Made by a program: the position numbers and the translations under genes. A stretch of DNA of 21,851 nucleotides, taken from a virus. The notes under the pieces were generated by a model. That model worked only from the letters and a program-made list of their open reading frames with translations. It did not search any database and had not been told where the DNA came from. Each line of letters opens with the position of its first letter. The first letter of the stretch is position 1. Shown in pieces: positions 1 through 21,851 of the stretch. The stretch lies in IMG/VR virus record IMGVR_UViG_3300013005_002249, positions 1 through 21,851 of that record; one strand, given 5' to 3'.

Positions 1-1
1 C

Positions 2-634
2 CCAGTCCTCAATCGCTATGACCTACTTCAGAGGATGCTCAACAGCGTGGATGTCCCAGTCGAACACCTGCTCATAATTGACAACGGAGCAAGCCACCAG
101 CCAAAGCTCATCCTTGACATTGGCGATAACTTCAAGAAGGTTACACACCTACCAATGCCGGCTAATCTCGGAGTCTCTGGATCGTGGAACTTGGGGATAA
201 AGTCCTTCCCTTACGCTCAACGCTGGTTCATAGTTTCTAACGATGTGGTCTTTGAGCCTGGTGCTTTAGAGAAACTCTCACAGGCTCGCAGGGATGAGAT
301 AACCCTCACAGGCGATGCACCCCATTGGCAAGCTTTCGTTTTGGGTGATGAGGCTGTCAGTGATCTAGGGCTGTTCGATGAGTGTGGATTCTTTCCTGCC
401 TACTTTGAGGACAACGACTACATGAGGCGAGCAGACTTCGCTGGTGTAAATGTTCGCAGGGTTGACATCGAGCTAAGCCATGACAACAGCTCAACCATCA
501 AGGCTGGCTATGAAAACAAGAACGCCAAGACCTTCTTTGCTAACCAGAAACTACATGAGGCTAAGATAGCCAATAACGATTACAGTGCTGGTGTTTACTC
601 ATTAGACATAAGACGAGAGAACGGCTGGGAATGA
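2..634 (+). CDS. GT-A type glycosyltransferase, 5' end cut by the window edge
   Basis: Likely a GT2-like glycosyltransferase. The frame is open to the first bases of the window, and the residues before the ATG at 35 (NRYDLLQRMLNSVD) read like the normal family N-terminus, so the true start is probably outside the window. Counting from that ATG, visible features are IDNG (15-18), the NLGVSGSWNLG segment typical of GT-A folds (44-54), SND (68-70, a DXD-like position) and an acidic EDND (125-128) followed by a conserved-looking His (149). About 200 residues is short but normal for phage GT2-like enzymes. It overlaps the next gene by 4 bp (ATGA). Its place beside a cytidylyltransferase and upstream of neck genes suggests modification of a virion protein or synthesis of an activated sugar or polyol. 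The substrate cannot be read from the sequence. Confidence 0.82.
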   Translation, partial: PVLNRYDLLQRMLNSVDVPVEHLLIIDNGASHQPKLILDIGDNFKKVTHLPMPANLGVSGSWNLGIKSFPYAQRWFIVSNDVVFEPGALEKLSQARRDEITLTGDAPHWQAFVLGDEAVSDLGLFDECGFFPAYFEDNDYMRRADFAGVNVRRVDIELSHDNSSTIKAGYENKNAKTFFANQKLHEAKIANNDYSAGVYSLDIRRENGWE

Positions 635-1053
635 ACTTAGTTTACACAGGTGGGACTTTCGATTTATTCCACGCAGGTCATGTTAGATTCTTGCAACGCT
701 GTGCTGAGTTAGGCGATGTGGTTGTTTCCCTAAACACCGATGAGTTTATTCAGGAATACAAGGGCAAGCCACCAGTCCTAAGCTTCAGCGACAGGCGTGA
801 GGTGCTTAGATCGTGTCGCTATGTTGCCGAGGTCATAACCAACTCAGGTGGGCCAGATAGCACTCAAGCAATAAATAGTGTGATGCCTGACATAATTGCA
901 ATAGGCTCGGATTGGGCTGTCAAGGATTACCACAAGCAGATGAACTTTGACCAAGATTGGTTAGACGATAGAGGCATTGCCCTTATCTACATTCCTTACA
1001 CCAGGGGAATAAGCTCAACAGCCATCAAAGAGCGTATGCTTTTTAGAAGATAG
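631..1053 (+). CDS. Cytidylyltransferase, TagD/glycerol-3-phosphate cytidylyltransferase-like
   Basis: A 140-residue nucleotidyltransferase of the HxGH superfamily. It has the N-terminal GGTFDLFHAGH signature (HAGH at 14-17) and the C-terminal ISST motif (127-130) that together bind the CTP or ATP phosphates. Length matches TagD-like enzymes, about 130 residues, which make CDP-glycerol from glycerol-3-phosphate and CTP. Adenylyl-transferring relatives such as the HldE C-terminal domain share these motifs, so the nucleotide is not certain. The start overlaps the glycosyltransferase stop as ATGA, implying coupled expression. The pair probably makes and transfers an activated sugar or polyol, perhaps onto capsid or tail proteins. 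That role is inference. Confidence 0.85.
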   Translation: MNLVYTGGTFDLFHAGHVRFLQRCAELGDVVVSLNTDEFIQEYKGKPPVLSFSDRREVLRSCRYVAEVITNSGGPDSTQAINSVMPDIIAIGSDWAVKDYHKQMNFDQDWLDDRGIALIYIPYTRGISSTAIKERMLFRR

Positions 1054-1066
1054 AATAGAGAACATT

Positions 1067-1666
1067 ATGGCAATCACCCAAGGTTACGCTTCATTAAGTC
1101 AAGTTAAAAGTGCACTCAGAATCACAGATAATGTCGATGATGCCCTGCTAGAGATGGCAATTGAGTCAGGCTCTCGCGCGATTGACGGATACACCAACCG
1201 CAGCTTCTCAGCTACTGGAACAGCTACTCGAATCTTTACCCCAATGGATTACCTACAAGTTGAGATTGACGATCTAATCACGCTCACCCAACTAAGAACC
1301 AAGTCAGATGATGATGGTAGCTTTGACCAAACTTGGACTGCTAACGATTACCAGCTCGAACCCCTAAACGGCAGAGTTGACGGATTGCCTACCTCATACA
1401 CTCACATCAGAGCTGTTGGCGATTACTTGTTTACCCAATGGGAAGGTGAAGCAACTGTCGAGGTCACAGGAACTTGGGGATGGTCAGCAGTCCCAATCGC
1501 TGTAACTCAGGCTTGTGTCATTCAGTCCAGCCGAATCTACAAGCGACTAGACAGCCCTCTCGGAGTGGCAGGTATCTCTGACATCGGAATCATGCGAGTC
1601 AGCAACCAGCTCGACCCAGATGTCGCACAGCTAGTCAGTCCTTACCGCAGAATCAGGTTTGCATAG
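1067..1666 (+). CDS. Head-tail connector (gp6-like neck protein)
   Basis: A 199-residue protein whose N-terminus (SLSQVKSALRI, then DDALLEMAIESGSRAIDGYTNRSF) is the helical segment typical of HK97 gp6 / SPP1 gp15-like head-tail connectors: a short amphipathic helix, a DD, then a helix ending in a Tyr/Thr-rich turn. A middle beta-rich section and a C-terminal helix (AVTQACVIQSSRIYKRL) also fit. This ring joins portal to tail. The gene sits just before the tail terminator and tail tube genes, as in most siphoviruses. Its TAG stop at 1664-1666 shares one base with the next GTG start. The usual upstream neighbours (terminase, portal, capsid) lie outside the window. Confidence 0.8.
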   Translation: MAITQGYASLSQVKSALRITDNVDDALLEMAIESGSRAIDGYTNRSFSATGTATRIFTPMDYLQVEIDDLITLTQLRTKSDDDGSFDQTWTANDYQLEPLNGRVDGLPTSYTHIRAVGDYLFTQWEGEATVEVTGTWGWSAVPIAVTQACVIQSSRIYKRLDSPLGVAGISDIGIMRVSNQLDPDVAQLVSPYRRIRFA

Positions 1667-2073
1667 TGGCAAGCATCAGCCAGCTAAGAACGGCTATCGC
1701 CACTAACCTTGCTACTATTACTGGACTACGCACTAGCGCAGAAATGCCAGATAACCCGAACCCACCAATCGCCCTGGTTAGACCAACAAGTGTGGACTAT
1801 AACCAAGCCTTCAATAAAGGTCTTACCCTTTACAGGTTTTCCGTTGTTGTCATTGTAGGCAGGGCAGCGGAAAAGTACGCACAGAGATCCCTTGATGCCT
1901 TCTGCTCTAGCACAGGAGCCTCAAGTATCAAGAACGCAGTAGAATCAGATAAGACACTTGGTGGTTACGCCTATGATTGCCGAGTGACTGAAATGACAAA
2001 TTACACACCCATCCAAATGAATGAGGGCACTTACTTAGCGGCTGAATTTGCTGTTGATGTATTTGCCGATTAG
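1666..2073 (+). CDS. Tail terminator / head-tail joining protein
   Basis: A 135-residue protein starting at GTG, overlapping the connector stop by one base. It opens with a helix (SISQLRTAIATNLATI), then a proline-rich turn (MPDNPNPPIALVRP), a beta strand and a later helix (AEKYAQRSLDAFCSS), and ends in a beta strand. That order and length match tail terminator proteins of the lambda gpU / SPP1 gp17 type, which cap the tail tube and join it to the neck. The position between connector and tail tube supports this. No catalytic motif is expected. The call rests on fold pattern and synteny rather than a diagnostic motif. Confidence 0.62.
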   Translation: MASISQLRTAIATNLATITGLRTSAEMPDNPNPPIALVRPTSVDYNQAFNKGLTLYRFSVVVIVGRAAEKYAQRSLDAFCSSTGASSIKNAVESDKTLGGYAYDCRVTEMTNYTPIQMNEGTYLAAEFAVDVFAD

Positions 2074-2084
2074 GAGAACATAAA

Positions 2085-2492
2085 TTGGCAAAATTCGTAG
2101 CAACCGACTATAAAGTCACAATCAACGGCGGAACAGTAAGCTCATCCCTTGCATCCGTTGAACTTCCTATAGAAATAGATGAACAAGAGACAACCAGTTT
2201 CGGGTCTGAGTGGAGAACGAGGATAGCAGGGTTAAAATCTGGCTCAATCACACTAGAGTTCCACCAGGACTTCGCTGCTGGCGCACTCGACTCTATTCTT
2301 TGGCCTCTACTTGGAACTAACGCAACTGTTGTTGTTATACCGACTTCAGGAACTGTTACCTCAAGCAACCCTAGCTACACAGGAACTTTCCTTGTAACTC
2401 AGTACACCCCCTACGCTTCCACAGTCGGAGATCTAGCAACAGTATCCGTATCGTGGCCGCTAACGGGAGCACTCACTAGAGCAACAGCGTAG
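2085..2492 (+). CDS. Major tail (tube) protein
   Basis: A 135-residue protein starting at TTG. An AGGAGA ribosome binding site lies about 7 nt upstream, and no better ATG is available. The sequence is almost entirely short alternating beta segments rich in Ser, Thr and Gly, with an early NGG turn and a GLKSGSITLEFHQDF strand pair, as in small actinophage tail tube proteins that polymerise into the tail shaft. It lies directly before the tail-assembly chaperone, the normal position for the tube gene. A structural protein needed in many copies would be expected to have a strong site like this one. A minus-strand frame over 2108-2368 is a shadow. Confidence 0.75.
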   Translation: MAKFVATDYKVTINGGTVSSSLASVELPIEIDEQETTSFGSEWRTRIAGLKSGSITLEFHQDFAAGALDSILWPLLGTNATVVVIPTSGTVTSSNPSYTGTFLVTQYTPYASTVGDLATVSVSWPLTGALTRATA

Positions 2493-2496
2493 AGCC

Positions 2497-2757
2497 ATGC
2501 AAATCCCTTTCAAAGTTGAGTTTGTAGATGGTTCTAAAGAATCAGTTGTATGTGGCACACCGGACTTTATCGCTTTCGAGGATAAGTTCAACCTTGCTGT
2601 AACAACAATTCAAAAAGACCCACGCCTGACTTACCTTGCCTACATTGTTTGGAACGCCCTACGCCGCAGAAAGCAAACTGACAAGAGCTTTGAGGACTTT
2701 GTTGACACCCTTGAAAACATCGAGGGTGACGATACAGACCCAAAAGTAAAGGCATAA
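2497..2757 (+). CDS. Tail-assembly chaperone, short form (gpG-like)
   Basis: An 86-residue acidic protein (FKVEFVDG, then a helical region and an Asp/Glu-rich end) lying between the tail tube gene and the tape measure gene, where lambda gpG and its analogues are found. These proteins coat the tape measure protein during tail assembly and are absent from the virion. The C-terminal codons contain a CCCAAAA heptamer at 2739-2745 in the correct register for -1 slippage, and the -1 frame stays open for 56 further codons. That is the classic G/GT arrangement and strongly supports the function despite little sequence conservation. The upstream ribosome binding site is weak, so coupling to the tube gene is likely. 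Confidence 0.8.
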   Translation: MQIPFKVEFVDGSKESVVCGTPDFIAFEDKFNLAVTTIQKDPRLTYLAYIVWNALRRRKQTDKSFEDFVDTLENIEGDDTDPKVKA

Positions 2758-2915
2758 AGGGGCTGGGAGAAAAAAGCTCCCACCTCTTTATAGCAGCCTT
2801 AGCTTGTGAAACAGGGATTGCACCATCGGTGCTGATGCAGGAATCCGAACGGATGCTGTTTACCATGCAGATGTATCTGAAGGGTAAAGCAGAGTCCATG
2901 AACAAGCGTAGGTAG
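2497..2915 (+). CDS. Tail-assembly chaperone, -1 frameshift form (gpGT-like)
   Basis: Predicted fusion made when ribosomes slip at 2739-2745. The first 83 residues are those of the short form. Reading then continues in the -1 frame from 2745 to the TAG at 2913-2915, adding 56 residues for 139 in total. The extension contains a helical stretch (ACETGIAPSVLMQESERMLF) and a Lys/Arg-rich C-terminus, as expected of a T domain that recruits tail tube subunits. Without frameshifting, 2758-2918 would be an unexplained 160-nt gap in a tightly packed operon. The slip frequency cannot be read from the sequence; in lambda it is a few per cent. Confidence 0.78.
2739..2782 (+). promoter_or_regulatory. Programmed -1 frameshift signal: CCCAAAA slippery site plus downstream hairpin
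   Basis: The zero-frame codons are GAC CCA AAA, so C CCA AAA fits the X XXY YYZ rule at 2739-2745. Slippage re-pairs the two tRNAs on CCC and AAA. A stem of TGGGAG (2764-2769) with CTCCCA (2777-2782) and a 7-nt A-rich loop starts 18 nt after the heptamer. This is further than the usual 5-9 nt, so the hairpin may contribute only weakly. The zero-frame stop TAA is at 2755-2757, inside the spacer. Confidence 0.75.
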
Positions 2916-2918
2916 AAA

Positions 2919-3482
2919 ATGAAAGTACAACACTCAATAGAGGTCTATGGCGTTAGGGAAACCCTTGCCGAGATCCGCAATGTTGACAAGGATTTATTCT
3001 TTGCTATCCGAGCGCACATGAAGCGTACAGGTGACATCTTAGGTAGCAGGGTGTTAGCCAATTCACCCATGCTCGGCCCAACCAGCGGATTCAGAAACCA
3101 TAAAGGTAGAACAGCTTGGAAGCCAGGCAACTTCAAGACTGTCGTTTCTGGTCGCAACGCTCGTAGAGGTGTAACAGGTGCAACACCTTTGCTATCTGTC
3201 AAGTTCGGTGGAGCTGCTCTAAACATCGCTGACATGGCTGGTAAGGCTAACAAAGTTCGCAAGCCAGTAACAGAGTTTTATGACTGGCGTGGCACACGCA
3301 GACGGCACTCGGTTACAACTCAGGGTGCAAACATGATTAAGGCTTTAGGTGGCAGACCATCTCGCTACATCTGGGCTGAGGCCGAAGGTCAGTTGCCAAT
3401 GATCCAGCAAAGCGTTCTAGCTGGTGTCGAGGAATACATGGCAAAAGTAAACCGCAACCTGAAAATTGAGGGTGGTAAGTAA
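2919..3482 (+). CDS. HK97 gp10-like / minor structural tail protein
   Basis: A 187-residue basic protein. The N-terminal 55 residues (EVYGVRETLAEIRNVDKDLFF followed by a helix ending in ANSP) look like the start of HK97 gp10-type proteins, which form part of the neck or tail terminus. The rest is Arg/Gly-rich with no recognisable motif. The location is unusual for gp10, which more often precedes the tail tube; here it sits between the chaperone and the tape measure genes. A separate minor tail protein is therefore a real alternative. The start has a GTAGGTAG-type site close upstream, and the stop overlaps the tape measure ATG by one base (TAATG). Confidence 0.5.
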   Translation: MKVQHSIEVYGVRETLAEIRNVDKDLFFAIRAHMKRTGDILGSRVLANSPMLGPTSGFRNHKGRTAWKPGNFKTVVSGRNARRGVTGATPLLSVKFGGAALNIADMAGKANKVRKPVTEFYDWRGTRRRHSVTTQGANMIKALGGRPSRYIWAEAEGQLPMIQQSVLAGVEEYMAKVNRNLKIEGGK

Positions 3483-4972
3483 TGTCAATTAACATCAACA
3501 TCCTCAGCAACTTCAATGGCACAGGGTTTGACAAGCTAACTAGGGAACTAGACAGACTCAATACCCCGATGGAAAAGGTCGCTGCTGTATCTCGTAGCCT
3601 TGCACCTGCCGCAATCATTGGTCTAACCGCACTAAGTGGTATGGCTGTCGGTGCTTTGAGAGCAGCAGAGGAAGCCGAGGTTGCAAACAACAGACTTGAC
3701 AGCGTTGCTAGGTCTATGGGCTTGTTTGGCGATAACACCAAAGCTGTGACCGATAGGCTCAAGGCTTTCGCAACAGAAACAATGAACAAGATTGCTGTTG
3801 ACGATGAGCTGATTCTTTCCACTCAAGCACAGTTGCTTAGCTTCAAGGAGCTAGCAGCTACCGCCGATGTTGCTGGTGGCTCATTCGACAGAGCAACACA
3901 ATCAGCCTTTGACATGGCAGCAGTATTGGGTGGCACAGGTGAGGACAACGCCATCCGACTTGGTAAGGCTTTGCAAGATCCCATCCTTGGTCTAACAGCT
4001 TTACGCCGAGCCGGTGTTCTATTTAGCGATGAACAAGAAGCAAGTATCAAAACCTTTGTGGCTGTTGGAGATACTCTAAGCGCACAAAACATGATCCTTG
4101 ACGAACTTGAAACACAGTTTGGTGGAGCTGCTGAAGCTACCGCAACTGACTCAGCAAGAATGAGTGTTGCCTTTGGAGAAGTCGCAGAGTCTTTGGGTAA
4201 AGCCTTGCTTCCTATTCTGCAAGTTGTCACGCCAGCTATTGTTGCCTTTTTTAGTTATGTCGGTCAAAACTCAGGTATCTTTACAGCCCTAACAGCTATC
4301 TTGGCTGGACTTGCTGTTGCTATCTTGGCTGTGAACTTTGCGCTAAACGCTAACCCAATTGTCAAGATAATCACTCTTATCGCCTTGCTTTTAGGTGCGT
4401 TGATATTACTAGCTGATTACCTTGTAAATACCTTTGTTGGTAGCTGGGGAGATTTCTTTAGCCTTGTCGGTAAATTGTGGGATGATTTTGTGACCGCTAT
4501 TGCTGTTGGCATTATTGCTATCGCAGGATTCTTTGGCTCTGTATTTGATGGACTTGCTGGAATTGTCAAGGGTGCCTTGAACGCAGTCATTGGGATTATC
4601 GAGGGCTACATCAACACAGTCATCGGTGGAGTCAACAAGCTACTTGACCTAATCAACACAGTTCTAAAGGCTGGAACAGTAATCGGCATAGATTTCCAGA
4701 TAGGAAAGATTGGCAAGGTTGCTATTCCTAGACTTGCCGAGGGCGGAATCGTAATGCCCCGACCAGGTGGAGTGCTTGCCAACATCGGTGAGGGTGGTCA
4801 GGCTGAGGCCGTTATTCCTCTTGACCGACTAGGTGACTTTACTGGCAAGGGTGGCAACACTTACAATATAAATGTTTCAGGTGGAATGGCTACTGGATCG
4901 GACATAGGTAGAGCAGTAGTAAACGCCATCAAGGACTTTGAGCGTCAATCAGGTACGGCTTGGAGAGGCTAA
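3482..4972 (+). CDS. Tape measure protein
   Basis: A 496-residue protein in the position after the tail-assembly chaperone. An N-terminal helical region (LTRELDRLNTPMEKVAAVSRSL) is followed by a hydrophobic Ala/Gly-rich segment (about 38-62), a long helical section, then several strongly hydrophobic stretches (about 235-320 and 335-355). A Gly/Ile-rich tail contains the RLAEGGIVMPRPGGVLANIGEGG segment commonly seen near the C-terminus of actinophage tape measure proteins. Such proteins fix tail length and are injected through the membrane. At about 0.15 nm per residue the tail would be roughly 70-75 nm, which is short; this is an estimate from a general rule. Minus-strand frames over this gene are shadows. 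Confidence 0.88.
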   Translation: MSININILSNFNGTGFDKLTRELDRLNTPMEKVAAVSRSLAPAAIIGLTALSGMAVGALRAAEEAEVANNRLDSVARSMGLFGDNTKAVTDRLKAFATETMNKIAVDDELILSTQAQLLSFKELAATADVAGGSFDRATQSAFDMAAVLGGTGEDNAIRLGKALQDPILGLTALRRAGVLFSDEQEASIKTFVAVGDTLSAQNMILDELETQFGGAAEATATDSARMSVAFGEVAESLGKALLPILQVVTPAIVAFFSYVGQNSGIFTALTAILAGLAVAILAVNFALNANPIVKIITLIALLLGALILLADYLVNTFVGSWGDFFSLVGKLWDDFVTAIAVGIIAIAGFFGSVFDGLAGIVKGALNAVIGIIEGYINTVIGGVNKLLDLINTVLKAGTVIGIDFQIGKIGKVAIPRLAEGGIVMPRPGGVLANIGEGGQAEAVIPLDRLGDFTGKGGNTYNINVSGGMATGSDIGRAVVNAIKDFERQSGTAWRG

Positions 4973-6154
4973 GTGTCAATCAAAGTAGAGTTTGGATTCG
5001 CTGAGTCTGGCGTACCTGTCAACTTCAATGACATCAGCGCAGATGTTATTAGCGTATCTGTCACTAGAGGTAAAGACCCACAGCAGGATACCTTCAATGC
5101 TGCCTCTTGCTCTATTCAGCTAAACAACGAACGCAGACAGTATGACCCTGACTACGGCCCTAGCCCTTATCAGGGTTTGATTGTTCCAACTGGTGAGGTA
5201 AGGGTTTACAAAGAGAACCAGATTGTCTTTACCGGCTTTATTACTGACTGGAACTTTAGCTATTCCCCAACAGGTGAGTCCATAGCTGAGATTGTTGCCG
5301 CTGATGCTTTCTGGAATCTAAACAATCAAACCCTTGCTGCTTACACTCCAACCGAACAACTCAGTAGCGCACGAATCTTAAATGTGTTGCTAAAGCCTGA
5401 AGTTGGTGGCACAGCAGTTTGGCCTACTAGCTCTCGTCTTATCTCTCCTGGTGTGGCAACTATGGGTGACTATGAAGTTACCGATGGAACTAACGCTCTC
5501 AGTTATTTACAAGAGGTTGAAAAGGCAGAACCAGGCAGACTCTTCATTGACAAGTCAGGTCGCATAGTATTCCGAAGCCGTAACAACGATGTCAACAACC
5601 CAACCTATGAATACACAAGGGTCAACCTTTGCTACAACCCTAGCTTTGAGAACAACACAACTGGTTGGATTTCTACCGCTGGCACAATTACTAGATCAAC
5701 AGCTCAGGCTTACATTGGCACAGCAAGTGGAGAACTAGCCGCTGGTGCTACTGCTGAGCAATACTTTACAAGTGAAGTTGGTGTGGAATACAACCTATCT
5801 CTTTACGCCAAGGCAAGCTCTGGGACTGTTGTGGTCGAGGTAGCAAGCCTTACCTCACCCAGCGGAACTGCCTACTCACAATACTCAGCTTCAACAGCAT
5901 CGGTTACTGACTCGGAGTGGACAAGAATAAACACCAACCTAAGTGCCACAACCTTATTCTCTGGTATGAGTATCAGGCAGACACCATCATCAAACGCTGT
6001 ATTCCTTGACGCTATCTTGATTGAGGCAACGCCTGTTGTGGATGCTTACTTTGACGGAGCTAACGATCCTGTTTACAACTCGACTGACCCTGAAGCACCT
6101 GACTATCAACCACAGCGAGCGTTCGAGTCTTACGATACTGAGTGGGTGTTATAG
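4973..6154 (+). CDS. Baseplate hub / minor tail protein, N-terminal half, with carbohydrate-binding-like module
   Basis: A 393-residue protein starting at GTG directly after the tape measure stop. Residues 1-212 are a distal-tail/hub-type beta domain (DVISVSVTRGKD, GFITDWNFSY, then SYLQEVEKAEPGRLFIDKSGRIVFRSR). Residues about 216-360 are a CBM4/9-like beta-sandwich, recognisable from YNPSFENNTTGW at the start and AYFDGAND at the end. The normal continuation of the hub fold after FRSR is missing here and appears at the end of the next ORF. That ORF lies in the same frame and is separated only by TAG (6152-6154) and TCA. The protein therefore looks like the first part of a split hub. The CBM-like module would bind host surface glycans; this is inference. 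Confidence 0.72.
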   Translation: MSIKVEFGFAESGVPVNFNDISADVISVSVTRGKDPQQDTFNAASCSIQLNNERRQYDPDYGPSPYQGLIVPTGEVRVYKENQIVFTGFITDWNFSYSPTGESIAEIVAADAFWNLNNQTLAAYTPTEQLSSARILNVLLKPEVGGTAVWPTSSRLISPGVATMGDYEVTDGTNALSYLQEVEKAEPGRLFIDKSGRIVFRSRNNDVNNPTYEYTRVNLCYNPSFENNTTGWISTAGTITRSTAQAYIGTASGELAAGATAEQYFTSEVGVEYNLSLYAKASSGTVVVEVASLTSPSGTAYSQYSASTASVTDSEWTRINTNLSATTLFSGMSIRQTPSSNAVFLDAILIEATPVVDAYFDGANDPVYNSTDPEAPDYQPQRAFESYDTEWVL

Positions 6155-6157
6155 TCA

Positions 6158-7564
6158 ATGCCTAGTTATAGTAATGGTGCTGTCAGAGTTACTGACCCTT
6201 TCTTTGGTTTTAGACCCCCTTACAACATTGCTCAACTTATTACTATGCCCGACATTTCTGGCAGAGATGCACCTGGTAAGACTGGAGCTTCTGCCAAGCC
6301 AGGTTTAGTATCAGCTCTTTACTTGGAGCTAACGGCTTACAACAGCTCGAACGCCACAACCAAGTTTGTCATGTGGTCAGGTGGTGGAACAAATGGTGTT
6401 TTTACAAGCGCTTTTACATTGCCCAACTCTCAGACCCCCTACCAAGTCGGTGCAGCTCTTACAAGACCTATTTTTGCTGGAACAGATTATTGGATTGGTT
6501 TTACAAAAGAAACTTCTGCTCAGGTAACTTGGTCGGTTGATACAAGCTTTACCCCCTCAATCAAGCAAGACCGCACCGCACCAAACGCTAACTTTACTGA
6601 CAACGGACTTGTATCTGGCGTTACTAATGGTTCCTTTGTATTTGAGATTGTCTATGACCTTTTACCTATTGCGCCAGGCACCCCAACTGCCAGCTCAACT
6701 GGAACTAGTGCAACCATTACTTGGACAGCACCTGCCGACAATGGTGGTCAAGCTGTTACCAGTTACAGAATCCAACGCTCAACAGACAACATTAACTTCA
6801 GCACAATCGTTGCCAGCACCGGCACTACTTCTCTTACCTACACCAACACAGGTCTAACACCAGGAACTAAGTATTACTACCGAGTTGCTGCTATCAACTC
6901 TGTGGCTGTGGCTCATGGTACGGATTACTCTGGCCCTTACAGCGCATCGGTTGAGATTACCCCAGCTTTCCCTGCCTCTGCTGGTAACGCACCATCTTTG
7001 CTAACTGTTACAGTTACCAACCCTGAGCCAACCCCAGTCGAGTTTACAGACGCTGGTACAGGTATTCGGTTCACCAAGATAGATGTTTCTTATGGATCAG
7101 AGTTTCTTTACAACGAGGTTGAGGGAACTACCCAAGACCCTTTGAGTGAGATACAGATTGCCTCAGCGCCAGGTTCGAAGCAACTCTATGGCGTGAGAAG
7201 CTACTCGATTACTAACCTGCTGAACTCGACTGACCAAGGTGCATTAGATGTGGCAGTTGACCTCTTGACTTACTACTATGAGCCGACTCTTAGGGTTGAC
7301 TCTATTACTGTTGACCTCAGCAACCTAAGCCTTGAGGAACGAATCTTGGTGCTAGACCTAGAGATTGACGATTACATCAGCGTCAGCTTTACCCCTAACA
7401 AGGTTGGAGATCCAAAGATTACTGCTGGTCTAATTACAGGTATTTCGCACCGTATAACCATCACCAGCCATGAGATAGAATTTAGACTTAGGAACGAACG
7501 CAATATGTTTATTCTGGACAGCGAAACCAAGGGTATCCTCAACCAGAACATACTAGGCCCATAG
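6158..7564 (+). CDS. Baseplate hub / minor tail protein, C-terminal half, with jelly-roll-like and fibronectin III modules
   Basis: A 468-residue protein in the same frame as the preceding ORF, with its ATG 3 nt after that stop. Residues about 5-168 form a Ser/Thr-rich beta domain of unknown family. Residues about 171-270 are a fibronectin type III domain (APGTPTAS, TITWTAPADNGG, SYRIQRSTD, TPGTKYYYRVAAIN). Residues about 290-468 (EFTDAGTGIRFTKIDVSYGSEFLYNEV through a Thr/Ile-rich end with HRITITSHEIEFRLRNE) match the second half of actinophage hub proteins, which normally follows FRSR-type sequence without a break. The upstream ribosome binding site is poor (GAGTGGG), so re-initiation after the TAG is likely unless readthrough occurs. 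Function: central tail hub with adsorption modules. Confidence 0.72.
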   Translation: MPSYSNGAVRVTDPFFGFRPPYNIAQLITMPDISGRDAPGKTGASAKPGLVSALYLELTAYNSSNATTKFVMWSGGGTNGVFTSAFTLPNSQTPYQVGAALTRPIFAGTDYWIGFTKETSAQVTWSVDTSFTPSIKQDRTAPNANFTDNGLVSGVTNGSFVFEIVYDLLPIAPGTPTASSTGTSATITWTAPADNGGQAVTSYRIQRSTDNINFSTIVASTGTTSLTYTNTGLTPGTKYYYRVAAINSVAVAHGTDYSGPYSASVEITPAFPASAGNAPSLLTVTVTNPEPTPVEFTDAGTGIRFTKIDVSYGSEFLYNEVEGTTQDPLSEIQIASAPGSKQLYGVRSYSITNLLNSTDQGALDVAVDLLTYYYEPTLRVDSITVDLSNLSLEERILVLDLEIDDYISVSFTPNKVGDPKITAGLITGISHRITITSHEIEFRLRNERNMFILDSETKGILNQNILGP

Positions 7565-7574
7565 TAAGGAAACC

Positions 7575-7964
7575 ATGCCAAGAAAAGTATTTGAGTCTTT
7601 CACAAGACTAGATGCCGCAGATGTGAACCTCTATCTGTCTAACGAAACAACCCTGACAGCTTCTACTGTTACGGCCTACACAGCTACAACAGATGATCGC
7701 TACAAGTTTCTTTCCTTTACTGCTGGCTCGGCTGTGACTGTCACAATCGGAACGGCTACTGCCTTTGAGCCTGGTGAGCGTGTAGACATCATCCGAGATG
7801 GTGCTGGAACTGTCACCATCACTCGAAGCGGAACTGCCATCACCCTTGCTGGTCGAGGAACGGCTGGAACTGCTTATGCAATCGGTACTCGCTATGACGC
7901 TGTGACTGTATTGTGTGTTGACACAAACTCTTATCGAGTTATCGGTAACGCAACGGTTCTCTAA
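7575..7964 (+). CDS. Minor tail / tail-tip protein of unknown family
   Basis: A 129-residue protein with a good AGGAAA site before its ATG. The N-terminus (RKVFESFTRLDAADVNLYL) is a helix resembling the attachment segment at the start of many tail-tip and fibre proteins. The rest is a Thr/Ala/Gly-rich beta domain with regularly spaced strands (AVTVTIGTAT, GERVDIIRDGAGTVTITRSG, YRVIGNATVL), a pattern seen in small trimeric fibre or baseplate upper proteins. It lies between the hub and the glycine-rich gene and overlaps the latter by one base. The specific role is not known; a structural role in the tail tip is inferred from position and composition. Confidence 0.6.
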   Translation: MPRKVFESFTRLDAADVNLYLSNETTLTASTVTAYTATTDDRYKFLSFTAGSAVTVTIGTATAFEPGERVDIIRDGAGTVTITRSGTAITLAGRGTAGTAYAIGTRYDAVTVLCVDTNSYRVIGNATVL

Positions 7965-8860
7965 TGGGACTGATACCTTTAGGGATTTTGAGTTCTGCCG
8001 CCACTCAGTTACTTATTGAATACCTAGTTATCGCCGGTGGTGGTGGAGCTGGTACTGGAAACAATGTGAACTCCCCTGGTGGTGGAGGTGGTGCTGGCGG
8101 TTATCGTTCATCTGTCTTGACAGAAAATTCTGGTGGTGGAGCAGGTGCAGAATCTATCCTGAGCTTGTTGCCATTTACTAACTACACAGTTACAGTCGGT
8201 GCTGGCGGTGCGGCTGGTGCGGCTGCTGCAAACGCTAGTGGTACAAGCGGAAGTAATAGCGTATTTTCAACCATTACTTCAAATGGTGGTGGAGGTGGAG
8301 GTGGACATTTAAAGACTCCCCCAACTGGAGGTGGTAGCGGTGGTGGTGGCCCATCTGTTGCACCAGGTGACGCTTCGGCTGGTGTCGGTGCAACTGGTAC
8401 AGCTAATCAAGGTTCCAATGGAGGTAATGGATTCTTTACTTTAGGAAGTCGTGCATCTGGTGGTGGTGGTGGTTCTTCCGCTAATGGAGCTACAGCAACA
8501 TCAACTGTTGGTGGAAATGGTGGATCGGGACAGGCTTCTACAATTACAGGCTCATCAGTATCAAGAGCTGGCGGTGGTGGTGGTGCTGGCTCAACAACTA
8601 GAGGAACTGGTGGAACTGGGGGTGGAGGTCAAGGTGGAAACCCAAGCAACGCGGGTGTAGCTGGTACTACAAACTCTGGTGGTGGAGGTGGTGGTGGTTG
8701 GAACGCTGGTGGTGCTGGTGGTTCTGGTATCGTGATTATCCGATATCCCTCTAACTTTACAATCACAATCGGTGCTGGCCTGACAGGTTCAACTTCAGTA
8801 GTGGGAAATAATAAAATAACATCGTTTACTGCCGGAACAGGGAATGTGAGTTTTGTATAA
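7964..8860 (+). CDS. Glycine-rich tail tip / adhesin protein
   Basis: A 298-residue protein. About 200 residues are dominated by runs of four to seven Gly with intervening Ala, Ser and Asn. They are framed by the EYLVIAGGGGAG entry and the GGSGIVIIRYPS exit, which together mark the glycine-rich domain found in many phage tail proteins. Polyglycine-helix packing of such stretches is known from T-even adhesin gp38, where loops between the helices recognise receptors. A short beta tail (FTITIGAGLTG to GNVSFV) follows. The GGT/GGA-rich DNA resembles a tandem repeat but is coding. It overlaps the previous stop by one base and abuts the next start. Probable receptor-binding role; the receptor is unknown. 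Confidence 0.7.
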   Translation: MGLIPLGILSSAATQLLIEYLVIAGGGGAGTGNNVNSPGGGGGAGGYRSSVLTENSGGGAGAESILSLLPFTNYTVTVGAGGAAGAAAANASGTSGSNSVFSTITSNGGGGGGGHLKTPPTGGGSGGGGPSVAPGDASAGVGATGTANQGSNGGNGFFTLGSRASGGGGGSSANGATATSTVGGNGGSGQASTITGSSVSRAGGGGGAGSTTRGTGGTGGGGQGGNPSNAGVAGTTNSGGGGGGGWNAGGAGGSGIVIIRYPSNFTITIGAGLTGSTSVVGNNKITSFTAGTGNVSFV

Positions 8861-9223
8861 ATGGCACACTACGCTTTTCTAAATGAAAACAACATCGTTA
8901 CCGAAGTGATAGTCGGTATTGACGAAACTGAACTTATTGAAGGACTTGATACTGAAACCTGGTATGGAAACTTTAGAGGACAGCCTTGTAAAAGAACAAG
9001 CTATAACGCAAAGATAAGAAAAAACTTTGCTGGTATAGGATTTAGGTATGATGCCGAGCTTGATGTTTTTATTGCTCCGCAACCTTATGACTCTTGGATT
9101 CTTGATGAACAAACTTACCAATGGCAACCACCAACGCCATACCCTACTGATGGCTTTACCTACTACTGGGATGAACAAAACCTCAGTTGGGTTCTTAGCG
9201 ACTTTTCAGGTGGTCAAGCATAA
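8861..9223 (+). CDS. Tail-tip associated protein of the conserved MAHYAFLNENNIVTEV type
   Basis: A 120-residue protein whose start (MAHYAFLNENNIVTEVIVG), mid-section (CKRTSYNAKIRKNFAGIGFRYD) and Trp/Pro-rich end (PQPYDSWILDEQTYQW, YYWDEQNLSWVL) are familiar from small proteins encoded next to tail fibre genes in many aquatic phages, including cyanophages. Its biochemical role is unknown. The repeated Trp-Asp-Glu segments look like short beta repeats. Its place after the glycine-rich adhesin and before the lysis genes suggests a tail-fibre accessory or capping protein. It follows the previous stop directly and overlaps the next start by one base. I recognise the pattern from memory, not from a search. 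Confidence 0.65.
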   Translation: MAHYAFLNENNIVTEVIVGIDETELIEGLDTETWYGNFRGQPCKRTSYNAKIRKNFAGIGFRYDAELDVFIAPQPYDSWILDEQTYQWQPPTPYPTDGFTYYWDEQNLSWVLSDFSGGQA

Positions 9224-9468
9224 TGTCTGAGGAAACTACTTCAGTTCGGATTACTCAAGCCGACATCTACAAGAAGCAACTAGAGCATGGACAAATTCTT
9301 ATCCAGGTGTTGCAGAAACTAGATCACCTTGACGATGTGCCGGAAAGAATCAGAGAAGTAGAACTCACCCTTGCCAGACTTGCTTGGATTGAGCGAGTAG
9401 CTTACACAGGGCTAACAGCAGCAGTTGTAGCCATCATCGGATTACTAATGACCACGATAGGAAAATAA
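9223..9468 (+). CDS. XhlA-like membrane-anchored lysis accessory protein
   Basis: An 81-residue protein with a soluble N-terminal part (residues 1-50, heptad-like helix QILIQVLQKLDHLDDVPERIREVELTLARL) and one C-terminal transmembrane helix (about 58-78). This coiled-coil-plus-anchor layout is that of haemolysin XhlA-type proteins, which help holins in lysis, and of short membrane proteins encoded beside phage lysins. It overlaps its neighbours on both sides by one base (TAATG at each), so it is translated with the tail tip and endolysin genes. An alternative role is as one of two holin components together with the two-helix protein at 10399. Confidence 0.6.
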   Translation: MSEETTSVRITQADIYKKQLEHGQILIQVLQKLDHLDDVPERIREVELTLARLAWIERVAYTGLTAAVVAIIGLLMTTIGK

Positions 9469-10226
9469 TGAGCTGGTATCCAAAGGTTGCAGGAATACAA
9501 GACAACGGATTCGGTGGCTCTCGTAATGGGCAAGCCATCAACGGAGTAGTCATTCATCATGTGGCAGGAACCAACGGACTCAACTATGTTGCTAACAAGA
9601 ACCCACGCAACTCTCACCCGACCTATCACATTTCCAACTCAGGTGCAGTAACAGGAATCGTAAACCCTGAGCGCAGACCTTACTCAACAGGTGGACAGCC
9701 TGATCCTAGTGCTGTGACCTTCGAGATTGACAACTCATCTGTCGGTGGAGATTGGCCTGTGTCATCTGCCGCGATCGAGGCTTTGATTGATGTAATTGTC
9801 TTTCATGCCAGCATCTCTCCAAGAGCTAACCGAGGCTTTGCTAAGAACATCAAGACTCAGGTACAGCGTGAGTTCTACATTGCTTGGCATCAGCAGTATT
9901 CAGCAACAGCTTGTCCTGGCCCGTTTGTAATGTCACAGCTTGACTACATCGTTGCCGAGTGCAACAAGAGAGCATCTCAAGCAGTCGCACCAGTCGCACC
10001 GGTTATTCCAACACCACCACCAGCCAGCAACAAGCCAAGGCTATTTAGGTTCTTGAAGCGTGGATCAACAGGCTCTAATGTCAAGTACCTTCAGAGCGTT
10101 CTAGGTATCAAGGCTGACGGCATCTTTGGCCCAATCACCGATGCCAGAGTCAGGCAGTTCCAGCGTGAGCAGGGCATCAGGGTAGATGGCGTTGTTGGCT
10201 GGGTTACTTGGGGCAGACTCCCATAG
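9468..10226 (+). CDS. Endolysin: N-acetylmuramoyl-L-alanine amidase with peptidoglycan-binding domain
   Basis: A 252-residue lysin. Residues about 20-155 form an Amidase_2/PGRP domain: GVVIHHVAG (His30/31), HPTYHISNSG (His50, His54), then WHQQYSATACPG (His141, Cys149). His30 or 31, His141 and Cys149 are the expected zinc ligands. A Pro/Ala-rich linker (about 162-180) leads to a C-terminal PG_binding_1 domain (about 184-252) with LKRGSTGSNVKYLQ, GIKADGIFGPIT and GVVGWVTW. It cleaves the amide between MurNAc and L-Ala in host peptidoglycan. There is no signal peptide, so release needs a holin, and a holin gene follows. The downstream gap of 172 bp is the largest in the late region. Confidence 0.93.
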   Translation: MSWYPKVAGIQDNGFGGSRNGQAINGVVIHHVAGTNGLNYVANKNPRNSHPTYHISNSGAVTGIVNPERRPYSTGGQPDPSAVTFEIDNSSVGGDWPVSSAAIEALIDVIVFHASISPRANRGFAKNIKTQVQREFYIAWHQQYSATACPGPFVMSQLDYIVAECNKRASQAVAPVAPVIPTPPPASNKPRLFRFLKRGSTGSNVKYLQSVLGIKADGIFGPITDARVRQFQREQGIRVDGVVGWVTWGRLP

Positions 10227-10398
10227 GTATTGCCCTATAAAGCCCTGTAAGCCTCATAGACGGCCTTTGGGCTTTGGCAAGGGAATCACTTAGGCTAAGA
10301 CCTGCCAAGCCCTGTACGAGCCTCACAGCCCCTCAATTTCTGGCTGGATAGCGTTTATTTGGTTGGGTAAACTGATACAACAAGACGAAAGGCTACAA
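10227..10398. repeat. Non-coding gap with imperfect direct repeats and inverted repeats
   Basis: Two copies of AAGCCCTGTA followed by AGCCTCA and AG lie at 10240-10259 and 10307-10328. They match except for one substitution and a CG insertion in the second copy, and start 67 bp apart. AAAGCCC (10239-10245) can pair with GGGCTTT (10269-10275), and CTTAG/CTAAG form a short palindrome at about 10289-10299. There is no T-run, so a classical terminator is not evident. No ORF with a plausible start was seen apart from an upstream extension of the holin frame. Function unknown: protein-binding site, processing site or remnant of a recombination event. Confidence 0.55.
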
Positions 10399-10587
10399 AT
10401 GCTAAACCCAACACCTGCTACTCGTAAATGGATTTACGGAGTTATTGCCGCAATCGTTCCTCTATTGGTCGCTATCGGCATCTTGTCTGAGGAACTTGCC
10501 TCACCGCTTCTGAATGTCTTTGCCGCAATCTTGACTGTTACAGGATCAGCTCTTGCTATTAGCAATGTGCCATCCGACAACGACTAG
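10399..10587 (+). CDS. Holin, two transmembrane helices
   Basis: I place the start at the ATG at 10399, which has a GAAAGG site 6 nt upstream. An upstream TTG at 10363 has no such site and would add only a polar extension. The 62-residue product has a short N-terminus (LNPTPATRKW), two hydrophobic helices (about 13-31 and 36-54) separated by SEELAS, and a short polar end. This is the shape of a class II holin, which permeabilises the membrane at a set time to release the endolysin. Order lysin then holin is common in actinophages. Its stop overlaps the stop of minus-strand whiB, with no room for a terminator between them. Confidence 0.75.
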   Translation: MLNPTPATRKWIYGVIAAIVPLLVAIGILSEELASPLLNVFAAILTVTGSALAISNVPSDND

Positions 10588-10853
10588 GCTTTAAGTTTCT
10601 GGCGTTCCTCAGCAGTAGTTCCACCCCAGATGCCTTGCATCCCTGCCGATAACGCATAGTCAAAGCACCTCAGTCTTACAGGGCAATCAGCGCAGACTTC
10701 TTTTGCTACCTGCACCATTGACTTTCGAGTTGCTGGGTCATGCTCATCCTCTGGGAAAAAGACCTCTGGGACTTGGCTACAATCAACGCCATCATTGTTT
10801 CTTATTGCTTCCTGCAACTCAATGTATTTGCGTTCAATCTGGCGTAATGTCAT
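10584..10853 (-). CDS. whiB-like: WhiB-family iron-sulfur transcription regulator
   Basis: An 89-residue protein with the four-cysteine arrangement of WhiB proteins: Cys25, then CADC (Cys54, Cys57) and Cys63, followed by the GIWGG turn (74-78) and a Lys-rich end. WhiB proteins carry a [4Fe-4S] cluster and act with sigma factor region 4 in Actinobacteria. Phage copies, such as that of mycobacteriophage TM4, interfere with host WhiB2 and superinfection. It is the only clear minus-strand gene, convergent with the lysis genes and divergent from the early operon, so it may control the switch between them. A good -10 (TCTAAT) lies 8 bp before the ATG with no ribosome binding site, suggesting a leaderless transcript. 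Confidence 0.95.
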   Translation of the reverse strand: MTLRQIERKYIELQEAIRNNDGVDCSQVPEVFFPEDEHDPATRKSMVQVAKEVCADCPVRLRCFDYALSAGMQGIWGGTTAEERQKLKA

Positions 10854-10861
10854 AGGCTCAC

Positions 10862-10889
10862 ATTAGAGTAAAGACACACTAAATAGCAA
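10862..10889 (-). promoter_or_regulatory. Putative whiB promoter giving a leaderless mRNA
   Basis: On the minus strand, TTGCTA (complement of 10884-10889) and TCTAAT (complement of 10862-10867) are separated by 16 bp and match the -35 and -10 consensus at four and five of six positions. The expected start of transcription falls at or within two bases of the whiB ATG (10853). No Shine-Dalgarno sequence is present there. Leaderless transcripts are common in Actinobacteria. Prediction from sequence only. Confidence 0.45.
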
Positions 10890-10890
10890 A

Positions 10891-10915
10891 GCCACGCCGA
10901 GAGAGTTAGCGTGGC
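10891..10915 (+). promoter_or_regulatory. Inverted repeat in the early-operon leader (possible operator or RNA hairpin)
   Basis: GCCACGC (10891-10897) and GCGTGGC (10909-10915) are perfect 7-bp arms around an 11-bp spacer, in the 90-bp divergent region between whiB and the exonuclease gene. The right arm ends 15 bp before the GAGAGGG ribosome binding site. It could be an operator for WhiB or another regulator, or a 5' hairpin in the early mRNA. A GTG at 10911 lies inside the arm, which argues against its use as a start codon. Confidence 0.5.
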
Positions 10916-10943
10916 CTTGCGACAAGGAAAAGAGAGGGAAACC

Positions 10944-11834
10944 TTGCCAGTAAATAAATTATCAGCCGAAACTAACGAGTTGTTTGATGCAGTCCTACTC
11001 GGTGACTTTGCCAACGGCAGTCAAGAGTGGCACGATCTACGCAACGAACCTGGTGCAGTCGGTGGCTCAGACATCGCAGCTATCACCGGACTAAGTGCTT
11101 GGGAATCAGCAATCACCAAGTGGGCTAAAAAGACAGGACAGATTCCTGACGAGATAACACCCAATATGAGCATGAAGCTCGGTACAAAACTTGAAGCACC
11201 AATACTCGACTTGTTTGCTGACGAACATCCTGAACTAGAAATCTACGAAACAGGAACATGGGCAAACAAAGAAAACACTTGGGCTAGGTCTAACCCTGAT
11301 GGACTTTACAAAACCGCTGATGGTGAGTGGGGAATTGTCGAGGTCAAGTTTTCTAGGGATTACTGGTCAGGTGTTCCACAGGCTTACCGCGCACAAGTGC
11401 TTTGGTACATGAGAGTATTCGGTATCAAGCAAGCTAAGTTAGTTGCACTCGCTGGTTCGAGTTACATGGAGTTTGACATCGAGTGGGATGAGTTCGAGGC
11501 TGAAACACTTTGGGATGCTGCTGTCAGATTCCGTCAGGCGTGCCTAGATATGAAAATGCCTTACTGGGATGGAAGCAACTCGACACTAGAAACAGTCAGA
11601 GCCTTATCGCCTGGTATCTCAGACAGCGAGGTTGACCTTGATGACTTGGGTATGCACTACATAAACTCGGTCACAGACGCAGAGAAGGCTAACGCCAAAA
11701 TGACAGAGCTAAAGGCTAGAGTTATACAAGCAATGGATGGGGCAAAGCGAGGTCTAATCTACGGAGAGCATCTGCTCAGCCTTAGATCAAGAGCTGGTGG
11801 CGCACCTTACCTACACCACGAAAGGGCAAAGTAA
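10944..11834 (+). CDS. YqaJ-like viral recombinase / lambda-exonuclease-family nuclease
   Basis: I choose the TTG at 10944, because AAAAGAGAGGG ends 5 nt before it and the same leader occurs before the methyltransferase ATG at 20246. The longer GTG frame at 10911 starts inside an inverted repeat. The 296-residue product carries the YqaJ signature: GGSDIAAITGLS (about 40-51), an active-site Glu in GTKLEAP (E84), Asp in NPDG (D119) and the E-x-K of IVEVKFS (E133, K135). These residues bind the metal ions of the PD-(D/E)XK fold. The enzyme resects double-stranded ends 5' to 3' for recombination. The next gene encodes a likely annealing partner, giving a Red-like pair. Confidence 0.88.
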   Translation: MPVNKLSAETNELFDAVLLGDFANGSQEWHDLRNEPGAVGGSDIAAITGLSAWESAITKWAKKTGQIPDEITPNMSMKLGTKLEAPILDLFADEHPELEIYETGTWANKENTWARSNPDGLYKTADGEWGIVEVKFSRDYWSGVPQAYRAQVLWYMRVFGIKQAKLVALAGSSYMEFDIEWDEFEAETLWDAAVRFRQACLDMKMPYWDGSNSTLETVRALSPGISDSEVDLDDLGMHYINSVTDAEKANAKMTELKARVIQAMDGAKRGLIYGEHLLSLRSRAGGAPYLHHERAK

Positions 11835-12374
11835 ATGGCACAATTTAACCTCAACGATTACGAGCCGGTAGAGCAACGAGTAAAACGCTTTTACAAGGAT
11901 TACAAAGACGGCAGAATCATCACCGACAACATCACCACAGCGCAAGACCGACAGGTTGGCACTTGGGTCACTAAGAGCTACATCTACCTAACCGCTGAGG
12001 ATCAAGAAAAGAACTTACCAAAGGCAACAGGTCTAGCGTTCGAGGTGGACTCTAACAAAGGGCCACAAGCAACATCGGCACTAGAGGTCTGTGAAACTAG
12101 CAGCATTGGTAGAGCATTAGCCAACGCAAACTATTCAGGCAACAAGAGAGCCAGCCGAGAGGAAATGGAAAAGGTTGCCAGAGATGCAAGACCAAAGGCA
12201 ACAGCTAAAGATTGGCTTGCAATGTCCGAAGCGTTAGGGAGTGACATCGAGGGTTTACGATTGTTATACAGCGAAGCCAAAACAGGTGGAGCATCAACCG
12301 CAACTCTCGACAAGATCAAGGCAATAGCTAATGGACTCACAGGCAAAGAGGATTCTGATAGCCTCAATTCTTGA
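11835..12374 (+). CDS. Putative single-strand annealing protein, ERF/Rad52-like
   Basis: A 179-residue protein immediately after the exonuclease stop. The core (residues about 1-115) has a beta-rich start (NDYEPVEQRVKRFYKDYKDGRI, VGTWVTKSYIYL) and the segment SALEVCETSSIGRALANANY. That segment occupies the place of the Gly-Ser-Ala-x-x-Tyr-Ala-Arg-Arg motif of ERF-type annealing proteins. A Lys/Arg-rich linker leads to a short C-terminal helical domain (about 132-168). Pairing with a YqaJ exonuclease supports a role in annealing resected strands during replication-linked recombination. Family assignment is by resemblance and context; no catalytic residues are expected. Confidence 0.62.
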   Translation: MAQFNLNDYEPVEQRVKRFYKDYKDGRIITDNITTAQDRQVGTWVTKSYIYLTAEDQEKNLPKATGLAFEVDSNKGPQATSALEVCETSSIGRALANANYSGNKRASREEMEKVARDARPKATAKDWLAMSEALGSDIEGLRLLYSEAKTGGASTATLDKIKAIANGLTGKEDSDSLNS

Positions 12375-12546
12375 AACTCAAGAGTGCCTACAAGAACAAT
12401 TTATGTTCGGTGAGTTTGACCTAGTAAGCACCATCTGGCAACTACAAAGAGAGAGGGCAACAAGACTAAAAAATGGAAATTATTACACCAGGCCACATAG
12501 TCGAGGAACTACAAAGGCTGACGAGAGAGATGGACAAGGGAGCTAA
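12331..12546 (+). CDS. Small hypothetical protein, overlaps both neighbours
   Basis: A 71-residue frame starting at an ATG inside the end of the annealing-protein gene (44-bp overlap) and running 74 bp into the next gene. The first 45 residues (AKRILIASILETQECLQEQF, then FGEFDLVSTIWQLQRERATRL) look like a real helical protein: they fill the 98-bp gap otherwise left between the neighbours and show ordinary codon use. The last 25 residues (NYYTRPHSRGTTKADERDGQGS) lie fully within the overlap and have a low-complexity polar look. No ribosome binding site is obvious, so translation may depend on the upstream gene. I do not recognise a family. Function unknown. Confidence 0.5.
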   Translation: MDSQAKRILIASILETQECLQEQFMFGEFDLVSTIWQLQRERATRLKNGNYYTRPHSRGTTKADERDGQGS

Positions 12547-12811
12547 CGCTCTCTATGACGCAGAGTGCAAGCTGGCGGATGCAGACTCGGCGTATGACCG
12601 AGCTATCTCACTAGCCTTTATCAACAACTCAGGGACTGTGGCAGACCGACAAGCTGTGGCTAAGTTGCAAGCAGTAGAGGAAAAGCTCAAGGCTGACCTA
12701 GCTAGGGCTGAATACAACCGCATCAAAACCAAGATGAAAACCCTGTCAGACCAAGCAACCATGATGGCTGTAATGAGCAAGAATGTCGAACTCCAATGGC
12801 GGCATGCCTAG
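12473..12811 (+). CDS. Coiled-coil protein of unknown function
   Basis: A 112-residue, almost wholly alpha-helical protein with heptad-like spacing over most of its length (VEELQRLTREMDKGANALYDAE, KLQAVEEKLKADLARAEYNRI, KTKMKTLSDQATMMAVMSKN). A GAGAGGG motif lies upstream, but 15 nt from the ATG, longer than ideal. It belongs to the recombination/replication cluster and could be an accessory to the annealing protein or nuclease. No enzymatic motif is visible. The minus-strand frame over it is a shadow. Confidence 0.75.
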   Translation: MEIITPGHIVEELQRLTREMDKGANALYDAECKLADADSAYDRAISLAFINNSGTVADRQAVAKLQAVEEKLKADLARAEYNRIKTKMKTLSDQATMMAVMSKNVELQWRHA

Positions 12812-12827
12812 CTGGTAGCCTTATCGG

Positions 12828-13052
12828 GTGATAGCGGAAACCTGCTCATGTGGGGCAAAATTCAAGACAGACGAACCTAAGCCAGCCACGCTTGTTCGTG
12901 AGTGGCGGCGTAATCACACTTGTCAAACCGACAACACCGACAACACCGACATCGTTGAAGCTGTCAATGGTGGCGTATCAGAAACCACAATCGCTTTGGG
13001 CTTCCAACCTGGAGAGATGCCAGCCAAGATTTATGATCCGTTCGATGACTAA
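12828..13052 (+). CDS. Small cysteine-containing protein, possible zinc binding
   Basis: A 74-residue protein starting at GTG. Near the N-terminus there is CSCGAKF (Cys6, Cys8) and, after an Arg-rich helix (VREWRRNH), a His-Thr-Cys (His30, Cys32), enough for one zinc site of a short ribbon. The middle contains an Asn-Thr-Asp repeat from a 9-bp DNA duplication (GACAACACC twice), and the end is acidic. The stop overlaps the next ATG as ATGACTAA. The ribosome binding site is weak. I know no named family; a nucleic-acid-binding accessory role is possible. Confidence 0.6.
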   Translation: MIAETCSCGAKFKTDEPKPATLVREWRRNHTCQTDNTDNTDIVEAVNGGVSETTIALGFQPGEMPAKIYDPFDD

Positions 13053-13383
13053 AAAACAATTCCAGAAATACTTAGAGCGTGACTTGGGCTGTTGGCATTG
13101 TGGCTCAACAGGTGATGACCTTATTCCTCACCACCGGCAAAATAGGGGAATGGGTGGCAGTTCAGCTAGGGATATGCCGAGCAACATCGTTCCCCTATGT
13201 GCCGATGCTAACTCAAGGCTAGAGTCCAACGCCGAGTTTGCCGAGCTAGGTCGCAAGCTGGGCTGGAAGCTAAGAAACCATGAGAACCCACTCGAAGTGC
13301 CTATCTTTGGGCATGGTGGCTGGTGGCTACTCAACGATGACTTTACAAAAGACCTGCTGGAATCAGACGCAGAATACTTTTAA
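13045..13383 (+). CDS. HNH-type endonuclease-like protein
   Basis: The start chosen is the ATG at 13045, overlapping the previous stop by 8 bp. A longer frame open from 12850 would lie almost wholly inside the preceding gene. The 112-residue product has a zinc knuckle half (CWHCGS, Cys16 and Cys19), then LIPHHRQNRGMGG and SNIVPLCADANSRLES, which match the His-His and Asn positions of a compact HNH fold seen in actinophage proteins. A second expected CxxC is not obvious, so activity is uncertain. The C-terminal part (GRKLGWKLRNHENPLEVPIF, GGWWLLNDD) is typical of this subfamily. It is the last gene before the structured leader at 13384. Confidence 0.72.
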   Translation: MTKKQFQKYLERDLGCWHCGSTGDDLIPHHRQNRGMGGSSARDMPSNIVPLCADANSRLESNAEFAELGRKLGWKLRNHENPLEVPIFGHGGWWLLNDDFTKDLLESDAEYF

Positions 13384-13521
13384 GGTGCTACTGTAAAGAC
13401 ATAACAGAATAAGAAATGCCGCCTAGAGATCGGAACCCCTAGACGGCGTGGATACCAACAATAAGGCTGTTGGCATCATTACTAAGTGTAGTGTGCCAAC
13501 CTAATTTAGGAGGCACATTTA
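13384..13521 (+). promoter_or_regulatory. Structured 5' leader with mutually exclusive hairpins (riboswitch- or attenuator-like)
   Basis: A 138-nt gap in a packed operon. Stem A: GCCGCCTAG (13418-13426) with CTAGACGGC (13439-13447), one mismatch. Stem B: CCAACA (13455-13460) with TGTTGG (13468-13473). Stem C: GTTGGCA (13469-13475) with TGCCAAC (13494-13500). Stem D: TGTGCC (13492-13497) with GGCACA (13512-13517), plus inner CCTA/TAGG. Stem C shares bases with both B and D, so B+D and C are alternatives. Stem D buries the AGGAGG site (13508-13513) of the next gene, so C would be the translating form. A short frame at 13416-13442 (MPPRDRNP) overlaps stem A. I recognise no known riboswitch class. 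A promoter upstream was not clear. Confidence 0.6.
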
Positions 13522-13719
13522 GTGTTTAACTGGACAAATAAATCATTGGCAGAGATTCTGCCTTACTACGCCAACAATATCTTTATGGCTGAGATGGACT
13601 ACAAAGCCTACGGACTCGATGCCGGTGACTGGGCGATGCTCGTCAAGGAAGCGTTCGAGTCAAAAGTAATCTCACCGACTGTGATGATGGTCATGCTCGA
13701 CAGGGCTAGTGTCCAATGA
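13522..13719 (+). CDS. Small hypothetical protein, first gene of the replication operon
   Basis: A 65-residue protein starting at GTG with a near-perfect AGGAGG site 8 nt upstream, the strongest such site in the early region, and one that the leader hairpin can hide. The sequence (MFNWTNKSLAEILPYYANNIFMAEMDYKAYGLD followed by a helix ending in ASVQ) looks helical and slightly acidic, with no motif I recognise. Its stop overlaps the replisome organizer start as ATGA, so the leader would control both. It may be a small partner of the replication proteins; function unknown. Confidence 0.75.
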   Translation: MFNWTNKSLAEILPYYANNIFMAEMDYKAYGLDAGDWAMLVKEAFESKVISPTVMMVMLDRASVQ

Positions 13720-14378
13720 GCATCGAAGCTGTGTCACTCGTTCTAAACCAATCCAAAGCAACTGGCAGGGCAAAGCTAGTGCTGCTCGGAATTGCTAATC
13801 ATCTTGGAGATCAAGGTGCTTGGCCTTCGATAAGCACATTAGCCAGGTATGCCAATGCCTCAGAGCGTTCGGTCAAGCGTGACATTCAGGAACTTGTAGA
13901 GCTAGGTGAGTTGAGAGTCGAGCTACAAAACGCACCCACTAGAGGTCAATACAAGACGAATCTTTACTGGCTCACAATCAAGTCAGGGGTGACAGATTCG
14001 ACATCAGGGGTGACAGATTGGGTAAGCAGGGGTGACAGCTCAGGTAAATCAGGGGTGACACCTGTTGGCACGCAAAACATAATATTAACCATCAAAGAAC
14101 CATCAAAGAAACAGGCTGATGATGAGTTTGAAAAGTTCTGGAATCTTTACCCCAAAAAGGTAGCCAAAGGTGATGCACTTAAAGCCTGGAACAAAGCAAT
14201 CAAAAGCAAAACCGCCGATGAGTTATTGAAGCTGACTAAGGCATACGCTGAGGGAAAGTTGCCAGAGCTAAAATACATTCCCTACCCAGCCTCTTGGCTA
14301 AACAAGGGACTCTATGAGAGTGTTGAAGTCGCTGAAGCAAAACCCTTGCCTAAGCTATTCATCGGGAGAGTGAAATGA
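13716..14378 (+). CDS. Replisome organizer / replication initiator with winged-helix N-terminus
   Basis: A 220-residue protein. Residues about 1-85 are a winged helix-turn-helix (KLVLLGIANHLGDQGAWPSI, then TLARYANASERSVKRDIQEL, then GELRVEL), as in lambda O and other phage initiators. Residues about 88-118 form a low-complexity linker with SGVT repeats encoded by four DNA iterons. The C-terminal domain (about 136-205) has FEKFWNLYPKKVAKGDALKAWNKAI and PYPASWLNKGLYE, typical of phage replication proteins that load the helicase. The next gene is a DnaB-like helicase, overlapping by 4 bp (ATGA). The layout, with DNA-binding domain, iterons in the linker and helicase-contact domain, closely parallels lambda O. 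Confidence 0.85.
   Translation: MSIEAVSLVLNQSKATGRAKLVLLGIANHLGDQGAWPSISTLARYANASERSVKRDIQELVELGELRVELQNAPTRGQYKTNLYWLTIKSGVTDSTSGVTDWVSRGDSSGKSGVTPVGTQNIILTIKEPSKKQADDEFEKFWNLYPKKVAKGDALKAWNKAIKSKTADELLKLTKAYAEGKLPELKYIPYPASWLNKGLYESVEVAEAKPLPKLFIGRVK
13983..14060 (+). repeat. Four iterons (CAGGGGTGACA) of a putative replication origin
   Basis: The 11-mer occurs exactly at 13984-13994, 14005-14015, 14027-14037 and 14050-14060. Start-to-start spacings are 21, 22 and 23 bp, about two helical turns. Copies 1, 2 and 4 carry T before the motif; copy 3 has G. Copies 1, 2 and 4 read SGVT, but copy 3 lies in another reading frame and reads SRGDS, so the DNA rather than the peptide is what repeats. 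Confidence 0.85.
14066..14112 (+). other. Putative DNA unwinding element with 11-bp tandem repeat
   Basis: Directly after the iterons lies an AT-rich stretch (AAAACATAATATTAACC) followed by two perfect tandem copies of CCATCAAAGAA at 14089-14099 and 14100-14110. Eleven is not a multiple of three, so the repeat is not a peptide repeat. Iterons followed by an AT-rich repeat block is the standard layout of phage and plasmid origins. The location is within the initiator gene. Confidence 0.65.
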
Positions 14379-15625
14379 CACAGTTCGAGCAGTCGGTAAT
14401 CGGATCGGTCTTGCTGACCAACGGCAAGGCACTTGAGGAACTGACACTCGCACCCAGCGACTTTGATGACATACAGAATGAGCGAATCTACAAAACCATT
14501 CTGGAGATGAAAGCTAATCGCCAGCCAATAGATGTGATGACAGTCGGTGCAGCTCTACCAAAGCTATCGAGCTACCTTCACGATGTAGTCACAGCGACCC
14601 CAACTGCTGCCTCTGTCAAGTTCTATGCCAGCAAGGTAATTGAGGAAGCCACAAGGCGCAGACTAGCTGTTGCCGGCACGATGATTCACAGCAAGGCTCA
14701 GCATGAGGACTTAGCCACAGTCTTTGACACAGCTAAAAAAGAGATTGACAACCTCATAGATCGTAACTCGGCAGTAAAGCCCAGCTATGTTGCCGATGAG
14801 TTAATCCCTTACCTTGATGAGATAGACAAGCCAAAGCATTACCCTGAAAGCCCTTGGCCTTTACTCAACGACATCATCGCAGGATTCCGACCAGGTGCTT
14901 TATACATAATCGGTGCAAGACCTGGTGTTGGTAAGACAATCGTTGGCTTGCAGATTGCTTGGGAACTATCCAAGACTGGCCCTGTATCTTTTCACAGCCT
15001 TGAGATGGGCAAGAGTGAACTTTACAATCGCATAATCAGCATGGAAGCTGAGGTTTACATCGGCAGTATCGAAAAGGGAAACCTCAAAGAGTGGGAGTGG
15101 GACAGAATTGCTAAAGTTAGGCAAGACATTCAGACTCACCAGCTCGCCATCCATGACAAGTCAGGTCAAAACCTAATGCAGATACGAGCCTTGGCAAACA
15201 GCGTTAAGGGTAACAACGGACTTCAAGCCATCGTTGTTGACTATCTCGGTTTGATTCAAGACACCGAGAAGGGTCGAAAGCGTTACGAGATGATTACCGA
15301 CATCTCAATCGGACTCAAGAACCTAGCTAGGGATTTGAATGTGCCAGTCATCGCACTAGCCCAGCTCAACCGAGGCCCTGAGCAGCGCAAAGACTCCGAG
15401 CCTGACATGGCAGACCTTAGAGATTCAGGTGGTATCGAGCAGGATGCCGATGCTGTCCTGTTGTTACATCGAACTAGAACTGAAGAAGATAAATTGGAAT
15501 GGCAAAAAAGCCAGATGGTAATAAAGGTAGCTAAGAACCGACATGGTGGACTCGGAGAAGCCCACCTAAAGTTTGAGGGTCACCTTGCTAGAGTCACACA
15601 GCCAGCAGGAAATCAAAAAGGCTAA
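14375..15625 (+). CDS. dnaB-like: Replicative DNA helicase, DnaB-like
   Basis: A 416-residue hexameric helicase. The N-terminal domain (about 1-105) has FEQSVIGSVLL and the DFDDIQNERIYKTILEM segment of DnaB N-domains. The RecA-like C-terminal domain has Walker A GARPGVGKT (180-188), HSLEMGKSEL after it, Walker B in IVVDYLGLIQ, LAQLNRGPE, and RDSGGIEQDADAVLLLHR near the end. It unwinds DNA ahead of the fork and would be loaded by the initiator upstream, with which it overlaps by 4 bp. At 416 residues it is a little shorter than bacterial DnaB (about 470). The window contains no primase or polymerase gene, so host enzymes or genes elsewhere in the phage must supply those. Confidence 0.95.
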   Translation: MTQFEQSVIGSVLLTNGKALEELTLAPSDFDDIQNERIYKTILEMKANRQPIDVMTVGAALPKLSSYLHDVVTATPTAASVKFYASKVIEEATRRRLAVAGTMIHSKAQHEDLATVFDTAKKEIDNLIDRNSAVKPSYVADELIPYLDEIDKPKHYPESPWPLLNDIIAGFRPGALYIIGARPGVGKTIVGLQIAWELSKTGPVSFHSLEMGKSELYNRIISMEAEVYIGSIEKGNLKEWEWDRIAKVRQDIQTHQLAIHDKSGQNLMQIRALANSVKGNNGLQAIVVDYLGLIQDTEKGRKRYEMITDISIGLKNLARDLNVPVIALAQLNRGPEQRKDSEPDMADLRDSGGIEQDADAVLLLHRTRTEEDKLEWQKSQMVIKVAKNRHGGLGEAHLKFEGHLARVTQPAGNQKG

Positions 15626-15634
15626 GCTTATGGG

Positions 15635-15910
15635 ATGGATGACAATGTTGCTTTGTGCTGTCGGTGTGGCTCTACTTGGAAAGTCAACACTCAAAAGCGT
15701 AAGCGTAAAGACCTCAAGTGCCAATCCTGTCGGATGCACCAAGCTCTCGTCATCAAGTATGGATCCGAGAAGTGTATCCCCTGGCAGGGCGAGTTCGACA
15801 AGCTCACGCTTACCATCCCACTATTTGACGGCAAGCCAGTCTTGCCAGGCACTAGGTCTTGTGGACACCTTGACTGCACCAACCCCAACCATGTCATAGG
15901 TGACCACTAG
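15635..15910 (+). CDS. Zinc-ribbon / degenerate HNH-like protein
   Basis: A 91-residue protein with two CxxC pairs (Cys8/Cys11 and Cys29/Cys32) that would form a zinc ribbon, a Lys/Arg-rich stretch between them (QKRKRKDLK), and a C-terminal CGHLDCTNPNH (Cys76, Cys81, His86). That end resembles the last zinc-binding turn of HNH_3-type homing nucleases (C-x-NP-x-H). The central catalytic His pair of HNH enzymes is not evident, so it may be a DNA-binding derivative rather than a nuclease. The start is 9 nt after the helicase stop with only a weak ribosome binding site, and the end overlaps the region before the SSB-like gene. Confidence 0.65.
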   Translation: MDDNVALCCRCGSTWKVNTQKRKRKDLKCQSCRMHQALVIKYGSEKCIPWQGEFDKLTLTIPLFDGKPVLPGTRSCGHLDCTNPNHVIGDH

Positions 15911-15941
15911 AGTAAAACAACAAGAGATAAGGAAACAAGAA

Positions 15942-16274
15942 ATGGCAATAATCAAAGTAAAGGGTGCAATTAGCCGAGTATTCTACGAGGGCAAAGGCAT
16001 CGAGCTAACAGAATCATTCCAAAGCAAGGCTGGCGAAACAATCAACAAGCGTTACACAGTCTGGCTTGCACAGCCAACCACCTTTGAGGTCGGTGACACC
16101 CTTCAGGTCGAGGGACTCTACTCATCAGAGATAGACAACTGGACTAACAAAGAGGGCGAAGCCAAGCAGTCAATCAAGGTCAGCATCAACAACCCAAAGG
16201 TAGTTCCAGCAGAGCCACTATCGGCGATCAAGGAAATCTTTGAGCCAACACACAGGGAGTCACTTCCCTTTTGA
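15942..16274 (+). CDS. Single-stranded DNA-binding protein-like (OB fold with SSB-type C-terminal tip)
   Basis: The start used is the ATG at 15942, with AAGGA about 8 nt upstream. The frame is open upstream but lacks a site. The 110-residue product has an OB-fold-like series of strands (AIIKVKGAISRVFYEGKGIELTE, INKRYTVWL, VGDTLQVEGLYSSE, QSIKVSIN), then a linker and the C-terminus ESLPF. A final Pro-Phe after acidic/polar residues is the hallmark of bacterial SSB tails, which bind many repair proteins. It lies between helicase and RusA, a usual place for a phage SSB. Likely role: coating single strands at the fork and recruiting partners. Its stop overlaps the next small gene as TTGA. Confidence 0.72.
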   Translation: MAIIKVKGAISRVFYEGKGIELTESFQSKAGETINKRYTVWLAQPTTFEVGDTLQVEGLYSSEIDNWTNKEGEAKQSIKVSINNPKVVPAEPLSAIKEIFEPTHRESLPF

Positions 16275-16438
16275 GTAATCTCCGTTGGTTAGTCCCAGCC
16301 ATCACCGCCGGCATACTGATAAACCTCTCTACGCAAACTAAAAGCGTTCTTGGTGGCTTGGGGCTAACCTTCGGTATTCTTTACACCCTTGCTGCCATAA
16401 TTGGAGCATGGGAACTACATGGCAGAGGTAAGCTTTAG
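16271..16438 (+). CDS. Small two-helix membrane protein
   Basis: A 55-residue frame starting at TTG, overlapping the SSB-like stop as TTGA, and ending at TAG 16436-16438 inside the RusA gene. The product begins MSNLRWLVPAITAGILINL and has two hydrophobic segments (about 6-19 and 26-47) joined by a short polar Ser/Thr/Lys turn, then a basic end (ELHGRGKL). It exactly fills the otherwise empty 16275-16418 interval. A GGGAG sequence lies about 11 nt upstream of the TTG. Too short for most gene callers. Function unknown; it might be an early membrane protein such as an exclusion or lysis-timing factor, but nothing specific supports that. Confidence 0.62.
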   Translation: MSNLRWLVPAITAGILINLSTQTKSVLGGLGLTFGILYTLAAIIGAWELHGRGKL

Positions 16439-16814
16439 CGTTACAGGCAACCCAGCCAGCCAAGGATCACACGCCATCATGCAGGGCAGAATCGTTCAGG
16501 TCAACAGCTCGAAGCATAAGGCTTGGCGTAAGGCCATCGCAGAGGCAGCAACACAATCCCTACCCGATAACTGGACTCTGATAGATGACCCCTGTGAGCT
16601 GGTAGTCAATTTCTATATGCCCAAGCCCAACACAGTCACTAGACCACTACCCAGCGTGTCCCCTGATTTAGACAAGCTCATTAGGGCAGTTGGGGACAGC
16701 CTCACAGGGACAGTCATAACCGATGACTCCCGAATAGTCCGCATCTCAGCTAGGAAGCTCTACGCCGAGGGCATCGAGCCAGGGGCCACAATCAGCGTCA
16801 AAACCCTCAACTAG
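16419..16814 (+). CDS. rusA-like: RusA-family Holliday junction resolvase
   Basis: Start at the ATG at 16419 (a TTG at 16401 adds six residues and has no better site). The 131-residue product shows the RusA pattern: an N-terminal strand (VSFSVTGNPASQGSH), a helix after Lys-rich KHKAWRKAIAE, the SPDLDKLIRAVGDSLTG motif with Asp83, Asp85 and Asp93, and TDDSRIV with Asp102 and Asp103. In RusA, equivalent aspartates bind the metal ions that cut four-way junctions. It would resolve branched intermediates made by the exonuclease/annealing pair, or prepare concatemers for packaging. It is the last gene before the promoter region at 16850. Confidence 0.9.
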   Translation: MAEVSFSVTGNPASQGSHAIMQGRIVQVNSSKHKAWRKAIAEAATQSLPDNWTLIDDPCELVVNFYMPKPNTVTRPLPSVSPDLDKLIRAVGDSLTGTVITDDSRIVRISARKLYAEGIEPGATISVKTLN

Positions 16815-16849
16815 CCCTTTATTCCGACACGCCGAAAAAGACCTAAATT

Positions 16850-16889
16850 TGGCAAAATTGCCAGAAAAAGGCAAAAACTGTGCTATTCT
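16850..16889 (+). promoter_or_regulatory. Putative promoter with extended -10 and overlapping palindromic operator
   Basis: TGGCAAAATTGCCA (16850-16863) is a 14-bp palindrome of 6-bp arms. Its right arm includes a possible -35 TTGCCA (16858-16863). An extended -10, TGCTATTCT, lies at 16881-16889 (hexamer 16884-16889). The spacer of 20 bp is long, but the TG extension can compensate. The gap has low GC and follows the RusA stop. It probably starts the transcript of the small-gene cluster. Confidence 0.55.
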
Positions 16890-16896
16890 CTACTTA

Positions 16897-16911
16897 TGAC
16901 CAGATAGGTCA
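16897..16911 (+). promoter_or_regulatory. Second inverted repeat at the predicted transcription start
   Basis: TGACC (16897-16901) and GGTCA (16907-16911) flank AGATA. It sits just after the predicted -10 and directly before the AAAGGGAG ribosome binding site of the gene at 16928. It could be a repressor site or a short 5' hairpin. The sequence differs from the palindrome at 16850, so a different protein may bind. Confidence 0.4.
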
Positions 16912-16927
16912 GAAAGGGAGTAACAAA

Positions 16928-17092
16928 ATGAACGTAAAACTAACAGCCAAAGAGCTAGAAAAAATTCTTAGTGCTTTGAACTACCAGTCTGAATACTTCT
17001 ACACACAAGAGGAAGTTGAAACTTACGGCTGGGAAAAGGATTTACAGGCAGTTGAAAATCTTATTGAGAAGCTAGAAAAGGTAGGTGCATAA
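16928..17092 (+). CDS. Small acidic helical protein of unknown function
   Basis: A 54-residue protein starting at the ATG at 16928, which has AAAGGGAG ending 7 nt upstream. A longer frame from the GTG at 16880 would start inside the -10 element. The sequence (KLTAKELEKILSALNYQSEYF, then an acidic stretch and AVENLIEKLEKVGA) is likely two helices. It is the first gene after the promoter and opens the small-gene cluster. Its stop overlaps the next start as TAATG. No family recognised. Confidence 0.75.
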   Translation: MNVKLTAKELEKILSALNYQSEYFYTQEEVETYGWEKDLQAVENLIEKLEKVGA

Positions 17093-17247
17093 TGCGAAAG
17101 TTCAAAGTCACTTACTTATCCGGTCAGTCACTCATCATGCTTAGTGATTCACTAGAGCAGGCAAAAGAGTTAGCAGAGCGAGGTATCGCCTGGTTCAAGA
17201 TTGGCAGACCTCATGTTGGCATCGCATCAGTTACCGAGGTGAAGTAA
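17092..17247 (+). CDS. Small hypothetical protein
   Basis: A 51-residue frame starting with the ATG of a TAATG overlap and ending in another TAATG overlap, so it is tied to both neighbours. It reads MRKFKVTYLSGQSLIMLSDS, then a helix (LEQAKELAERG) and a beta-like end (FKIGRPHVGIASVTEVK). The beta-alpha-beta shape suggests a compact folded protein, not a chance frame. It fills the gap between two other coding frames exactly. No function can be assigned. Confidence 0.72.
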   Translation: MRKFKVTYLSGQSLIMLSDSLEQAKELAERGIAWFKIGRPHVGIASVTEVK

Positions 17248-17411
17248 TGGCTAAGTTATTTGTTTACTCACTCTCACTCGTAGTCATCATGCTATCCAGC
17301 TTTATTGTGCAGCTCATAGATTCCACACTCGGCCTGATCGTGGGCATAGTTGGTGTCTTGGTTGCCTTCCTAATCACAGTTCAATCGTTCGTAAACGACC
17401 TAACAAAGTAA
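17247..17411 (+). CDS. Small two-helix membrane protein
   Basis: A 54-residue protein whose ATG overlaps the previous TAA. It has two hydrophobic helices (VYSLSLVVIMLSSFIVQLI and TLGLIVGIVGVLVAFLITV) separated by a short Asp-Ser-Thr turn, and a polar C-terminus (NDLTK). It is followed after 10 bp by a second protein of the same architecture. Tandem small membrane proteins in the early region of a phage are often involved in superinfection exclusion or altering the host envelope; here that is speculation. Confidence 0.72.
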   Translation: MAKLFVYSLSLVVIMLSSFIVQLIDSTLGLIVGIVGVLVAFLITVQSFVNDLTK

Positions 17412-17421
17412 GGAAAAGAAA

Positions 17422-17583
17422 ATGCTGAAATTCTATTTATTCATAATCGCTATGGCAGTAGTCGTATGGGCAAGCTGGAAAATCCAAGAGTTCCATGTCG
17501 GACTCGGTTACGGCATCGGAGTAATCGCCATGCTTATTGTTTTCTTTGCCACCATCAACGAGTTCACAAAGGAAAGCAGATGA
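17422..17583 (+). CDS. Small two-helix membrane protein
   Basis: A 53-residue protein with an AAGGAAAAG site 4-5 nt before its ATG. It reads MLKFYLFIIAMAVVVWASWK, a short loop (IQEFHVG), then a second hydrophobic helix (YGIGVIAMLIVFFATI) and a polar end. It matches the preceding gene in architecture though not in sequence. Its TGA overlaps the next ATG by three bases (ATGA). It is partly covered by a different-frame extension of the next gene (frame open from 17466), which I reject because the internal ATG at 17580 is coupled to this stop. Confidence 0.72.
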   Translation: MLKFYLFIIAMAVVVWASWKIQEFHVGLGYGIGVIAMLIVFFATINEFTKESR

Positions 17584-17762
17584 ACGAACAACAACTAGCC
17601 GAACGCATAATCGCCGAGGCTCAACGCTGGACTGAGAACCAGTTCACGCTCCAAGCCGGTATTCCTGGCATGGACTCAGTTAGCCGCAACGAGGCTAAGG
17701 CTCGCATTGAGCTAGTAGAACACATCAAGTCAACCTATAAAGAAATGAGAGCAAATGCCTAA
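17580..17762 (+). CDS. Small helical hypothetical protein
   Basis: A 60-residue protein. The ATG at 17580 overlaps the previous stop as ATGA and has AAAGG about 7 nt upstream, which decides the start. The sequence (NEQQLAERIIAEAQRWTENQFTL, MDSVSRNEAKARIELVEHIKSTYKEM) is two or three helices with balanced charge. The end overlaps the next start by 8 bp. No family recognised. Confidence 0.72.
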   Translation: MNEQQLAERIIAEAQRWTENQFTLQAGIPGMDSVSRNEAKARIELVEHIKSTYKEMRANA

Positions 17763-17997
17763 CTATAACCCTCAAGAGATTGAGTTCGCAGTAACCGACT
17801 TCCAGCCTCACCAATACAACTTTGGTGTTGCCAAGTCAGACGGAATCTACATGGGCAGGATGCTAATGAAAAACGAGGTGCTACAACTCATCAAGGCTGC
17901 CTACCCAACACCGACCAAAGCAATCGCCAGGGTTATCGAGATCGTGGACAACATCGAAATCTATGTTGACCCTCAATACAACATCTCATCGAGGTAA
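17755..17997 (+). CDS. Hypothetical protein
   Basis: An 80-residue protein starting at an ATG within the end of the previous gene (8-bp overlap; ATGCCTAA). It has a mixed beta/alpha pattern (EIEFAVTDFQPHQYNFGV, then GRMLMKNEVLQLIKAAYPTPTKA and RVIEIVDNIEIYVDP) suggestive of a small folded domain. The internal GAAATGAGAG stretch provides a weak ribosome binding site. Function unknown. It belongs to the coupled small-gene cluster and has no obvious membrane segment. Confidence 0.75.
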   Translation: MPNYNPQEIEFAVTDFQPHQYNFGVAKSDGIYMGRMLMKNEVLQLIKAAYPTPTKAIARVIEIVDNIEIYVDPQYNISSR

Positions 17998-17999
17998 TC

Positions 18000-18200
18000 A
18001 TGCAGACACTTTACACAGAGGGATTCAAAGCTGGCGTTAGATACCAGAGAGAGTCAGTCCTTGACTTTATCCGCATCCACCAAGAGCAGAATGTAGCCAT
18101 CACAGTCCAAGACATCGCTGAGGAAATAGAAGGTCAGTATCGAATTGACATGGAAGCAAACCTAGCCGAAAGGAAAACACAATGGGGCCAAAAGAAATAG
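18000..18200 (+). CDS. Hypothetical protein
   Basis: A 66-residue protein with GAGGT about 6 nt before its ATG. The sequence TLYTEGFKAGVRYQRESVLDF begins with a helix whose (Y/F)xxGFKAGxxYQRE pattern recurs, loosely, in the gene at 18322 (AKGYEQGAKDMAEYF); both may derive from the same small helical family in actinophages. The remainder (ITVQDIAEEIEGQYRIDMEANLAERK) is helical. The end overlaps the next start by 19 bp. No function assigned. Confidence 0.7.
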   Translation: MQTLYTEGFKAGVRYQRESVLDFIRIHQEQNVAITVQDIAEEIEGQYRIDMEANLAERKTQWGQKK

Positions 18201-18325
18201 ACATCAAGCTGCTTGAGTTTGAGGCACGCTTGGCAATGATAAACAAAGAGCTTGCCGAGCTTGTCAAGACAGCCAAAGACATCGAGTACCGAGCTAAGGC
18301 AATCCTTGGTGAGGTAGAGAAATGA
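18182..18325 (+). CDS. Small coiled-coil protein
   Basis: A 47-residue frame starting at an ATG 19 bp inside the end of the previous gene, with AAGGAAAAC about 4-5 nt upstream, and ending as ATGA with the next start. It is a single amphipathic helix with heptad spacing (IDIKLLEFEARLAMINKELAEL, then TAKDIEYRAKAILGEVEK), so dimerisation is likely. It exactly fills 18201-18321, which would otherwise be empty. Function unknown. Confidence 0.68.
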   Translation: MGPKEIDIKLLEFEARLAMINKELAELVKTAKDIEYRAKAILGEVEK

Positions 18326-18546
18326 CCGGATTCGATTGGGCGTTACGCATCCGCAGAGGCAGAGAGAGGGCCTTTGCTAAGGGATACGAACAAGGCGCAA
18401 AAGACATGGCTGAGTATTTCAGCGAGCAAGTGATCTACTCACTACACAAAGACGGAGTTCTAAGCACCACCATAGACATTGACACTCTTGAGCGAGTAGT
18501 CGAAGTGATTGAGGCGGTGAGGGACATTGGCAAAGCACAGAGCTGA
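18322..18546 (+). CDS. Small helical hypothetical protein
   Basis: A 74-residue protein whose ATG overlaps the previous TGA (ATGA). The first third is strongly basic (FDWALRIRRGRERAFAKGYEQG), followed by a helix (DMAEYFSEQVIYSLHKDG) and an acidic helix (DTLERVVEVIEAVRDI). The Arg-rich start and G-x-E-x-G-A segment are familiar from small actinophage early proteins, but I cannot name a family. The gene at 18527 may overlap its 3' end by 20 bp. Confidence 0.72.
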   Translation: MTGFDWALRIRRGRERAFAKGYEQGAKDMAEYFSEQVIYSLHKDGVLSTTIDIDTLERVVEVIEAVRDIGKAQS

Positions 18547-18649
18547 AAGGCAACCTATCAACTGGCGTATCGTTCGAGTTCATTGGGCATACAAAAGGAT
18601 GCAACTGAAAAGTTTAGTTGTAGCCTTCTTTACTAGGGGAATCAAATGA
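18527..18649 (+). CDS. Very small basic protein (TTG start)
   Basis: A 40-residue frame from TTG to TGA 18647-18649, ending as ATGA with the next gene. It overlaps the previous gene by 20 bp and fills the 99-bp interval 18547-18645. A GAGGG sequence lies just before the TTG (spacing short, 3 nt). The product is strongly basic and aromatic (AKHRAERQPINWRIVRVHWAYKR), then hydrophobic (LKSLVVAFFTRGIK). Coupling at the 3' end and the gap it fills are the main reasons to call it. Chance is still possible at this length. Confidence 0.48.
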   Translation: MAKHRAERQPINWRIVRVHWAYKRMQLKSLVVAFFTRGIK

Positions 18650-18969
18650 CACACTTCACAAACGCCGATGAGCGTGAAATCTTTGAGGCAATCAACCTGC
18701 TAAAGGATGAGAACCTGGTTTGGTCAAGTGACCTAGAAGCAATTAGGCGCAACCTTGCCTTGCTACTTGAAAGAATCATGCAAGTCGAGTGGCACTATCT
18801 TGAGCCAGAAATCGGGGACTTAGCCCTAAACTTGATAAGAGAAACTGAAAGGGAAACTAATGCTAGAAGGAATGACACCGACACAGAGGAAAGCACCTTG
18901 CAAGGTAAGGTCAGTCTTGGAATCGTTGGACAGCAAGGATCAAGTAATACTTGTCAATGCTGTAAGTAA
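18646..18969 (+). CDS. Hypothetical protein with long overlap into the next gene
   Basis: A 107-residue frame. Residues 1-72 (FTNADEREIFEAINLLKDEN, DLEAIRRNLALLLERIMQVE, EPEIGDLALNLIRETERETN) are a convincing helical protein. The last 36 residues (NARRND to TCQCCK) lie entirely within the next gene in another frame and look unlike a folded protein, although they end with three Cys. AGGGGA lies about 6 nt before the ATG. The 110-bp overlap is unusual for this genome, where overlaps are mostly 1-20 bp. Function unknown; a truncated or recently extended C-terminus is possible. Confidence 0.65.
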   Translation: MTHFTNADEREIFEAINLLKDENLVWSSDLEAIRRNLALLLERIMQVEWHYLEPEIGDLALNLIRETERETNARRNDTDTEESTLQGKVSLGIVGQQGSSNTCQCCK

Positions 18970-19081
18970 TGAGTCTTGGAAAGCACCAGCACTAGCTAGA
19001 GAACTAACAGCTAGGGGAATCCCAATCAGCGAGAAGCCTATTCTTGCTCATAGAAGGAAAGAGTGCAGTTGTGCTAGATAA
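18860..19081 (+). CDS. Small HTH-type DNA-binding protein (possible small-terminase-like)
   Basis: A 73-residue protein starting at an ATG with GAAAGGGA 6 nt upstream. The pattern CKVRSVLESLDSKDQVILVN, then W-x-APALARELTARGIPISEK (a likely helix-turn-helix) and HRRKECSCA at the end is one I associate with a widespread small actinophage protein. It has conserved Cys at the start and CSC at the end, which may bind zinc. Some relatives are annotated as small terminase or HTH proteins. It overlaps the gene before by 110 bp and the next by 11 bp. The large terminase is not adjacent here, so a regulatory role is equally possible. Confidence 0.7.
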   Translation: MLEGMTPTQRKAPCKVRSVLESLDSKDQVILVNAVSNESWKAPALARELTARGIPISEKPILAHRRKECSCAR

Positions 19082-20219
19082 CTTGGAACCAGCACCAAAG
19101 GTAACACCACCTAAAGATTGGCGGCCAGCAGTCGAGTTTGATGGCACACTAGGTGAGGCAACAACCCCACCGACTACCGGCAACCAACCTAACTTTGATG
19201 AGTTCCTAATCGAGCAAGGTTTCGACCCTGACAAGATTGAGATTTACGGCCCAATACGCACTAGCCGATGGCAACAGCGTGAGGGTGGCGATTGGTTAGT
19301 TAGCTGGCGATTCAACTTCAGAACACGCTCTGAAGTCGAAATTGACCTGCCAACCCTTTATGCCAATACTCGCAAGGGAATCAAAGTTGCAAAGCCAAAA
19401 GAAACACTTGAGAAGGCTGTTGTTGTCTGCTGGTCAGATACTCAGACAGGCAAGGCAGGTGACATCCGAGGTGGCACACCTGAGCTGATTGAACGCATCG
19501 CAGAGAAGCAAGCCAACCTTGCCAGCTATCTAAAAAAGGAAAAGCCAGATGTTATCTACTTCCTAAATGTCGGTGACAGCATCGAGGGCTTTGAGTCAGG
19601 TGGCAACCCAATGCGAACCAACGATCTAAGCCTCATGCAACAAGTTGACCTAGAGGCAACCTTTGAGTGGGAAACCCTAAAGCTAATGGCTAACTATGCT
19701 CCAATAGTTGCTGCCTCAGTCGGCTCTAATCATTGTGCTTGGAGATCAGGCAGACAGAAACTAGGCACAGCAACCGATGATTGGGGTATCCACATTCAAC
19801 GCCAGCTTGCCAGGCTCGCACAGGAAACAGACCTGCCAGTCAAGTTCTATGAGCCACAAGCTAACGATGAGTCACTTGCCCTAGATGTTTGGGGTGACAA
19901 CGAGATGATTCTCGGCCTAGTGCATGGACACCAAGCTTCAAGACCTGACGGCATAGTCCAATGGTGGCGCAATCAGTCGCATGGCAACCAGCCAGTAAAA
20001 GATGCTGACATTCTCATTCATGGACACTTCCATCACCTAACAGTCAAAGAGTCAGGCAGACGAAACAACCACAGCCGATGGGTGATTCAATGCCCAACCC
20101 TTGATGCTGGCTCTAGCTGGTATCGAACCGGCATGGGTGGAGATGACAGCGACCCAGGCTTGCTAGTGTTCCCACTTACAAAGGGTGAGAACTTTCAGGG
20201 AACTGTTTACAAACTTTAG
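19071..20219 (+). CDS. Calcineurin-like metallophosphoesterase
   Basis: I start at the GTG at 19071 (382 residues); an upstream frame from 19044 would lie deeper in the previous gene. The first 110 residues form a separate N-terminal region (DEFLIEQGFDPDKIEIYGPIR, RWQQREGGDWLVSWRFNF). The phosphoesterase motifs follow: WSDTQTGK (D123; the usual DxH reads DTQ), LNVGDSIEG (G168, D169), GSNH (218-221; usual GNH), VHGHQ (285-288) and HGHFHH (317-322; usual GHxH). These would hold two metal ions. Such enzymes are frequent in actinophages. The substrate is unknown, with nucleic acid end processing or nucleotide hydrolysis the usual suggestions. Confidence 0.85.
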   Translation: MLDNLEPAPKVTPPKDWRPAVEFDGTLGEATTPPTTGNQPNFDEFLIEQGFDPDKIEIYGPIRTSRWQQREGGDWLVSWRFNFRTRSEVEIDLPTLYANTRKGIKVAKPKETLEKAVVVCWSDTQTGKAGDIRGGTPELIERIAEKQANLASYLKKEKPDVIYFLNVGDSIEGFESGGNPMRTNDLSLMQQVDLEATFEWETLKLMANYAPIVAASVGSNHCAWRSGRQKLGTATDDWGIHIQRQLARLAQETDLPVKFYEPQANDESLALDVWGDNEMILGLVHGHQASRPDGIVQWWRNQSHGNQPVKDADILIHGHFHHLTVKESGRRNNHSRWVIQCPTLDAGSSWYRTGMGGDDSDPGLLVFPLTKGENFQGTVYKL

Positions 20220-20245
20220 TTACAAGAAAAGAGAGAGGGAAAACA

Positions 20246-21232
20246 ATGAAGGTAAAAGCAGAGCTAATAATCGGTGACAACCGGCAAGCCCTAAAGGAAC
20301 TACCAGATGCCTCAGTCCAAACAGTTGTGACATCGCCACCTTACTGGGGACTTAGGGATTACGGACATGACAATCAAATTGGACTTGAACAATCACCTGA
20401 TGACTTTATAGAACAGTTGTGTGTTGTCTTTGACGAGGTGTGGCGTGTGCTAAAAGATGATGGAACTATCTGGGTCAATCTAGGTGACAGCTACTCAGCA
20501 ATGCGAGATAGTAAAGCATCGCCGGACAGTCTGAGAACAGGGGAAGGAACTAGAGTTGGCTCGGCTGCCAATCGCAATCCTGAGAACTTACGCAAGGCAG
20601 GGCTAAAACACAAAGACTTAGTTGGAATACCCTGGCGCTTTGCCTTTGCCATGCAAGCTAGAGGCTGGTACTTGCGCTCTGACATCATCTGGCACAAGCC
20701 AAACCCAATGCCTGAGAGTGTAACAGATAGACCAACCAAATCACATGAGTATATATTCTTGATGACCAAATCACCACGCTATTACTATGACCACGAAGCA
20801 ATCAAAGAGGATGCTATCTGGGCTGAGGAAAAGCGAGCTGGCAAAGGTCGCTTACACTATGACGGAAAACGACAAGGCGAAAAGGGTACAGGTCAAGAAA
20901 ACTTTGTGTCAATAGTGGACAAAAGAAACAAACGCTCAGTTTGGCAGGTCAATGTAAAGGGATACAAGGAAGCTCACTTTGCTACCTATCCGACAGAGCT
21001 GATAGAGCCATGCATACTTGCAGGAAGCAAAGAAGGCGATACAGTCCTAGACCCATTCAGCGGATCAGGTACGACAGGCGAGGTAGCACTCAAGCATGGC
21101 AGGAACTATGTTGGCTTAGAACTAAACCCTGAGTATGCTGCTATTTCAGAAAAGCGCATAACAGATGCAGTTGGTATGTTTGCAGACTTAGAGATAAGGA
21201 ACGCAACATTGTTGGAAAGAAAAGAAACCTAA
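20246..21232 (+). CDS. DNA methyltransferase, beta class (N4-cytosine or N6-adenine)
   Basis: A 328-residue enzyme with GAGAGAGGGA ending 5 nt before the ATG. Motif IV (TSPPYWG, 29-35) precedes the target-recognition region, and the AdoMet motif I (DPFSGSGTT, 269-277) comes last, followed by YVGLELNPEY. That order defines the beta group. SPPY rather than DPPY is more common in N4-cytosine enzymes, but some beta-class adenine enzymes share it. No restriction enzyme is next to it, so it is an orphan. The likely role is protecting phage DNA from host restriction. The recognition site cannot be read from sequence. Its stop overlaps the next start as TAATG. Confidence 0.92.
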   Translation: MKVKAELIIGDNRQALKELPDASVQTVVTSPPYWGLRDYGHDNQIGLEQSPDDFIEQLCVVFDEVWRVLKDDGTIWVNLGDSYSAMRDSKASPDSLRTGEGTRVGSAANRNPENLRKAGLKHKDLVGIPWRFAFAMQARGWYLRSDIIWHKPNPMPESVTDRPTKSHEYIFLMTKSPRYYYDHEAIKEDAIWAEEKRAGKGRLHYDGKRQGEKGTGQENFVSIVDKRNKRSVWQVNVKGYKEAHFATYPTELIEPCILAGSKEGDTVLDPFSGSGTTGEVALKHGRNYVGLELNPEYAAISEKRITDAVGMFADLEIRNATLLERKET

Positions 21233-21405
21233 TGCCTACTTACGATTACAAGTGCAAGACCTGTGAACTCAAGATGTCAGTCATCAGAAAAATAGATGAG
21301 CCAGAGAGAACACCACTCTGCACCAACTGTGCCAAAGACTTAGTGAGAGTGTACGACCCACCAGCAGTAACCTTCATGGGTATCGGTTGGGGGAAAGACG
21401 CTTGA
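21232..21405 (+). CDS. FmdB-type zinc ribbon protein
   Basis: A 57-residue frame from the ATG of a TAATG overlap with the methyltransferase stop. The start MPTYDYKCKTCE is the signature of the FmdB/CxxC zinc-ribbon family, and a second pair follows (LCTNCAKDLVRVYDPP; Cys30, Cys33). The end (VTFMGIGWGKD) also resembles the family. Role in phages is unknown; zinc ribbons of this type are thought to bind nucleic acid or partner proteins. It ends at TGA 21403-21405 overlapping the next TTG start. Confidence 0.85.
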   Translation: MPTYDYKCKTCELKMSVIRKIDEPERTPLCTNCAKDLVRVYDPPAVTFMGIGWGKDA

Positions 21406-21743
21406 TCCTATTCCCTAAGCCCTGCCTCAAGTGCAAGGCACTATTCAAGGCTAGGTCTGAGTATTGCGATAGTTGCAGGCTGGAAAGAAAACCAAGAGAG
21501 CAGGCCCCCAGAGTTTATTCGGCGGAAAGAAAAATAAGGAAGGGACTTTTATACGGGGGGGATTATCGGCAGAGGGCTAAGGTAGTCAGGGAAACTGCTA
21601 CTCATTGTCACATCTGTAAACAAATCTTTACTGACCGCACCCAGATACAGGCAGACCACCTGATACCAGGCAATCCACAAAGTCCATTAGCACCTGCCCA
21701 CCGCCGCTGTAACGCTCAGAAGGGAAACAAATACATTGGTTGA
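21402..21743 (+). CDS. HNH endonuclease
   Basis: Start at the TTG at 21402, overlapping the previous TGA (TTGA), with GGGGGAAAG about 5 nt upstream. The 113-residue product has an N-terminal zinc ribbon (PCLKCK, Cys8/Cys11; YCDSC, Cys22/Cys25), a basic linker, then an HNH domain: CHIC (Cys69, Cys72), ADHLIPG (Asp85, His86) and AHRRCNAQKGNK (His100, Asn104). All key residues are present. HNH proteins of this kind are commonly encoded beside the terminase genes and cos site, where they are needed for packaging cleavage. That would put the terminase genes just past the right edge of the window, which is inference. Confidence 0.88.
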   Translation: MILFPKPCLKCKALFKARSEYCDSCRLERKPREQAPRVYSAERKIRKGLLYGGDYRQRAKVVRETATHCHICKQIFTDRTQIQADHLIPGNPQSPLAPAHRRCNAQKGNKYIG

Positions 21744-21790
21744 TGAGAATTGACTTATTGACCTCAAAACCTGCCTACAAGCCACCTATG

Positions 21791-21833
21791 ACCCCTACCG
21801 CCGTTATTTAGGGGGGGTGGGGCTTTTCTTTGC
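21791..21833 (+). terminator. Terminator-like hairpin in a G-rich right-end region (cos candidate)
   Basis: CCCCTA (21792-21797) can pair with TAGGGG (21809-21814), or ACCCC (21791-21795) with GGGGT (21814-21818), followed by GGGG and a T-rich tract (CTTTTCTTT). A seven-G run lies at 21811-21817. The last 108 bp of the window hold no convincing gene. It may be a rho-independent terminator after the HNH gene, or part of a cos region given the HNH neighbour. The two cannot be separated from sequence alone. Confidence 0.4.
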
Positions 21834-21851
21834 TAACTCGCAACCTTACAC

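Follow-up and report, generated by a model that had tools for sequence, protein, structure and literature searches.

Does a tail hub gene that is interrupted by an in-frame stop codon encode one protein, two half-hubs or a broken one? The tail hub occupies the centre of the tail tip, where it gates the exit of DNA, and in each solved structure that we matched, from T4 to the mycobacteriophages, a single chain forms its core fold. In the window, by which we mean the whole 21,851-nucleotide stretch of viral DNA analysed (positions 1 to 21,851 of IMG/VR record IMGVR_UViG_3300013005_002249), hub sequence is distributed over two ORFs, A and B, which share one reading frame and are separated by TAG TCA alone, the hypothetical read-through product being 863 residues long. 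A preliminary description of the sequence had proposed a hub split by inserted modules and had offered three accounts of the stop: two chains made by termination and reinitiation, readthrough by a fraction of the ribosomes, or a nonsense mutation or sequence error.

ORFs A and B carry the two halves of one hub

The coordinates, common frame and spacer of the two ORFs given in the preliminary description were exact (Table 1). Recoding of TAG in the window genome was considered and ruled out, as many window genes end in this codon, where it acts as an ordinary stop (ORFs at 631-1053, 1067-1666, 1666-2073, 2085-2492 and 9468-10226, among others). The window gave no Rfam match at gathering thresholds.

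Table 1. Position of the hub genes, their parts and the flanking tape measure gene in the window.
Feature	Position	Strand	Evidence or remark
Tape measure protein gene	3482..4972	+	PHROG tape-measure families, best E 6.9e-20; directly upstream of the hub genes
ORF A: hub N-half and CBM4/9-like module; 393 aa, GTG start, TAG stop	4973..6154	+	
Hub N-half, A residues 1-205	4973..5587	+	39% identity to phiPsal1_019 over A 16-205; profile; model fold
CBM4/9-like beta-sandwich module, A residues 216-355	5618..6037	+	PF02018 above cut-off; CBM structure matches
Shine-Dalgarno-like site GAGTGGGTG for B, within the last codons of A	6140..6148	+	−8.4 kcal/mol against the anti-Shine-Dalgarno sequence
TAG stop of A	6152..6154	+	Stop at this place kept in 39/39 relatives read
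ORF B: beta domain, Fn3 and hub C-half; 468 aa, ATG start, TAG stop	6158..7564	+	
N-terminal beta domain of B	6158..6667	+	Found only on split-hub contigs; among the least conserved parts
Fn3 domain, B residues 173-249	6674..6904	+	PF00041, E 2.4e-11
Hub C-half, B residues 294-467	7037..7558	+	34% identity to phiPsal1_019; C-half profile; model fold

The closest cultured relative is the Pontimonas phage phiPsal1 (MG835450), whose 395-residue, single-chain protein phiPsal1_019, annotated as 'putative tail fiber', belongs to the same hub family and, like A, is encoded directly after the tape measure gene. Residues 33-215 of phiPsal1_019 match residues 16-205 of A and residues 224-394 match residues 294-467 of B, with 8 phiPsal1 residues between both matches, indicating that the window hub was opened between the residues equivalent to phiPsal1 215 and 224. 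Unlike A and B, phiPsal1_019 is one chain and lacks inserted modules; in the window, the gap between the hub halves is filled by the CBM4/9 module, the stop and start codons, the beta domain and the Fn3 domain. Profiles built from the N-half and from the C-half both matched single-chain hubs. The proposed division of a single hub by inserted modules was thus borne out, both halves being homologous to phiPsal1_019. Because phiPsal1 infects Pontimonas, we would guess that the host of the window virus is perhaps an actinobacterium.

Hub-like sequence in A extends up to about residue 205-212 and is followed at residues 218-326 by a CBM_4_9 domain (Pfam PF02018, 32.2 bits, cut-off 25.9), which scored 24.4 bits, just below the same cut-off, in the relative L078. 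In the fold model of the read-through product (see below), the CBM part (residues 215-354) matched 8xmz_A with a Z score of 16.6 (rmsd 2.2, 134 residues aligned). The Fn3 domain of B was recognised with 44.1 bits (PF00041, cut-off 25). The first 181 residues of B, scanned alone, matched no Pfam family at E≤0.1, and all 37 loci that bear the B beta domain sit on known split-hub contigs, as matched by contig name.

The split is conserved in one group of hubs

To survey the relatives of the hub, loci were drawn from viral contigs by searches with A, with B, with alignments of the halves and with the N-terminal module of B, large searches contributing their best 80 loci each. After 14 loci had been left out, the N-half and C-half profiles were run on 288 loci, of which 261 contained both halves (140 on a single chain and 121 split) and 27 were partial. 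Removal of identical or contained DNA left 137 distinct sequences with both halves. In 111 of them, the hub was a single chain without insert, with 5-23 residues between the halves (median 8). In the other 26, which were split, the insert amounted to 463-705 residue equivalents (median 485), and no spacing intermediate between these two ranges occurred among the 137. The window and all 26 distinct split relatives therefore have two ORFs in place of the usual single hub polypeptide.

In a FastTree phylogeny of 131 of the 137 sequences, the 26 split hubs formed one group against the 105 single-chain hubs with a support of 1.0. The grouping was also recovered from a smaller set (support 0.999), as well as from the N-half alone (0.991) and the C-half alone (0.992). 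Three scans with the C-half (best 80 of 172, of at least 587 and of at least 583 relatives) returned no single-chain hub with an insert at the split site; intermediates carrying the insert without the break may possibly exist beyond the best 80 relatives of each scan. Since the more distant hubs, namely those of Mae-JY09, of the Streptomyces phages and of the structural matches described below, are single chains, we infer that the single chain is the ancestral state.

Stop, spacer and frame vary at the junction between ORFs A and B

Whether the stop occurs in related phages was one check that the preliminary description had called for. Among the 31 loci read first, the end of A was seen in 30, all of which had a stop followed by a start of B, whereas in the remaining one (L010) the reading frame leaves the contig. 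The same succession was found in 7/7 and 2/2 further loci (three others leave the contig), such that all 39 loci read conserve the stop of A, even where hub identity falls to about 40%. Its form is not. The junctions of the 30 loci comprised 11 of the type TAG-codon-ATG, as in the window, with TCA, CTA, CAG, CCG or CGC as the codon, 5 double in-frame stops (TAG-TAG or TAG-TAA), one TAA-CTT-ATG, and overlaps of the types TAATG (9), TAGTG (3) and GTGA (1). The seven further junctions were TAATG (4), ATGA (2) and TAAATG (1), and the two additional ones were both TAATG.

These junctions bear on the possibility that a single-gene hub acquired its stop by nonsense mutation, or shows one through an error of sequencing or assembly. 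One base change would indeed open the frame in the window; nevertheless, the presence of a stop in every locus read, in differing forms and frames, refutes damage or error for the lineage, and the relatives start B at the same place, with a Shine-Dalgarno-like site present. The split in the window is natural and is due neither to damage nor to chance, and we regard a mutation or an error as having practically no probability.

The same junctions speak to a second alternative, in which a fraction of the ribosomes reads through TAG, or shifts frame in the relatives, to produce an 863-residue hub as the functional or a minor form. Consistent with readthrough, the window and 11 of the 26 distinct splits have A and B in the same frame, which is open apart from the stop. 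In the other 15, however, the frame of B differs from that of A. An open overlap of 4-61 nt exists in 13 of these 15, and none of the 13 contains a slippery heptamer XXXYYYZ (Y being A or T and Z not G); in L027 and L028, the comparison used the reading frame of the second part of B. An in-frame stop with its following context, as expected for programmed readthrough, was not kept among the relatives: the codon after TAG varies, and 5 of the 30 loci have the double in-frame stops. As stop, spacer and frame all vary, neither readthrough, nor frameshifting, nor sequence error provides a general explanation; B is started separately, and the common frame of A and B in the window is incidental. A functional role of readthrough appears quite unlikely, and the proposal of an 863-residue protein fails as a general mechanism, although the phage of the window may itself make a minor read-through product.

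A separate start of B is further supported by the Shine-Dalgarno-like site that precedes it (GAGTGGGTG), which ranked second in strength among the 14 structural-gene starts of the window that were scored; 337 other ATGs had a median of −2.8 and a best tenth of −6.4. Sites at B were weak in 5 of the 21 relatives scored (L016, L079, L080, L081 and L140, with −2.8 to −4.0); in the first four, stop and start overlap, and in L140 they are adjacent, an arrangement that fits a coupled restart. Of the three accounts offered initially, the varied junctions and the separate start of B support the one in which two chains arise by termination and reinitiation.

Joining of the two chains after translation, for instance by a split intein, would restore a one-chain hub. 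Against such a reaction, the Pfam matches of the two ORFs at E≤0.1 included no intein-type family, and B, whatever its frame, opens at one constant place with an ordinary start codon and leads straight into a conserved domain. We consider this alternative very improbable.

Fold models and conservation of the two halves

Could A and B adopt one hub fold? The AlphaFold model of a single-chain relative (L120) was confident (pLDDT 85.7, pTM 0.82) and matched gp27-type hubs over its whole length, namely 9eug_E (Z 23.0, rmsd 3.5, 326 residues aligned), 1wru (Z 20.2, rmsd 3.9, 304 aligned) and 1k28_D (Z 19.1, rmsd 3.8, 300 aligned). The Bxb1 hub 9d93_Oa (Z 15.1, rmsd 4.3, 312 aligned) and T5 pb3 7zqp_b (Z 14.2, rmsd 3.7, 331 aligned) appeared among the matches listed for this single-chain relative only. 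The model of the A+B read-through product reached a pLDDT of 83.1 and a pTM of 0.49, with a pLDDT under 50 around the stop (residues 393-409). It matched the phi812 hub 9eug_E (Z 24.4, rmsd 3.0, 326 aligned), Mu gp44 1wru (Z 21.0, rmsd 3.5, 302 aligned) and T4 gp27 1k28_D (Z 20.2, rmsd 3.5, 310 aligned, model range 1..847); together with the hub of mycobacteriophage Douge, the fold matches of the combined halves had Z scores of 16.6-24.4. These hub alignments run from residue 1 to about residue 845, and thus join the N-half of A with the C-half of B. The matched gp27-type hubs hold both halves in one chain, whereas the window divides the core fold over two. The model shows that both halves can be placed in one hub fold, which is a matter of compatibility and not of assembly, as the modelled protein was a covalent fusion and the underlying alignment included single-chain hubs, both of which favour a joined hub.

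A Foldseek search with the whole read-through model ranked Fn3- and CBM-containing proteins at the top, with 8v3w_H as the first hub at rank 12 (E 5.1e-8). Searching the sequences of solved structures with the single-chain profile returned nothing below E 0.38, and the weak matches included the hub 3cdd_A of a Mu-like prophage (E 0.62).

The two halves change in step. Pairwise identities of the N-half correlated with those of the C-half at 0.97 when 19 split genomes were compared (171 pairs), a value that partly reflects shared descent, and at 0.88 for the 14 closer genomes (91 pairs). The N-half correlated with the CBM of its own chain at 0.74 across the 19 genomes and at 0.93 among the 14 closer ones, the tail of A correlated with both hub halves at 0.93, and the C-half correlated at 0.58 with the beta domain and at 0.82 with the Fn3 of its own chain (19 genomes). 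Among the same-chain modules, the B beta domain (0.46-0.58) is therefore the only one with a clear contrast. Mean pairwise identities were 0.64 for the N-half, 0.62 for the A tail, 0.58 for both Fn3 and the C-half, 0.47 for the CBM and 0.46 for the B beta domain. In L015, the B beta domain is 0.55 identical to that of the window and every other part 0.90-0.92, which suggests that this domain was swapped alone.

It could also be that A and B are independent tail proteins, the C-half being a relic or redeployed and A completing the hub in some other way. They are separate genes with their own starts, and phage tail genes often share modules; yet the model of the single-chain hub matches gp27-type hubs across both halves together, both halves are conserved, as the identities given above show, and no second hub was recognised among the scanned structural genes of the window, which is a genome fragment. 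Independence of the two proteins seems unlikely to us.

From the sequence comparisons and the models, A and B are probably translated as separate chains and would jointly form a single gp27-type tail hub. An ancestral hub of one chain and about 400 residues would have received, in one phage lineage, a module set of 460-500 residues (CBM4/9, a fast-changing beta domain and Fn3) in the loop that connects the two half-folds; along with the modules, a stop and a further start codon would have come to lie between them. The ribosome would end A and begin B at once on the same mRNA, by the Shine-Dalgarno-like site of B, by termination-reinitiation, or by both. The half-hubs would then associate without a covalent link, in the manner of the halves of a single-chain hub, both chains being predicted to enter the virion in a 1:1 pairing and presumably as three copies each, arranged as a trimer around the tail channel. 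The modules would stay outside and may serve as receptor- or glycan-binding parts.

A probable second two-chain hub in Thermobifida phage P1312

Thermobifida phage P1312 (KT021004), reached through a weak match, appears to have its hub broken at a place homologous to the window split. Its ORF021 corresponds to the N-half and ends just after the strand that closes the hub part of A. ORF022 starts with a PhoD-like phosphatase (PF09423, 53.1 bits, cut-off 27), continues as the C-half from about residue 430 and shows, after the C-half, a CBM4/9 match below threshold (20.6 bits, cut-off 25.9). On PHROG 5313, ORF021 covers the profile up to position 794 and ORF022 from position 792, and the two genes overlap as ATGA. 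Whereas the module added in P1312 is thus a PhoD-like enzyme that opens the second chain, the window has CBM4/9, beta and Fn3 domains. The P1312 arrangement recurs in three metagenomic contigs of about 98% identity; a fourth, distant contig looks single-chain.

Homologous hubs of the Streptomyces phages Dagobah, Yara, Vondra, phiSASD1, Dubu and Chymera, encoded after the tape measure gene or its likely place, are one chain in which the N-half passes directly into the C-half where P1312 breaks. The statement that related actinophage hubs are one protein therefore holds for phiPsal1 and for the six Streptomyces phages examined; it does not hold for P1312. The hubs of phiSASD1 and Vondra match PHROG 5313 strongly. 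We considered and rejected the idea that PHROG 5313 represents hubs whose insert occupies the split site, as the inserts of about 200 residues in the Streptomyces phages sit earlier, within the N-half, on one chain. Since the P1312 C-half aligns well with the Streptomyces hubs and marginally with the family of the window (E 0.086), P1312 is most simply explained, on these alignments, as a second, independent break of the same protein. Scans of a genome collection seeded by exact short peptide patterns found no prophage relatives of the N-half of the window or of the P1312 C-half.

In the accessible part of the report on P1312, its authors matched both ORFs to phiSASD1 gp38 and read ORF022 as a secreted enzyme, and mass-spectrometry coverage is listed in its table for neither ORF021 nor ORF022 (PMC4569894). 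In JBD30, two proteins, the hub gp53 and the upper baseplate protein gp50, form the tail-tip core where T5 has one; in the portion of that report available to us, gp50 is a separate partner protein and a break inside the hub fold, unlike that in the window, is not described (PMC11445458). We recognised no prior description of a hub broken inside its core fold in the part of the open-access literature that was searched. A two-chain hub that is conserved in a clade and apparently was invented twice would offer a route by which large binding or enzymatic modules enter an essential assembly protein, and the cultured phage P1312 makes such a hub directly testable. For annotation, these observations are a warning that such hub proteins are filed as 'tail fiber' or 'phosphodiesterase'.

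The loop between the hub halves as a possible site of fission

The loop between the halves of the hub fold may be a preferred site of fission, at which large modules enter as the start of a new gene and leave the core fold intact, a possibility that we put forward tentatively and still consider doubtful. If it is true, tip modules could be swapped by recombination at a gene border, and the halves might move apart when the tail opens. In L015, the B beta domain is 0.55 identical to that of the window and every other part 0.90-0.92, which suggests that this domain was swapped alone.

A further break occurs in L027, L028 and L029. Here, the first 65 residues of the B beta domain run into consecutive stops, two in L027 and four in L028 and L029. 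Next come an AAGGAAG site, a new ATG and some 200 additional residues, after which B resumes. This could conceivably be the same move repeated, with a further module behind stops, a strong Shine-Dalgarno site and a new start, in which case, if all parts are used, the hub of these three would consist of three chains.

Variation within the hub genes

Divergence between the window and L015, a related locus on another viral contig, is confined to the beta domain that opens B, the second chain of the split hub; there identity is 55% (L015 6186-6710), compared to 90-92% in the remaining parts. For this reason, an exchange of the beta-domain module, beginning at the gene border, appears likely. A further break, inside B, was observed in the related loci L027 (1223-3304), L028 and L029, in which a first part of 65 residues is followed by 2 to 4 stops in a row, the SD sequence AAGGAAG and a new ATG, and in which the beta domain is enlarged internally by about 200 residues.

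Single-chain hubs such as those of loci L055, L082 and L090 carry close to the N-terminus a 'F.LDD..xG.LD' stretch similar to their own C-terminal end; matches of the C-half profile to this N-terminal stretch are weak (i-E 0.06 to 8). Chain A of split hubs lacks this stretch.

Genes flanking the hub

Upstream of the hub genes lies a frameshift signal of the tail assembly chaperone type, with the slippery heptamer CCCAAAA at 2739 in the correct phase and a -1 frame open until a TAG (2913-2915) just ahead of the next gene. We presume from gene order, without a family match, that this region codes for the chaperone. The glycine-rich protein encoded a short way past the hub genes is possibly a tail-tip or fibre part. 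Immediately upstream of the head-tail connector gene are a nucleotidyltransferase gene and an ORF for which Pfam gave no match; phiPsal1, the closest cultured relative, has two glycosyltransferase genes and one methyltransferase gene at a comparable place. Together, these genes hint that virion parts are sugar-decorated.

Features in and around the hub genes of the window
Feature	Position	Match
CTP_transf_like nucleotidyltransferase gene	within 35-1053	PF01467
Pfam-less ORF	within 35-1053	
Frameshift signal	2497-2915	
Beta domain of B	6158-6667	
Glycine-rich protein	7964-8860	PF21722 Gly_rich_2, 5e-16; PHROG 2295, 5.4e-44

Follow-up and report, generated by a model that had tools for sequence, protein, structure and literature searches.

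The leader of a phage replication operon was found to carry hairpins that are assigned to both of its strands, and we consider it likely from the comparison of related sequences that a pair of sense and antisense RNAs controls expression of the operon. The predicted antisense RNA would probably switch the replication genes off, akin to the control of copy number in plasmids. Its strand-specific structures, its terminator, a conserved -10-like hexamer, and its variable loop are supported by the comparison, from which we infer the RNA itself as well as its transcription, duplex formation, repression, and the specificity of the loop.

Organization of the locus

The window, i.e., the whole stretch of DNA that was analyzed, is a virus record of 21,851 nt, in which the leader (13384-13521) is flanked by an HNH endonuclease gene and a gene for a protein of 65 amino acids (65-aa gene). 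The features of the locus are as follows.

13386-13394, plus strand: putative sense extended -10 element (TGC TACTGT); the mRNA start would be at about 13400
13408-13417, minus strand: T-tract of the putative antisense terminator (ATTTCTTATT), from the terminator scan
13418-13447, minus strand: stem A, putative intrinsic terminator hairpin of the antisense RNA; 12-13 pairs, 7 of them with double-sided changes
13451-13477, minus strand: stem B, putative 5' recognition hairpin of the antisense RNA (GATGCCAACA-N7-TGTTGGTATC); in plus-strand letters, the arms are GATACCAACA (13451-13460) and TGTTGGCATC (13468-13477)
13461-13467: 7-nt loop of B, ATAAGGC on the plus strand and GCCTTAT on the minus strand
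13469-13500, plus strand: stem C, anti-sequestor; GTTGGCA (13469-13475) plus apical pairs, with TGCCAAC (13494-13500)
13485-13490, minus strand: -10-like hexamer TACACT, putative antisense promoter; the start would be at about 13478
13491-13518, plus strand: stem D, sequestor of the Shine-Dalgarno sequence; GTGTGCC (13491-13497) plus CCT, with AGG plus GGCACAT (13512-13518)
13508-13513, plus strand: Shine-Dalgarno sequence AGGAGG, ahead of GTG 13522
13522-13719, plus strand: 65-aa gene, the first gene after the leader; start codon GTG at 13522, no family match
13716-14378, plus strand: replication initiator (HTH_36), directly downstream of the 65-aa gene
14375-15625, plus strand: DnaB-like replicative helicase, in the same operon as the initiator

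Stems A, B, C, and D had been proposed in an earlier, sequence-only reading of this DNA and are present at the places given there, with C excluding B plus D through common bases. Stem D covers AGGAGG at 13508-13513, and C and D are, as that reading held, alternative structures around the ribosome-binding site of the replication operon (HTH initiator and DnaB). That reading is correct as to the structures, and the switch that it drew from them is plausible. The plus-strand leader folds moderately better than shuffled sequences (z = -2.4; 3 of 200 shuffles were equally good).

The nearest relatives of the DnaB of the window are DnaB proteins of Microbacterium and Arthrobacter phages, with an identity of at most 39.5%, and the host is therefore probably an actinobacterium; the origin is possibly freshwater. 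Elsewhere in the window, positions 20246-21232 encode a DNA methyltransferase (N6_N4_Mtase), and after it come a small FmdB-like gene and, at 21387, a second HNH-like gene.

Relatives of the leader

Homology searching with the initiator provided 80 viral contig loci, taken from 143 confirmed ones, and three pattern scans added further leader loci; one chance hit, L178, was dropped from the leader set. In total, at least 166 leader loci from at least 130 distinct contigs gave at least 103 distinct leaders with the B-C-D layout, and the full analysis sample consists of 92 distinct leaders with 85 nt of upstream sequence. Since most leaders were selected by patterns requiring the arms of B and parts of C and D, the invariance of letters there is partly due to selection. 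Among the loci found by initiator homology only, the layout is present in all 55 that have the start of the 65-aa gene and in none of the 25 that do not, three of which (L010, L032, and L049) are cut off near the leader's place. The arms of B are constant in the 55 loci, which were found without use of these arms, and the spacer between them is 7 nt long in 96 of 104 cases and 6 nt in the other 8 (one chance hit included).

A search with model R1 gave one strong hit each, at the leader, in 31 of 57 sources; the 26 sources with no hit are the 25 leaderless initiator loci and L216, a pattern hit. Over 60 other loci picked for a match to CCAACA...TGTTGGCATC, the best hit of this model was L136 (27.2 bits, E = 0.00012), which is taken as a chance match helped by the choice of loci. 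No similar DNA was found in phage records or in 72,556 plasmids by DNA similarity, and one strict pattern found no match to the leader in bacterial genomes. Integrase, ParA, and serine resolvase were not found in 29 records of 9.5-33 kb, the completeness of which is not given.

In each of the 109 leader loci whose downstream sequence reaches 2.5 kb, an initiator or DnaB lies downstream. Nine of these loci have no match to the 65-aa protein, and in L117 the 65-aa gene is absent and the leader stands directly before an initiator carrying a different N-terminal part. From these arrangements, the 65-aa gene is judged not to be the whole target of the control by the leader.

Strand assignment of the hairpins

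The antisense alignment contains 71 of 82 distinct sequences; the 11 omitted are L088, in which stem A is missing, and ten similar to retained sequences. In stems A and B together, 315 alignment cells are G·U on the minus strand and A·C on the plus strand, and 5 are the reverse. Stem B accounts for 152 cells with G·U on the minus strand versus 2 on the plus strand, and stem A for 163 versus 3, although the pairs of A were taken from the minus-strand fold of L001 (the leader of the window), which favors the minus strand. The asymmetry is spread over 13 column pairs and thus does not go back to a single inherited change. When both strands of the 92 leaders were folded freely, A was better on the minus strand in 90 and B in all 92, whereas C was better on the plus strand in 90. 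By energy, D shows no preference for the plus strand (better on plus in 25 leaders and on minus in 67). In the outer helices of 48 distinct C/D segments, G·U occurs on the plus strand only (8:0 in C and 42:0 in D, where 41 of the 42 cells are one outermost pair); the corresponding apical counts (45:0 and 8:0) are biased because the segments were folded on the plus strand. On the basis of the G·U/A·C asymmetry and the free folding of each strand, A and B are assigned to a minus-strand RNA and C to the mRNA; D is probably an mRNA structure. Asymmetry of this kind can tell to which strand a leader hairpin belongs.

The compensatory changes that the earlier reading regarded as a check on the stems exist in seven pairs of A, and D has one, AT for GC (the ATGCC/GGCAT variant). 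That reading had taken A for a sensing domain and proposed a small molecule, a protein, or ribosome passage as the signal. A cis-acting translational riboswitch or protein-sensing leader, with A as the sensor and B, C, and D as the expression platform, would agree with the alternative structures C and D around the Shine-Dalgarno sequence, but it is very unlikely. Stem A is dispensable, as it is missing in L088; where present, it has a variable loop, pairing conserved on the minus strand, and T's behind it on that strand, so that no conserved aptamer stands upstream of the expression platform. Moreover, a conserved ligand pocket is not visible in the alignment, and the loop of B is the most variable part. 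The Rfam search of the window gave no match, in agreement with the earlier reading, which named no matching riboswitch class, and a T-box-like reading was rejected on the same grounds. With relaxed scoring (E up to 5), Rfam returned three hits at the locus, all at chance level and below their gathering scores (best E = 0.13); the c4 antisense RNA family was not among them. Because A and B are minus-strand structures, an antisense RNA is most likely the signal instead. A leader peptide in stem A (RTG-CCN-CCT...stop), seen by eye in many leaders, was rejected as it is lost in the GGCCCCCCTGAG variants.

Predicted antisense RNA and promoters

The minus strand is read as encoding a predicted RNA of about 70 nt, which would start near 13478, downstream of the -10-like element, fold into recognition hairpin B with its variable 7-nt loop, and end at terminator hairpin A. 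The minus strand from 13480 to 13410 folds with -34.6 kcal/mol (z = -7.0), and none of 200 shuffles was as good. A terminator scan of this strand picked the GC hairpin A with the tail ATTTCTTATT, and the same was found in L034. In the 71 aligned sequences, the 9 nt after stem A contain a mean of 6.4 T on the minus strand versus 1.7 on the plus strand. The terminator, a feature of plasmid-type antisense RNAs, is thus present here, with the exceptions of L088, which is without A, and L105, in which A and the T-tract are degenerate. By position and strand-specific structure, the predicted RNA lies on the strand opposite to a replication-gene leader in all 92 distinct leaders.

A TANNNT hexamer is located 5' of B on the minus strand in all 92 distinct leaders, in the variants TACACT, TATACT, TATAAT, TATGAT, TAGACT, TAAGAT, TAGAAT, TATGCT, and TACAAT. 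Its distance to the GGC of stem D (Shine-Dalgarno side) is kept at 21-23 although the two components of this distance vary. No -35 consensus of the putative antisense promoter was recognizable.

On the plus strand, TG(C/A)TANNGT is located upstream of stem A in all 92 distinct leaders. Of 8 inspected loci without the antisense module, 5 have GTGCTAAAGT immediately ahead of the initiator and 3 have it ahead of a tmRNA-like piece. These two observations suggest that the sense transcript starts near 13400; the promoter scan gave no consensus promoter for the sense element. The pattern GTGCTACTGT, which occurs once in the window, at 13385, is also found at L016:8167 and L026:4286 before other sequence and is perhaps a phage-specific extended -10 promoter. 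The sequence-only reading required transcription to begin upstream of B, with which the promoter-like element upstream of A in 92 of 92 leaders agrees; on the other hand, 81 of the 92 leaders have TAGTGT on the plus strand within C, from which a start downstream of B may arise.

Variation of the putative recognition loop

The loop of B has 32 alleles among the 130 contigs listed and is 7 nt long, or 6 nt in some; several alleles recur in divergent backgrounds. In 11 close pairs, i.e., pairs whose 65-aa genes differ at less than 5% of fourfold sites, the divergence of the loop core is 0.364 compared with 0.038 at fourfold sites, about tenfold, in a test that used only 7-nt loops and distinct loop-gene combinations and slightly favors difference. 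The loops differ in all 19 pairs with a fourfold divergence of 5-10%. In an ungapped comparison of L091 and L095, 4 of the 8 differences in 4173 bp fall within the 7 loop positions. Of the 4 mismatches between L082 and L087 over 1401 bp, 3 lie in the loop; L259 and L270 differ by one mismatch in 5198 bp by BLAST, which is in the loop, or by 10 in 5208 by ungapped extension. Many other close pairs have the loop in common. Among the 125 differences counted in 14 independent near-identical pairs, 5 are in the loop versus 0.17 expected, with the loop changed in only 2 of the 14 pairs (P = 0.012 when counted as events).

The U-turn motif YUNR is present in 13 of the 32 antisense loop alleles, where shuffles predict 5.7 (P = 0.0005); in the sense loop it is present in 4 of the 32, and in either loop in 15. 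Alleles coexist within datasets, in one case as 7 alleles on 7 contigs, and no overdispersion of alleles within datasets was found (3 of 78 pairs share an allele versus 4.5 expected, P = 0.34). Inversion of the loop was rejected, with no reverse-complement pairs among the 32 alleles. A kissing partner elsewhere was likewise rejected: the non-loop differences between L091 and L095 in the 4173 bp compared are at four sites in 1189-1225, none of which is an obvious partner. The arms do not fit the attC consensus, and with no integrase in the 29 records, an integron attC or tyrosine-recombinase core site was rejected as well.

One reading of the loop divergence is diversifying selection; it may also come from a mutation hot spot. 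A DNA-level element, in which CCAACA-N7-TGTTGG would serve as the operator of a protein or as a palindrome of the replication origin, with a center free to vary, would agree with the arms of B that are constant in the independently found loci and with the nearly constant spacer length. This is highly improbable, since a DNA site has no strand preference, yet the asymmetry is 315:5; the roughly tenfold excess of divergence over fourfold sites is not expected of a neutral center; and the T-tract and TANNNT are left unexplained. The least probable reading is that the minus-strand RNA, predicted to be compact, stable, and terminated and with a hypervariable loop that could track changing targets, acts mainly in trans on host or other phage RNA, with its position a coincidence; against this, it is opposite the replication-operon leader in all 109 judgeable loci, and the other strand preserves C as a structure of the mRNA.

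Proposed switch and loop types

For the sense/antisense pair, which is the preferred reading, the target of the antisense RNA would be the leader of the replication mRNA, the start of which is probably near 13400. In the nascent mRNA, B would form first and C would then displace it, leaving the Shine-Dalgarno sequence free for a time; in most leaders, D would be more stable and the state reached at the end. Antisense pairing would begin at the loop and remove TGTTGGCATC, the 5' arm of C, from C; with C lost, D would close over the Shine-Dalgarno sequence, and less initiator and helicase would be made.

In fold ensembles along transcription for the 92 leaders, P(B) exceeds 0.5 in 68 when B is just complete, and P(C) exceeds 0.5 in 77 before the 3' arm of D exists. 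The earlier expectation that C and D are comparably stable holds for the isolated hairpins (means of -14.5 and -12.4 kcal/mol, respectively), but not for the full leader at equilibrium, for which P(D) exceeds 0.5 in 81 of 92 leaders and P(C) in 11. The leader of the window is one of the latter, with P(C) = 0.89. Blocking the antisense site in the model abolished C and raised the number of leaders with P(D) above 0.5 to 91 of 92, while the mean predicted accessibility of the Shine-Dalgarno sequence went only from 0.35 to 0.34 (it was lower in 75 of 92 leaders); with so small a change, the equilibrium energies do not prove a switch. In these models, most leaders would pass through C as a short-lived ON state and finish in D, and antisense pairing would remove C. 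Since D wins in 81 of 92 full leaders without the antisense RNA, the modeled switch works only kinetically.

By analogy with plasmid incompatibility RNAs, the loop would set the specificity of the antisense RNA. If two phages in one cell had identical loops, each would repress the other, which might not happen between phages with unlike loops. We tentatively propose that phages in which no genes for lysogeny or plasmid maintenance were detected may carry plasmid-like incompatibility types, in which a loop of 5-7 nt would be under diversifying selection and a co-infecting relative with a different loop would escape repression of its replication operon. If this is true, the compatibility groups of wild phages could be read from metagenomes.

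Other modules in the same intergenic region

Positions 10663-10744 of L092 contain a tmRNA-like RNA of about 80 nt, which has no room for a tag reading frame. Its alignment to the Rfam tmRNA model spans model positions 1-374 but skips about 300 of them, and its score of 43.5 bits (E = 1.5e-16) does not reach the gathering score of 47. Similar pieces occupy the same place in L015, L021, L041, L053, L058, L085, L095, and L099, and in L025, L026, and L028 the piece replaces the antisense module, with GTGCTAAAGT just upstream. Three variants were folded and the others compared by eye. ARAGORN on seven of these loci and Rfam at the gathering score on six returned nothing. From its sequence, the piece looks like the tRNA-like domain of a mini tmRNA carried by phages. 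In L046 and L047, a different stretch of about 226 nt lies in the tmRNA-like slot, between the HNH stop codon and the small gene, and the intergenic region therefore looks like an exchange site for small modules.

Comparison with known systems

The closest kind of system appears to be the replication-control antisense RNAs of plasmids with loop-dependent compatibility. These RNAs, i.e., RNAI of ColE1 and the I-complex, CopA of IncFII, RNAII of pMV158, and those of the pT181 and pIP501 attenuators, are likewise short, terminated, and cis-encoded; like the predicted phage RNA, they are complementary to the leader of a replication gene and have a hairpin loop for recognition. PMC9458437 and PMC10724649 report that changes in the loop of plasmid RNAs can alter compatibility, and the former also states that a loop difference alone is no predictor of it. 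According to PMC4485353, YUNR is ubiquitous in loop-loop systems, yet only 15 of the 32 alleles here carry it in either loop; RNAII of pMV158 is independent of a kissing step. The phage locus differs from these plasmids in belonging to a tailed phage with an HTH initiator and DnaB, the 29 records having no integrase, resolvase, or ParA.

Among phage systems, P4 CI RNA is a small RNA that controls immunity. Neither P4 CI RNA nor lambda OOP RNA is known to have a hypervariable loop, and the targets of both differ from the replication-operon leader described here. PMC12197685 describes OOP as a small phage RNA in antisense orientation to cII, whose promoter is important for replication. The nearest phage cases appear to be the c4 RNA of P1 and P7 and the RNA-based origins of extrachromosomal mycobacterial prophages. 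The c4 RNA, as described in PMC12197685, is also a phage antisense RNA near a ribosome-binding site and has a role in heteroimmunity; it represses an antirepressor gene, whereas the RNA predicted here opposes replication genes. The prophages of cluster A mycobacteriophages (RedRock, Et2Brutus, and others) are likewise from actinobacteriophages, with a non-coding RNA in replication and observed incompatibility; according to PMC7157519, that RNA is encoded next to parABS, and phages without repA need it for prophage replication. In contrast, the antisense RNA predicted here opposes the leader of an initiator and a helicase, and no ParA was found.

Among the papers listed by a literature search, with subscription papers mostly outside its reach, none reports in its title or abstract opening an antisense RNA at such a phage operon. 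What appears to be new is the predicted antisense control of the plasmid type in presumably actinobacterial phages with no detected integrase or ParA. Such control would extend the plasmid style of antisense regulation of replication to a widespread group of uncultivated phages, with the 32 alleles on 130 contigs as a natural record of the diversification of a recognition loop, and would offer a hypothesis, readable from sequence, of which phages can replicate together in one cell.

Follow-up and report, generated by a model that had tools for sequence, protein, structure and literature searches.

Four copies of a short direct repeat lie in the middle of a predicted replication initiator gene in the phage DNA studied here (21,851 nucleotides of IMG/VR record IMGVR_UViG_3300013005_002249, hereafter the window), which raises the question of whether this gene carries its own origin of replication, as an initial annotation had proposed. 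We consider it very likely that it does, with iterons followed by an unwinding element that contains conserved AACC repeats, and with initiator-driven opening and helicase recruitment at this site. The features that make up the proposed origin and its surroundings are listed in Table 1.

Table 1. Features of the proposed origin, its initiator gene, and the downstream helicase gene; positions count from the first nucleotide of the window.
Feature	Position	Strand	Evidence or remark
Replication initiator gene, 220 aa	13716..14378	+	PF13730 (HTH_36) E 2.7e-10; phrog_270/8540 replication initiation; AlphaFold2
Winged-helix DNA-binding domain, residues 1-86, proposed iteron binder	13716..13973	+	HTH_36 at residues 17-64; AlphaFold2
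Disordered-linker codons holding the putative origin, residues 90-134	13983..14117	+	pLDDT < 50; synonymous invariance
Iteron 1, CAGGGGTGACA	13984..13994	+	Exact match
Iteron 2, CAGGGGTGACA	14005..14015	+	Exact match
Iteron 3, CAGGGGTGACA, other reading frame	14027..14037	+	Exact match; frame +1 in all close homologues
Iteron 4, CAGGGGTGACA	14050..14060	+	Exact match
Spacer, nearly invariant	14061..14078	+	Zero or near-zero synonymous variation
AT-rich stretch, proposed DNA unwinding element	14074..14113	+	75% AT over 40-mer
AACC repeat unit 1, AACCATCAAAG	14087..14097	+	Codons 125-130 nearly invariant
AACC repeat unit 2, AACCATCAAAG	14098..14108	+	Codons 125-130 nearly invariant
Helical C-terminal domain, residues 133-208, proposed helicase-side module	14112..14339	+	AlphaFold2; phrog_270, 9327 primosomal protein match
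DnaB-like replicative helicase	14375..15625	+	PF03796 E 2.6e-73; PF00772

The protein has the features of the HTH_36 initiator family, namely a winged-helix N-terminal domain together with a match to PHROG 270/8540/1032, and the window likewise has the iterons and AACC array within the linker codons. In the AlphaFold2 model, which was read at the domain level only (mean pLDDT 65, pTM 0.40), blocks 1–7 of the winged helix had pLDDT values of 74–87, with strands at residues 66–71 and 81–86. A sequence search of solved structures with the initiator gave no match, and a fold search returned weak winged-helix matches only, none at E ≤ 0.001. The initiator and DnaB genes share an ATGA overlap. Promoter and terminator scans gave matches near the chance number. 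Elsewhere in the window, a strong 13-pair hairpin (13418–13447), terminator-like on the minus strand, lies in the gap between an HNH gene and the replication operon; a WhiB-family regulator (PF02467; 10584–10853, minus strand) points to an actinobacterial host; and a cytidylyltransferase-like gene (PF01467; 631–1053) stands beside a glycosyltransferase-like ORF (35–634), adjoining structural genes.

An exact-match search bore out the four copies of CAGGGGTGACA given in the initial annotation, with spacings of 21, 22, and 23 bp, and found no fifth exact copy elsewhere in the whole 21.9-kb window. When up to two mismatches are allowed, the window contains 17 matches (6.5 expected), a number reached in none of 100 shuffles, and 5000 synonymous re-draws of the initiator gene yielded no 11-mer in four copies. 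No inverted repeats were present in 13500–14500; the iterons are asymmetric 11-mer direct repeats, and they are helically phased and adjoin an AT-rich element, as is characteristic of iteron-type origins. Copies 1, 2, and 4 read as SGVT, and all three use GGG even though it is otherwise a rare glycine codon here (8/165 in sampled genes). Copy 3 is indeed shifted by one base to read as SRGDS, as had been noted, and its frame is the same in close homologues.

The spacer that joins iteron 4 to the AT-rich part has the sequence CCTGTTGGCACGCAAAAC, with almost no synonymous-site change. Within it, TGGCACGC (14066–14073) matches TGTCACCC at 6/8 positions, and a clear TGTCACCC/TGCACCC stands at the spacer position in many relatives. 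Given this resemblance, TGGCACGC is plausibly an inverted half-iteron in a degenerate copy, and the spacer as a whole may combine such a degenerate inverted iteron with something further.

We collected 80 related loci from viral contigs, which are metagenomic rather than from isolates, and used 28 non-redundant homologues for a test of synonymous variation. Codons 90–121 had a mean synonymous heterozygosity of 0.014 (n = 28), compared to 0.378 elsewhere in the gene (n = 121; p = 1.5e-13), and codons 122–131, which hold the AT-rich repeat, had 0.085 (p = 9e-4). Synonymous change was absent over a run of 20 codons at the longest, and of 6 codons at the next longest. In about 55 homologues, the four iterons are those of the window, their spacing is again 21/22/23, and copy 3 stands in the shifted frame. 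Here and below, genes within a set share descent, as do the sets among themselves in part, so that counts are less than fully independent. Because synonymous sites of the origin stretch barely vary among the 28 homologues, the earlier claim that selection acts on the DNA is strongly supported: close homologues show no codon drift, and rather than keeping the SGVT peptide without the DNA motif, which had been named as the contrary case, they keep the codons unchanged. The conservation is not accounted for by RNA or single-strand structure (z-scores of 0.82 and −0.22).

The AT content of the proposed unwinding element is reached by 0.07% of the 40-mers in the window. The AT-rich tract of lambda ori has an extreme purine strand bias; here, about 26 of the 40 nucleotides are purines (hand count), a bias that is present but not extreme. 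The window has two AACC units only, and their tandem repeat of AACCATCAAAG is the CCATCAAAGAA of the initial annotation in another register. Both the 11-bp tandem repeat and the AT-rich stretch are real, but a description as just AT-rich DNA does not hold, as the repeat is a widely conserved motif.

Among relatives, the number of iterons ranges from three to five, so that the expected persistence of iteron number applies to the close clade, with its four copies, but not beyond it. Where iterons differ, all or nearly all copies change together. Locus L071 has four copies of GGGGTGTCA, all altered together; L058–L069 have GAGGTGACA in most of five copies; and Kuleana-type Arthrobacter phages have five copies of GGGGTGCAC, spaced 30/22/22/22 and running through all three frames. 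Recognition-helix residues ~49–60 vary alongside the iterons in L058–L069, L071, and L085–L093 (SERSVKRDI, SESSVQRDL, SPRSVQRDI, SPRSVQNKL), a co-variation that is a possible specificity code.

Loci L072–L080 resemble the window in their winged helix, iterons (mostly three), and next invariant segment; their C-terminal domain differs from that encoded in the window (compared over 14112–15625). Two long loci were examined, L074 and L076; in both, the DnaB position is taken by a 121-aa gene (L074:6626-6991), and beyond it the downstream genes, the first of which is homologous, are as in the window. A gene in L072 similar to the 121-aa gene matches a helicase-loader family only marginally (E 0.0096). 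We read L072–L080 as the outcome of a cassette exchange whose joint lies directly behind the origin. This fits a modular arrangement in which one half, the domain together with the origin, recognizes DNA, and the other, on the helicase side, can be exchanged. The pairing of halves is not strict, as L101 and L071 break it; L071 shares the C-terminal domain of the window, yet the window DnaB is unmatched in its 11.8 kb.

Counterparts of AACCATCAAAG occur at the same place in other phages: GAACCGTCCTT in three to four copies (Arthrobacter phages), AACCATCCATTAACCATCC (a Curtobacterium phage), and AACCAGTCAAAG, with a 12-bp unit (ST64B). In many HTH_36 initiators from phages of Actinobacteria and Proteobacteria, AACCRTC with a period of ~11 bp directly follows the iterons, and the iterons that precede these arrays are of many kinds. 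The bases flanking AACC are constrained, mostly G before and G/A then T after, and over 51 clusters GC drops by 14 points at the array, a local minimum. Our search of open-access literature turned up no account of the AACC repeat. It is not needed by every in-initiator origin, since it is absent from lambda and from TP901-1 rep.

Viral contigs were scanned twice without protein information. A scan for GGGGTG arrays returned mostly initiator genes with AACC after the iterons. The second pattern, AACCRTC-N4-AACCRTC-N4-AACCRTC, which itself fixes the period, was found in 119 viral stretches; 88 of these are in winged-helix initiator genes, all on the sense strand with none antisense, and inspection by eye shows several of the other 31 to be truncated initiator genes. 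The reversed-pattern control gave 31 stretches, 0/31 in a detected winged-helix initiator gene, although one control match (L338) looks by eye like an AACC-type array in a truncated initiator. When genome contigs were searched, the AACC pattern hit mostly unrelated tandem repeats, with 24/119 in winged-helix initiator genes. Some control matches are 11-bp arrays that lie outside long ORFs, among them TAGCTACCAAT and GTAACTGCCAA (L335, L349, L362, L359; L332, L337, L339, L345), which are a different repeat family.

For a test free of any assumed period, genes were chosen by the winged-helix protein alone, with a narrower alignment because the broad one was too diverse. AACC pairs in the resulting clusters were spaced 11 bp apart in 20 cases, compared to 3.3 in synonymous shuffles; the neighboring spacings gave 12 vs. 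3.1 (12 bp) and 9 vs. 2.8 (10 bp). Runs of at least two AACC were present in 18 of 19 winged-helix gene clusters (expected 7.5), formed by single linkage and hence coarse, and in 17 of 20 such genes in a further set (expected 4.4). Where only the C-terminal domain is shared, 1 of 12 initiators has such a run (expected 0.7), and we therefore reject a role for AACC in the function of that domain.

Other N-terminal domains also come with tandem repeats in their linker codons (L447, MR15; L443, Beakin; L451, MooMoo; L444, Banquo; L446, Yvonnetastic). These consist of AACC at exactly 7 bp, GAACAGAG or GAACAGGG at 8 bp, or CCCGA at 5 bp, and are possibly other types of unwinding element. Loci L224, L241, L313, L317, and L326 have CAACCATCAAG-type 11-bp arrays in initiator-like genes that lack any GC-rich iteron block of their own; here the AACC array itself may be the iteron array.

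Lambda and RK2 are precedents for a mechanism in which an initiator on iterons distorts the DNA, a neighboring element opens, the initiator holds the opened strand, and the helicase is loaded (PMC5043065, PMC7466680, PMC4081077). By analogy with lambda and RK2, on which our account of binding, melting, strand recognition, and helicase loading is modeled, the winged-helix domain would bind the four asymmetric iterons, which are spaced at about two helical turns; binding is probably cooperative and would distort the DNA, and the AT-rich stretch beside the iterons would then open. The AACCRTC repeats, which recur once per helical turn along the coding strand, would act as the conserved unwinding element. 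After opening, the initiator, or else a conserved replisome partner, would probably make strand-specific contact with them, so that the helicase would enter on a defined strand. Recruitment of the phage DnaB encoded just downstream would fall to the C-terminal domain. The array would then be an analogue of unwinding-element repeats that are bound by initiators as single strand. GC skew had no minimum at the locus, which says little in a partial linear record. We rate as roughly an even call the broader proposal that AACCRTC, with its ~11-bp period, is a so far undescribed unwinding element that is conserved widely, across several bacterial phyla, in the HTH_36 initiators of phages, a phage counterpart of the DnaA-trio that stays constant while iterons diversify and is read strand-specifically after melting.

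A different reader of the array is conceivable, if rather unlikely: the origin would be real, but a conserved host factor, and not the initiator on single strand, would bind AACC as duplex. The one-turn phasing suits a duplex binder, and a host factor would agree with a motif that is constant while iterons vary, in phages whose hosts belong to several phyla. However, the array follows the winged-helix domain and not the C-terminal domain or the host, non-O-like actinophage initiators that have the C-terminal domain alone are without it, and AACC is unlike the DnaA-trio or TTATT motifs described for DnaA. We think it improbable that the iterons are mainly an operator through which the initiator, or a repressor, regulates transcription of the replication operon from inside the gene while the real origin lies elsewhere. 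Winged-helix proteins are often regulators, in-gene direct repeats could form a roadblock, and one of the sigma-70-like matches, which occur in about the number expected by chance, overlaps iteron 4; an operator leaves unexplained both the constant AT-rich AACC array directly after many iteron types and its restriction to replication initiator genes, and the layout is that of experimentally proven in-initiator origins (lambda, SPP1, pSK41). Finally, clade members do share a conserved linker peptide, but the notion that SGVT and EPS/NRP-type peptides are kept for protein interaction, with the DNA repeats following from them, is scarcely credible given a copy 3 that encodes SRGDS, Arthrobacter copies in all three frames, invariant synonymous sites, a linker predicted to be disordered, and an out-of-frame 11-bp period far above synonymous shuffles.

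Our preferred reading, an origin inside the initiator gene with AACC repeats in its unwinding element, matters because detailed knowledge of phage origin melting comes from very few systems. A constant motif behind varied iterons offers a sequence handle for locating origins in many prophages, and it predicts which strand is held open, a prediction testable by synonymous recoding. The phage clade of the window is a clean case for this, owing to the near-absolute synonymous constraint on the motifs.

The comparison with lambda made in the initial annotation is strongly supported as regards layout: both have the origin in mid-initiator gene, four iterons, an adjoining AT-rich unwinding region, and a helicase function downstream (PMC7466680, PMC5043065). 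It does not extend to the lambda O family or to palindromic iterons. Lambda O matches only PF04492 (Phage_rep_O), whereas the window protein matches only HTH_36 above cut-off; the two show no similarity by BLASTP (E 0.31) and are linked only remotely, via PHROGs 391 and 678. The iterons of lambda are imperfect palindromes, in contrast to the asymmetric direct repeats of the window, lambda is without the AACC array, and it has a P-type helicase loader downstream where the window has DnaB itself.

By description, oriL/gp38 of SPP1 is also alike, with direct repeats and an AT-rich unwinding element inside the initiator gene, accompanied by a phage loader and a DnaB-type helicase (PMC6316719). In pSK41, one of the staphylococcal RepA_N plasmids, a winged-helix N-terminal domain similarly binds four Rep boxes in mid-rep, the origin DNA encodes the linker, and chimeric rep genes of this type swap the domain plus the origin (PMC5703833). 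RepA_N is a different family from the window protein, and its initiator structures 4pql/4pt7 are weak, non-significant fold matches (E 0.035 or worse). The origin of RK2 lies outside its rep gene, unlike that of the window. RK2 (TrfA, DUE 13-mers) nonetheless has helix-phased asymmetric direct repeats adjoining an AT-rich element, as in the window, and the element's own repeats are bound as single strand (PMC4081077).

Kuleana/Decurro-type Arthrobacter phages have homologous HTH_36-type initiators that carry iterons and AACC repeats in their linker codons, although the iterons are of GGGGTGCAC or palindromic types. In the stretches examined, these genes are annotated as HTH or replication initiation proteins only, with no origin feature. 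For mycobacteriophage RepA, the origin was guessed by the authors to lie in or beside the gene, with repeats unseen (PMC7157519). Origins inside initiator genes are known from lambda, SPP1, and pSK41, and it is the unwinding motif that appears to be new: unwinding-element repeats are reported to differ between replicons (PMC10797057), whereas AACCRTC is common to many unrelated iteron types.
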